Assembly (NCBI GenBank): GCA_002102555.1
Contig: MCFL01000081.1
Coordinates: forward strand, 41,070-105,069
From: Catenaria anguillulae PL171
Lineage: Eukaryota; Blastocladiomycota; Blastocladiomycetes; Blastocladiales; Catenariaceae
DNA: 64,000 nt
Direction of reading: 5' to 3'
Shown: one piece after another, positions 1 through 64,000 of the stretch
Layout of the letters: every line of letters begins with the position of its first letter
Position numbering within the stretch: the first letter of the stretch is position 1
Notes under the pieces: generated by a model
Databases searched by the model: none
Told to the model about the DNA's origin: nothing
Seen by the model: the letters and a program-made list of their open reading frames with translations, nothing else
Program-made: the position numbers and the translations under genes

Positions 1-2280
1 ACGCAAACCGCAGCAACACGGCCGCCAAGATGCCGACTCCAGCGCACAGGGCATAGTTGACGGCAACAAAGTGTGTGTAATGCTGTGAGCGCGCGGGCGT
101 GCGGAGCCAGCGGGTCGCGTTGGTGAAAAAGCCCAGCGACCACACGAGCAATAGGTTCCAGGCAACGTGGGTGGCCGTGAGTAGGGAGTGGGTCAGCGGC
201 GAGTTGGCCGACTGGCACGTGTAAGAAAAGTGGGTCGCGCTCGATTGGACGGCCGGTTGGAGCGGGGCAAGGTAGGTCCAGGAGAAGAGAAAGGCCAGGT
301 CCACGAGGAAGAGGGTCACGATGACGACCAGGGTGACAAAGGCGTTGGAAATGGGCCGTTTCCAAAGCATGATGTTTTCGCAGGCTCGCCATGTCTGTCC
401 GCAGATGACCATCGTCCGGTCAGTCAAATTTTAATGCAGAACAAATACAGGATAAGATTACATACCTGAAAAGTGCGATACAGCAAGGGAAGGACGACCA
501 ACTGCGTTCCCACACCCGACACCCATACGCCCACATTGCACGTCACCGCCGTCTGCTGATCCAGCCAAGAAATCGGCGCGCTCAAGACCAAGAGCAAGCC
601 AACGGCGACAATCAAGAGCACGGTCAGACTATGCTCACGGACATAGACTGTTCGGCGATGCACAATCGTGAGAATAGAGCATCCAACAATGGCCACGGCC
701 AGGAGCCCAGATACGACGAGCACAAGCCACCCACTCGGCGAAAAGTACCGAACGAACGAGATCACCCACGATGGCCGCTCCAACGGTCGAGTAAAGGTAC
801 CAGAAAAGTACCGAGGCGGGGCAATCGAGTCGACTGTGCCAAAGGCGCTGTCAATGGTGAATACTTTGGTGACAACACCGTCATACATGTTGTAAACGAT
901 AAACGGCTCATCAAGGCTGTTTTCCGAGTTGAAAACAATATGTCCGGCGAGCCCTTGGAAGGGTTGCAAGAGCTGGGCGACGGGAGTGAATCGACTGCTG
1001 GAATCAGTGGTAGGGTCGTTCGAGGTGAGCGTTGGGCTTGGAGTGTCTGATTTGAGCGTATTGACAAACATGGCAACAAGCGCGCCGAGGCAATCGCAAA
1101 ACCCCGCCGCGTACGGCTCCATGATGTTGCTCGTGGTCGCTGGGAGTTTGGACTTGGCTCGCTCAACGAGCGACTTTGCGAGCTCGCTGTTGTCGATTTC
1201 GCGCGGAAACAAGTACAACAAGCCTTGGGTGATGTCCTTGACGCTGGCATCCGATGCGGCCGACATGCTCAATGGCGCAACCCCGTCAGAGCCGATCCAC
1301 ACTGTGTCGGCTCCAAAGAGTCCAACGTCTCGAGCTGCGCGTGCCAACTGGGAATACTCTGCGTCTGTTCCCAAAAATACTAGGATACGAATCCCAGACC
1401 GGACCGCCAGTCCCAAAGCTCTCGCCATTGCCCCATCACGGTCCCGCGCGGCACCATAGAACGGGATATGCTCAGCGACAGCAACGTCCACGCCAGCAGC
1501 CTGTGCTGCCGGCAAGAACCCGCGCGCAATAGATCGGCCGTACTGGCTGGTGCTCGCAAACACGACGCACGCCGACCACTGCATGTGCTTGATGAACCGA
1601 GCCAGCGCGATGGCCTGAGTGGTGTCCGACTGCGTTGTGCGGAAAAAGGAAGGGAATTCGATCGGATTTGACAATTTGACCGCGGTTGCGGACCCTGAGC
1701 AGAGGTAGATGCCGCGGTGTTGGGCTGTAAGGGCCATGGGAATGGTCAGATCCGAAGACAGATCACCGATCATGCCAAGTGTGCCGTTTTCAGCACCAAA
1801 TACATTGGCCACGGCCTGAGAGGGTGATCCCGCAGAGTCCAGTATTGCGAGTGATAGTTTGTGGCCATTCGGAATTGCGACTACACAATAGCCATGGACT
1901 CCGAGTATGTGAGCGGATGCCGCCAAGACAGCCTGACAAGTCAACACGAACGCACGCTGTGTGTGGAGGTCTTCAGCATGGATTTGAAGGTATGTGGCGA
2001 CGGCTCGAGCGCTAGGCCCATCTGTTGAATGTCGATCCAGTCCGTGTTATTACGGTAGGTGGGGAATGGAGTGGCCACCGCGACCCTCTTCGCCGTATGC
2101 CGTATGAATTTAGAGTGACCACTGGAAGTGATCATTACGAGACCGCGTACCACTTGCAGATGAAAGGGGCAGGGAGGCCGAAAACCGCAGTTCGGCTGCT
2201 TTGGACAAAGTTGCGGCCAGCGCAACGACTGCGAATACAATCAATAATGCATTGGGAAAGGTGTGGATGCGGCACATCAT
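1..2280 (-). CDS. Class C G-protein-coupled receptor, ligand-binding domain plus 7TM (3' end cut by window edge)
   Basis: Exons read on the minus strand: 2280-2151, 2021-466 and 394-1; the gene runs off the left edge. Exon 1 holds a signal peptide (LLIVFAVVALAATLS) and the first strand of a periplasmic-binding-protein-like domain (ELRFSASLPLS). Exon 2 continues this ANF-receptor/Venus-flytrap fold (FRTTQSDTTQAIALARFIKH, then YGRS) and enters a membrane region with three helices (GWLVLVVSGLLAVAIVG and two more). Exon 3 adds further helices in phase (AFVTLVVIVTLFLVDLAFLF and others). This layout is that of metabotropic glutamate/GABA-B-like receptors. It would bind a small extracellular ligand and signal through G proteins at the plasma membrane. 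Such receptors are known from chytrids and animals but not from Dikarya. The introns are 129 and 71 nt. The start (MM at 2280/2277) was chosen because it gives the signal peptide. The ligand is unknown. Confidence 0.82.
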
Positions 2281-3717
2281 TGTGTCTTGGATGAAGCGAA
2301 GACAATTGGCGGTTGGCCCGTGAAGCGAACCAATCAAGGCGGGAAAGGGGGAACGGGTTTCTCGTCCCTCTTCAAGTCGGAAGCAGTGTGAGGGCAATTT
2401 TCTTGTTGTTGCGTGGTCCAATAAAGGCTCCGCCCTTCAAATGGAGACGCGAATCTGCAGATTAGGAGGGTCGCCAAGCGCAGCTAGCCAAGTAAACTCA
2501 ACCAAATCATTACCTCAAGGCAACAGCCCCAGCAATTGTGTAATATGGGTGGTTTTTGAAGCTTGCTGATTCGTATGCCCTTTCTTCCACACAAGCAAGC
2601 TATGAGCACTGCTTCGCGAGCAGAGAGTGGATCCATCCACACCATCCTTATCTGACATAGACCTGACCAAGGGAGAATACATTCGGACATCTATTGCAAT
2701 TGTGGAAGAACGCCGGGTCACACTCCTGGCCACTTCATTTAATTGATTACCAGATTTCCACTTAAGTAGTTTCCGGTCACTGGCAGTCGCAAATCGAGAG
2801 AGCGAAATAAACAGGAAGCTCCGATCTGGATCCGATCATCCACTCCCAAATGAAAATGATCATAATACGAACGCGCCACGGTTCTGACTGAGATGAGCCA
2901 AGCGGCTGCTGCTGCTGCGATGACCGTTTCTCTTTGGACTGAGAGACGGCCCGGGTCAAGTTGTTGCGCCACACTGCCCTGATGCCAGCCGTGCCTGGAG
3001 GTCTGTCTGCTACCTATGTGCAAAGGGGTATGCCATCGATCGCTGAGGAACATGGAGTGAGACATGTTGACAAGCATGTCGTCGCCAACGTCGATTCAAG
3101 AAACGACGAGTATGCGGTCAAAATCCTTGCTGTCCTCCCCGGAGCCTCCCCGGAGCTGCATATGTAACTACACATCAGCCATAGGTCGGCATGTATGAAC
3201 ATCTGCCGACCTAGATCCATGTGCATTAAAGCGCAAGTGACATGATGGGGCGGTAGACCGCAACGTACACTATCGTGCAGCGGGCTTAATGCCGCGTCCA
3301 TCGCGGCGGTGAGACAAAGCTCCACGCATGACGCGACTGGAGCAGCTTTTTACTCTTGCAACGCAAGTGAGCTGGTAGAGCTGGTTAGTTCCTGAGGTAC
3401 AAGGACGTACGGTCCACAGCTCCACTCGCCGCGCATGCGACCAAGTGCTGACAAGGTTAACGTCAGCGATTGCGGCACAACAGATCACTGGCAACGTAGA
3501 ATCATGGGCGCCTTCAGGCCGGGCCTGAGCTGCCCCCGCTCCGACGCGGGGACAACTTGTACACGACAGGTTACGAGACCCAGCAGGACCAACCGTAGCC
3601 TAGCGAATCGTTTAAGTCTCCGGCTCCCCTGCTCGGCCGCGAAGGCAATCCTCCAAGCAATCACTACCCAAGTGACCGATCCCACAAGCAACCTACAATC
3701 ACCGCCCAAATCTCACC
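2281..3717. other. Intergenic region, no gene seen
   Basis: The region lies between the divergent GPCR and the first cysteine-rich gene. Only short open frames without signal peptides, domains or splice partners are present. It should hold the promoters of both flanking genes, but no clear TATA box or repeat was recognised. Confidence 0.5.
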
Positions 3718-4194
3718 ATGTCCCGCTCTATCGTTCACGTCGCTCTCCTCATTACTGTGCTGGCTCTCGCCAACGCCGTCACTGGTGCGATCCCCCCTTA
3801 TCTGCCCTTCATGTGGCGCCCACGACATTGACCACTCCGCCCCGGTCGTTCCCAACCATGTTTAGCAAGTGACTGCTGCCGCACCAATACGGACTGTAAC
3901 CAAGTCGACACCAATGCCGAAATCATCTGTGTGCGCGAAAGGACTTTGACCGAGATCTGCCAAGTTGGGAATGTCTTGATGCCCAAGAACTGCCGCTGGC
4001 GCCTCCACTGGTTTGGCCGCATGGACTCGCCGGGCGACGCCGGCAAAGAGTGTCTCATCAAGTACAACTGCGCCGAGAACCTCGGCTGGTACATGCACGA
4101 TATTCGTCGCGCGAATGCTTGGTGCTACACCAACCGTTTCAACCCGGGTTGGGAGGCGGCGCAACGTTGGTTTGATGCGACGCCAAACTGCTAA
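3718..4194 (+). CDS. Small secreted cysteine-rich protein, paralogue 1 of 4
   Basis: Two exons, 3718-3784 and 3866-4194, give 131 residues. Exon 1 is a signal peptide (HVALLITVLALANAVT); an 81-nt phase-1 intron sits just after it. The mature part starts SDCCRTNTDC and holds ten cysteines in the order CC, C, C, C, C, C, C, C, C. Conserved blocks are PKNCRWR, GKEC, YNCAENLGWY, DIRRANAWCYT and NPGWEAAQRWFDA before a terminal Cys. I do not recognise the family. Ten paired cysteines and export suggest a compact, disulphide-stabilised extracellular protein, for instance an effector-like or surface-binding protein, but the function is unknown. It is the first of four tandem copies in the same orientation. 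Unlike the other three it lacks an exact GGTACAAAT motif upstream. Confidence 0.8.
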
Positions 4195-5188
4195 ACAGCC
4201 GAGTGCCGAGTGGAGTCTCAAGGGGATATGAATTCAGTCGTGCATGTTTTCCTCGACACGATGGTGTCGTAGTCCTACCAAACTTGTCGTTTTCCCACCG
4301 ATTGTATCAAAATTTCATGAATCTGGGGATTAACAACTCTCTTTGCCTTTTGATCATTTCTGGATTTTCGTTGCGTCAGATCAGAACAGTACCGCCGGTT
4401 GAGTGAGACATTGCCGCCAAATCGCCCGCAGGCAATGTGCAAGCCATATTGAGAAAACTTGTCGGCCGGCGCAAGCATGCGTGCGGTAAGTGTCCCAAAG
4501 GGCCACCGTCGAGCACGTGGGATTATGCCACGGAATGAGGCCAAGCGCACTCGTACATCCCGACCTCCCGAGCTACCTGTGGCAACCGTCACAAACACAC
4601 ACGATTGATTTACTACCAATTCCGCTACCGACTCTACAAGTGACCTTATGAAGGGCGATTTACGGTAGGCCTTCGCGACAGCGGGGGCGGCCCAGCTCCA
4701 CGTGTGCTTCACCACGCGTCCCTGACCATCATTTTGTGTCTTTTGACTTGCGCTTATTGCGCGGTGAAGTCGTCCAGTGTCTTGCGCACGCGCACGGTGC
4801 ATGTGAGACACGACTGCAACCGCTGCTGCAAAACAAGAACACAAGGCTAGGGTGTACCTACCAACGTTACGTAGTGCATTCAATGGCAAGTGGCACCAAC
4901 CTAATTTCACATCGATGCCGGCCGCCATATGCAACGAGCACTTGGCACGCCACCCGCGTTCGTCGCGTTTGCTCCGGGTAACTTTCGCCAAGTAGGAGGA
5001 TGGCAAATAGGTCAGCCATGAGAGCGTGCCTTGGTGCCCTTTCCCTTGGAAAAGCTAGCCGTTGCCGAGCAAGTGGTACAAATACTTACAGGCCCCCTTG
5101 CGCTGTCGAAACAGTTTAGGCATTCATCACAGCTTCGTTCGAGCAACTCCAAAGCCCCTCAATTTGCTTCTACCTACCATCCATCATC
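4195..5188. other. Intergenic region between cysteine-rich genes 1 and 2
   Basis: This is spacer of about 1 kb. It contains a 243-codon open frame on the minus strand (5006-4275) without a recognisable domain, signal peptide or paralogue; I regard it as chance. The only supported site is the GGTACAAAT motif at 5075-5083. Confidence 0.5.
5075..5083 (+). promoter_or_regulatory. GGTACAAAT motif upstream of cysteine-rich gene 2
   Basis: GGTACAAAT ends 105 bp before the ATG at 5189. The same 9-mer, preceded by a purine-rich AGC-containing stretch, occurs upstream of paralogues 3 and 4 at similar distances. This makes it a candidate shared promoter element; a role is inferred only from the recurrence. 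Confidence 0.45.
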
Positions 5189-5667
5189 ATGTCTCGCGTC
5201 AACGCCGCCATCCTCCTCCTTGTCGCCCTTCTGGCTCTTGTCAGCACCGTGACTGGTCCGAATGCCCCATCTTCGCATTGATCTAGCGGACAGTGATTCA
5301 TCTAATCATCCCTGTCTCTATCCTCCATCAAAACATAGCCATCAGCGACTGCTGCCGCACCAATACCGACTGCAGGCAAGTCAACACCAATGTCGACATT
5401 ATCTGTGTGCGCGACAAGACCATAATCGAAGTGTGCCAAGTCGGCAACGCTCTCATGCCCAAGAACTGCCGCTGGCGCAAGCACTGGTTCGGCAGCATGA
5501 ACTCGCCTGGATCCGCCGGTAAGGAGTGCTTTATCAAGTACAACTGTGCCGAGAACCTCGGCTGGTACAGGCACGACATTCGCCGTGAAGATGCGTGGTG
5601 CTACACACGCACCAACCCCGGGTGGGAGGCGGCGCAGCGTTGGTTTGATGCGACGCCTAACTGCTAA
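5189..5667 (+). CDS. Small secreted cysteine-rich protein, paralogue 2 of 4
   Basis: Exons 5189-5255 and 5339-5667 (intron 83 nt, phase 1) give 131 residues. The signal peptide is hydrophobic (AAILLLVALLALVSTVT). The mature sequence begins ISDCCRTNTDC and is nearly colinear with paralogue 1, with all ten cysteines kept (IICV, EVCQVGNALMPKNCRWR, GKECFIKYNC, AWCYT, final Cys). It has lost two residues in the loop before NPGWEAAQRWFDA (TRTNPGW instead of TNRFNPGW). The intron position is identical to that in the other three copies, so the family arose by tandem duplication of a spliced gene. The promoter carries GGTACAAAT about 105 bp upstream of the ATG. Function unknown; probably secreted through the ER. 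Confidence 0.82.
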
Positions 5668-6049
5668 GTTCCCGCAAGCTCGATCCTTTCATATCATTGT
5701 CGATTTGCTGTCCATGTGGTGTCGCGGTCTCATTGTTCCTGGGCCTGTGTTTCGATTCTAATCGTGTGCACTTTGTTCTCTATACACAAGATGCTGTAAA
5801 ATGCTGTCGTGAATTGAGGCAAAAACAATTCAATCTTGCAATTTGAGTGGCAGAGTATGTCAATATCTGCTTGGTGATGTAGATGGCGCGACGATGGCCC
5901 TTCGCGTTCGCTTTGCACCACCCTTGCCCAAATTCATTCAGCACTATCGACTGGAAAGACTGCTCCGAGGATGATTTGCGACAGGTTGATACATCGAGCC
6001 CAATGGGATCAACATCAGGCTAATAAAGCCGCCAATATCGATGACGTCA

Positions 6050-6360
6050 ATTGGCTGTTGCGATGCAAGCGCTCGTTGTCGACTGTCATCAAGCGATAAA
6101 CCGACCGGATGCTGCCAACGGTTACCGCGGCCGGAGATGCATGGCATCAGCTTGGGACCATTTCGGCTGGAGGAGACCTTGCGGTGGGAGGAGTAACCGA
6201 CCGGTACTGTGATGCTTGGCGATGTCGATGGCACGTTGTCCGTTGTCGGCCGTCATCAAGAAAACGGACAGGGAACTGGCAGTTAGCATGGATCCGACAT
6301 GGCACCAGCTCGAGAACTTTTTGGCTGGAGGAGACCTTGCGGTGAAATGGCCGCGGCTAC
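6050..6360 (+). repeat. Pair of imperfect direct repeats, about 160 bp each
   Basis: Two diverged copies share blocks such as CGTTGTC followed by GTCATCAAG (6078 and 6245) and GGCTGGAGGAGACCTTGCGG (6165 and 6323), spaced about 158-167 bp apart. They lie between two members of the tandem family and may be remnants of duplication; no coding potential is evident. Confidence 0.5.
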
Positions 6361-6812
6361 ATCGGCATTTATGTGGTAGGTACCGACCATTGACGCAGGA
6401 AAGGCTCGTGAAAGGGTTTGCAGGTGATCAATGCTTTTGCATACATAAAGAGTCCTGTATAGGTATCCCAATCAACTTGACGTTGTCCATGCACTTGCCC
6501 TGTTTGTCTCGGCATTTGTCTCGCAGCGCATGCATGCGGTAAATATTGGGCATGTAAGACGATGGAGCATGAACAAACACGTGAATCAATGCGGTCAATG
6601 TGAGACATGGCATGCGCATGCGCTCCCACTTTGAGACTACTTTGAGAAGGCACAGGGATGCCGGTAATATGCTCCCTTGAAAACGGTGGTTTGGTGTGCG
6701 GCATAGCAAACGGTGGGGTGATACAAAATCCGTCACTCTCGTGCCGACAGCCAACTTTCAAGGCACCTAGGTCGGGCAACGCCCGTACGATTATCAAGCT
6801 GGCCAAGCGGAA

Positions 6813-6821
6813 GGTACAAAT
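6813..6821 (+). promoter_or_regulatory. GGTACAAAT motif upstream of cysteine-rich gene 3
   Basis: Same 9-mer as at 5075 and 7791, here ending 122 bp before the ATG at 6944 and preceded by GCCAAGCGGAA. Candidate shared promoter element. Confidence 0.45.
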
Positions 6822-6943
6822 ACCAGCCATGACCCTTCTCGCCTGAATCGGTCAGATGCTCTTCACAAGCTCAGTCTGTCCATTGCTCTGCAGTCACACA
6901 CGCCTTGCTTCGATCCTCACACCTCCATTCGCAACACTTCATC

Positions 6944-7420
6944 ATGCTTTCCTGCACCTACTCTGTTGCCTTTGCACTTGTTGCCTTGCTTGCTCTCGTC
7001 AACAACGTCACTGGTCCGTATTGAAGTCCTTTCTCACTTGCCCAATCCCGCCGACTGCTTATGTCAACGCGTCATGTCGATTCCGCAGCCATCAGCGACT
7101 GCTGCCGCACCAACACCGACTGCACCCAAGTCAGCAAGGACGTCGAGATTGTGTGCGTGCACGAAGTGACCATGACGGAGGTTTGCCAAGTCGGAAACGC
7201 TCTGATGCCCAAGGACTGCCGCTGGCGCCGCCACTTCTTTGGCAGCATGGGCTCACCACAGTCGGCGAGCACCGAGTGTTTTATCAAGGCCAATTGTGCC
7301 GAGCACCGCGGCTGGTACAAGCACGACATTCGCCGTGACAATGCTTGGTGCTACACGAACGGATTCAACCCGGGTTGGGAGGCCGCCCAGCGGTGGTATG
7401 ATGCGTCGCCCACCTGCTAA
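6944..7420 (+). CDS. Small secreted cysteine-rich protein, paralogue 3 of 4
   Basis: Exons 6944-7013 and 7089-7420 (intron 75 nt, phase 1) give 133 residues. The start ATG opens a signal peptide (SVAFALVALLALVNNVT). The mature domain starts ISDCCRTNTDC and keeps the ten-cysteine pattern and the CRWR, HDIRRDNAWCYTN and NPGWEAAQRWYDA blocks. Compared with copies 1 and 2 several positions change (KDCRWRRHFF, TECFIKANC, EHRGWY), so this copy is older or under different selection. A GGTACAAAT motif lies upstream. As for the other copies, no known domain is recognised; secretion is inferred from the leader. Confidence 0.82.
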
Positions 7421-7790
7421 TCAGACAAGTGCCATGACCACGTGGCTGCAGCCTGAGAAGATGTTGTCGTATGGATGTTTCGTGTTCCCAGATGGTGATG
7501 ATTGTATGGACGGAGAAATGAATTCAGTCCCAGATCCTATTCGTACCTGTGCAACAGTGGTAAATACTTGTCCAGAGCATGACGCCTCCCTTGTTGGAAC
7601 GATCAGGGACGATCAAATGCGGTGCAGTCAGGTTGCCGTCGTGAAACACGGTACGGTCGGCGGAGACATGTTCCAAAAGCCGAATGGGCGTGCGGTGCGA
7701 TCGAGCGGCAGCATAGCTGATTGTCTTCGACTTGGTCGCTTACGCCGAGCTCGATTGCGCCCAACCCAAGGCCCACCACGCAAAGCAAAT

Positions 7791-7799
7791 GGTACAAAT
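7791..7799 (+). promoter_or_regulatory. GGTACAAAT motif upstream of cysteine-rich gene 4
   Basis: Third copy of the 9-mer, ending 92 bp before the ATG at 7892 and preceded by CAAAGCAAAT. Its recurrence at about 90-120 bp before three of four paralogues supports a promoter role. Confidence 0.45.
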
Positions 7800-7891
7800 G
7801 GACGGCCCTTCCCGCCGAATGGATGCCGGTGTTCGCGCCAACGACTCGAGTGACACCTAACACCCCCGTCTTGATACCTCTTCCAACAACC

Positions 7892-8378
7892 ATGTCTTGC
7901 CGCAATTCATTTGCCATCCTTGTAATCGCTGCCTTGCTGGCCATCCTCGCCAGCACCGTCAATGCCGGTACGAACCATTACCGGCGTTCAACTTCGTACC
8001 CTGACCCTGATCTGACAGCGACTGCCGTGTCGTAACGATACAAACGCAGCCCTCCCAACCTGCTGCCGCACCAAGGACAGCTGTGACCAAGTCAACAAGA
8101 ACGTCGACATCATTTGCGTGCGCGAGGTGACTCGCGTGGAAGAATGCGTGTTTCAAAAGATCCGGACGTCCAAAAAATGTCGCTGGCGCCGTCACTTTTT
8201 CGGGCGCATGAACTCGCCTCAAACGGCGGGTACCGAGTGCTTTGTCAAGGAGGACTGTGCCGAGAGTATGGGCTGGTACAAGCACGACATTCGCTACGAC
8301 GATGCCTGGTGCTACACGCGGACCAACCCTGGGTGGGAAGCGGCGCGCCGGTGGTATGAAGCGTCGCCCAACTGCTAA
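7892..8378 (+). CDS. Small secreted cysteine-rich protein, paralogue 4 of 4 (most diverged)
   Basis: Exons 7892-7967 and 8050-8378 (intron 82 nt, phase 1, same position as its paralogues) give 134 residues. The signal peptide is FAILVIAALLAILASTVNA. The mature protein begins LPTCCRTKDSC rather than ISDCCRTNTDC, and the segment between the fifth and sixth cysteines is rewritten (EECVFQKIRTSKKCRWR instead of EVCQVGNALMPKNCRWR). All ten cysteines and the GWYKHDI, AWCYT and NPGWEAARRWYEA blocks are retained. It is the last copy in the array, 265 bp upstream of the LDAH-like gene. Function unknown; the altered loop may mark a change of binding partner, which is inference. Confidence 0.82.
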
Positions 8379-8643
8379 AATCATGTCGCGACGGACGGTT
8401 GGCCGGAAGAGCAGTCCGCGATCAGCTGAGGTCGGATGGTTGCGCGTCTTTTGCAGATGTATACCTCGTTTGTGTATATCAGTACGGGCAATAGACTGAA
8501 TGTCTCGTCACGCGTTGGGAGCCGGGAGCCGTGGCGGCGGTGATGCATTCGTTCGTCAGCCGGAAAAATTGTTGGGCAGACCCGAAGGCATAGGTCAATA
8601 CTTTTTTACACCTCCCAATCATCACATCAGGGAAAAGAACCTG

Positions 8644-10125
8644 ATGAATACTATTGGCAACACCATTTGCCGCCGTTCTAGCTGCCATTTCGTTACCGTG
8701 CTCAAGCACCGTCACCCCCTCGCTCGACCCAAGTCTGCCTCCGCTGCCTCCGCCCGTTTGTCTCGCACTGCGCTCATCTACTCGGACTCCAGCGCCAAGG
8801 GCGATTTCTCACCGAACCAACCCATCCCAGCCGACCCACAAAATCGCATCGTCAACATGCTCGCTTCAAACGACTCGGCCTCTGCCCAAGGACCAATGAC
8901 AATCTCGGCACCCACTTCATCCAAGGTGATCACATCCTTGACGAGCCTGCCTTCTCGTACCCCGTTGTACGGAGCGACTTTCTACCTCAATCTGCCCCAC
9001 GCCAAATCCGCAGGCGAACATCCGACCGAACTGCTTGTATGGAAGTCTGCTGCTGCTGCCGCTGCCCCAGAAGCCGCGCCACCCGCCAAGCATGTCTTTC
9101 TGATGATTCCGGGCAACCCGGGCGTGGTGGACTACTACCAAGAGTTCTTGTCCACGGTCCATGATTCGCTCGCCGGCCAAGTAGACATCATTTGCACGCA
9201 ACACCTTGGTCATGCGCATCATGCCCATTCTCAGGATGGCGCCAAGCAGCATGGGCATTACACCCTGCAGGACCAGATTCGCCACAAGCTGCATTTGATT
9301 GATCACATCTTGAGTGTGTATCCGTCGGACACTGTGGTGCATTTGGCGGGGCATTCGGTTGGGTCATGGATCACGTTGCAAGTGTTGAAGGTTCGCGGGC
9401 AAAAGTGGGCTGCGCAAGGCCGGTTGGGCAAAGTAATGCTGCTGTTTCCCACGATTGCCAAGATTTTCCATTCGTCCAATGGTCAAACGATTGGAGTACG
9501 TATCTCATTGGTGCCTCTCTCTCTTTCTCTGTCAATTTTTCTTTCTGTATTGTCTTCGTTTTTGTGCCCATGTCCCTCACACATGCTCCATCTTTCACTT
9601 ATGTAGCGTGCAACCCTGTACCGCCCCGTGCGCTTTGCAGCACAATCCATCCTGTCAGTCCTCAACACTTTTCTCCCGCACGCCCTCACTGACCGCCTTG
9701 TGTCCCTCTTGACCGACCTCCCGCCCGAGCACCACGACACAACGCTCAACAAGTTGCTCCACCCGCACGTTGCCCGGCATGCCCTCGGTATGGGCGCGGA
9801 TGAAATGCATCAAATCGCGGAATTGGACGTGCCTTTGCTCGACCAATTCATGGAGCACTTGATCCTCTACTATGGCGCAAACGACGGGTGGGTGCCGCGT
9901 GAGCGGTACGACGAGGTAAAGCGGTGGTGGCCCGAGCATCCGGGGATTTATTTGTGCCAGGACGACTTTGCGCATGCCTTTGTGTTGGATCACGGGCGGC
10001 CCATGGGCGTCAAGGTGGCCGGGTGGATTCGCGAGGCAGTCGGTGGGGATGCCGGGGTTCATGCAAAGGGTGGTGCGGACGGAAGAAGAGCTTCGCCATC
10101 GGCGCCCACAACGCCGAGCAGGTGA
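8644..10125 (+). CDS. LDAH: LDAH-like lipid-droplet-associated serine hydrolase (alpha/beta hydrolase)
   Basis: Two exons, 8644-9495 and 9607-10125, with a 111-nt intron (GTACGT..TAG) that keeps the frame. The protein has the LDAH/UPF0554 signature: oxyanion-loop IPGNPGVVDYYQEF, an elbow LAGHSVGSW with the nucleophile Ser, acid loop YYGANDGWVPRERYDEV and catalytic His in DDFAHAFVLDH. LDAH homologues sit on lipid droplets and hydrolyse or remodel neutral lipid or sterol ester, although the exact substrate is disputed. The start is uncertain. ATG 8644 gives a basic N-terminal extension of about 70 residues, whereas ATG 8857 gives a protein closer to the usual family length. The last 25 codons after WIREAV are low-complexity and may be read-through or a wrong 3' exon. 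Confidence 0.8.
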
Positions 10126-10572
10126 GTGCTGGCGGTTCTTGGACTTGGTTGACAGCGTGAGGTAACGACCGACATTGCGCTTCCGTTGCTGTACGTGTGT
10201 AATTTGTCAATTCCCAATGATCGTTCGACAACGTTTTGAGCTCCGATGATTGCCAGCTGGGACAGGAGCATGTGACTGAGTCGATTCGCGAGAGTCATGG
10301 TGGCAGCGAGCTGAGCGAAGATTACGGAGCAGGCACAGGCACAGGCACAGGGAGACTTTCCCAAGTGTTGCTTCAGAAAGTCTTTGGTCGAAGCTGTTGG
10401 TGTATATTCAATTTGACTCAAATGCGGCCATGTCCCCTTCAAATCATCACAATGAACCCTTTGCAACCCTCGCAAGCAACCGCTGTTGACCGATACCGTC
10501 AACCACCGCCGTGCCAGTGACCACACGGACGTCCCAATAAACGACCTCATCGCTCGCCCGCGATCTCGTCAT

Positions 10573-12987
10573 ATGATGTCCAAGCAGGCGCAACAGCCCA
10601 TGTCCTCGATCGTCCCCGAGGAACTGCTACTCGACATCCTCAGCCTGTGCCGGCCCGTTGCGCATCTGCCTGCCACTTGCCAAACGTTGCAGGCAAGCTT
10701 TGCCGTGCCGGCCAAGCAGCCCCATCGGATCTGGCTGCAGCGCCAGCAGCACAACCTCATCTTTCAAAGCCACGAGTATGCCCGCTACGTCACCAAGATC
10801 CTCGTACAGGAACGACCGTTGCGGCGAGCGATAATGGTCTCGCCCGTCTCCTTTTACCTCAAAGCGGCAACGCGCAAGTTTGCTCCCCTTGTGGCAGCCG
10901 ACCCCGGAACGCAACCAAGTCCGGCAACGGTCCTCTCTGCATCGTGCATCGAGTGGCTCTTCAGTCAAGTTGGCCCGTTTCAAAACCTGCGTCGACAAGG
11001 GTCTCGTGTCGATTTGCTGTCGGAACTGCAGCGAGCCAGAGCAGACCTTTTTGCAAGCGACGCTCCGGCGCTCACATGGCGCCTCGTTCCCGATTCGTTG
11101 CTGCTGGCCGCCTACTTCATTCGAATGTCGCAGCTCGACCTGCTCCAAGCCACCCTTGTGCATCTCCGCTCGCTCTTGCCAAATCTCGGCAAGACTTTGG
11201 CAACATATCGCGATTGGTATCCAATCACTTGCGCATCGTTGAATTACTACTATTTCGGCTACGGCGACGACACTGCCTTGTCATACCCAACACTTGTCAG
11301 CACGTTCGCTCTGGTCGATTGGTCGTCTCCTGCGCTCGAAATCATCTCGCGCGTATTTGCCGATGATGGGTTTGACGTAACCATTTCCGCCAACTTTGCT
11401 GCCTCTAACCCGGGCATTCTCAATGCCATGATGCGCCGCCTCGAGCAAATTTCCTTTCCCCCCTCAGACTCGCGCCGTGTTCTCGCGATTCTCGAGTGGT
11501 TCCAGCGCCATGGAGCCTACGTCAGCCCCGAGCACTGCCCATTTGTTTCCATACATGTTGCGCACAGCTACCCTGTTTTCGCCGATGTCCTTGCTCAACA
11601 CGATTTGGCTCGACTTCCTCATGTCGCGAGTGGCCAGGCCAAGGATCAGCTTGGCAGGCTGATTGGCCAATATGTCATGACGCAGGGACGATCTGATTAT
11701 CTGCAACTTGCGCTGGAGCATGGCCTCCTCAATCACCAAAATGTTGGCTCACTGTTCCATCATGCCGTCTTGACTGGCAACAAGGCGTTGGCGGACACGA
11801 TTGCCGCCCAGTGTATCAAAAGCAACAGCCAGTTGCATGACGTTGTGCATTACGGTTCGTTCACATGATTTTTTCGTTCTCATCTCAGTAAAAGCGAACG
11901 CTCACGCACGTTGGTGATACCTCACAGTGTTCGTCCATGCTTCCTTTGCCAAGGAAGAGACACCCGCGGACCACTTTGTCGCCCTGCTCAACTGCCTCGT
12001 CACTTATGCTTATCCCAACAGCAGCAGCCGGGACCCAACCGACTTTCTCATCACCAAATCCAGTAATGCCCGCACCACCTCTGTCAGCAGCCTCCGGTCA
12101 ACAAAGTGCCTCAACACCATCCTGTTTGACCGGCGTGCAAACTTGCTCTTTGCATGGGACTTGCCGAGGTACTTGAGCGCGCGACTGAGCCCCGTGATTG
12201 GATGGGTCGGAAGTGCCGATGACGTCCAATTTCTGTCCAAGGTGATTGACGAGTGTGCCGTGCATCACGCCACAACAACGTGGGATGCCCTGGATTTCCA
12301 GCAAGTCGTTTGGGCGTGTGCAATTCGGATGACTGCGCTGGCGTACGAGGTGACGGAGCACCAGGCAAGTGTGAGGGAGGTGGGCGACGAGGAGATGACA
12401 AACGTCGAGTTTGTCGCGGCAGCGGCATTGGCGAGAATCAAGACCGACGTCACGTTTACCCAGCTCATTCCTTTGTCGTGCACAAATGCATTTCGCGCGG
12501 CAATCGCGCCTGCAACAGCCATCCGGCCGCGACTTTCGCGTACGTGCGACCGAGCTCAACCGCGCACCGTCCGCAGTGTACTCGTCAACACCTTGTTCCG
12601 GCTCGACCCAAAGTTTGTCTTTTCGTATGCATTCGCCAAGTTTCGATCGCATGCGATGGATCATTTTGATCCGGCAACGGCACTCGATTTGGCCGATTTC
12701 AAGTTCCCATTCTTGTTCAAGCCTGGAAGCAACTGCCCGAGGCTGCGATCGTAAAGTGGGTCAACGTACACAGTGCTGTGGGATTGGTCAGGGTTGCGCT
12801 CGAGGCCGCGACTGGAGAGGATGATCATGTGACGGTAGGTGAGATTGTGGCTGTGGTGGATCGGTTGCCGGGCAAGATTAGAAGATCCTGGCAGTTTGTT
12901 GTTGGGTTGCGTTCTCTCATGAGAAAGATGCCGGCGAGGGCGGCGGTGCTTGAGCGAGGGTTGGAGCAGAGTCAGTGGATTGATTAG
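10573..12987 (+). CDS. F-box-like protein, paralogue A
   Basis: Exons 10573-11854 and 11928 onward, joined by a 73-nt intron. The N-terminus carries an F-box-like helix set (VPEELLLDILSLC, then HLPATCQTLQ and RIWLQRQ). F-boxes tether SCF ubiquitin ligases through Skp1. The rest (about 700 residues) is helical without a known repeat. The frame after 11928 closes at 12754, but coding-like sequence continues to 12987 in another frame (GLVRVALEAAT to SQWID). Either a 41-nt intron at 12751-12791 joins them in phase, giving 766 residues, or there is a one-base shift near 12,700, as LVQAWKQLPEAAIVKW upstream in that frame looks coding. An upstream ATG at 10486 is also in frame. The gene is similar throughout to the decayed copy at 13.8 kb, so this one is the probable functional parent. 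Confidence 0.65.
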
Positions 12988-13229
12988 CGGGAGCAAATGA
13001 AGCGGTTTGAGCCAGCGCAAACGGAGGAGGTGGTGGATTGTGAGGGAGCCGAGGAAAATGATTGCATGTTTGAGGAATTTGTCATATGGTGAATAACTTG
13101 GAGGTGAATACAGACAAGTTGATTTTGTGCATGCCGGTTGATGATGGTCAACTCAACGTCACGCCGATTCCAGCAGATGGAAAGTTGAACAAAATCGACA
13201 ACATAGACCACAAATCACCTACCTTACAT

Positions 13230-13446
13230 ACCCGAAACCCCCTGACGATCCGCCCGACGGGGCGTGACGCCTCGACCTCGGAACTGGTATAATGGTTGGG
13301 ATAGTGTACTTTCGGGTTTTGATTTGGTTTGTGTTCGGCAGGTGGTAGGCGAGGGTAATTGCCCGTGTGGATGATGAGGCCGCGTGGGTGTAGCTGTCTC
13401 GGACCGCCGGCATGCCTTTGTCCTTCCGTGCTTCGGCCCTGCTGCC

Positions 13447-13475
<29 letters not shown>
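13230..13475 (+). repeat. SINE-like tract with Pol III A-box and poly(A) tail
   Basis: TGGTATAATGG at 13285-13295 fits the tRNA A-box consensus and is set in a tRNA-like context (CTCGGAAC before it, TTGGGATAG after it). The unit ends in 29 uninterrupted A residues at 13447-13475. A B-box is not convincing and no target duplication is visible. The rest of 12988-13816 shows no gene. Confidence 0.35.
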
Positions 13476-13479
<4 letters not shown>

Positions 13480-13816
13480 CGGAGTCATGAACTGTGATGT
13501 CGACGTCAATACATTGGCCAGAATTACTTATGTATTGTTACCATGGTATGATATGAAACCGTCAACGCAAAGTGAATGAAACTGCTATGTACATATGAGA
13601 ACCATTCGCTCACTTCTGTTCCAATGTGTGGCAAGTCTGTGCAACCAGCAGCTGATCAGCACCACGAACAAGGAGGGGCTTCCTGCCGCGAGGGGAGACG
13701 GATGGCTGTTGGAAGTGGATGGGGAATACGGAGCTCTTTAGAACAGAATATAGTCCACGTACTACCGATAACTTCCGCTGGCCACGCCGACCACCATCAC
13801 CACCGTACTTAACATT

Positions 13817-14994
13817 ATGACGACCTCACCAACCGACCAATCTGGGCCGGATGCGTCCGAGTCGGCCGGCGACTCGGTATCTTCGCTCCTGCCCGCCGAA
13901 CTCTTGCTCAGCGTCCTTTCCCTCTGCTGTCCGATCTCACGCCTTCCCTCAACTTGCCGAGCACTGTCCGCAAGCCTTTCCCCCGGCAGTCAACCCCAGC
14001 GCATTTGGTTCCAGCATCTGGCCCAGCAAGTCATCTTCCGCAATCCCGAGCACAATCCAAAGGTGGTCAATTGGTGCTATTCCCCGGAGCTTCCGCACCA
14101 TAGCAACAACGAACGGTACCCCTCGATTGCTCAAATCGAGTCGCCCATGTCCTACTATCTCAAGGCGAGTATCCCAGCAGATGGTCGTTCAATTTTCCGT
14201 GGTGGTTGTGCTTCGGGACTGGCGCCCGAGCCCGGTTCGCAACTGCCGGCAACCATTTTTACCAAGGATTTCGTTCAGGTGCTCTTTAGTTCCGCGGGGC
14301 CGTTTGCAAAGTTTCAGCGACACAATGTGGAAACGGATTTGGTGGCCATGCTCGAACGCATCCGCCCAGACGAGATCTTCGACGACGATGGCAGTGGACA
14401 ACCAGCGTTTGCGCGCACTTGGCACTTAATTCCGGATGCTTTCTTGCTGGCAACCTTCTTCATCCGAACGTCCCAGCTTGACTTGCTCCATGTCACCCTC
14501 ACACACCTCCGCTCGTTGTTTCCAACGCTAGGCGCAGCCTCGGCGCCATTCCAAATTTGGTCTCGCTTGATGCTTGATAATCGCACATCCGTCCTCGCAT
14601 GGCTCTCCAACATTACTGCCCATTCGGACTTGTCCATGACTTATCCGACATTCTTGTGCTCGATTGGTCGTTACCTACCCTTCAAGTCATTTCACGCGTG
14701 TTTGCCGACTCGTGCGACGCATCAACCATAGCCGCGCTTGTCACCACGAGTCGGCCGCTTTTTTCTTGCTTGATGTGTACACTGGAGCAAGTTACATCAC
14801 CGCCATCCAGCTCGGCACGTGTCGTTGACGTTCTTCGCTGGTTGCGCAATAACAAGGCGCTCATCGACCTGCAGCACTTTGCAGCCGTTTCAGTTTGGAC
14901 TGGCAACAGCTTGTGGCGTGCCACGTCTCACTCAGTCAGATCAGTGAACCATCCCCAACACAACTCGGAATCACTCGGGATCAGATTGGAAGAT
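13817..14994 (+). pseudogene. Decayed F-box-like paralogue B, truncated by a retroelement
   Basis: The first 280 codons (13817 to about 14660) align with paralogue A: LPAELLLSVLSLC with VPEELLLDILSLC, then HLIPDAFLLATFFIRTSQLD with RLVPDSLLLAAYFIRMSQLD. Near 14660 the frame breaks: the match continues in another frame as DWSLPTLQVISRVFADS (A has DWSSPALEIISRVFADD) up to the F-A-A-V-S block. A second shift follows, after which only ITRDQIGRL can be matched to A (AKDQLGRL). Similarity stops at about 14,994, where a TATA-containing retroelement promoter begins. About 300 codons present in A are missing and do not reappear downstream. Two frame breaks plus loss of the 3' half make this a pseudogene. 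Confidence 0.8.
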
Positions 14995-17857
14995 TGAGGT
15001 TTTGTGTACTATTGTATATAAGGGGAGCGGGACCCACACCCGGGTTCTGCTCCTCAGCTAGAGTATACTCGTTCCTATCGACCTTTGCTGTCTCCCTTTT
15101 CATTTTTTTTCGATAAGGAAGCTGCCCACAACATCTCAACCTCATCATGCCCACCGACGATCCTGCCGCTGCGACCGCCGACGTTCCCACCCTGGGCGAC
15201 CCCAGCTGGCCAATCCCCGCCGACATCTCGGATGCTGACCTCTTGCGGCATCTGTCCCTCCTGGCCGCCTCGACCGTTCAAGAACTTGCCGCCATCCCGC
15301 AAGACCTGCGTGCGGATCTGCTCCAACGCTCGCGCTCGCTCTTGAAAACCTATGCCAACCAAGCCATTGAACTCGAGTCTGCGCCCGAGGGCGAATCTGC
15401 CGCACAAGCCCGAGACCGCAACTCACGCCGAGCCCTTGCCAACAGCAACACTGACCGCCTCCAAACGGTCCGACAGCGCCTCAGCTCGGCTTGGGATTCG
15501 GACGATAAGGACAAGGCCAAGAAGCCAACAAGTGGCGACAGTAACACCGACTCTCTCATGGACAAGTTCAAGCGCCGTGGTCCTCGCTACTGCCTTGCTG
15601 GTGAAACCCGCAACGTGCAAGAAACTCCGCTGTCGTACCTTGTCGCATTGTTCTCGTTCATCCTTGATGTAAGGGGTTCTCATCCAGACGTTGCCGAGGT
15701 GCTGCGTACTGCGAGTGAATATGTGGGCGAGACCCACTTGAAAGGGGTTTTGGCGGGCGCCAGATCACCATTGTCCATTCCCCAAGCGGCACGCTTGGTG
15801 GGTAAAGCGCTGCAGAGTGCCGAATCAGCTGATTTGTCTGCCTTGCTCCATCGCTGGACGAATGCTCGCCTCCGCGAAGGCAAAACCGTTAAGGAGTACA
15901 TTGGGTCAGTCAGCAACCACCTGCTCCTTGTAGACGACACTCAGCACAAAGACAACCCCGGCCACCTTGCCTTATTGTACTCGCCAACAGTCAAGCTCGA
16001 AATCTTCCGAACGCTTGAGCCGCTGCCAGGTGCCAACCAAGTCGCTCTTCTGGAAATGTTGGATGACCCGAACAAGTCCATCTTTGACATGGCCAAGGGC
16101 ATCGAGCAACAGGTGATTACCCGTACTGGCAAGCACAAACCAGAAGGCAAAGCCGACCACCGCCCGAAATCCGGTGCGCATTACAACAAGGCCGGTGCCA
16201 ACACGCATTATGACAAGACCAGTGCCGCAGGCAATGGCACCAAGCACACTGATCGTGGGCGGTCCAACCTGCATCGTGGCCGAGACCATGACCGCGACTC
16301 TCACACCACGCAAGAACAGTCGTATCGCCCGCGCTCAAACGCTCAGAAAGAGCATGGGTCGTACCACGCCGAGCTCGCTGAGAGCGAGTGGCATTCTTTG
16401 CACGCAAGGAGGGTGGCATCCCCAGAGCCGCCCATGTCTCACTCACGTGGTCGTGATCATGATCGTCGCTCCCGTTCTCGCTCGGTTTCTCTCTCACGCT
16501 CGAGATCCCATGGCCGCCGCCGCACCCACAGCCGCTCGCGCTCCCGGGACCGCCCAAGCAGCAACCGCCACGGACCATCGCGCTCGGCCAGCGACGAGCA
16601 CCTCGTCTACTACAACGAGCGCTCCGCTTACCGTCGCGACATGGCGCGCCTCGACTCGCATGCTCACGGCCCACCCAGGATTGCACAACGCGAGCCGTGT
16701 GCTCTGTGTGCTGTTAACAAGCCCGAGAGGGCACACGTGGCGACGACGCACGACACCCATGGCTGCCGCGACCGTCTCGGGTGGCTCGTCGCTATGACCG
16801 ACAAGATTATTGCTGGTCTGTCACTGCTCTGTCCGGACGAGCTGCCTAGGCTTGATGACGTGGCCGAAAAGTGCCTGGACAGGCTTGTGCGGTTGTTTGA
16901 CGCGAAGCAAAGGGCGTCACGCGACCAGCGGACCATCGAAGTGCATCTCAACGCCATGTACGCGGCCCAAACCTGGCGCACGGTGCTCTTGCGCGACAAA
17001 TCGCGCCTCATCGAGAAGGCCTTCCACTCGTTTGTCGACAACCCACAGTACTTGCAGTACTTTGCGCCTGCACGGCAACACTCGGGTAGGTCCCACTTGC
17101 ATGAATGCACTTTCTATCAGCAGCACGCTGACCATGAACTGTTTTCCTTCCTGTCTCAGATTGACGAGGACATTGCAAAAGAGGCTGATGTTGCTGTTTC
17201 CAGAGCTGTTGCTGCCATTCGGGATATCCGCCGCTGGCGCATACCACCGCCCATCCATCTAGACCTTGTTATTGTTCCGTTTGCATGTGAGTCACGATTT
17301 GATCCAATGAATGAAGATTGTCCTGCTCCATCTTTGACTCTAACTGCGACCCTGGACACGGGCTCAGACATCACCATCATTCCCCGCCACAAGATTCAAC
17401 ATCTTGAGCAGTATTTGACGCCTGTGACGGGCACCGTCAGCAAGGGCGTCGGTGGATCTCTCTCGTTCACCCACACGCTTGATGCCGTGATTGCATACAA
17501 CAATCACTCTGTGGTCGCCACCGCCTATGTTGCCGACTCCCCAACGCTGCCAGTGTTGCTTGGGCGTGATATTTATCCTGCTCTTGGACTGGGCATCACT
17601 GGATTGGCGCTGCCAAACATGCATGGCTGGGAGCCGCAATCTGTCCATCCTGCCGACCAAAAGGCGACGCTCATCGATGACAGCGAGGAGCCGTGGCTTG
17701 AGGAGGATGCATTCCCGAGGGAACTCAGGAGGGAGCTTGAGAAAAACTCATGCATCCCGGTGGGAGCGGTGTGCACTCACCATATGTCAGAGGTCCGGCT
17801 AGACACGGATGGTGCACCGCCAAGATACAATCGGACGAATTACTTGCCCCAAATCGC
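14995..17857 (+). mobile_element. Truncated Ty3/gypsy-type retroelement fragment
   Basis: The fragment starts inside the F-box pseudogene with a promoter-like stretch (TATATAAGG at 15015) and a 5' leader, holds one gag-protease ORF, and ends abruptly before reverse transcriptase. No integrase, RNase H or 3' LTR is found in the window. Its 3' end coincides with the left end of the hAT element, which probably removed or displaced the rest. Confidence 0.7.
15015..15023 (+). promoter_or_regulatory. TATA box of the retroelement
   Basis: TATATAAGG lies about 130 bp before the gag ATG, followed by a GC-rich leader and a pyrimidine-rich tract. This is what a Pol II promoter in an LTR or leader would look like. 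Confidence 0.4.
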
Positions 17858-17861
17858 GTAG
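15147..17861 (+). CDS. Gag-aspartic protease polyprotein of a Ty3-type retroelement, 3'-truncated
   Basis: A single 904-codon frame. Residues 1-330 look like a retrotransposon capsid region (LLHRWTNARLREGKTVKEYI). Residues 330-490 form a His/Arg/Ser-rich basic linker with RS repeats, probably RNA-binding. A C-x2-C..H..C array (CALCAV, then HVATTHDTHGC) resembles an extended zinc knuckle. Residues about 730-830 are a retropepsin-like protease with catalytic LDTGSDITIIP and flap-to-end signature VLLGRDIYPALGL. The remaining residues are the linker that precedes reverse transcriptase in Ty3 elements (RYNRTNYLP). There the frame stops: the TAG stop lies in the end sequence of the adjoining element. 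The protein could still be made but cannot support transposition by itself. Confidence 0.78.
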   Translation: MPTDDPAAATADVPTLGDPSWPIPADISDADLLRHLSLLAASTVQELAAIPQDLRADLLQRSRSLLKTYANQAIELESAPEGESAAQARDRNSRRALANSNTDRLQTVRQRLSSAWDSDDKDKAKKPTSGDSNTDSLMDKFKRRGPRYCLAGETRNVQETPLSYLVALFSFILDVRGSHPDVAEVLRTASEYVGETHLKGVLAGARSPLSIPQAARLVGKALQSAESADLSALLHRWTNARLREGKTVKEYIGSVSNHLLLVDDTQHKDNPGHLALLYSPTVKLEIFRTLEPLPGANQVALLEMLDDPNKSIFDMAKGIEQQVITRTGKHKPEGKADHRPKSGAHYNKAGANTHYDKTSAAGNGTKHTDRGRSNLHRGRDHDRDSHTTQEQSYRPRSNAQKEHGSYHAELAESEWHSLHARRVASPEPPMSHSRGRDHDRRSRSRSVSLSRSRSHGRRRTHSRSRSRDRPSSNRHGPSRSASDEHLVYYNERSAYRRDMARLDSHAHGPPRIAQREPCALCAVNKPERAHVATTHDTHGCRDRLGWLVAMTDKIIAGLSLLCPDELPRLDDVAEKCLDRLVRLFDAKQRASRDQRTIEVHLNAMYAAQTWRTVLLRDKSRLIEKAFHSFVDNPQYLQYFAPARQHSGRSHLHECTFYQQHADHELFSFLSQIDEDIAKEADVAVSRAVAAIRDIRRWRIPPPIHLDLVIVPFACESRFDPMNEDCPAPSLTLTATLDTGSDITIIPRHKIQHLEQYLTPVTGTVSKGVGGSLSFTHTLDAVIAYNNHSVVATAYVADSPTLPVLLGRDIYPALGLGITGLALPNMHGWEPQSVHPADQKATLIDDSEEPWLEEDAFPRELRRELEKNSCIPVGAVCTHHMSEVRLDTDGAPPRYNRTNYLPQIA

Positions 17862-17924
17862 ACTTGCCACGTGCTCAATACTGGGTTTGCCTTCCACATA
17901 GTATATACTCAAAAATGGTGATAC

Positions 17925-18110
17925 TGCTGTATTGGTATCTGTCGCTTGCGAGATTTTTTTGAGAACCAGTATTGGTTTTTGGGCATTTTTTCACCATTTT
18001 TCAGTATATTGGTGGGTGGTATTGGTATTTCAGAGTCTGGTGCTCAGGCAGTATTGGTATTCAGGAATCTGATGTTGGCATAGTATCAGCATTTAAATGG
18101 GCAGTATTTG
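17925..18110 (+). repeat. Left subterminal repeats (CAGTATTGGTAT type)
   Basis: At least five copies of a motif near CAGTATTGGTAT occur in under 200 bp, for example at 17929, 17966, 18019 and 18048. Clustered short motifs next to the end of a DNA transposon are typical transposase-binding sites. The same motif recurs near 24.96-25.2 kb. Confidence 0.6.
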
Positions 18111-18198
18111 TAAAATAGTCTGATCATAAAAATTGGGAGAATACATTATGCGTACAATAAAGCTAAAATGGAGCAACATCTGACGAACACACACCACA

Positions 18199-21100
18199 TC
18201 ATTCCTCGGCCTCAGACAACATGGCCATTTTCTTCAACACGGTCGCCCGGAACAGCTGAGCTGACATGCGACCACGAGTATGCCGCAGGATGTTGCGGCA
18301 GACGGAGAAGATGCGCTCGACACTGGTGGATGTACCTGCGATGGGGAGCAGGTCCTTTGCCACCGAATGCAGCATTGGGAACCGATCCCTTTGCCCATGC
18401 CAAAAGGCAAACGAGTCAACACCTTTCCCATCTTCCTCAGCATATGCACTTGCACGTAGTGCCTCAGACTTCAGCAAACCCAGCTCAACTTGAATGGCGT
18501 CAATGCCAGCCGGCCTCGGGTTCTGCTGGTTCCTGCCTGAGCCGAGGATCCTTGCTTTTGCCTTGGCAAGGCTGCTGACGCCTTTCTTGGCACTCACGAT
18601 GCTTGCTTGCTGTTGTTTTTCTGTTGATGCAGGCTTGGGCAAGAGTGCTTTGACACGCTGCTCAAGTCTGCCAGAGCAAAATCCGTCTTGAGGTTAGCAA
18701 ACAGTTGCGCGGGCAAATGGCAAACAGCTCAAACATACGGTTCCTGGAGATACACTTGGAAGTAACTCTGGTCGTTTTCCCAGCGCTTGACCGTGTCACC
18801 GCCATTGGTTTCTGGATCCAACAATGTCGACAAACTGTGCAGGTCGCTGGTGTTGTTAAAGTGCTTGAGGATGAGCCCATAGCAAGCAATTGCTGCAACA
18901 GCAGCGGCTTGCTTTGGCGTCAATCCGGCAAGGGACAGTGTACCAGCACCAGCCATTTTACTGGCAAGCTTGTCCTTGGGGACCTTTTCCTTGTCAACCT
19001 TTTCCTTGACCCGGCCTTGCACTGAAACCAGATCCAAGATGAGCTGATTCTCGTCGTCATCATCCTCACTAATCAGTGCAAAGACGGATTCTTGCCCACC
19101 AATGATGTCAGGTGCACTGGAATCCTTGGTTGCCTGTGAATCATGAACACCGCCAAACGCCATTTCGATTTCCTTGGCCCTCTCGCTCTCAAGGCCATCC
19201 TCGGCTACCTTGCCTTCCTCGTCCTCCTCCTCATCTTGATCAAACTCGCCAATGACATAGCCAGCTGCATCATCGCCCAACAAAGGATTCGCAGCAAAAT
19301 CTGCTGGTGCCTGCTTGAGGTTGATAGCGCTGAGCACATCTTCTTGATCAACGCGAGCAAAATCTGATGGGTGCAAACGGGAGGCAACAAACTCGTCCAA
19401 GGTGTCCATCAGTCCATCGTAGCATGGTAAGACCCACGGCAAAGTCCATGTATCAACACCAGCAGCGGTGAACTGTGTGTACTCCCAGAAAGGGCAAAGC
19501 AGTTCCACAAATTCCTCTAGCAAAAGAATGAAGTCAGCAGGTGGATCACTGGCAGGATGCAAAACAAATGAAGGGCACAAACCAACGTAGTCCCAATGGT
19601 GCTTTTCAAGCAACCCAAGACGTTCATCGTTAACCCAAGTGGACGCAAGAAGGATGGCTGGCTTCAATTCCAGTAGTCGATTGAGGGCTTCCCAGGTGCT
19701 GTTCCAACGTGTCCGGACATCATGTCGAGGGACCTTGTATTGAATACCTGCTGCATTGCACGCCTTTTCAAGCGCTGTGCGGATGGTTGGGCTGTAGTAG
19801 AGTGCCGACAGGAGTTTCCTCAGCTGGTAATGCAAGTGGTGTGTTAGTCAGAGTCAAACTGATGCAGACAGAAAACCAGTGCAAGTTTAATCACATACCC
19901 CAGGTACAAGCCAGTGGAGAATGTCAATGACCCGTTGCGCAGCTCGGTTGGTGCTGTGCTGCAGGCAGTACACGCCCTCAATTTTGTGGGACGAGCCTTC
20001 CCTGCGAAGCACGCCGTTGAGGGTATCAAGGGCTTTTGTGTTCGATGAGGCATTGTCCATTGTCAGCGCAACAACTTGCTCAAGTGTGATGTTGTATGTA
20101 GCAAGCACGTTCTTGATTAGATGAGCAATTTCGTCACCAGTCTTGGCATTGGTTGGGACAAAGTCGAGGAGAGCTTGGTGGTGGATCGCATGTTGATCGT
20201 CGATCGTGAGGAAGGACGCGGTGATTGCTGTTTGATCAAGTGAGACAGCGGCACAGTTGATGAGACAGGAACGCGTCAAGCAGCACAGGATGAAAGTCTT
20301 CGGGTCCTGAAGACTTTGGGAGGTAGGCAGGGAGAGAGACATGGACAGCAAAAAGTCTTCGGATCCTGAAGACTTTGCAAACGCGTAGGGAAGGATCGTG
20401 ATGGGCAGTGAAAATGAACATACCAAAAAATTGCACTTGATTCCCCGCAGTCCACCCATCCATGATGATGTTAAACTTGGACGACGAGCCCTTGACGAGC
20501 GTTTGGAGCTCTTCAATCACCTTTTGAGACGACGCAACAATCCGTTTGGTCATCGTTGTGCGCCCAAACAAACGGAACTTGCCCCCAGCCAATTCAATAA
20601 GCTCGCGGAAGTTTTTGTCGTCCACAACCCGGATTGACTGATTCGTCCCAACCAAGAACCGAACCACCGCCTCGTCAAATTTGGCCTGTTGTGCAGGGCT
20701 GGGCCGCCGAGCACCTGCAGCTGGCCCAGCCATGGCGGCACGGATGTCAGTTTGCCCTCGGCCAGGTTCCTTGTTCTTGGTCTTTTTGGCGGAAGCGAAT
20801 GCGTCTTTCAAATCTTCTTGCTTGCTCATGAACTTTTCATGGTGGTGGAAGAGGTGGGAGGCAAGGTTGGTGGTTGTGTGCGTGCTGTTGACAACCTTGG
20901 CCATGCAAAGGCGGCAAAGGTAGAGGTTGTCGGCAGTTTCAAAAGTTGCGGCCATTGGCAGAGTGGCCCCAGTCATACCCAGAACAGTTGCGAGGCGGTG
21001 GAGGACGTCGGCGTACTCGGCAGGATCTGGGCTCTGGTTCGGAGGGAAGAAGTACTTGCCGTATGCCCCCAATTTGGTTGAAGGTTTGGGCTGATGCGAC

Positions 21101-21338
21101 GTGTTGGTGGAGGTGGTGGTGGTGGATTGATCGGTTGATTCTGCTTTGGCAGAAAGCGAAATGGGACTCAGAAACTGGAGTGGGGCATGAAGAAGGGAAG
21201 GGCCAACATACCATGGTCGCTGTCATCGAGTGAAATCACGTCATCGCTCATGTTGGGCCGCTTGTTGACTGCTGGCTGGCGGTCCGGGGAGCGAGAAGCT
21301 TGTCTCTTGCGACCCGCTGAGGAGGTGGTGGTTGTCAT
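18199..21338 (-). CDS. hAT-superfamily transposase with BED zinc finger
   Basis: Five exons on the minus strand: 21338-21212, 21140-20424, 20227-19899, 19823-18739 and 18667-18199. They total 2727 nt, an exact frame of 908 residues. Domains in order: a BED-type finger (CRLCMAK then HLFHHHEKF, residues about 115-150), the hAT catalytic core (NIIMDGWTAGNQVQFFG; ALTMDNASSNTKAL with an Asp; VRTRWNSTWEALNRLLEL), an acidic insertion (DQDEEEDEEG) and the C-terminal dimerisation region (DLLPIAGTSTSVERIFSVCR). The enzyme would cut and paste the element by binding its ends in the nucleus. No stop or frameshift was found, so it may be active. The 196-nt second intron carries two copies of a 25-nt palindrome that is also found in an intron of the partner gene. 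Confidence 0.88.
20293..20317. repeat. Intronic palindrome copy 1
   Basis: Arms AAAGTCTTC and GAAGACTTT with a 7-nt loop, inside intron 2 of the hAT transposase. The nearest sister copy starts 59 bp away (20352). Confidence 0.75.
20352..20376. repeat. Intronic palindrome copy 2
   Basis: Same 9-bp arms (AAAGTCTTC / GAAGACTTT) and a loop differing by one base from copy 1; it lies in the same 196-nt intron. Confidence 0.75.
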
Positions 21339-21544
21339 GTTTGTCCTGCGAATGTGGATGGCTGACTAGTAATTGCCAAAGGGAGCCAGGTCACAGCCAT
21401 GTGAGGCAAACACTCTGCCGACACCGCTGACAAGGGCACATGGGAAATGCAGGGAGCTGATTCTGATATCGATTTATCCATCACATGGTCACACATGATC
21501 TGCTGCCTGGTGCAAACGGCCAATTGCGAGTCAGAGTCATCGTT

Positions 21545-22127
21545 GCGATTTCGACCACTTGCCGACATGCCGCCGACATACCAATGGTATCAAAAGATTC
21601 GCAGCAATTGGTTTCCCAGTGAATATCTTGTCGAAATGTGAGTGCCGCTCATGTGCCGCAGTCCATTTCCCGCCAAGTGTTCATGTCGGAAAACGCGCAC
21701 AATGAACAGACATGACATGGTGCCCGTCGTGAGACAATGCGATTTCGACCACTTGCCGGCATGCCGCCGACATACCAATGGTATCAAAAGATTCGCAGCA
21801 ATTGGTTTCCCAGTGAATATCTTGTCGAAATGTGAGTGCCGCTCATGTGCCGCAGTCCATTTCCCGCCAAGTGTTCATGTCGGAAAACGCGCACAATGAA
21901 CGGACATGACATGGTGCCCGTCGTGAGACAATGCGATTTCGACCACTTGCCGGCATGCCGCCGACATACCAATGGTATCAAAAGATTCGCAGCAATTGGT
22001 TTCCTGGTGAATATCTTGTCGAAATGTGAGTGCCGCTCATGTGCCGCAGTCCATTTCCCGCCAAGTGTTCATGTCAGGAAACACGCACATGAAGTGACGG
22101 TGCTGGTCATGAGACAAGTTCAATGTT
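21545..22127 (+). repeat. Three tandem 194-bp repeats
   Basis: Copies start at 21545, 21739 and 21933 with GCGATTTCGACCACTTGC and are nearly identical, differing by a few substitutions. They sit in the centre of the hAT element between its two divergent genes. No open frame spans a unit consistently. They could be a shared upstream regulatory block or internal transposase-binding repeats. Confidence 0.85.
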
Positions 22128-22435
22128 CCCAGACCCAATCACATCTGGTTGTGCAACACAATCGCGACCCAGAATGCAGGGCGAGCCGAGCTTACATAAG
22201 TCTACAACCAATTTGAAAGTATTTCGCAGACTTATTGGCACATCATATCCAAGTTTGGGCCGTTTTTATCGAGTGGAGAGGAGTATACGTTTGGAAATAG
22301 TCCATGAGGTGCGCCAGTTCAATGTTCCTAGACGAGACCTAATCACATCTGTGACAATCGCGAAGTATAATAATGTGGAGCGAGCCCGAGCTTGTGCAAG
22401 TCTACAACCAATTTGAAAGCCGCAGACTTACCTGG
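22117..22435 (+). repeat. Diverged pair of about 199-bp repeats
   Basis: AGTTCAATGTTCC recurs at 22117 and 22316. Each is followed by an AATCACATCTG block and later by AAGTCTACAACCAATTTG (near 22198 and 22398). This is a second repeat family placed directly after the 194-bp array. Confidence 0.65.
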
Positions 22436-22539
22436 CCGAAAGCCGCGACGCCTTTCACTTTGTTGACGCTTCTCTGAGGCCTGAGGGACAGCGCATATGC
22501 ACTTTCCTGTGCTTCAGCACCAGGTAGGCCATATTTAAA

Positions 22540-22700
22540 GCGATTTCGACCACTTGCCGACATGCCGATGACATACCAATTGTATGAAAAGATTCGCAGC
22601 AATTGGTTTGCCCGTGAATAGCTTGTCGAAAGGTGAGTGCCGTCCGTGTGTCGCAGCCAATCGCACATTACAGAATGTGTCAGAGGGTTTTCATTTTATG
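22540..22700 (+). repeat. Diverged fourth copy of the 194-bp repeat
   Basis: Begins GCGATTTCGACCACTTGC like the tandem copies and tracks them through the CAGCAATTGGTTT and TTGTCGAAA blocks with about 10-15 percent change before losing similarity. It is separated from the array by the 199-bp repeat pair. Confidence 0.65.
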
Positions 22701-23120
22701 CGAGTCTGCCGACATGCACTGACATTGTGAGCCATTCAGTTGTATGTGCCAAGTTTTCGAGTGATTTGCGGTGTTGTCAGCGGCATTTGCGCATGGTAAC
22801 ATCTGGCTTGCTCAATAGGTTATCGGGTACATCATGGTCAGTGTACATAATGGTGGAGAGTGAGACTGAACGATCTTCCATCGCCACCAGAGAAAAAAAA
22901 AACACTGCCTTGACAGCAAGTTGCTTGTTTTCTGTTGCCTGACACCTTTCAAAAAAAACCATGTGACATTGCCCGGCTAACCAAAACAATAACGGTCAGG
23001 TTCGATACACTGATGTTCTGTATTGATTGCAGATGCGAACCGACTGAGCTAAATGAACATGACGTCCTGAGACAGAATCTCCATTCATGTTGCCAGCAAT
23101 CCAGCTCGAGTTCTAAACGC

Positions 23121-24867
23121 ATGACAGGTTCAATTGACTGGGGCACAGTTGAAAGCAACAGCTTGTTTCATTCTCCCCTGGCGAATATCATGCTATCAAA
23201 GATCACAGACACCCCTGACAGAATGACCACTTCTTTGACCATCGAAGGCCTGCCCGCCTCGCCCAGCACCATGTCGGCCAAGACTACTACCACCGATGGC
23301 CCGCCCGCCTCGCCCAGCACCATGTCGGCCAAGACCACTACCACCGATGGCCCGCCCGCCTCGCCTGGCGCCATGTCGGCTGGCCTTGATCAAGTCCCTT
23401 CCAGGTACAAGGTCCATTTGCCCATTGCGCTGGACGAGGTGACACCCGAAATTGTGGCCAAGTACGTGGCTTTCAACTTCTGTATCAATCTGCAAACGAC
23501 TGGTTGTACTCATGCTGCTCTTTTGTGTAGATGCGTAGTCGGCCTGTACAAGCAGCTCGCTTCGACAGCCAAGATCGGTAAGGACAATGCCGCAATCGAA
23601 ACCATTGTGCAGTCCTTGTCCTTACTTGCTGACAAGGACGAGGGCGAGGACGAGGGCAAGGGCGAGGGCAAGGACAAGGGCGAGGACCTGCACACACCAG
23701 ATATCGTGTTTGTGGGCGAGCGCCAAGTTGCTGGCGCTGTCAAGCAGGACCCTCAAGAGTCCAAGAAGCGGTCTATTGGCGATGTCGACGGAGAGGAGGA
23801 TGTCGCGTCTGAGGCCATGGTGGCGCCGGTGCCCAAGCGGCGGCGTAAGGCTATCGTTGCCGGTGATGGGGTGGTTGACAGTGGTGACTCCATTGCGAGC
23901 AAGGTATGTATATTTAGCTTGTTTATCACTTGCCTCGGCCTCCGTGTCAGCCGCTGCCATATCTCATTGAGCCTGCTTCACCGCTTCACGGGCTGTCGAT
24001 CGTCATGGCCGATCGCGTGCTGATCCACCACGTCACCGAGGCAAAGTCTTCGGCTGCCGAAGACTTCATGCTAACGGACTTTTTTTCTTCTTCTTTTTGC
24101 AGATGATCCTGGGGAACAGGATCTCCGAGTACGTCGCTTGGGCCAAGGAGGGGCACAAACGTATGAAGGCAAGCAATGGTGTTACGGTCTGGGAGCAGTT
24201 GAAGGGGGTGTTGAATGCAGGCATTGGCCGGCAAAGTGGGTGGAAGGCTGCTGAGTCGGCACAAGGAACAGCGGCTGTTTTGTCTGCCATGGGTGCCTTG
24301 ACCGACTTCTTGTGGATGCTGTCCGAAGTATCCAATCGCGTTGCTCCCGAGGGTGAGGTGGATGTGTTGACCAGCAAGCCGAATCACACTGTGCCGGCAA
24401 GCTTGGTCGTTGCCACAATGGTGGCAAGCTCCTTTGACCTTGAGCTAACAAATGCACAGAAACAACATCAGGTCAAGGTCAACATTCCCCGCAAAGTCAA
24501 ACTTTCAGCTTTGAAGGCCGTGCCAGAACGCCAAAAGGCAAACTATGTGTCGTACTGCCGGTGCCTCATGCACTTGTACATGGTCTTTGGCCCTGTGTTG
24601 TTTTGTGTGCTTGCTGCCCGCCCAGACTCTGGCCGTTCGGGATTTCAGGGCAAGATCACTGAAATCCATGAGACATTGTGCCACTTGTCCAAGGAGGAGA
24701 TTAAGGCAATCCGTGCACAATTGTCGTCAGCAGTACCAGAAGATGAGCTGAAGGAGCTTGGCTTTGGCGGTGTGTCTTTGGAAGGAAAGAAAGTGATGCA
24801 GCTTGTTGCAGAGTCGCTAGACAAGCATTCCCTTGTGAAGTGCCCGGATGTGCCTGCCTGGTGGTGA
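23121..24867 (+). CDS. Second gene of the hAT element, unknown function
   Basis: Exons 23121-23461, 23531-23903 and 24103-24867 (introns 69 and 199 nt) give about 492 residues, or 458 from the ATG at 23223. The N-terminal part has a threefold 17-residue repeat around PPASPSTMSAKTTTTDG. A central charged stretch (KDEGEDEGKGEGKDKGED) is followed by a bipartite basic segment (KKR, then PKRRRK) that looks like a nuclear localisation signal. The C-terminal 255 residues are mostly helical (SEYVAWAKEGHKRMK, then VSYCRCLMHLYMVFG). I recognise no family. It is transcribed divergently from the transposase, lies between the element's repeats, and shares the intronic palindrome with it. It is therefore probably an element-encoded partner, but not proven. 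Confidence 0.65.
23240..23390 (+). repeat. 51-bp coding minisatellite
   Basis: Three units encode PASPSTMSAKTTTTDGP-like segments, the last diverged (PASPGAMSAG). It lies within exon 1 of the element's second gene and keeps the reading frame. Confidence 0.75.
24043..24067. repeat. Intronic palindrome copy 3
   Basis: Arms AAGTCTTCGGC and GCCGAAGACTT around a single central T, inside the 199-nt intron of the element's second gene. It matches the two palindromes in the transposase intron in both arms. Confidence 0.75.
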
Positions 24868-24959
24868 GAATCTTGTAGTGTATTTTGTCTAATGTATCCA
24901 TGTTTTCTATAGTAAAGGCATTTTCCAGTAACAGCATCATTCATTTCTGTCAATGGTGG

Positions 24960-25215
24960 CCAACAGTATCCTCAATCCACAGGCCAATAGCAGTATTTTG
25001 CATCAGAACTGACCAGTATTGGTACATGTCTGTCCACGCAGCCCATACCAATCAGTATCTGTATATCCTCACCACACTGACAGGTAGTATCAGTGATTCT
25101 TGGAATCATGAGCCAGTACCAGTATTGCCCTGACTCTTGCAAAAATACCGCGTTTGCATGGGGCAAGTATTGGTAAAACATATTGAGTCCAGCAACCTGT
25201 ACAAGTATCATCAGA
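24960..25215 (+). repeat. Right subterminal repeats (CAGTATTGG type)
   Basis: Several copies of CAGTATTGG, CAGTATC and ATACCAATCAGTATC occur in 250 bp between the second gene of the hAT element and the Mutator-like gene. They match the left subterminal zone at 17.9-18.1 kb. Confidence 0.6.
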
Positions 25216-25223
25216 AGAGGAAA

Positions 25224-28200
25224 ATGATAGTACATGTACCTAAATGCGTCACGTCATGTGGCAAGTCTACATCAACCGCATATGCAAGCGCTCATGCCCA
25301 CTGGCCACAACTCCCGTTCTTCAGCAACCCGTTTGCATCAAGCTCATTTTCACATCCTGTCCCTACATATCCACTCTTGTCTACTGCTCCCTTGGCCCTT
25401 CCGGCATTTGCGCATGTTCATCCATCCATGGCTATATTTGCAGCAACATTCCAACAGTTTGCCGCCCAGCAGCATAATCAGCACCCCCTTCCAGAAGCCG
25501 CCATCACGTCCTTGTATCGGACAGTACAGCGCCGTGGTCACAATCGCAATGCAGACACTACCCAGACTCGGTTGCTACGTGGTGCCGAAAAGGCTCTGAA
25601 CCCCGTCGAAATGCCCCTTGACCAAGTCAAAACGCACTTTTGGAGCCTGCCCAACGACTACAAGCTCACCAAGGTTGATTACCCTGAGGACGTTTCCGTC
25701 TATGCGCTTGGACCGATCCCATCATCAGACGTTCGTGTCTGTGCGCCCACCATTGTCCCCAAGTTTGATGTCGCTTTGTTTGATGATGACACCATCCTCT
25801 ACGAAGCACGGTTCGACTGTGTGGGATACGCAACTTGCCCAATGCCACCTGCAAAACGCCAAAAGCTTGTCGAGTTTCACCAACGACCAGCTGGATCTCG
25901 CGGTCGTCAGGACAAGGTGGTGGGAAAGCTGTGCAGTGTTCATGTTCGGGTATGCTCTGCTTGTTGAGAAACTGCTCTTGCCTTCTGTATCTCATTATTC
26001 CTGCTCCATGCTCACTTTCCTTCTCAGGTCATCGTCACCGCCAAATCTTTTCGTCATGGGCGAGCTCACGTATTGCAATTCGGATCGCACGCAGGCGTCC
26101 CGAATGATGAGCTGCGCATTGCTCCCGTCATTTTGGAGCATATGAAACGAGTGAAGAACCAGATCGGCCAGCGCTGCCAAGCATTTGTCCGTTGTACGTG
26201 TTCGCCTTTTGTTCACTGATTGGTTTTGTCTCACACTTGGTACTTGGTGTGTGCTCCATCAGCCATTCTATCCCTTTGCACCACATATGCCATTCCCTCC
26301 CAACGCCAGCCCACAAAGAGCCAATTGGAGGCGTCGTACTACAAGGCCAGGGCCAAGAAGTTTCCGCTCATCTCACGTGCCATCGCAGAAATCGTTCATC
26401 GACGGCCAGATTACTTTTTACTCTATCAACCAACGCCCATCATCCTTGTCATTGCCAACTCGGAAACCATTGGATGGTGGTTGAGTTTCCACTTCAAACA
26501 TGCGACTGGGATGGATTCTTGTTTCCGCCACAAGTCTGCTGGCCGCATCCCCTTCACTCTTCTCACAACATTCAATGAAAAAGGGTACCTACCTTACTGA
26601 TCGACTGTGCCATCCCAATGAACTAACCCATTTGATATCTACAAATGCAGGCGTGGACTGCCTGTTGCAGCCATGATATCCCAAGACATTCAAGCCTCAA
26701 CACTTGTGCATTTCCTTGAAGTATTCCACTCAGCTGCTCGCGACCTTATAGTACGCATTTGCAATGAGGGTGAGAGTGGCCCACAGGTACTGCATCCAGC
26801 GCAACTGCAAGCACAGGTATGCATCCACGTGACACTTCAACTTACTTTTCCCTCACTACGTTTTCTTACTTTGGTGACTTTGTTAATAGCTTGTCACGCT
26901 TGGGCAAACTGTGAAGTCCAACCTTCGCCAACCAACTCTTGACTGGGCAGACGTGTCTCCACATCTTTGTGACTGTACGATCAGCCTTGCAGCCCACACG
27001 TCAAGTACACACACATGGCCATTGTGAGCACTGACTGCGTTTGTACATCTAGATTTTGGCAACAGTCCACTTCAACCCATCATCTTTACCATCGACAAGT
27101 GCTCTGCTGAGCGCAATGCAATCCTGGAAGGTTCATACACTCTTTCCCAATCTTATGCTACGCTCTGGCTGATTTTCATGTCACGATCATACAGTATTTG
27201 GACCAAGTCAGCGTATCAAGGTGTGCGAGTTCCACGTTTTCCAAGCCATCGAGCGCTGGGTTGGGCAATCGTCTTCAGAAAGTCTCCAGTCACAGTTCCG
27301 TCCGTCGCGCGCATTGCGAAAGCGCCTCATTCAACTTTTCAAGCCCGTGCTCGGATCCACCAGTGCGACTGATTTTGCACGGCGCCGCCATACTTTTTAT
27401 GAGGCGACTGCTACCATGTGCCCGTCCTTGGAAGCATTTTCCGCGGTGTTTGATTACTTTGAGACATACTGGTTTTGTCCTGGCTGGCTGCGTATGCATC
27501 ATTCTGGTCTCTCCTAACGTGCTGGCTGCTTGACTGACATGCCACAATCCATTTGTATTGACAGCATACATCCTTGACTGCTGCATGCCACCAGGCGAAA
27601 CTCGTGACTCATTTGGCACCAACAACATCACTGAATCGATGTTCAAGGTCTTCGATAATGTCGTGCTCGGGTGCGTTTTCCTTTGTCTGTTTGCAATCAT
27701 GGATCTGTTCCCACCATATCTTTCTCATTCTTTTGTTATGCCGCGCTAGAAACACGTGCAACCGTCGCTTGGACCTGCTTGTGGTGTCAATTATCGATGC
27801 CATGCTTCCATATTATCGGGATCTTGTCATGACGGCTCAACAAGACCCCCGCGTGTCGCATGATTTCCGCCAAATCCTCGCTGATGGCTATCTCATTTTC
27901 GACCGCGACCTTGTCACTCCACTCGCCACCGAACCCGCTTCATTCTCTGTCGGCAACTTGCACTCGAGCCAAGCCAATGCACAAGCAGTTCCCGACATCC
28001 CAAATTGCACTTGCCCGTCATTTATCAAGAATGGGCGCATGTGCCCACACCTTGTGGCTGCGTCGCTGTATGCACACAATGGTGGCCCGGCTGTGGTTAT
28101 CAACATGAAAGCCAAGCCCACTTGTACCCCAAGCACAATTCCATCAAAGCCTGGCTCCTTGCCTGCGCATTTGGCTCTGCCAAAGAACCTGCCACCGCCG

Positions 28201-30067
28201 CGCACGTCTGTCACCAATTTCTTGGATTCCTTTGCAAGATTGGACCCCCTGTCTGCAGAAGACTTTGAGTCATTTGTGCTTGCAGCAGGCAATGACAACG
28301 CAGACAATAGCGAGGCAGCGTTAGGCGATGATGATTTGGATGAGTCGGACGGTGAGCAGTATGCAGCTTTGGGTGGTGGTGAGCAGGCGGAGGAGGAGGA
28401 GAGTGATGTTGATGGCAGTCAAGCGGACGTTGAGTTGTTTCTGGATCTTGAGGCCAAAACAAGGGGCCGCCCACGCAAGACAAGTGCGCTACAACCCCAT
28501 CGGAGCAATAGGCAACTGGCCATAAAGCTTCCAGCGGGAAAGGCTGTGTCACGCATTACGAAAAGCCGATCAACAGCCATTGGAAAGGTGCGCATTTGCC
28601 CATTGCAGCAGCATGTGTCTTCCCAACTCATTCTTTATGTCTTTGCATGAGCACAGGGTGTAACTCAAGATGATCGAGACACTGCCACAGACCTAGTCAA
28701 CAAAGAGATTGAAAAGCTCAATCATGTCCACCTAGATCCATCCGTCGCCACGCAATGGACATCCGTTCGAGGCCCACCGAATGGAGGCAAAAAGGTCTTC
28801 TTGCCTAACCGCATCGAGTACGAATACTTTTACGCATGCGCTTTTGATTCTTGCTTCACGCCACTTGTGCATGCAATTATCGACAACAACATTCTCGGCT
28901 TGCTTGCCGCCGAATTGAATCAAGGCGGTAACACGGTAGGCGGATCATTTGGGCGGATTTTGGCACTGTTCTTGGAAGGACGGTGGGATGACATGCGTTT
29001 CATATGGGCCCGGGATTTCCTCTTCCAGGTCTACTTTACGCCATCCAGTGTAGCAGAATCAGTACGTGCAGTGCAATTCATTCACCCTTCAGCGTTTCGG
29101 TTGACCAACAGCGCACATTTATGTAGGTCGATGATGACGATTTGTACCAGCTCTCGGATGAGGTACACGCTTCCATCCATTGAAATGGGTCTCTTTCATT
29201 GCTGATGGTGTGCGTTTACTTCCAATATGTAGTCCGCGTTTGACAAATGGCTCGCGAATCCCACAAGCATCCGTGTGAAATGGGAACTTGACCTCCGTGA
29301 TGCTTTCTCAATTCCCTTCTCTGGCGTCGACGAGTTCCTGATTGGTCGCAAGTCTCGGCCATTGTTCCAACTCACCAAGACCTTTTCGCGGCCTGATTGC
29401 CCTGCAGGATGTCGGCCAAGACAACCCAATCAGTTTCAATGCTCCGCACCTTTCCGCTCGTTCCCCGCACTGGGAATTTGAGCTGACGACGTTCTTCAGC
29501 ACATGTGGTGGCACTTGCCAGATCTTCCGAGATCCAGCAGTTGCAAAAGACTCTCAGAGTCTCCACCATCTGGGGCAAAGGTATGCATTGCTGCTTGTTG
29601 TTATCAATACTGTGCTAACATAGTTATGTCACAGCTACTTCGTGTGCTCAGAGCCACGTCCTTGGACGGCAACCTTTGGCCCTCTACCTTATTTCTTTCA
29701 GTATGACGTTACCCAGCATGCCGTACCAGTTTCCCGTATTCCCGAGGTTTTCGAAACTGAGGTGTACGTGTCCATTTCTGTTTTTTTTTTTCCATATGTG
29801 CGATCTATCTCACTCGCATCTCGGATCAATCATATCAGAGCGACATTGACACTGTGTTGGGTGGTTTGGGCGAATGTACAAGTTGGCCAAGGTGGTCATT
29901 TTTGCGCTGGCGTCAAGTTCGGTTCCGACTGGTACTTGTATGACGACCTTGGCAACCACAATCCAGCTCGCAAGCATCCGCATCAGTCGGGCAAACTGAC
30001 AGCTCCACCAAGGTTCAAAGCTGCTCTTCTTGGTTTTGCGGTGGCATCAAAGCTGGACCGTGAATGA
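25224..30067 (+). CDS. Mutator-like (MULE) transposase with SWIM finger and C-terminal cysteine-protease-like domain
   Basis: Fourteen exons, with first bases at 25224, 26028, 26263, 26651, 26890, 27053, 27195, 27565, 27750, 28657, 29127, 29233, 29635 and 29839; phases agree at all joins except inside the twelfth. The middle is a MULE DDE domain: GMDSCFRHKSAGRIPFTLL, GLPVAAMISQD, FTIDKCSAERNAI and VCEFHVFQAIERW. A SWIM zinc finger follows (CTCPSFIKNGRMCPHLVA), then an acidic linker. The C-terminal 400 residues resemble a USP/C19-type papain-like fold, with a Cys box (FDSCFTPLVHAIIDN) and a His-Asp box (GQGGHFCAGV, then WYLYDDL). Exon 12 (29233-29580) changes frame between 29326 and 29431; an 82-nt intron at 29326-29407 would restore phase (about 1282 residues), but its donor is atypical, so an indel is possible. 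The start may instead be the ATG at 25428. Confidence 0.75.
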
Positions 30068-30848
30068 ATGTGACGGCCGAGCATTAGTATAATATTTTAG
30101 TCTTAGTATGATATTTTATTCTCTATCATTTTTATTTCTTTTAGCGCCAATGAGTGTACGTTTGCATGACCACGTCTGGCAAGTCCGAATGTCTCACATG
30201 CGTGCGCACAAATGATCAACGGGCATCCTTCCAACGCGTCTGCCGATCATCACGTGACAGATTCACGGACTTGCTAAGTTGTATCACTGGACATGCCGAT
30301 GCGGGTAAGCGCACTCGTCGAATGCGGTCCCTCGTTCTGCCCCGTTTGGTTCAAAGACCATGGGCTCGCCATTACCAATCATGAATGATTTGGTCAACTC
30401 TCGAGCCAAATAATATTCAGTGTCATCAGCAACACGGTTTCCTCACAAGCATAATGGGACACACTGATGTGATTATGTCAGGCTGTCAGACTTGATACGT
30501 ATGATTGAGCAGACGGTCATCAACTGTACACACAGATGGCTCTTTCGACACCATGTATGGCCAGGCTTCATGACTGGACCCGCCTAAAAAGTTCCCCGAG
30601 CTTCCATTTTCGCTGGTGCAGCACGTGCCTGGGATCTGGCGCTGAACGGCCGAAGGCATGGGCCGTCGATCCATCCTGTCAAGACCAGCCATTTCAAAAC
30701 AAATAAAAAAAATTCTGTACTCCGCGGTTCATTCTTTACATGTACATGTACCAGGGCCATGTCACTCGCACCCTCATGCACATGCTACTGATCTGAAGCC
30801 GACACATACACGCCCGCCCGCCCGCCAACCAACATCACCGTCACCATC
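30068..30848. other. Intergenic region between the MULE gene and FRS2
   Basis: AT-rich sequence just after the MULE stop is followed by spacer without a supported gene. TGGCAAGTCC at 30177 resembles the end motif of the hAT element. The last part must contain the FRS2 promoter; its ATG follows a CACC-rich leader. Confidence 0.45.
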
Positions 30849-32558
30849 ATGCCGTCTCCCGCCTCCACCTTCTCTGTCGAGGACCTCTCGCTGCACGTCC
30901 TGTCGGTGCTCAACGCCAGCCCGACGTCGACGCTCGAGTCCACCGCGACGCTGACCTACCCCGGCACTTCCACTGTGATCGACTCTGCCGCCCTGCACGG
31001 CATCCTGCTGTCGCTCGAGTCCAAGGAAATGGTTTCCTTCACGGCCGTCGAGCACGACCGCTGGACCTTGACGCCCGAGGGCGCCGAAATTGCCGCCTCT
31101 GGATCGCACGAGGCCAAGGTGTTTGCCGCTGTGCCTGCCGGTGACGAGGGCATTTCCATTGCCGACCTGAGCGCCAAGGTTGGCGACGCCGTGGCAAAGA
31201 TTGGACAGGGCAAGGCTTTTAAAAACAAGTGGATTGGCAAGGCAAAGACCGGAAATTTGGTCAGGTTGGTCAAGAGCATTCAGGACGTCACCCAGGACGA
31301 CTTGAAGGTGGTGCAGGCAACCGCCAGCCATTCGGACCCCAAGGTGCTTGTTGAGCTCAAGAAGCGCAAGCTGTGCGACAAGGAGTACGTACACTGATGT
31401 TTCTACGAAAAAAGGAATGCGTGCATTTGGGCTCGTGGCTGACCCATGTCTCTCCTGTTCACAATCGACCAGGAAGGTGACCCACTATAAGCTCGCCAAG
31501 GGCCCAAAGTTTGCCACGACGCTCGTCAAGCAAGCAACTGATTTGACGGTCGACATGCTCTTGTCGGGTGCCTGGAAGAACCTCGACTTCAAAAAGTACA
31601 ACTTTGATGCGCTCGGCCAAGAGCCCGAGGGCGGTCACTTGCACCCGCTCATGAAGGTCCGCGAAGAGTTCAGGCAAATCTTCTTTGAGATGGGGTCCGT
31701 TGCTTTCACATGGATTGTATTGCTTGCGCGTACAGTTTATCTGACACTGGATGTGCATGTATTCACAGTTTCGAGGAAATGCCCACCAACCGCTACGTCG
31801 AGTCGTCGTTCTGGAACTTTGATGCCCTCTTCCAACCGCAACAGCACCCTGCCCGCGACATGCACGACACCTTCTTCCTGTCGTCGCCCGCGACTGCGGA
31901 CCGGTACCCAAAGGCGGTCATGGAGCAAGTCAAACAAGTTCACTCGCACGGCGGATACGGCTCGATCGGCTACGGATACGACTGGAAGGAAGCCGAGGCC
32001 GAAAAGCTGCTGCTGCGCACGCACACGACTGCCGTGTCTTCCAACATGCTCTACAAGCTCGCCACGCAACCTGGCGGGTTCACCCCCGCAAAGTACTTTT
32101 CTATTGACCGCGTGTTCCGCAACGAGACCGTGGACGCAACGCACTTGGCCGAGTTCCATCAGGTCGAGGGCGTGATTGCCGACCGCGGGTTGACGCTCGG
32201 CGACTTGATTGGATTCATCAATGTGTTCTGCCAAAAGATGGGCGTCACAAACATTCGCTTCAAGCCCGCGTACAACCCGTACACCGAGCCCAGTTTGGAG
32301 ATCTTCTCGTACCATCAAGGCCTGGGTAAGTGGGTCGAGATTGGTAACTCGGGCATGTTCCGCCCAGAGATGTTGGGTCCCTTGGGCTTGCCCGAGGACG
32401 TGCGTGTGATTGCCTGGGGGTTGAGTTTGGAGCGGCCCACCATGATCAAGTACGGCATTGACAACATTCGCGAGTTGTTGGGCCACAAGTGCGATTTGGA
32501 GATGATTCAGAACAACCCGATTTGCCGGTTGGACAAGAAGATGGGCCGCGAGAACTAA
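30849..32558 (+). CDS. FRS2: Cytosolic phenylalanine-tRNA ligase, alpha (catalytic) subunit
   Basis: Exons 30849-31384, 31473-31694 and 31769-32558 give exactly 515 residues, the usual length. The enzyme charges tRNA-Phe with phenylalanine as an alpha2-beta2 tetramer in the cytosol. The N-terminal 200 residues form the winged-helix tRNA-binding region. The class II catalytic core follows, with [19 protein letters not shown] (motif 1 region), [17 protein letters not shown] (motif 2) and [19 protein letters not shown] (motif 3). The introns are 88 and 74 nt. The gene is intact. The P-like transposon is inserted 329 bp downstream of its stop codon, so the 3' UTR or terminator may be affected. 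A long open frame on the opposite strand is a shadow of the biased codon use. Confidence 0.96.
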
Positions 32559-32880
32559 ATCATCTCCCCCCGCCCCAGTAAGTGTTGGCGTGGCCCGATT
32601 TGGGTTGGTGGTTAGACTCTGGTTGGTCCTCGGGTCGTATAGTCTCCCTTTTGTTGTATTTGTTTGTCTTGATTTGCATCCAATATGTTTCCTGCTTGCG
32701 TACTTATTCTTTTCGCTTGTCACCGCCGGGCAATTCATCGGCTTGAGACACGCACAGAATCTCTGGTTCCAATTGAAGCACTCGACGACTATGTAAATGA
32801 AGGACGAGACCTGTAACGACCAGAGTCGTAAACGCTCGCTCGGAGATGATTGGTGTACAAGTCCATTGGGCATTCGCAGG

Positions 32881-32887
32881 CAGATAC
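32881..32887 (+). repeat. Target-site duplication, left copy
   Basis: CAGATAC directly precedes the left terminal inverted repeat and is repeated directly after the right one (38693-38699). Confidence 0.75.
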
Positions 32888-33461
32888 CAGGGGAACTAAA
32901 AGGATGGGGTGGGCGAGGTAAGGAAGGCGTAGTCGACTGGCCGACTATGAGGAATGCCCGTTTGCTAAAAGGGCAGGGCAGCCGTCTAGAATCAATGGTT
33001 TATCCGCTGCTCGTCTATCATTGGTCGATGGTGAGCGCTTGTTCGTGCGGCACAGTGAGCAAACCGACGTTGTTGGAAAACGCGTCGAGAACCTGGCGGC
33101 TGACCGAAAACAGTCGGAATCAGCGAGTGCTTCCAAAGAATTTCTACAGAGTGAGCATGATCCTTTCGTTGGTTGTTCTCGGCCAGCGGGCTTTCGTGAG
33201 ACACGGCCGGCCGGCGCCGCCGCACTGGTCGCCAACATACCACAACTTGCGTGGCATATCATTGTAATATCAAATGACGATGGAAATGGCATTGTCTTGC
33301 ACCTGATTACGCACCCGCCTCCTCGCCTCCTCCCCATCATTCACCATCCGACTCACACCAAACCGGCCCCGCCGACCAACACCCAATCCACACCGCCCAC
33401 ATCCTGCTCATCATCATGACGGCACCCTCATCCAAGCCTGCCACCTCAATCACCATCGACG
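32888..33461 (+). repeat. Left terminal inverted repeat, with promoter and first codons of the accessory gene
   Basis: Begins CAGGGGAACT and runs 574 bp to CATCGACG, where similarity to the right arm ends at codon 16 of the accessory gene. It contains the complete upstream region and codons 1-15. Confidence 0.92.
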
Positions 33462-35163
33462 ACCCTCTCCAACTGCTTGCTGCACATTTCGACCTCGCAT
33501 GCCACATCCCAAAACTCGTCGAGTATCTATTGCCGCATGACGAGAACGCAAGCATGTTGGGCCATCTGCCACAGACCGAATCAGAGCTCTTTCGTCGAAT
33601 GGACCACGAAGACGAGCATATTCGAGCCTGCGACGATGACCCAATCACTGCGCATGTCGTCAAGACAGCTCTGTTTGACGATTATCCAGAGGAAGTCGAG
33701 GAAGCGATTCGCAGCATGGATTTGGACCTCACCGTCGACAAACTTCTAGCTCGGATTGCTTCCCCTCAGGCTGGTTCGCGGTTTTTCAATTTCAAGGCAG
33801 CGACTGACCGTGACATTGACCAAACGCTGGCGATTTATGCACAGGTCAGTCGACCCTCGCTTCGTCCTCGACATCCAAGCCTGCACTTTCGCCAGCGACG
33901 TCGGGAGGCGATGTTCCAACTGTGGCTCAATCCCACAACTCTCCACCCTCGCTCAAGCGGTCAGCTCCCCACCCGCGCGACTCGCAAAAGCGAACCCGCA
34001 CTCAACCGCAAACCGCAGATGCTAAAGCCCTCGTATTCACAGCGGCCTTCCAAAACCTTCCCCTAATTGACACTGTTCTTCGCGAGAATGACAAGTCCAA
34101 GCTCCACATCACCCCTGTGTACAATGCCCTTCGACTTGTCCTCGAATCGCTCGATTCGGCCCAGGTGGCTGACTTACAACAGCTACTCGTGGATATCGTG
34201 GTCCCCATCCATGTCAAGTACCTGGACGACATGACCAAGTTCAAGCACTTGAAGGCAGCATTGCGCAACATGCACTCTTTGATCGAGGACCACCTCCACG
34301 TTGATCAAGTGCAAGACCAAACCTACATTCAAGGTGTGATTGACGCCGCCGATGTGCGCGCAGTCAAGCGGATGTGGATCCACCCAGGTCAAGTTCGGTA
34401 CTCTTCGCAAGTCTACCCACCTTATTCCCACATTACCCTGGCCTTTGTCGAGTCTGTGTTTGAGTACTTGTGGCACCCAAGCTCGTGGCAAGGCATTTAC
34501 CCTGACATTGCCCAAATTGCTGGTACTGTGGACGTTGTTTACGCATCTGACATTGGCACAGATTGGACCACATTGACTCGCCCAGGTTTCGCTCACATCA
34601 CGATTCCTCGCATGGCGTACTTGTCCGGGTTTCTCTTGTCTGCGGTGTACAAGCGTGTGTACAAGTACAAGGCTCCAGATCACGAGGCATTTCGACTCAT
34701 GGTGCTGTCAATGTCATTGGCCGGTAACGAGCTTGCTCAAGCCAGGGATTGGTTTGTGTATTCCGAGATTTCCTCATTGACCGAGGGTGGACTTATCTAC
34801 CCAAAGCGGTTTGTGATTGCCTACTTGATTTGGTTGGATTCGGCGCTCACAAAGGTTCTCGAGGCAAGTGGAAGGGACAAGAAGCTTGAGCGTTCGATGT
34901 GGGCTAACCGTCGGGTGACAGATCTACTTGCATCCAGTCAGCATCAGCGGGTGTGGCAGCTGTTTGTCCTCCAAGCTCAAGGGTATGGGAGTGCAAAAAT
35001 CTTTCCAGCGTCATTGTGGGACCGGTTTGCGCAGCTTTTTCGCACGCCATACCTTACGTTGCGAGTCGGCGAGCGATCGTTGCGACAAACACAGTCGGAA
35101 ATCAAGGCAAATTCTGACCGTGCCAACACTCGTCAGATGCTCAAGTCTCTCGATTCCGTCTAG
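33416..35163 (+). CDS. Accessory protein of the P-like element, unknown function
   Basis: Exon 1 33416-33844, then an intron most simply placed at 33845-33957, then exon 2 to 35163, giving 544 residues. Residues 1-15 (MTAPSSKPATSITID) are identical to those of the transposase because both are encoded in the inverted repeats; the rest is unrelated to it. After an acidic helical N-terminal half (DDYPEEVEEAIRSMDLDL) comes a basic, Ser/Pro-rich patch (KRSAPHPRDSQKRTR) that could be a nuclear signal. A 370-residue region follows that looks globular and mainly helical (LQQLLVDIVVPIHVKYLDD; FVIAYLIWLDSALTKVLEAS). No family is recognised. The intron acceptor is uncertain because coding-like sequence also lies within the proposed intron. 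Since the element is whole, this protein probably acts with the transposase in the nucleus. Confidence 0.7.
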
Positions 35164-35329
35164 TAGTCTTAGATGGTGCGTGTGTGTGTTTGTGTGCGAT
35201 CGTTCCTGTTTTATGTGAATAATCCTTGGTTTTCATTGGTTCGTTTTTGTGTCTGTATCGTTGGTTGATGAAATTTCTTTCAGCGCCAAGGCACTCAAGC
35301 AATGGGACACAATTCATCGCAGTGTATAA

Positions 35330-38164
35330 TTAAAGCACATCTGAAAGCATCTTATCCAACATTTCTTTAACGTCCACTTTTTCCTTGTCCGTCAAATCGT
35401 CAGCAAGCAACAACTTTGACAGCTCATATATCAGGCGCTCGTCCTCCTCATCATTTACCATGTCCATCAACGCCTCCCACTCCTCATCGCCACTTTCGGT
35501 TCCAGATGCACGGGCCGGCATCTGATCCGACTCAACGTCAACGCTGACGGGCGGCACCAAATCTGACGCAACCACCGCAGCAGCATCAATTGTTGTTTGG
35601 GCAGGCGCTGTACTTGCTTGGGCTGTACCCCCTTGGGTATCTGCTTGAACACCGCCCATGTTCAACTCTGTAATCGGATCGTAGTTGGTCTTGAGCTGCG
35701 ACATGAATGAGCGGAGATGACCGATGAGTTGGTACGAAACGGCGACGAGCTTCATTTGGCGAGCAGTGACTTTGGTGCTGGAGCGGCCAAGCGCACGAGC
35801 CAGAGCAAAGTAGCTTTCGAGACAGTTGGTGGAAAACGAACGAGGGTAAACCCGCATAAACGGGAACCGTGTGAGCAATAAGCGAGTGGCGGCGGTGAAG
35901 TTGCTGATGGTGAGCTTCAAGTCGTCGAACGATTCCATGGCAATAAAGTGTGATTTGACGGTCTTAATGGCCGCTGCTCGATCTTTAGCCGTGAGTGTCT
36001 GATTGGCGCGAATCGCGGCCACCTCGGCATCTACCCGCACCTTCCAATCCTCAAAGTACTCAAGCACGCCCTGCAACTGCTTTAACCGAGTATCCGCACC
36101 ACCCTCCGTGATCGAATCCTTGGTAAATGGCCGAGCATCCGTCATGATGGAGTAGAAAGTATCCACCTGGCGAATGAACGACGCAGTCCCTTTGGCGTCA
36201 GGGTGCGTGCAATAATGCTCCAAGGCATGGGCAGTCTTTCGACACAATACTGCGCGAGCAAGAGGGACACGCATTTTCGCCCATGCATCTGGACTGCGTG
36301 CATCCTTGGTGAGGTGCTGGACAAGGCGAAGACCTTCGTTCTGCTCCGACTGCTTGTACAGGTCGTCAATCGCGTGCCACGAAATGCGAGTGGTACCGTT
36401 GATAAGGACTTCGTGGTTAATCATTGCGTTGCGAATCCGCTTGAGGAGATGTGGGACGTCTTGAATCAAGATGGGACATGGAAGATTGGATGGCCAGGAT
36501 TCCGGGTCGCCAAGCTGTTTGAATCCTGATCGGTTGACCGTTCCACTGGAAAAGCGAAATAAGTAGGCGTGGATTGTGAATGGAGATAAACATATAGCCT
36601 TCATACCCATCTGCTCCGAGGCACAGCACATTCAACCCACATGCATCCAATACCACAACTGCTCGCTGGATCATGGACACGAACTCTGGCGTGTTCATGT
36701 CTCGCGTGTCAAAATGTGCAATCGGAATCGCCATACTTGCACCCAAGGACACAAACATCAACTGCAGCGTGTGCTTGGCCGGAACCTCTTCGCTTTCTCG
36801 ATCCCCAGTATGCACACCTGGACCATGGTTGATGAGCCCAGTCACCTTGAGTGTTGCACGGACTACAACTACCTCTGGCACATCTTGCACCTCATCAGCA
36901 ACAAGGATCCCACAACTTAGCAGGTCAAGCAGCTCCTCGTCAGTTTGCTCTTTGAACTTGGCACGCAACTCAGGCAGATGTAAATGCAGGTCGTCCACCA
37001 TCCGCTTGATGTGTCCGGTGTCAAGACCAGGCTCCATCGCATACTTTTTGCGATACTTGCGCGTGGTGGATTTTGAGGGAAACGTGAAACCAATCGAGCG
37101 CATCAACCGGCAACACATTGAGCTAATGGACGATAATGCGAGGGAGAAGCGAAGTACATTGACCGGCCACTGGCGGCCACTGCCACGGTCAGACACACGA
37201 AGGAGAAGGTCGTAAAACCATTCTTTGAAGAGAGGATGGTGATCGAGATGGGCAATGAATTTCGGGTGGGCGGCAGTCAAGTATCTGGATCAACAGGAGT
37301 TAGATAATGAGAATCCAGTGTGAAGTTGTCAATCCACAGCAGGCAGATGGACATACTCTTGCAGTGTTGCATTCCGCAAGATTTCCTCCTTTTCCTTGGC
37401 CGCTGCGAGCTTGTTCAAATCTGTGTGATGTGGGAGGAGACATGATGTAAGCCACAGCAAGGGGTGGTGTCAAGAACTGGTAATTCCGGACCATTGTTAC
37501 CATCAGTTGGGCGCTGCAAGTCCTGTCGGATCACACGCTGTCCCATCGTGTTTGCAAGAGATTTGCACGCCGTGCACATCCAGCCATCCTTTGTCGCCAC
37601 CACCCGCCCGCAGCCCAAGTCCCGAAACGTCGCATCGTACACAACGCCCGCGTGCGTAATAGGGGCAGTGCACACAATGACTCGTTGGTCACCAGTCTTC
37701 CAATCGGAAAACATGTTATGATAGGATTTGTGAAATGAGGCACGAAGCGACTCATAGTGGGGGCTGTTGACGAAAACACCGGTGCAAACTGGCGAGCGCT
37801 CCACGGCGCGAAGGACGACAGGGAGGATTTCCTTGATTTGATGAGGCGTGTACGGATTATTGAATTGGGCGATACTGGAAGCAGTGAATAGGAGGGCCGG
37901 GTCTACAGGGCGTCCGAGGTAGTAGATTGTGATGTTGTACTTCTTGTGGGCGATTGAGTCGCGCTTGACGATGACCGACCGAGCAGAGGGCAGCCCAGGG
38001 TGATTTGGATCCTTGACGTCCAGGAAAATGGTGTTGTTGTGGTGGCCGATTGACCAAATGCAAGTCGAGTTCTTGGATGAATCGGACGCAGTTTCGACGA
38101 TGGCCCCGAAGTCGACGCCGTCGATGGTGATTGAGGTGGCAGGCTTGGATGAGGGTGCCGTCAT
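35330..38164 (-). CDS. P-superfamily-like transposase
   Basis: Four exons on the minus strand, 38164-37501, 37420-37357, 37284-36607 and 36545-35330, sum to 2622 nt and an uninterrupted 873 residues. The catalytic region follows the P-element/THAP9 plan: GILVADEVQDVPEVVVV with the first acid, HFDTRD, then LGADGGTVNRSGF with the second Asp, ILIQDVPHLLKRIRNAMIN (the conserved D-x2-HLLK-x-IRN box), LKLTISNF and the late CLESYFALARALGRS with the Glu. No canonical THAP finger is seen; a CTACK motif near residue 200 may bind zinc. Codons 1-15 are shared with the accessory gene through the terminal repeat. The enzyme would bind the repeats and move the element. No disabling change was found. Confidence 0.82.
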
Positions 38165-38692
38165 GATGATGAGCAGGATGTGGGCGGTGTGGATTGGGTG
38201 TTGGTCGGCGGGGCCGGTTTGGTGTGAGTCGGATGGTGAATGATGGGGAGGAGGCGAGGAGGCGGGTGCGTAATCAGGTGCAAGACAATGCCATTTCCAT
38301 CGTCATTTGATATTACAATGATATGCCACGCAAGTTGTGGTATGTTGGCGACCAGTGCGGCGGCGCCGGCCGGCCGTGTCTCACGAAAGCCCGCTGGCCG
38401 AGAACAACCAACGAAAGGATCATGCTCACTCTGTAGAAATTCTTTGGAAGCACTCGCTGATTCCGACTGTTTTCGGTCAGCCGCCAGGTTCTCGACGCGT
38501 TTTCCAACAACGTCGGTTTGCTCACTGTGCCGCACGAACAAGCGCTCACCATCGACCAATGATAGACGAGCAGCGGATAAACCATTGATTCTAGACGGCT
38601 GCCCTGCCCTTTTAGCAAACGGGCATTCCTCATAGTCGGCCAGTCGACTACGCCTTCCTTACCTCGCCCACCCCATCCTTTTAGTTCCCCTG
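38119..38692 (-). repeat. Right terminal inverted repeat, with promoter and first codons of the transposase
   Basis: Mirror image of 32888-33461; the two arms match base for base in the stretches compared, and all open frames within them give identical translations. It ends CCCCTG next to the target duplication CAGATAC. Confidence 0.92.
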
Positions 38693-38699
38693 CAGATAC
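38693..38699 (+). repeat. Target-site duplication, right copy
   Basis: CAGATAC, identical to 32881-32887 and directly adjacent to the right end of the element. Confidence 0.75.
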
Positions 38700-39045
38700 A
38701 CGTGGGCCACTGGTGACAGATCGATGGCCTTGACTTTGACAAGATGATCCGTTGGCATGGGCACTGTCCGGCTCGCTATGCTCCATTCCGACCGTTTCAG
38801 TTTCTTCCTGGCAGTAAAGCTCACCGCAGCCTTTCTGTCATCAGGATTTGAAGCACAGGTCGGCCCTCCCTAGCGTTGGGGACACACACGCTTTACAGAC
38901 CACGAATTGACACAAAATGCAGAGCCCGTCTATATTCTTTTTTGCCTTGTCACAACGCAATTCGACTCCATCAACAACTTCTGGGCTTACAACTTGAAAA
39001 CAGAAACAAACGGCCTCAACGCAACCAGGTAATGTCCATCACACC
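38700..39045. other. Intergenic region, 3' flank of the lectin gene
   Basis: Spacer between the transposon and the 3' end of the lectin gene; no gene seen. Before insertion, FRS2 and the lectin gene were convergent neighbours about 670 bp apart. Confidence 0.5.
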
Positions 39046-40148
39046 TCACAATTGCGGCTCCTCAGGCATCTTCTTCCACCACAGTACATGTGTCGCGTTT
39101 TGCGCAGAAATCCTCAACCCAGTCACGCGCGTCAATGTGGCAACCGATGTTTCGTTCTTGAGCACCCTGGAAATGCCGCCAGCGCCGCCGCCAATGCTTT
39201 CGGTGGGCGCCAACCGGCCTTGGGTACGGGCCAACTTTTCCAACCCGGCGCGCTCCCACCAATACGGAGCGTACGTGCGGCCGTCGCGGCCGACGAAATA
39301 CCAGTAGTTGAACGAGTGGGAACCTGCGAGGGGCCTGCAATCTTGCAGCGTGATGGGCGCTCCGTTCTTGAGGGCGTTGGCTGTAGAGGGAGCGGGTAAT
39401 GGTCAAAAAAATCCTTTGCTGGAGTTGCAAGTGCACAGGAGCCAGTCACATACGGGTAACGCCCAAACAGTACTCGGGTTGCGTCATGGAACGGAGCAAG
39501 TAGCGAGCGAGGCCTTCTCGTTTCGCGTAGTGGTGGAGCACAAGTTCGAACCTTTGGGCTATCGTGTAGTTGCTGGAGAGTACGATGTTCCAAACAATGC
39601 GTTGTCAGTCTCACAGCCACGGCGGCCAACGTGAACCGGTGGTAACGCACCATTCCCAAAGACGGATTCGCACGCCTTCGGCGAAATTCTGAACGAGGCA
39701 TGGACGTCAGTGGGAGACAACGCCGGCAGCGAATGAATAAGCGGCAGGTACCCCTCCAGGGACGTCGAGGCACAAGGGGGCAACATCCGAGCGATATCCG
39801 ATGCGATACATCATGTCGTATCCGTAGCTACCGAAGTTAACGAAGGCGGCACTCTGACGTCGACAGGGCCCATGCAATCGTTAGAAGATCTGTTCCAATC
39901 CTGTAATGGTAAGGGGACGAAGGGCATACCTGGTCCTCGGCCCAGGCGTTGCAGTTCCACATATGCACGCCGGCTTGATTCCATCTTAGTGAGCCGTTGT
40001 CGCGCGCCATGCACCTCGGGGAGCTCATAGCCCCGGATCGGAGCACGAACTCGAAATCGGTTGGCCACTTGGCGACACCGTCTCCCTGGGTATTTGCGTT
40101 GCCGGCGAACAGAGCCAGAATGAGAACGATGAGGAGAGTCGGCTTCAT
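39046..40148 (-). CDS. Secreted ricin-B-like (R-type, beta-trefoil) lectin
   Basis: Five exons on the minus strand: 40148-39930, 39853-39752, 39688-39651, 39572-39454 and 39380-39046, in phase for 270 residues. The signal peptide is TLLIVLILALFAGNANT. The following 170 residues carry trefoil-type units: RCMARDNGSLRW, PLCLDVPGG, GVRIRLWECN (the Q/L-W-x-C strand), EYCLGV and PITLQDCRP. Such domains bind galactose- or mannose-type sugars on glycoproteins or glycolipids. The C-terminal tail of about 90 residues is not a trefoil and contains a WWERAGLEKLAR helix. No enzyme domain is attached, so a sugar-binding extracellular role is most likely. The introns are 73-78 nt. A TATATGG box about 80 bp upstream suits the start at 40148. 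Confidence 0.78.
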
Positions 40149-40222
40149 GGTAACTGCGGTGATTACGATGTCATGGGGAGCACGAGAGCAGACTTGGTGG
40201 CCGAGGGCATAGCGTCGGGGTT

Positions 40223-40236
40223 CATCAACCATATAA
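40223..40236 (-). promoter_or_regulatory. TATA box of the lectin gene
   Basis: CTTATATGG on the minus strand about 80 bp before the ATG at 40148; position and sequence fit a core promoter. Confidence 0.45.
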
Positions 40237-41254
40237 GCAGTTGGCCCAACAAACGGATGGAACTTCGGGTGGCACTGCTACAGCGGACTGCATATGACTT
40301 GCGGCAATGGCGGCGTAAACATGCGCGTGCGCGTCGACGCCCTCATTGTTTCAGCTCTCTCTCGACTGCACTCACCTGGTCTATGTGCTCATGCTGCATG
40401 CTGCATTTCGTACCACGAGTCGTACGAGTACGAGTCCCGTATCTTTCATAACTACATTTCTAACACAAAGATTGTATTAACATCCAACGGAAAATAAGGA
40501 CTTGGCACAGGAGTACTAACTCTCCTGCTTGGCAACAGGTGAACCGACACATAGCGTGATCAGAGGCGCGTTGGGCGAGATGTCTCACAGAAGTTCCTGG
40601 TGATAAACATCAAAGTGATCTGGATGAAGGTATGCACTGTGATCGTGGGTCATGGTCTAGGATACAGGCCAAGGTAGCATTGTATAGGTATGTATCCTTG
40701 GGCCTTGGAAAACGCTGCCCTCAGGACTCAGGAACCTCGGCACCACAACATGCATATGCGTCTGCCGACTGTGTCTCGTGCACGTGCATCGCAGCAGCAC
40801 GCACACGCGCAAAGCCGTCGATGTTTCATTTCCAAGCTGCATGAAGCTGTGGGCGTGATGTGAGACGACGGAAGCTTTGAACCGTTGTTTGACTGCAAAT
40901 CTGTGCTTGATCCTCATATTTACTTCAGCTATGGCGCTCCGACATATGGCCGACTTTTGGGCATTGCCTCCTTTCTGACACCACAAGAAGGCGACACCAC
41001 CACAATCCCCAATCATCAGGCCGACCGTGTAAGGCTCCTCACTCCTCGTTACTCTTGCTTGCTTGCCTACCTAGACCTGCCTCTATCTCCAACTTCTAGA
41101 TTCATTTTGCAGTGTTTGTTCTTCCCTTCCTTTCTCCTTGGTTCCGAGTCTCGCCACAGGGACCTAGCCCGTCCGTGTCCATCCGAGTCGGCAACCGAAA
41201 CCCTGGAGGCCAGTTCGTACTCAACTCCATTTCGAATCGGCATCCTGGCAAATC
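40237..41254. other. Intergenic region between divergent lectin and OPT1 genes
   Basis: About 1 kb of spacer with no supported gene. Open frames here lack domains. It includes the upstream region of OPT1 and a short CGTACGAGTACGAGT-like tandem near 40,420. Confidence 0.45.
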
Positions 41255-44200
41255 ATGTCGGCCGTCGGTCATCAGCACTATGGTGGGCGCGAGATCGACA
41301 ACAGTCAGGCCTCGGCTGTTCGACAGAAGGCAACGGCAATGCCGTCGCTCCCGGCAGCCAGGCGCGACGGGCGCAACCGCAATGGCAATGGGTTGACTGT
41401 GTCCATCTCATCGCAATCCGCCCGTGGCTCTGTCTCCTCTGCTTCGTCAACATCTACAGGGGTATCCTCCTTCTTGGCGTCTCAACAATATCCCTCGCCA
41501 TCGCCCTCTCCGCGCAATGCACAACCTGAGCCCCCTCATGCATCCAACGCTTACCTGCAACCACCACAGCGCGATGGGCGTCCATCCTCTCGCCCGCGGT
41601 CGCGATCCCAAACCCGCCAACCCCGCTCACAACTGCCGCAATTGTCGCCGCCACTCGAGCCTCCTGCGTTATCCTCACATCGTCCCGCTGCCCAGCATCA
41701 ACTTCCCGGCTCTCCGAATCTCTCCCGTGCCGGCTCCGCAACGTCCTTGACTGCACTTTCGCTTGCCAACGATCTCGCTCATCGTCGGAGGCTCGCTCCT
41801 CAAAGCAACTACCCTTTGACGGATCGTTCCGATGCTGAACAAGCGGCTACGGCTCCCCCGAGGATCTCTGTGCCTCAATCCTCTTCGATGGCCGCGATCC
41901 CTCGGCACCAATTTCATCAACACCAACCCCGGTCTTTGGATCCACAATCGGCCAACGTGCACCCACAGCCAACCCGCTCAACCCGTTCTGTTGACCCGTT
42001 TGCTATTCCGGCGGGATACGCCTCCGAAGGAAGCAATTTGCAGCCCGAACCCGCTGTGCCGGCCATTCAAGTCCAAGAGCGCTTCGAGCCTTTGCATATG
42101 CGCCAACCAGCTCCTTGGGCATTCAAGCCTCGCACGGGCGATCTGACAGGTCTCGCATCCGCCGTGGAAGCCAATGCCGCACCGTCAAAACCCATGGGGC
42201 TCAAGCACGAGGAATCCTCGGCGCCAATGGCATTCTGCGTCGACCCTGACTTGGAGAGTGTTGTCAAAGAGATTGTGCCTGACGTCGATGTACGTGCGTG
42301 TTTCCGCCTCACTTCGAAATTCTTTCGCAGGCTCACCATGTTGGTTTCCTTCGTGTGTATTTACATAGTACCCCGAAACACCATCGCTTACGATCCGCGT
42401 GTTTTTGCTGGGCTTCATCTTTTGCGTCGTGCTTTCGTTTGCCAACACCATCTTTTCATTCCGGACAAAGTATGTTGACTTCCTATTCCTCACTCCAAAC
42501 GTCATAGCTCACAATCTCATTCCTTTTCGACGCAGTACATTCACGTTGACGCCCTACGTCGCCATTTTGCTGGCGTATCCCATCGGCAAGTTCCTTGAAC
42601 ACACAGTTCCAAATTACTTCTGGTACACGAGGTGGTTTAAGGTGTCGCTCAACCCGGGTCCTTTCACGGTCAAGGAGCACGTGTTGATCGGCATTTGGGC
42701 AACGACGGGCGCAGGTGGAGCGTACGTTATGTACTTGAGCTCTGACTATGCCTTCATTTCCATGGCACTCACTGTCCTTGTCATCCCAACGTCTAGTTAC
42801 GGGACTTCCAACATCGTTGTGCAACGGGTCTTCTACAAAATGCAACTTCCTCCGCATTATTGCATCGCATTTTTGATCAGCCTGAACTTGATTGGCTTTG
42901 GATTCTCGGGCCTATTCCGCCGGTGGGTCATTCGTCCGGTCGAGATGGCTTGGCCGTCCGTTCTTCCGTTTGTCTCGCTTTATTCGGCATTCCACGGTGG
43001 ATTGCGACGCGGCGAATCTGACACAGATTCCGTCATTGACCCAAAGCACAACTCGAAGCTCCGCTACTTCTTCATTGCCGTTGCTGCTTGCTTCGCGTAC
43101 CACATGGTTGGCCCGTCCTTCATGTCCGCCGGAGTCGCTTCTATTCCTCTCCTTTGCCTCGTCGTACCGAAATCAAGCACTTTTTGGCGCACAATTGTCG
43201 GCTCGCAGTTCACGGGTGTTGGTGCCTTTGCCATCTCGCTCGACTGGTCGCTCATCGGGTCGCTGTCGATGGTCACGCCATTCTGGGCGTCCTTGTCAGC
43301 AACGGTTGGTTCTGTCGCCTTGCAATGGATTGCCACGCCTCTGGGGATTTACCAAAACTGGTTCAACGCTCCCCCTCGGGTCCTTTCTGTCGCCAACTCG
43401 CTCAATATCTTCACGAACCGTGGCAAAATTATTGACTCCGAGGTTAATTTCATTGCTCACGACATGGATTACGGGACCGTTGTTAATTGGGACAACTATG
43501 AGAAGTTCCGACCTTTGCATTTGACTCCGCTCTTTGCGTTGCATTACTTCTCTTCAATGGCGCAGTTTATGTCGGCATTTGTTCACTGCATTGTGTGGTA
43601 TGGCCATGACATTTGGCGTCGTTTCCGCGGCGTGGATGAGCGCAAGAACTCTTCAGACATTTTCTGTACGCTCCTCTTTCCCATTCCTCGTTGTGTTTCG
43701 TTTTCTTATGCTGCTTGGATTTGGGACACATTTTACCCACAGGCCGATACATTGACCATTATCCCGAGGTGCCGCAATGGATGTATCTTGCTCTCTTAAC
43801 CTTGACATCTGTACGTGATTTTGCGATTTTGTGATGTTGTCCCCGCGTTTTTTTTTGTTTCCTGCTGACGTGTTTTCACCCTAGGCCATGGCCGTTTTCG
43901 TATGCCAGCATACTGAGATGGATATGCCTTGGTACATGACCTTGCTCGCCATTGGCTTTGCCTCTTTTGCTTGCTTCCCGATCGCCATCGTTCTTGCCAC
44001 GACCGGTGTCCAACTGTATCTCAACGTCGCGTCTGAATTCCTTGTTGGGTACAACCAAGTCGTTATCATCGGTCTCCGTATTCAGCCTTTGCGTGTTTAA
44101 CTTGGAGGATTTTGGCCCGTAGGCTTCTGATGCCTGGATTTCCGATTATTCACATGGCATTCAAGTCACTGGCGGTTTCTGTTGGACAGCAGTGTATGAC

Positions 44201-45266
44201 CTTGTATGTCTTCTCTTTCTTGTTTCCGCTGAGCGGGAAAATGACTGAAACTCATTTCTGTTTTCACTTCCTGTCCTTGGCTCAGATTGGCGGATTTGAA
44301 ACTGGGTACCATGCATGTTCCATTCCATATCTGGGTGCTGTTGACCACCAACGACCTCAAACTCGTATATGATTAGGACACTACATGAAGATCCCGCCTC
44401 GTCACGTATTCATCACTCAAGTGTCGGCCTCGATTGTCTCTGCTGTCGCCTCGTACGGCGCCACTTACTTGTGGCTGCTAACCGATCAACATGCCAATTG
44501 GATTGCGTATTACGGCGACAAGTACATTCAATTTGAGGCTGGCGCTGACCTCTGGGCATCCACCAGCAACCGCACCTTTTACAGCGCGAGCCTTGTCCGT
44601 CCTTGTCTTTCCCCAGTCTCAATCTCGCAATTGCTGTTGTCGCTGGACCTGACCAACCATGCCCTTCTTTGCAGATTTGGGGTCTCATCGGTCCTCGTCG
44701 CTTCTTCTTCGAGTCCCCGTACGGTCCCGTGATTATTTGGGGCCTGGTCGTTGGTGCCAGCGTGCCTATCGTCATCAAGATGTTGGATATGGTTAGCGGC
44801 AAGCGCATTCCGTGGAAATACGTGCAAGGTCCGCTCCTGTTTACAGCCGTTACTCCTGGCCGCGACATGAGCTACGTGTTTTCGCAGTTCCTCGTGGCGC
44901 TCTTTTTCCAGTTTTTCATGTATCGTTATCGAACCAACTGGGTACGCTCATGTGCTTTGGTCGCTTGGTTTCGTGTTGATTTCCTCTTTCCATGCTCACT
45001 ATCGGCTTTCGTCGACTCGACTCATCACCAATCCACTCGAACAGTGGAAGCGCCACAACTATATTCTCGCCTGCGCTCTCGATGTTGGCGTCGCGATTGC
45101 CACAGTGGTTGTGGCATACGGTTTCCATCATTGGGGTATCTACTTCCCCGAGTGGGAGTTGAACCCAGGCAAAAGAATGCAGTACAAGTTGGACTTGTGT
45201 CGCGTGACCGAAGAACCCAGGAAGTCGTCATCACGTCAATTCGATCCGGTATCGTATTGGGGTTGA
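41255..45266 (+). CDS. OPT-family oligopeptide transporter 1
   Basis: Eleven exons (41255-42289, 42369-42469, 42536-42721, 42797-43665, 43743-43810, 43885-44048, 44123-44203, 44286-44305, 44377-44594, 44675-44941 and 45045-45266) give exactly 1076 residues. The first 345 residues are a Ser/Pro/Gln-rich, probably disordered cytosolic extension. The transporter follows with the OPT hallmarks SLNPGPFTVKEHVLIG and GHYMKIPPRHVF and about a dozen or more membrane segments. OPT proteins import tetra- and pentapeptides, glutathione or metal-peptide complexes with protons across the plasma membrane. The block QPAPWAFKPR just before the membrane part is kept in OPT2. The exon of only 20 nt (44286-44305) is shared with OPT2. 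The gene converges with ADE5,7, with 275 bp between the stops. Confidence 0.92.
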
Positions 45267-45541
45267 AGAATGAGGTCCAGTCCAGCGGTTGTAGGTTGCC
45301 GTCGCCGACCGTGTATTGCATCGTGTCTCTCGGTTTGTGTGCTTCTGGGTTGTAGCTATCCTCAATATCTTTGCATTTTGTGTGTGTCTTTGCGATTTTC
45401 GCTCCATGAGCTGCTTCTTTCATTCCAGCGATTCAATATACAGATAGACAGCTTGTTTGCAACACACTCTGGTGGGGTAAATACTAATCTCAACTCGAGG
45501 GACGAAACCAAGGATTACACAATGTCTCAGGCAGACAAGAC

Positions 45542-48029
45542 TCAAAACCCAACCACCTCAACATGCTCGTCCTTGTCACCGCCAACCCGTTCAACCAACT
45601 TGCCAATCGTGAGCACCTGCTCGCCCTGCTCCTTCAACAAACGCACGGCCTCACTGACCTTGTCCTCGGCCACCACAATGACCATACCGATACCGCAATT
45701 GAATGTGCGCAACATCTCCTTGGCCGCGACATTGCCCGTCTCGCGCAACCACTTGAAGACTGCGGGCGGGACCCAGCTCTGGCCATCAATCTTAGCCTTG
45801 AGATGTGCAGGCAACACGCGCGGCAAGTTTTCGGGCAAACCGCCGCCCGTAATGTGTGCCATGCCCTTGATGACGTCGCCGCGGATCACGGGCATGAGGC
45901 TCTTGACGTAAATGCGCGTGGGCTCCAACAATGCGTGGCCAATGCTCGGCTTGGTGGCATCCCAAGGACACGGACTCGCATACGACAAGCCAGCAACACG
46001 CTCGACAATGTGGCGCACAAGCGAGTATCCGTTGGAGTGGACGCCCGACGAGGGCAGGGCAAGCAACACATCGCCAGACTTCATGTCGTCAAGGCGCGGC
46101 AGCAAGTGTGCGCGCGTGACGGCGCCCACGGTGAATCCGGCCACATCGTAGTCGCCGTGCGAGTACATGCTGGGCATTTCGGCCGTTTCGCCGCCGACCA
46201 GCGCGCATCCGGCCATCTCGCATCCCTTGGCAATGCCCTTGACCACGTCGGCGGCAACGGCCACGTCGAGCTTGCCGCACGCATAGTAGTCCAGGAACAA
46301 GAGCGGTTCTGCGCCTTGGACGACGAGATCGTTGACGTTCATGGCCACAAGGTCGATTCCAATCGAGTCGTGCACGCCCACAGCAAGTGCCACCTTGAGT
46401 TTGGTACCGACGCCGTCCGTGGCAGACACGAGCAACGTCTCGTTGGTGTTGTACCCTGCGGCAGACAAGTCAAACAGACCACCAAATCCGCCAATTTCCG
46501 CATCTGCGCCGGGGCGGCGTGTTGCGCGCACGTACGGCTTGATGGTATCGACAAGATCGTTACCAGCATCGATCGACACACCTGCATCGGCGTAGCTGAC
46601 GCCCGCGGCCTTAGCCGTCACGGCAAGCGCACGGTGGGCAATATCCTTGCGGAAGTGCATGCCGTCAAAATGGACCTGACCCTTGTTGATGACGCCATAG
46701 GCCTTGTCAACGGCAGCCTTGAGCGAGTCCGCGACACCCGTCACGGCAAGCACACGGCCGCCCGACGTGACGAGCTTTCCGTCACTGGTACGCTGGGTGC
46801 CTGCATGAAACACGGTCACGCCGGCATCGAGCTTGTCGGCGGCCGCCACGGTCATGGCCACACCCTTGGCATATGTGCCGGGATACCCCTTGCTGGCGGC
46901 CACCACGGTGCACGCCGCGATTCCCTGCTTGACGCCCAATTGGCCGGCAACCGCATCTAAGCACCCGCGCGTGCACGCGACCATGGCAAGCGCCAAGTCG
47001 CCGTCAATCAGTGGCACAACCACCTGAGTCTCTGGATCGCCAAACCGCACGTTAAACTCGAGCGTCTTGACCTGAGCCTTGTCGTCCACCATGAGCCCGG
47101 CGTACAGCACGCCTACAAACGGGTGGCCTTCCTTGCGAATGCCGTCAATGGCCGGCTGGATCACGCGTGTGCGGATGGATTCAAGCACGGCGGGAGTGCC
47201 GAGTGGGGCTGGGGCGTAGGCCCCCATGCCGCCAGTGTTTGGGCCGAGGTCGTTGTCGAGGGCACGCTTGTGGTCTTGCGCGGCGGGTAGGAGGAAGACC
47301 GAGTGGCCGTCGGACAGGGCTAGGACGGACAGTTCGGAGCCGGCGAGAAACTCTTCAATGACGATTTCTGGTGGAGTTGCCGTGTGGAGAGCGTGTCAGT
47401 CATTGGATCAGCGAGTTCAAAAGAGAGCCGTGATGAAATGCAAGCGAACCATTGGCAGCCTCACCCATGCCTGCCTTGAGCTCCTTGACAGCAGAGATTG
47501 CCTCGGCCTTGGTTTCGGGCACAATAACGCCCTTGCCCGCGGCCAATCCCGATGCCTTGACAACGACGCGATCAAACTTGCACGCCTCAATGTACGCCAC
47601 GGCCTCGTCCACACTCTTGCACGTCTTGTACCCTGCGGTCGGAATGCCATGCCGGTGCATGAAATCCTTGCTAAAAGCCTTGCTGCCCTCGAGCTGTGCG
47701 GCAAACGCCGAGGGACCAAAGCACGCAATACCGGCGGATTGGCACTTGTCGGCAATACCCATGACGAGCGGGACCTCGGGCCCGACAACCACAAGGTTGA
47801 CGCCTTTTGATGAGGCAAAGGCAACTAAGGCATCGATCTGAGTTTCCTTGATGTCGGCCACGTTGGACACCTTGGAGGGGTCGAGCGTGGCGGTACCGCC
47901 GTTGCCCGGGGCCACGTAGATGTGCTTGACGAGCGGCGATTGCGCGAGTTTCCAGGCAAGGGCGTGTTCGCGGCCGCCCGACCCGACGAGCAGGACGGTG
48001 AGTGAGTTGGCTGGGAGAGTGAATGGCAT
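45542..48029 (-). CDS. ADE5,7: Bifunctional GARS-AIRS (phosphoribosylamine-glycine ligase / phosphoribosylformylglycinamidine cyclo-ligase)
   Basis: Two exons on the minus strand, 48029-47450 and 47367-45542 (intron 82 nt), give 801 residues, the normal length of fungal Ade5,7. The N-terminal half is [18 protein letters not shown] and [15 protein letters not shown], then ATP-grasp residues [16 protein letters not shown] and [11 protein letters not shown]. It makes GAR from phosphoribosylamine and glycine. The C-terminal half is [40 protein letters not shown] and [15 protein letters not shown]. It closes FGAM to AIR. Both act in cytosolic de novo purine synthesis. The absence of a fused GAR transformylase separates this from the trifunctional animal enzyme and supports a fungal source. 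It is divergent from CCT1 across a 626-bp region. Confidence 0.96.
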
Positions 48030-48655
48030 GGTACTGAACGGAGGGGAGGGGAGGGGAAGGGAGGGTCAGAGTTGCATGTGAGAGAGTGTGTGCGTAACAG
48101 AGCTCTGTTGGGCATGGGCGGGACGGGGTTGCTGAGTGCCTTTTGAAGCCGTTATGCAATTGCAAGATCAGGCCTCCCGGAAACGCGAGACTGCAAAACG
48201 TCGCGAGTGCGAGTGCAGGCGAAAGGCGAAAAGCGAGAAGGAGGCCGGCGGTTGCACGCGAGACAAGCCGGGCTGATTCGGATCTGCTGTCCGCACGTTG
48301 CTGCAGCGTCGCGTCACGATCGATCGGCAGAGAAGTGAAATCTGAGGCCCATCGCTACACACTTCCACCACCCTTCTGCACACGTTCCATGGCTGATCAA
48401 CACGCCCACACACTTATTTACGCACAACACACGCATTACTTCTTAGTCAAGACCACTGCTACGTATCTTGCACACACAACAACTCGCCGCATTTGCACGC
48501 CAGCCCACGTGCCCTCCGACAGAGACCTCCGCCCTCCCGACCGTGCCTGACCGTGCTGCCATCTGACCTCGTCTTTCCTGTCGACCGACTGTTCTGATCA
48601 ACCAAGCCTCGACGACACCACACTCCCAGCAACATCAACATCAACATAAACAGCC
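48030..48655. promoter_or_regulatory. Divergent promoter region between ADE5,7 and CCT1
   Basis: A 626-bp interval separates two housekeeping genes read in opposite directions, so both promoters must lie here. A purine-rich GAGTGCGAGTGCAGGCGAAA stretch (about 48210) is notable; no TATA box is clear. Confidence 0.4.
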
Positions 48656-50506
48656 ATGGCCCCCTCCAAAGACCAATCCACCGCCCTCTCGATCGGCGGC
48701 GAGCGTACCTCCGGCCAGGACGTGCGCGCGCAAAACGTGCTTGCCGCCACCTCGGTCGCCAACATTGTCAAGACGTCGCTTGGCCCAGTTGGACTCGACA
48801 AGATGCTTGTCGACGACATTGGTGACGTGACCATCTCCAACGACGGCGCCACCATCCTGCGCCTGCTCGAGGTTGAGCACCCGGCCGCCAAGGTGCTCGT
48901 CGAGCTTGCCCAGCAGCAAGACAAGGAGGTCGGTGACGGCACCACCAGTGTGGTCATTGTGGCCGCTGAGCTGCTCAAGCGGGCCAACGAGCTGGTCAAG
49001 AACAAGATTCATCCAACCACCATCATCACCGGTTACAGGTTGGCCGTCAAGGAGGCGTGCAAGTACATTCAGGAGAGTTTGTCGACAAAGGTCGACAGCT
49101 TGGGCAGGGAGTGCTTGATCAATGCCGCAAAGACCAGCATGTCGTCCAAGATCATTGGAACGTACGTTGCCCATCTCCATTCCTCGCATACTTTTTTCGT
49201 TTGACTTTGGCGATCGCTCAACGACACTCTCGCGTGGAACAGCGACGACGACTTTTTCGCCAACATGGTCGTCGACGCCATGCTTGCTGTCAAGAACACA
49301 AATGCCCGCGGCGAAACAAAGTACCCCGTCAAGGCCGTCAATGTGCTCAAGGCACACGGCAAGTCGGCCAAGGAATCTGTCTTTATCAACGGGTATGCCC
49401 TCAACTGCACCATTGCCTCTCAGGGTACTTTGTCTTGTCGCTTTCTGCCACCATCTGCGACATATTTCTTTTTAAACCCCACTTACAAAATGTGCCTTTT
49501 GAAACCAACTTGAATAGCCATGCCCACCAAGATCACCAACGCTAAAATTGCCTGCCTCGACATCAACCTCATGAAGGCGCGCATGCACTTGGGCGTGCAC
49601 GTGATCATCGACGACCCGTCGCAGCTCGAGGCCATCCGCAAGCGCGAGGCAGACATCACTGCCGAGCGTATTGAAAAGATTCTTGCTGCTGGCGCCAACG
49701 TGGTGCTGACAACCAAGGGCATTGACGACATGTGCCTCAAGTATTTCGTGGAGCGCGGGGCCATGGCCGTGCGCCGTGTGGCAAAGGAGGACATGAAGCG
49801 GATTGCCAAGGCCACGGGCGCTACCTTGTTGTCGACGCTGGCCAATTTGGAGGGCGAGGAGACGTTTGAGCCTGCGTACTTGGGGACGGCCGAAAGTGTG
49901 ACCCAAGAGAGGATCAGTGACGACGAGTGCATCATTATCCGCGGCACAAAGTCGCAATCGGCCGCGTCCATCATCTTGCGTGGCGCAAACGACTACATGC
50001 TCGACGAGATGGAGCGCTCATTGCACGACTCGCTGTGCATTGTCAAGCGCACGCTCGAATCGGGTGCCGTTGTGCCCGGCGGTGGTGCCGTGGAATCGGC
50101 CTTGGCCATTTACCTCGAAAACTTTGCGACCACGCTGTCGACCCGTGAGCAGCTTGCCATTGCCGAATACGCCCAGTCGTTGCTTGTGATCCCCAAGCAA
50201 CTTGCCGTGAATGCGGCAAAGGACTCGACCGACCTGGTGGCCAAGCTGTGCGCGTACCATGCGCTTGCCCAGCAGCCCGGTGCCAGCGAGGCCAAGCGTG
50301 CGCTCAAGGCGTACGGTTTGGATTTGATCAAGGGCGAGGTCAGGGACAACATGAAGGCTGGTGTGCTCGAGCCCGCCATGAGCAAGGTCAAGTCGCTCAA
50401 GGCCGCCACCGAGGCCGCCATTTCCATTTTGCGGATTGACGACATGATCAAGTTGGCGCCGCAGCAGGGGCAAGGTGAGGACCCGCATGATGAGTTGGCA
50501 CATTAA
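48656..50506 (+). CDS. CCT1: Chaperonin TRiC/CCT subunit alpha
   Basis: Exons 48656-49161, 49243-49424 and 49518-50506 give exactly 558 residues, the family length. The protein is one of eight paralogous subunits of the cytosolic double-ring chaperonin that folds actin, tubulin and many WD-repeat proteins. Group II chaperonin motifs are present: [40 protein letters not shown] and [11 protein letters not shown]. Subunit-specific [18 protein letters not shown] and [20 protein letters not shown] support alpha. The introns are 81 and 93 nt with GTACGT and GTACTT donors. Nothing is unusual in the sequence. Confidence 0.96.
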
Positions 50507-50881
50507 TGGCTGCCTCGATTGTCAATGTGGATGTTGTTTGTTTTTTTCCGGTGGCCACGAGTTGTTGTTTGATTTATCCTTGTTTTCTTTGTTTTGCATT
50601 TCCTGCTCTCGTTTGATGGTCAATCTTGTGCATGTACATTTTTGAGTATTGGCACACAACATGAATCTGTCCCGCCCGACTTTGTTGTGATATGCATCCG
50701 ACCTGGACGGCACGGTGCGGTGGTCTTTTTTTCCACCAACGGCCAACGAAACCTTGTCCTGACAGTGCCCACTGTCGGACGATTGGGTTGCCGCTCTTGC
50801 GTTTGCAACAATGAACATCTCCACCGTGAGCCAATGCACTTTGCCCACCCACCAACGACCATCTCGCCCACAGCCATCGTC

Positions 50882-51790
50882 ATGAGTGATTCGACCGCGG
50901 CCACTTTCCCGTCCGAATCCAACCCAGACGCACCTGCGATTGCCTACGTCCTGGCCGTCAAATCGTACCTCGGCCCCGAGTCGCAAGCCTACGGGCGCTT
51001 CCTCGTCTCGTACAAGCAGTTTGAGGCCAAGACGCTGTCACCCCGCGAATGGATTGAGCGCTCGATCCCTCTGTTTCCTGTTTCGCGGGTTCCACACTTG
51101 CTCCTGGGGCTCAACGTGCTGCTGCCCGAGGGGTTTGCCGTTGAGGTTGTGCAAGGACAGGCGCCAGTCAAGGTCACGACGCCCGAGGGCGTTTTCGGGT
51201 ATAGTCTCGGGATGGGGGACAATCTGGTCCAGGAGTCGTTTGCGCCAGCCGCCGCCAAGGTGGAGCCGGGTCAGGCCAGCGTGGGACTCACTGGTCGGCC
51301 GTCATACACGGATGCTCAGCGGCGGGAGCTCATGGCAACAGCGGTCAAGGCAAAGGATTACTCGTACTCGCCATATTCCAAGTTCCGAGTCGGTGCAGGC
51401 TTGTTGACGGAATCGGGCAAGATTTACATGGGCTGTAACGTAGAGAATGCTTCCTACGGTAGGTACCTTCACTCGACGTATCTGCACATGCCTTCTTTCG
51501 ACGCACCATTTCGTAACACGCTGTTCTCGTACGCAGGTGGATGCATTTGCGCCGAGCGTACCGTGTACGTGAAAGCCGTCTCCGAGGGACACACGAGGTT
51601 TCCCGCCATTGCCGTCGCCACCGATTTGGATTATTTTGCTGCGCCGTGCGGCATGTGCCGGCAATTCATGGCTGAATTTGGCACAGAGACGGTCGTGATT
51701 CTCACTCGGGCAGGGTCAACTGAAGAGTATCAAGAACGGACGGTAGGCGGATTGTTACCCGAGTCGTTTGGGCCAAAGGATTTGCAGTAG
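50882..51790 (+). CDS. PAH-domain / cytidine deaminase fusion protein
   Basis: Exons 50882-51458 and 51537-51790 (intron 78 nt) give 276 residues. The intron is a multiple of three without a stop, so retention would insert 26 residues next to the active site. The C-terminal 140 residues are a tetrameric-type cytidine deaminase: YSKFRVGAGLL, CNVENASYG, zinc ligand and proton shuttle in CICAERT, and PCGMCRQF with the other two zinc cysteines. It converts cytidine or deoxycytidine to uridine in pyrimidine salvage. The N-terminal 80 residues look like a Sin3-type paired amphipathic helix domain: AYVLAVKSYLG, AYGRFLVSYKQF, then HLLLGLNVLLPEGFAVEV. The joining of the two is unusual. The first in-frame ATG after the CCT1 terminator region was chosen, because it precedes the PAH helix directly. 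Confidence 0.85.
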   Translation: MSDSTAATFPSESNPDAPAIAYVLAVKSYLGPESQAYGRFLVSYKQFEAKTLSPREWIERSIPLFPVSRVPHLLLGLNVLLPEGFAVEVVQGQAPVKVTTPEGVFGYSLGMGDNLVQESFAPAAAKVEPGQASVGLTGRPSYTDAQRRELMATAVKAKDYSYSPYSKFRVGAGLLTESGKIYMGCNVENASYGRYLHSTYLHMPSFDAPFRNTLFSYAGGCICAERTVYVKAVSEGHTRFPAIAVATDLDYFAAPCGMCRQFMAEFGTETVVILTRAGSTEEYQERTVGGLLPESFGPKDLQ

Positions 51791-52060
51791 CTGACGGCAA
51801 GGGCGGTAGATTGAGAGCCGGTGTGAGACTGTTTGTGAATGGATTTGCCAGCGACTTCAATCAAATCCTTGTTGGGCTGCGGGGACACTTGGTTTGCGAA
51901 AAGTTTGTTCGAGTTCATCCAGGGTTTCGGACTTTTTGTATGAGATCCTTTTGTAATGCGGTCTCGGTTTCTCTTCATGATTACTGTACACTAATTGCAA
52001 TTCTGCACACAAGCCCAGATCATACGCACATAATATTCATAGACGACGACGTTCCCCACT

Positions 52061-53258
52061 ATGTTGCACCCGAGCAGATTCCAGGACCGTGTTCAAGCTG
52101 TCCATCGTGCAAGTGCTCGCGCCTTGGCCCGGTTTTTCATTGTGGCCGTGGCCTGCTTGGTTGGATTGAACGCGATCCAAGCCCATTCAAAGGCGTACAC
52201 TCAGAGAGCCTCGTCACCGGGCTTGCGCCAGCAATTTGAGGCTGCCGTCGACGAATTCTTTGACGGCCTCGATGGTTTCGACGTGTCTGCATCACAATAC
52301 GCGCTCACAGACGTGTTTTCTGTCCGCACGCCGAATCGCCCAGTGCTCAATGACACTCATGTGTTGGGCAACATGCGCATGTTGGGACAATTGTCGAGCA
52401 TTTCTTACTGCGGTAACGCTTCAACGCTTCGTCAGCTCGGCTGCGGGACTCGGTGTGCGAGCCCCTTGGTCTCGGGAATCAAGGTGACCCATGTTATTGA
52501 GAGCGATCGAAACTTGGCATTTGTCGCCGTGAAGGATGTGAGCAAGCAGATTATTGTGATTTTCCGTGGCTCTCAGCTGGAGAATTGGTTTGATGTATGC
52601 CTCAGATCGCTTTCATGTCATGCCATCAGATGCACTAATGACTTAACTGCATTGAATCATGAAACCGGGCTTTCAGAATGTGGAAGCCTTTCGCATCAAC
52701 TGGCCCTTTGAGCTCACAGCCCGCTATTCGTCGCTCTCAACCACCGCCATCCATAAAGGCTTCTTTGACAGCTACGACTCGCTGCGCCAACGCATCCGCA
52801 GCGCGGTTCGCTCACACCTCACATCCCCAACGCGCTCCAACTACACCTTGTACCTCGCAGGCCACTCGCTCGGCGGCGCCATGGCCACGCTCGCTGCTGT
52901 CGACCTCATCGCCTCTGGCTTCATTCCCGCGCATCGCCTGCACTTGTATTCCATCAGCGCCCCACGCGCCGGCAACGAAGAATGGGCACAAAAAGTGTCG
53001 AGCCAGGTGCTAGTTCCAGGGCAGAGTCATCGAATCACAGTGGACGACGATTTGGTCCCGCATACACCGACAAGACAGATGGGTTTTATTCATCAGCTCG
53101 GCGAAAAGTATGTCATGGGAACCGACAAGGTCTTCGTGTGTCATGAGGTCGAGGACAAGGAGTGTTCCAGGTCGAGAAAGCCTTTCTTAAGTGCGAATGC
53201 GCATCGAAGATGGTTTGGAGTCGATGGCTTCTTTGGAAAGAGCGGATGTCGTGCTTGA
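52061..53258 (+). CDS. Secreted class 3 lipase, L1
   Basis: Exons 52061-52594 and 52677-53258 give 371 residues. A basic start and hydrophobic stretch (RFFIVAVACLVGLNAIQA) form a signal peptide or anchor. The alpha/beta-hydrolase core has the oxyanion strand IIVIFRGSQLENWFD, the elbow LAGHSLGGAMATL with Ser, the acid in TVDDDLVPHTP, and a His in FIHQLGEKY. Cysteine pairs (SYCGNA, CGTRC, VCHEVEDKEC) suit an extracellular enzyme. Fungal class 3 lipases cleave triacylglycerol, feruloyl or related esters. The intron falls after NWFD, the same place as in L2-L5. L2 is the closest relative: exon 2 has the same number of codons, 194. A TAATATT box is about 30 bp upstream of the ATG. Confidence 0.9.
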
Positions 53259-53541
53259 ATGGTCGGTCGATCGATATCGTTTTTTCAGAGACATTGTCCC
53301 TGGTCTTGTCTGTAATTGGAGTTGTCTGGAGGTCTGTAACGTCAGTTAAACCAAGATGTGCAACACGTATCAATACAATTACTACGGAGTAACACCACGC
53401 CGTGTTGGCAGTATAAAGCTCCGTCACGTAAATGTCGTGATGTTGTTTTCGATCGGGCATCCAGTCACTCTTAGACTTCTCTTTCAGTAGAGATATGTAC
53501 CTTTCCTGGAAATTACCGTCAAAGCATTTGAACAGATTCTT

Positions 53542-54768
53542 ATGATGTCAATCGCCAGTTTCACTCGGCGAGCTCGGCACTCGCTTGCCCGATTCCTCAT
53601 GTTCCTGGCCATCCTTTCGACGAGTCTCCACTTCATCTTCGGCATTCAGGTAGCCCAAGGGCTACCGAAACAAGTCAATGCGAACCCAAACGCCCCAGCA
53701 CGAGCCAATCAGTTCTTTCGTGTTCGTGCAGCAATGTCTGGCATGCTATCGAACCCATGGGACGATGACGACGACCATGACGAGATGAATGGAGATGACG
53801 ACGCCCTGACTTCGCAACAGCACGCAATGGCCGCCGCGGTTCATCTACCAAATCGACCAGTTCTGAACGACGCGATCCTATTAGCCAATATGCGCATCAT
53901 GGGCCAGCTGGCCAGCATTCCGTACTGCGGAAATGCGTCAGCGATCCGTGACTTGACTTGTGGGACTCGGTGTGTCAGCCCTCTGCTGCGGGGAATCAAG
54001 GTGACGCATGTCATCGAAAGCGATCGCAATTTGGCGTATGTCGCGGTAAAGGATGACGCTCGACAGATCATTGTGACTTTCCGTGGGTCGCAGTTGGACA
54101 ATTGGTTTGATGTATGACCTTTTCATTCTGTTGAAGCTCCCCATCTCCATCTCACCGACCAGGACGAATCTCGTGCATTACTCCAGAACTTTGAGGCTTA
54201 TCGGATTCGGTGGCCCTTTGACCTCACTGCTCGATTCGCTTCGTTAGCGGCCACGTCCGTTCACAAGGGATTCGTCGACGGATACCAGTCGATTCGTTCT
54301 CGTGTCCGCGCAGCCATCCAGTCGCATTTCGATTCTCCGGTCCGCTCCAACTACACACTCCTCCTGAACGGTCACTCGCTTGGTGGCTCGCTGTCAACGC
54401 TCGCCGCGGTGGACCTGATCGCCTCGGGCTTCATTCCAGCGCACCGCCTACACATGTACTCGCTCGGTGCGCCTCGTGTGGGCAACCGTGACTGGGCCAA
54501 ATTTGTCTCAAGTCAAGTCTTGATCCCATCACAAAGCCATCGTATCACTGTTGACGAAGATGTGTTTCCCCATACACCGACCCGGCAGATGGGGTTTGCA
54601 CACCAAATTGGAGAGCTGTACGTGATGGGCGCAGACAAGGTATATGTGTGTGATGAATTTGAGGACAAGGAGTGTTCAAGATCGAGGAAACCGTTTTTGA
54701 GTGCAAGTGCGCATCGAAGATGGTTTGGGGTGGAGAATTTCTTTGGTAAGCGTGGGTGTAATGCCTAA
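53542..54768 (+). CDS. Secreted class 3 lipase, L2
   Basis: Exons 53542-54111 and 54187-54768 (intron 75 nt) give 383 residues. The N-terminus has a leader (FLMFLAILSTSLHFIFG). Unlike L1 there is an acidic insert (WDDDDDHDEMNGDDDA) before the catalytic domain. Core motifs match L1: IIVTFRGSQLDNWFD, LNGHSLGGSLSTLAAVDL (nucleophile Ser), TVDEDVFPHTP (Asp) and FAHQIGELY (His). The second exon of L2 has exactly the same length as that of L1, 582 nt, which marks a tandem duplication; the genes are 283 bp apart. The acidic insert may mediate calcium or surface binding, which is inference. The enzyme is expected to act outside the cell on lipid esters. Confidence 0.9.
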
Positions 54769-55185
54769 ATGCTTGGTCGCAGCTTGATGTGAGGAAGGTT
54801 AGAAATACAGCGACTGTGCGCTACTTCTGGTCCCACTTGCCATAGACGTGGTTCGAATGAGGCGGGGGATTTCCGTTTCTATGCAGCCGAGCATGCTTCG
54901 TTCCATGTCCGCACTCAAGCGCGTTTGGCTCCCAGGTCCATTTTGGACGCGTTTACGACTCCAGCCCATTCAACACGACGAGCGACCTCGCAGGACACGA
55001 GATCAGTCATGAAAACCGCATTGCCGAGTATTCATGCCCAACGTAGGCGTTCGAGTGTGCTCATTTACCACACATGTTTCGCCCGTCGCTCCCAACGCTT
55101 CTGCATAAAATGGCGTTGTGGTCCTTCACATTCCGTTGAGAAACACAACCCGCGACTGTGAAAGTCACATCAACTCAATATCAAT

Positions 55186-56548
55186 ATGGCCATGCCCAAG
55201 TCAACAATTCTTTTCCTTTCTTTGCTGGTGATCTTGTTGATCAGGAGAGCGACAACAGCGCCAACACCAACGCCGCCACCCACCGCCGAGCAGCAAATCG
55301 CTCAGCTTGTCCGCCTTGCTGGCAGTGGTGATTCGCAAAGCCTACCTAATCCGAAATACTTGGCCTACATTGCCGGCGACATTCCAACGGGTGACTCATC
55401 AGCCAGCGTTTCCGCCTTGTCACTTCCCGGTATGCCACGCTCAGGACGTGCTCCAGCAGTGGCCGCGGACGACCCTGTGCTGGTTCGAATCAAGGAGGTT
55501 GCCCCTTTTGCTAGCATTCCATACTGTGGGAATGCGCAAGTGTTGATGCAGTTGGCATGTGGCCCGAAATGCCAGCTGTACGTAAGCGATCGCTTCCACG
55601 CTCTGACTTTTTTATGTATTTCAATATGATTCAAGTGTCACTCGTCTTATCACACAGTCCGCAGGTCCGCGAGTCGCAAATGATTCGTGTCATTGAGCAA
55701 GACTCGAACCTCGTGGTCATCGTGGATCGCCCAGACAAGAACGAAATGATTGCATCCTTTCGGGGTTCCGCAAATGTTGCAAATATGCTGGATGTCCGTC
55801 TATTTCATCGCTTCAACCACTGATGTACTGCCCATGTCTCACGAAGCAACTACATGTGTGTTGACGGTACAGAACCTTGAGCTCGACCGCATTCCGTGGC
55901 CATTCAACCAACCAGCAGCCGCCAACCTCTCGTCTCCTGGCACATTCACCGTTCACAAAGGCTTCACCGACGCATATCGCACGGTTCGCGATGACATGCT
56001 GACCACCGTTCAGCAGCATCTCGCCAGAAATCCCGATCGCACGCTACTGGTCAGTGGACATTCATTGGGAGGTGCTATTGCCGCCATGGCTGCCCTCGAT
56101 ATTGTTGCCGGGCGGATGATTGATGCAGCAAGGGTCGACCTGGTCACGTACGGCACGCCAAGAATTGGAGACAGAGCATTTGCGTCCCTGATGGAAGGAG
56201 TTGGCTTTCGAATGATGCAGCGGTACGCAAACTTTGAGTTCTGGCCGGAAGTGAGACATGTCCACTGACTCGACGTTCATGACACTAAGTGTTGTGAGTG
56301 GGCGTGACTTGATTCCACACGTCCCTGCTCAAGCAATCGGATACCAACAGCTCGATGGTGAGCTTTTTGTCCGGTCCACGTCTACTCGAAAGGCGGGCGG
56401 TGCTAAAGTGAGTGCTTGCCGGGGCAAGGAGGATCCAGCGTGCTCCAATTCGCGTGTCCCGTTTTTGTCTTTGGTCGCGCATGGCCAATTTCTGTCTGGC
56501 GCATCATTCTTTGGGCAAGGCGGGTGCAGAACAGACACCGCGGACTAG
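55186..56548 (+). CDS. Secreted class 3 lipase, L3
   Basis: Exons 55186-55577, 55658-55793, 55873-56222 and 56290-56548 give 378 residues in frame. The signal peptide is TILFLSLLVILLIRRATTA. An N-terminal segment with YLAYIAGDIP is typical of the L3-L5 subgroup. The catalytic parts are MIASFRGSANVANMLD, LVSGHSLGGAIAAMAALDI (Ser), VVSGRDLIPHVP (Asp) and LVAHGQF (His), with cysteines in PYCGNA, CGPKC and GGC. The last intron, 56223-56289 (67 nt, GTACGC donor, CTGAC branch-like site), is needed: reading through it gives a false frameshift. Exon 2 is 136 nt, as in L4 and L5. An ATAAAAT box lies about 80 bp before the ATG. Confidence 0.88.
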
Positions 56549-57217
56549 CCTGGCTGATGTTGAATAGTTGTGTTGGCAAACGCCTTTCCTTTTCTGTAGT
56601 AAATGTACCTTCACAAAGCTGCGTCTCACACGAGCCAGGGAGCCATCACTTCTTACACCTTGAATTCATGGAGGAACCGCCATAGGGACCTCCTCGAGCT
56701 GGTACCAGACCACCAGCAGCCTAGTCGCTGCATTGGCCTACATACAGTATGTACTGTAGTCGCGCGCGGCAGAAGTCATGTTATCTCTTCCCGGATGCAT
56801 GACGCGCGATTTGAAACAGGTGATGGCGCTCGGAAAAACCATGCACCTCAGAGCGCATGACACATCCGTCCAACGCCACACAGTCCCGCTCGTGGGTGGT
56901 GACGCCATGGAATTGTGGCCCAAGTGTAGCCATTCTTGGCAGTGTTGGCACCCCCAACTGCGAGCGGCTGTGACAAGCACATGAAGCCGGGAATGTTCTT
57001 ACATAAATCAAGACGCCGCTCTGTAAATACTGTGTCCACCCAAAAGAAACGCACACACGACGCACGCGGGCTGTCTCACATTCAGCTTTCAGCTGCGACA
57101 CCTGCAACTCTTTCGACGCACGCCAATCCTTCTCGACCAGCACCACCTGCGTTGTTCGCAGCTGCAGCCGCCAGCTGACCAACCGGCACTATCCGTGACC
57201 TCGTCCTCATTCAGCAC
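56549..57217. other. Intergenic region between lipase L3 and OPT2
   Basis: No gene seen in this 670-bp spacer, which must include the OPT2 promoter. Short open frames are chance. Confidence 0.45.
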
Positions 57218-60200
57218 ATGTCTTCGGTGGTGCCGCAGCAGCAACCGCCGTCCGACGGCTCGGCGCCCGACCGCCACCCAAACCCTTACGGATCAGGGCG
57301 CCGCCCATCCGCCGTGACCGATCCTAACGGGCCTGCGCCGCCTCGTCGCTCGACCTCGGTGCGGCGCACTCCCAGCGCTGGATCAGCCTTAGCCGGTCAA
57401 GTTGCCGCCGATGGTTCCTCACGCCGTGTGCCGACGACACCCATCACAACCTCCTTCGGCACCTCGAGCGCAGTCGGCGGCAGCGGCGGCTCATCAGTGG
57501 CCCACCAACACTTTGCCTCATTGTTGCGCTCGCCACGCAACGAAAACTTTCCGCAACCATCACCAACATCACCGCTCGATGCACAGCAGCAGCAATGGAA
57601 CCCATCGCAATCGCAGCCAACCTGCGCCATGGGCATTCAAACCCCGTGCGCCGAACCCGCCTCCCAGGTCGGCCGTCGAGGCGGCCAATTCCGCCCAGGC
57701 ACCCAACGCTCTCGGCCTCAAGCACGACGAAACGACCAGTCCGAATGCGTTTGTGGTGGACGAAGATTTCGAGCGGGTTGTTCAAGAGCTTGTACCAAAT
57801 TTTGATGTACGTTGCTTGATTCGTCCGAAAGCTAAAGTTGCTGTTTCGCAAGCTGACACCCTTGGGTTCGCCTCAGTATCCGGAAACGCCGTCGCTCACC
57901 TTCCGTGTCTTTTTCTTGGGGACGCTCTTCAACATTATCCTTGCCTTTGCCAACACCATCTTTTCATTCCGCACAAAGTACGTCGCTTTCATATTTAACA
58001 AGCCTGCTGGGGACGCCTACATGTTGTCCTGACATGCCCAACTTGTCAATACTGTAGTTATTTTATGCTCACGTCGTACGTGGGCATTCTGCTGGCGTAT
58101 CCGCTCGGCAAATTTCTTGAGAGCTATGCTCCCGACCGCACATTTTACACGAGGTGGTTCAACCTGTCGCTCAACCCGGGTCCATTCACGGTCAAGGAGC
58201 ATGTACTGATTGGCATTTGGGCAACGACGGGTGCAAGTGGAGCGTACGTAACTTGAGCTCTCTCAGCCTCTGACTCCCTCACTTGAGTTGACACCATGTC
58301 GCCTGCCCATCGTCGCCAAACGCCACAGCTACGGCACATCCAACATTGTCGTCCAGGAACTGTTTTACGATCTCAAGCTCACGCACCTCACCTGTATTGC
58401 GTTCCTGGTGTGCCTCAACTTGATTGGGTTTGGCTTCTCGGGCCTCTTCCGCTCATGGGTCATCCGGCCGATCGAAATGACGTGGCCGACTGTTTTGCCC
58501 TTCGTCTCGCTGTACTCGGCATTCCATGGTGGCTTGAAGCGCGAGACACACTCGGATTCGGACTCGGTCATTGACCCCAAGCACCAATCCAAGCTTCGCT
58601 TTTTCTTTATCGCCATTGTCATCTGCTTCGCGTATCACATTATCGGGCCCCAGTACATGGTCACGGGCATTGCATCCATCCCACTCTTGTGCTTCTTCTT
58701 CCCGTCGTCCAACTTCTTTTGGCGTCACGTTGTCGGGTCGCCAGCGACTGGTGCCGGTGCCTTTTCCGTCACACTCGATTGGTCTGTGATCGGGTCCATG
58801 TACCAAACGGTCCCGTTCTGGACGACCCTCTCGCAAACTCTCGGGACGGTTGCTCTGCAATGGGTCGTTGCGCCGTATGCGGCGTACAAAAACTGGTTTG
58901 GCACACCTACAGCTAGGCCCCGGTTCGAGCTCAACACGTCAGACATTTACACCAATTCTGGTGCCCTTCTCTCCGAGCACTTTGACAAACTCATTGCACA
59001 GCCAAAAACCGACGGTATCAAGCTGGATCCGGCTGCCTATGAGGCCCTCAGACCTTTGCACATGAGCCCGCTGTTTGCCATGGCCTATTTCTCATCCATG
59101 GCCCAGTTCACATCGGCCTTTGTGCACTGTATTGTGTGGTACGGGTCGTCCATTTGGCGCCGATTCCGCGGAGTCAACAAGAACAAGGAGGGGCTCGACA
59201 TTCATTGTGCGTTTAGTTTCTATTGTCTCTGCCGACAGCCCCCACCATTGGTCACCTGCGGCCAGTATCTCACCCTGTTATCCTTGTATCCGGTTAGGTT
59301 TATTGATTGATCAATACGACGAAGTACCGCAATCCGTGTACATTGTTCTTCTCGCACTCATCACTGTACGTCTGTCGTCCTATGTTGGGCATGTCAGGTC
59401 ATGCTGACGTCCCTTTTCTGTTGGTCGTCCAGGTCGCAACTGTCGCCGTATGCCAGTTCTCGGCAATGGCCATGCCGTGGTACATGACCTTGCTGTCGAT
59501 TGGTTTCTCGGCCGTTGCTTGCTTTCCAATCGCCATCATCCTCGCCACGACGGGTGTCCAACTCTACTTGAACGTGGTTTCGCAATTCTTGCTTGGGTTG
59601 CTGATGCCGGGTTTTCCAATTGTCCAAATGGCATTCAAGTCGCTGGCCGTGTCCGTTGGTCAGCAGTGCATGTTTCTGTACGTCAATCGTTTTCTGGTTT
59701 GCCTTGTTGACCCCACAAGCTGACCTCATTCCCGTGATTTTGCACTACACAGACTTACCGATCTCAAATTGGGTATGCATGAGTCGCCGCTTTGTTTCTT
59801 GCATACGTTCCAGACTTTTGACCGAGTGCTTGCCTCACAGGCCACTACATGAAAATCCCTCCTCGCCATGTCTTCATCACGCAAATCACTGCGTCAATCG
59901 TTTCTGCGCTTGTCTCGTACGCCGCGACAGTCTTTTGGCTAAACAACCCTGACCACCATCTGTGGATCAAAACCCTTCCACAATTGCTTGAGGAGGACGG
60001 AAACAGTCTGGCCGCGCAATGGGGATCTGCAGGCAACCGTGTTTTTTACTCGGCCAGCATCGTAAGTACTCCGTTTCTAGCTTCACTTGCACTCTCCCCT
60101 TGGTCCATTTGTTGATCAAAATCTACTGCTGGTTAGATCTGGGGTCTCGTCGGCCCTCGCCGCTTCTTCTTTGAAACCGCATACGGCGCCGTCATTCTAT

Positions 60201-60672
60201 GGGGTCTTGTCATTGGCGCCATGACGCCCATTGTCATCAAGATGTTGGATTTGGTCAGCGGCAAGCGTATTCCCTGGAAGTATGTCCAAGGCCCGCTCTT
60301 GTTCAACGGCGTGGTACCAGGAGGCGACCAAAGCTTTGTGTTTACCGGGTTTTTGGTGGCCTTGTTTTTCCAATTCTTCATGTACAGGTACCGAACCAAC
60401 TGGGTACGTGGTCCACATGCCTCCCTTGTCGCCGATTACCGTCACTTGCCGCTGACGCGCGCTTTTCATTGACACAGTGGAAGCGATACAACTACATCCT
60501 CGCATGCGCACTTGATGTCGGCGTGGCGATTGCCGCGTTTGTCGTGACGTTCGGATTGGAGGGGTTGAACATCCACTTCCCTGAATGGGCGCTGAACCCA
60601 GGTGACAACGACACGTTGAAGGAGAATCTCAATTTTTGTTTTGTTCCCAAAGAGTTCCGCCCCAAGGTTTGA
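57218..60672 (+). CDS. OPT-family oligopeptide transporter 2
   Basis: Exons 57218-57522, 57587-57806, 57877-57977, 58058-58243, 58331-59206, 59298-59365, 59433-59677, 59753-59772, 59841-60061, 60137-60403 and 60479-60672 give 900 residues. It is a close paralogue of OPT1: same NPGPFTVKEH and KIPPRHVF motifs, same 20-nt exon, and several exons of identical length (101, 186, 68, 267). It lacks the intron that separates 44048 from 44123 in OPT1 (FLLGLLMPGF is continuous). Its N-terminal extension is shorter (about 175 residues). The 64-nt intron at 57523-57586 is inferred because the frame must change before QPAPWAFKPR; a one-base error is the alternative. Proton-coupled peptide import at the plasma membrane is expected. 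Confidence 0.9.
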
Positions 60673-61189
60673 TGCCGTGGTCTCATTTTTGTTTGCTTGC
60701 TTGTGGGCCATTTTTCAGCTCATAGAGTCGGTTGCGAATTGCTCCGAATAAATTTTCCTTGCTAGTCTTTGCTTCGTTGCATCGACGCCTCATCCCTTCG
60801 TGACAGCTCTTGTGATGCCACAGGTGAGACAGGGCGACCTCCCACGCGCCGAGGCTTGCTTTCCAGCCTTCACAGACCGGCTCTCGACCGCCTGGACTGG
60901 TGGTACAATGGGCACTGGCCACAACGAAGGATCCAGTGCTATGAGAGCGAAAATGCAAACAGAGCACTCCGTTGCCTAGCGGTCGCCCTGACAATCTCTC
61001 TCAATGCGGTTGCACGATGTAAACGGCAAGCACCGTCCAGGATAAAAAGGCGTTCACCACCGGGCAAACTGGCGCTAGCATTCACACCACGACCGATTCG
61101 TTCATGCCCATGTATATAGAGCCGTACCATACTCAAGCGCAGGATCGCAAAGACAGCAGCGGCCAACCAACTTTTACACATCCGCAAAG
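60673..61189. other. Intergenic region between OPT2 and lipase L4
   Basis: No gene seen in this 517-bp spacer. The core promoter of L4 lies at its end. Confidence 0.45.
61111..61118 (+). promoter_or_regulatory. TATA box of lipase L4
   Basis: GTATATAG occurs about 75 bp before the ATG at 61190, in an otherwise GC-balanced promoter. The L5 promoter has a similar GTATATAC about 60 bp before its ATG. Confidence 0.5.
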
Positions 61190-62488
61190 ATGAATGTCCT
61201 CACTACACTGCTCGTGGCGCTGGTCGCTTTCCACCAACTCGTTGTTGCAATGCCGACGACACCCACGTCTATTGACGAGCAACGCCAAATCCTTTTTGCC
61301 GTGAGCAAGCGTGTTGCGCCCGACCTCCCACAACCCGAGCTCTTGACCTTTCTTGCCGGCGACATTCCAGAACCCACGTTGCGCGTTCTTCGTGAAGCGG
61401 CCGCGAGCAACGGGACCGACCCCATACCTGCGCCGACCCCACGCACGCCGTCCCGGCCTCCTGTCACAGGCGTTGCGCTGGAACGAGTTACGGTCGCTGC
61501 ACACTTTGCCTCGATGAGCTACTGTGGTACCGGTGAAGCATTGAGGACACTGTCTTGTGGCCCAAAGTGCTCAAGGTACAGGTTCCCAGTCGTTTCGGCC
61601 GTCATCACGTTTGCTGACGTTATTTTGCGATGCACAGTCCGATTGCTAACACCGCCAAAGTCGAGCGGATCCTTGAAGGCGAGTCGACCTTTGGCTTTGT
61701 TGCTGTTCGCCGCTCCAACCGTGAAATCGTGGTCTCTTTCCGTGGAACATCCAACGAGCAAAACGAAGCAGACGTATGTGATTCCCAACGGCGGTCGGTC
61801 CACATTGACTATGCGACGTACTCACGGGCAGTTCTTCCTGTTTTTTGCGTAGAATATGGACCTTTCTCTCACTCCATGGCCATTCGCGGCCCCGTCCAAT
61901 GCCCGTTCAATGCAAGTCCATCGAGGATTCACTCGCGTGTATGGCGCTGTCCGCGACCAAACCCTAGCCGCCGTTCGAGACTTGACGCGAGCCAACCCTG
62001 GTCATCGAGTCGTTTTCACTGGGCATTCATTGGGCGGGGCACTTGCGACAATGGCGGCCGTTGACGTTGTTGCGAGTAGCATTCTGCAGGCTCGGCAAAT
62101 GGGACTCGTTACATTCGGGGCCCCGAGGGTGGGTGACCGTGCATTTGCACAGTTTACGTCCGGTGCAGGTTTTCGCTGCATTGAACGGTACGCCAAATCC
62201 ACCACTTTCTGTGGACACACGATGGACTTGGGTCCTGTCTCACCGATCGACGCATGCTCCACTAGTGTCGTCAACGCAAACGACTTTATTGCACACATTC
62301 CAGCCCGCGCGGCCGGGTATCAACACATTTCGGGTGAACGCTATATCCTCGGCGACCGTATGTTCCCTTGCCTTGGCGCGGACGACCAGTCGTGCTCCGC
62401 CTCGCGCATCCCGTTTGTGTCGCTCGTGTCACACGTCCAATTCTTTTCGCAGGCGCCCTTCTTTGGGCAGTTGGGTTGCCGTGCTTGA
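61190..62488 (+). CDS. Secreted class 3 lipase, L4
   Basis: Exons 61190-61575, 61638-61773, 61853-62187 and 62266-62488 give exactly 359 residues. The signal peptide is TTLLVALVAFHQLVVA. Then come SIDEQRQILFAVSKRVAPDL and LLTFLAGDIP, shared almost word for word with L5. The catalytic core is REIVVSFRGTSNEQNEAD, FTGHSLGGALATMAAVDVV (Ser), VVNANDFIAHIP (Asp) and LVSHVQF (His). The disulphide candidates SYCGTG, SCGPKC and LGC are kept. All three introns match positions in L3. The gene is separated from L3 by OPT2, so the lipase array was either split by an insertion or duplicated together with transporter sequence. Extracellular ester hydrolysis is expected. Confidence 0.92.
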
Positions 62489-63274
62489 CTCGCTCAAATT
62501 AATTGCAATTGCGGTCCTTCTCTCTTATTTCATTCCAAGGTGCTTGGGATTCCTTGGCATCATTCTCCCAGTTTGGCCGGCCCAAGGGGAAAATGGATGA
62601 ATTGCGAGTACAATCCACGAGTCTTTGTATCCTCCCTTGCTCCTCATTTTCGAGTAGGTAGAACACTGGAATCTTGATCTTGTATTTACCTGTTTGTTCC
62701 TCACAAACAATGTACAACCATCGCCACAACGTGTATTGTTGTCTGGGCATTCCATTGACATACCATTTTCGGCCACTGTATTCTCGCAGTCACACCTTCA
62801 GCCTGGGGCACAATTTTTCTAAACATGCAGCCTGCTTGAAAGGGATTTCAATAATTGGAGTCCCGCTGGTTAAATGCAGGAACACTGGATTGGAGGACAC
62901 CAAAAACTGTGATGTCGCATTCATTTTGGCTGGAGTCGCGTCTCTCAAGCGTTGGCCATGAAAGTGAGAACAAGACCAAAGGCTGGGGAATGAGCTTCAC
63001 AAGAAGATGCAATCTCATTTGATTTTGTTTACACTTTGAACATGAGATTCAGATCAACAACTTGAGAGGTGACCTGCATTCCCATTTGCGCTTCGTTGCG
63101 ACCTGAGGGATGCTTGCGGTGGCCACTGGCATGCGGTTCTCAAATACCGGTCATGCTCCCCGCTAACCTTGACCACTTCAGTCCTCATCCTCTCCGGTTC
63201 CACCTGCCTCGATCAGTATATACACAGTTCATACATAGACCGACTTCACGACGTACCTGTCCCATCCCCCCAAC
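62489..63274. other. Intergenic region between lipases L4 and L5
   Basis: No gene seen in this 786-bp spacer. A GTATATAC core promoter candidate for L5 lies near 63,214. Confidence 0.45.
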
Positions 63275-64000
63275 ATGAACGCGCTCCTCTGCCTTCTCGC
63301 CAGCCTCGCGCTTGCCGCCTCGGTCATCAATGCCGCGCCCATGCCTCAGGTGAAACCCACTTCCGAGTCCACGACCACCATGTCCATCGATGAGCAACGT
63401 CAACTTCTTTATGTCGTGAGCAAGCGCGTCGCCCCCGACTTGCCTCAGCCCGAGATTCTCACGTTCTTGGCGGGCGACATTCCAAACGACAAGTTGCGCG
63501 CCCTTCAGGTCATTGCCGCCAGCAACGGTACTGACCCGGTTCCGGCACCGGCTCCGGCAACCCCCGCCAGGCGCTTGATCGCTTCGACCGATTTGAACCG
63601 TATCAAGGCAGCCGCGTATTACGCGACCATTCCCTACTGCGGCACCGGTGACCAGATCAAGAACCTGACGTGTGGACCCAAGTGCCAAAAGTACGATTGA
63701 GGCAACATATGAATATCCTCTGTGGCACGAAGCTGACCTACCTTGTTGACTCCAGCGCCGCCCTGACTGGTGCCAAGGTGACCCAGATCCTTGAAGGCGA
63801 GTCGACCTTTGGTTTTGTTGCTGTTCGTTCGAACCCCCGCGAAATCTATGTCTCCTTCCGCGGCACCTCGACTGCGCAAAATGAAGCCGATGTACGTCCA
63901 TTTCAGTTCCATTCGCTCCCTTCAGTTTGCCCAGACTCACATTGCCCCATAATCGGTCACTTGAACAGAACATGGACCTTGCCCTGGTTGCCTGGCCTTT
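63275..64000 (+). CDS. Secreted class 3 lipase, L5 (3' end beyond window)
   Basis: Exons 63275-63690, 63756-63891 and 63969 onward; the window ends 32 nt into the third exon, before the catalytic serine. The signal peptide is ALLCLLASLALAASVINA. The following SIDEQRQLLYVVSKRVAPDL and LTFLAGDIP, the Pro/Ala-rich linker (PVPAPAPATPA) and PYCGTG with CGPKC mark it as the nearest relative of L4. Exon 2 is 136 nt and encodes EGESTFGFVAVRS and EIYVSFRGTSTAQNEAD, the oxyanion region. The third exon starts NMDLALVAWPF, parallel to NMDLSLTPWPF in L4. Activity cannot be judged because the active site is outside the window. Confidence 0.88.

Follow-up and report, generated by a model that had tools for sequence, protein, structure and literature searches.

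P elements are a model for transposase action, and those described in the sources consulted have one transposase chain. In the parts of the literature available to us, the Drosophila P element is reported with terminal inverted repeats (TIRs) of 31 bp, a target-site duplication (TSD) of 8 bp, a THAP domain, and a C-terminal domain in the same chain (PMC7776569). Galileo, another member of the P superfamily, is described in the available portions of its sources as having long TIRs of varying length, extended by internal and ORF sequence, mostly 7-bp TSDs, and one transposase ORF, the end of which was recruited in a nearly complete copy (PMC4168063, PMC3573991); its transposase has a THAP domain (title of PMC3688188). 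The accessible sections on the maize element MuDR describe two genes, each adjoining one of two near-identical TIRs (PMC2563033, PMC8224964), and state that insertion requires expression of both mudrA and mudrB (PMC2563033). RAG-like transposons, according to the part of the source at hand, carry a tail-to-tail gene pair between their TIRs (RAG1L and RAG2L), encoding a catalytic protein and a less conserved partner (PMC7204232). An earlier note on the DNA analysed here had stated that known P elements have short repeats, which the long TIRs of Galileo contradict (PMC4168063), and that it knew of no described element of the present design; as far as these partial sources go, that view has to yield to the recruitment of ORF sequence by Galileo TIRs (PMC4168063) and to the two genes lying by the TIRs of MuDR (PMC2563033, PMC8224964).

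The DNA in question is a stretch of 64,000 nucleotides (hereafter the window) from the blastocladiomycete fungus Catenaria anguillulae PL171. It contains a 5,805-bp element, E1, at positions 32888-38692, with the exact ends CAGGGGAACT...AGTTCCCCTG. A search for inverted repeats over 32000-39500 (seed 12, minimum 20 nt) reported a single one, made of two 574-nt arms that are 100% complementary (32888-33461 with 38119-38692). The features of the locus are as follows.

32881 to 32887: left target-site duplication CAGATAC, 7 bp
32888 to 33461, plus strand: left arm, 574 bp, starting CAGGGGAACTAAAAGG; includes the upstream region of gene 1, its ATG and 15 codons
32888 to 32916, plus strand: terminal 29 bp of the left arm, 93% identity to element E2
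33416 to 33460, plus strand: first 15 codons of gene 1, MTAPSSKPATSITID
33416 to 33773, plus strand: gene 1 exon 1, exact match to the deposited protein
33845 to 35163, plus strand: gene 1 exon 2, C-terminal part with conserved G-aromatic and G.L motifs
35164 to 35329: gap between the convergent stop codons of genes 1 and 2, 166 bp
35330 to 36545, minus strand: gene 2 exon 4, with the GTP-binding insertion (PF21788), the C-terminal part of RNase H, an acidic tail and the stop
36607 to 37284, minus strand: gene 2 exon 3, N-terminal part of RNase H (PF21787)
37357 to 37420, minus strand: gene 2 exon 2, from our own splice model
37501 to 38164, minus strand: gene 2 exon 1, without Pfam match or detected THAP domain
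38120 to 38164, minus strand: first 15 codons of gene 2, identical to those of gene 1
38119 to 38692, minus strand: right arm, 574 bp, identical to the left arm; includes the upstream region of gene 2, its ATG and 15 codons
38664 to 38692, minus strand: terminal 29 bp of the right arm, same 29 bp as the left end
38693 to 38699: right target-site duplication CAGATAC, 7 bp

E1 is a clean and real insertion, since the 7-bp TSD CAGATAC borders it on either side and CAGATAC occurs just once at a paralogous site on contig C335 that is empty of any element. Its target was an LTR-like repeat, the second copy of which, on C335, is 84% alike. The surroundings of E1 (window 32812-32887 and 38693-38897) form this repeat, TGTAACG...TTTACA, with GACC on either flank; it is probably a solo LTR, to which the copy at L056 on C335 is related.

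Gene 2 is predicted to encode 873 aa in four exons, in agreement with the four-exon model obtained in parallel for a second element, E2, and its ATG (38164) is the first of its open frame. Pfam searches returned PF21787 (E = 9e-13) and PF21788 (E = 6e-12), corresponding to the P-type RNase H fold with a GTP-binding insertion, and a profile of the E1 and E2 proteins matched the fly P transposase (6p5a_A, E = 1e-4). In a MAFFT alignment read by eye, D373, D468 and E712 of E1 gene 2 fall on acidic positions of the fly protein, which we take to be its catalytic residues, and all three are also present in E2 and E3. Its RNase H and GTP-binding core and the alignment at these three positions identify gene 2 as coding for a transposase of the P superfamily. 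No THAP domain was matched by Pfam in residues 1-365 at an E of 1, and no Mutator domain in the protein of either gene. A search with residues 1-760 gave no deposited match at E 0.001, even to the protein itself, among the best 7,999 candidates scored, and no relatives were confirmed in viral contigs. In E1, E2 and a third family, E3, gene 2 ends in an acidic tail right after the C-terminal segment of RNase H, and in a fourth, E4, the last gene-2 reading frame has an acidic run at its end after the same segment. Inspection by eye and by motif showed no GGL in the stretches of gene 2 that were compared for E1-E5 (partial for E4 and E5).

The model of gene 1 (33416-33773 and 33845-35163, 558 aa) agrees exactly with the deposited protein BCR44DRAFT_61398, including the start ATG at 33416; a 35-nt intron drawn by eye was dropped in favour of the deposited 71-nt intron, which fits exactly. 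The two genes lie tail to tail, with 166 bp between their stop codons. For gene 1, neither a Pfam match above the cut-off nor a credible PDB match was obtained, two structure predictions reached mean pLDDT values of 38.9 and 38.2, and searches for relatives returned two proteins each, all from Catenaria, among the best 7,999 and 8,000 candidates scored. Since the same convergent pair is found in four divergent families of this genome (E1-E4), we rejected the idea that gene 1 is a captured passenger. Between E1 and E2, pS is 0.716 and pN 0.351 over 552 codons of gene 1, and pS 0.705 and pN 0.281 over 846 codons of gene 2; with dS above 2, synonymous changes approach saturation, which leaves the direction of the ratio as its only reliable aspect, and by that direction, for this one pair of sequences, both genes are constrained. 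A further deposited protein, BCR44DRAFT_329741 at L018 on C155, fuses other sequence with a gene-1 fragment (89% at the DNA level).

Set beside the described systems, E1 and E2 recall Galileo in their arms of 574 and 269 bp and their 7-bp TSD; they share with the Drosophila P element and THAP9 an RNase H with a GTP-binding insertion and the aligned acidic positions. E1 differs from Galileo in having two genes and in that the recruited piece carries start codons, whereas in Galileo, as far as the available parts of the sources describe it, this piece is the end of the ORF. It differs from the Drosophila P element in its 574-bp arms, its 7-bp TSD and its second gene, and in that gene 2 has neither a THAP match nor a recognised C-terminal domain. 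MuDR likewise has two element genes, each beside a TIR; these are in convergent order, and the TIRs stop before the coding regions. Unlike the P-type E1 with its 7-bp TSD, MuDR belongs to the Mutator-type transposase superfamily and has a 9-bp TSD. The tail-to-tail gene pair is also that of RAG-like transposons, which differ from E1 in their 5-bp TSD, RAG1-type catalytic protein and kelch partner.

Searches of the same genome revealed at least 13 further element places besides the window, and all counts given here are lower bounds. Both genes are present in 8 of the 14 places (the window on C438, and C379, C334, C415, C57, C274, C444 and C135), and the remaining six (C224, C124, C155, C93, C1 and C419) do not show both. 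The E1 arm recurs in at least two places, both at 72%, and the full arm pair is found only in E1. The copy of E2 on C379 is complete, with 5,564 bp, 269-bp identical arms and the TSD CCGGAAA; a second copy, on C334, has both genes and is interrupted by an insert of LTR type, about 10 kb long and with direct repeats of 670 bp, and C419 holds a redundant or allelic partial copy of it that runs off the contig. E3, on C415, spans 9,228 bp with the TSD CTTCACT. E4 is represented by copies of about 8 kb on C57, C274, C444 and C135 that are about 99% alike and have imperfect arms (blocks at 77-84%); the copy on C57 has the TSD GCAATGC, that on C135 has no matching TSD, and those on C274 and C444 extend to the edge of the contig or of the stretch. 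Integrity of E4 was scored on blocks drawn from C57, of which four of five were counted (g2_mid, drawn in a wrong frame with four stops in the reference, was excluded): both gene-1 exons are unbroken in three of the four copies, and both tested gene-2 stretches in one (C57, their source), the others having shifts or stops. C224 and C124 represent one relic type, consisting of a 72% left arm, gene 1 up to element nt 2003 and a 12-bp right end, with many frameshifts. C155 and C93 hold gene-1 fragments, and on C1 only gene 2 was detected.

In E1, both ATGs (33416 on the plus strand, 38164 on the minus strand) lie within the arms, which end one base past codon 15, so that the two proteins have MTAPSSKPATSITID in common and then continue with DP and GV, respectively. 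The earlier note was therefore right that identical arms run past both start codons and give the genes a common upstream region and first 15 codons, after which the proteins diverge. It was also right in calling the element a P-like transposon with its transposase on the minus strand, as the Pfam matches and 6p5a_A indicate, and in treating the accessory gene as a gene of the element, given the pair in E1-E4 and pN below pS in both genes between E1 and E2. On the points that it had listed for checking, both genes occur in the eight places listed above, and a common 15-codon start on both genes is found only in E1. Two of the findings that it had named as speaking against its proposal were made, namely a copy lacking the second gene (the C224/C124 deletion relic has no gene 2) and arms that end before the ATGs (E2 and E4, by assigned starts).

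The families differ clearly in this respect. The 269-bp arms of E2 are 100% identical, and its assigned ATGs lie at nt 385 and 477, that is, 116 and 208 nt past the last arm base; with these starts, its two proteins begin differently. E2 gene 1 has a possible alternative start, an in-frame ATG at nt 247 inside the arm; this ATG is not in the reading frame of E2 gene 2. In E4 the gene-1 ATG is 615 nt from the end, the ATG assigned to gene 2 is at about nt 1651, and the arms end before the assigned start codons. In E3, where gene 1 has its ATG at nt 2955, the best end repeat measures 86 bp at 83%. An MTAPSS-type start is found only in E1 and in the C224/C124 relic, and on both genes only in E1; in the relic, 3 of the 15 residues of the gene-1 start are changed relative to E1, and the other end has been lost. 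Because the relic carries it with these changes, the fused gene-1 start is older than the split between E1 and the relic, and because the arms of E2 and E4 stop upstream of their assigned ATGs, the shared 15-codon start results from a lengthening of the arms in the E1 lineage and is neither a conserved tag nor part of a family plan. E2 gene 2 begins MKPCLVLVVDDVDFGAIVE and E1 gene 2 begins MTAPSSKPATSITIDGVDFGAIVE, a resemblance between predicted starts which hints that the E1 leader derives from the gene-2 side; in the DNA comparison for the source side of the inner arm, 30 of 500 and 128 of 500 shuffles were as good.

We consider it probable that, as a whole, E1 is a complete and probably recent cut-and-paste transposon of the P superfamily with two genes, that the gene 1 protein is a partner of the transposase, and that the common leader arose by arm growth. 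Beyond the terminal 29 bp, the arms of E1 and E2 have blocks in common, including ATTGGTCGATGGTGAGC and ACGCGTCGA..ACCTGG, and these could be candidate promoter or transposase sites. The arms would carry transposase binding sites and a promoter, each gene being read inward from its own end. The transposase would cut and paste the element with a 7-bp stagger, and the gene 1 protein would act as its partner, without which the DNA would not be moved or inserted. Repair after excision may have transferred a copy of one inner flank to the opposite end, lengthening the E1 arms past both start codons; both E1 proteins would tolerate the same short leader, and further repair or conversion between the arms would keep them identical. 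Growth of the arms past the start codons would fit repair after excision, by analogy with what has been discussed for Galileo, whose TIRs have taken in pieces of the ORF (PMC4168063, PMC3573991).

A sharper form of this explanation, compatible with it and regarded by us as a tentative possibility, is that gene 1 supplies the C-terminal domain of the single-chain P transposase, so that each end would contribute one of the two proteins of the working enzyme. The transposase would then be divided over two convergent genes, each driven by its own copy of the terminal repeat, and, on the same tentative footing, functional enzyme would be made only by elements that retain the two ends together with the two genes. 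In the fly protein, the C-terminal domain comes after the RNase H domain, past a linker, and since chain A of 6p5a ends after RNase H and chain B is the C-terminal domain, this point appears as a natural break in the P transposase. The acidic tail of gene 2 and the lack of a GGL motif in the stretches compared agree with such a division. In the four families aligned, gene 1 has an invariant G before an aromatic residue and a later invariant G.L, in the order of AGY ... GGLIKP in fly P. Of 23 invariant gene-1 columns, 7 are matched by the fly domain, against a mean of 3.7 for its shuffles, and 8 of 150 shuffles did equally well; with E2 gene 1 alone, 14 of 1000 shuffles were as good. However, this pattern was spotted post hoc, and 399 of 5000 shuffles of the fly domain outscored the real one against the gene-1 profile. 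Single comparisons of E1, E3 and E4 gene 1 were matched by 111, 135 and 515 per 1000 shuffles, the whole-column score by 41 of 150, and for E1 and E3 gene 1 the motifs are left unpaired in the best local alignment. With hhalign, P was 0.022 in one run and 0.066 in a second, where 3 of 200 column shuffles were as good. The absence of a Pfam match over the cut-off or a credible PDB match for gene 1, and the low pLDDT of its predictions, also count against the idea. Gene 1 resembles the C-terminal domain of the fly P transposase only weakly, and with tests so mixed a split transposase is a possibility.

Other readings of the locus are less probable. Accessory element proteins that act as repressors or antisilencing factors are known in general, and gene 1, having no recognised domain, might be such a regulator and stand outside the transposition machinery; we regard this as unlikely, given that the gene is kept in four families and constrained between E1 and E2, and nothing specific favours a regulatory role. 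The proposal of the earlier note, that the arms were selected to run past the ATGs as a built-in means of producing both proteins at equal levels with a common N-terminal tag, appears improbable. It would account for the identity of the E1 arms and for the altered leader retained in the relic, but E2 and E4 keep both genes without a common leader by their assigned starts, E3 has only short end repeats, and the leader stands on both genes in a single intact element. Finally, redundant contigs do occur in this assembly (C224/C124 and C334/C419), and the long inverted repeat might in principle be an assembly artefact or a chance palindrome. This is very unlikely, and we reject an artefact, which the earlier note had allowed for: the flanks differ between the two sides of E1, the TSD CAGATAC is exact, the paralogous site on C335 is empty, and the separate element E2 has the same plan.

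On the two-gene P-superfamily reading that we favour, a conserved partner gene looks to be the new feature. Among the matches listed in our literature searches (for example, the best 15 of 117 and 10 of 132, with the subscription literature mostly outside their coverage), no title or abstract opening pointed to a P-superfamily element with two genes or to the Catenaria elements described here. A fungal branch with a second gene in its complete copies would point to a second protein in P-type transposition, comparable to RAG2L beside RAG1L and to mudrB beside mudrA. If gene 1 does carry the missing C-terminal domain, these elements would offer mechanistic studies a P transposase that is naturally in two parts. 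E1 further illustrates how arm growth can swap the promoter and start of a gene in a single step.

The ends of the elements were scored at the window and 13 loci for a 16-nt end match and a 7-bp TSD. Four places (the window, L017, L047 and L049) gave 16/16 and 7/7; L055 (C135) had 16/16 ends with a TSD of 1/7, L014/L015 had 12/16 ends with a TSD of 6/7, and the pair at L016 had 14/16 with a TSD of 3/7, one of its ends lying within the LTR-type insert. No end pair was found at L048 and L050-L054. The TSD is thus 7 bp in E1, E2, E3 and one E4 copy, and the elements end in CAGGGG(A/T)ACT.

Several minor observations concern individual copies. The 670-bp direct repeats of C334 lie at L051 4413-5081 and L016 2557-3226, about 10 kb apart in the E2 copy, and CAGGGGAACTCAGTGG at L016 1797, 14/16 like the E2 end, sits within the LTR-type insert. 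E3 has, upstream of gene 1, a long reading frame (L047 2007-3062) that is transposase-like by eye and perhaps belongs to a nested element. Between the genes of E4 there are tandem units of about 92 bp (L049 6372-7340), with an open frame rich in proline and alanine. The sequences at L014 3457-5551 and L015 5286-7369 are the deletion derivative in which the 12-bp right terminus directly follows gene 1 sequence; relative to E1, they contain many short insertions, several of which resemble small local duplications.
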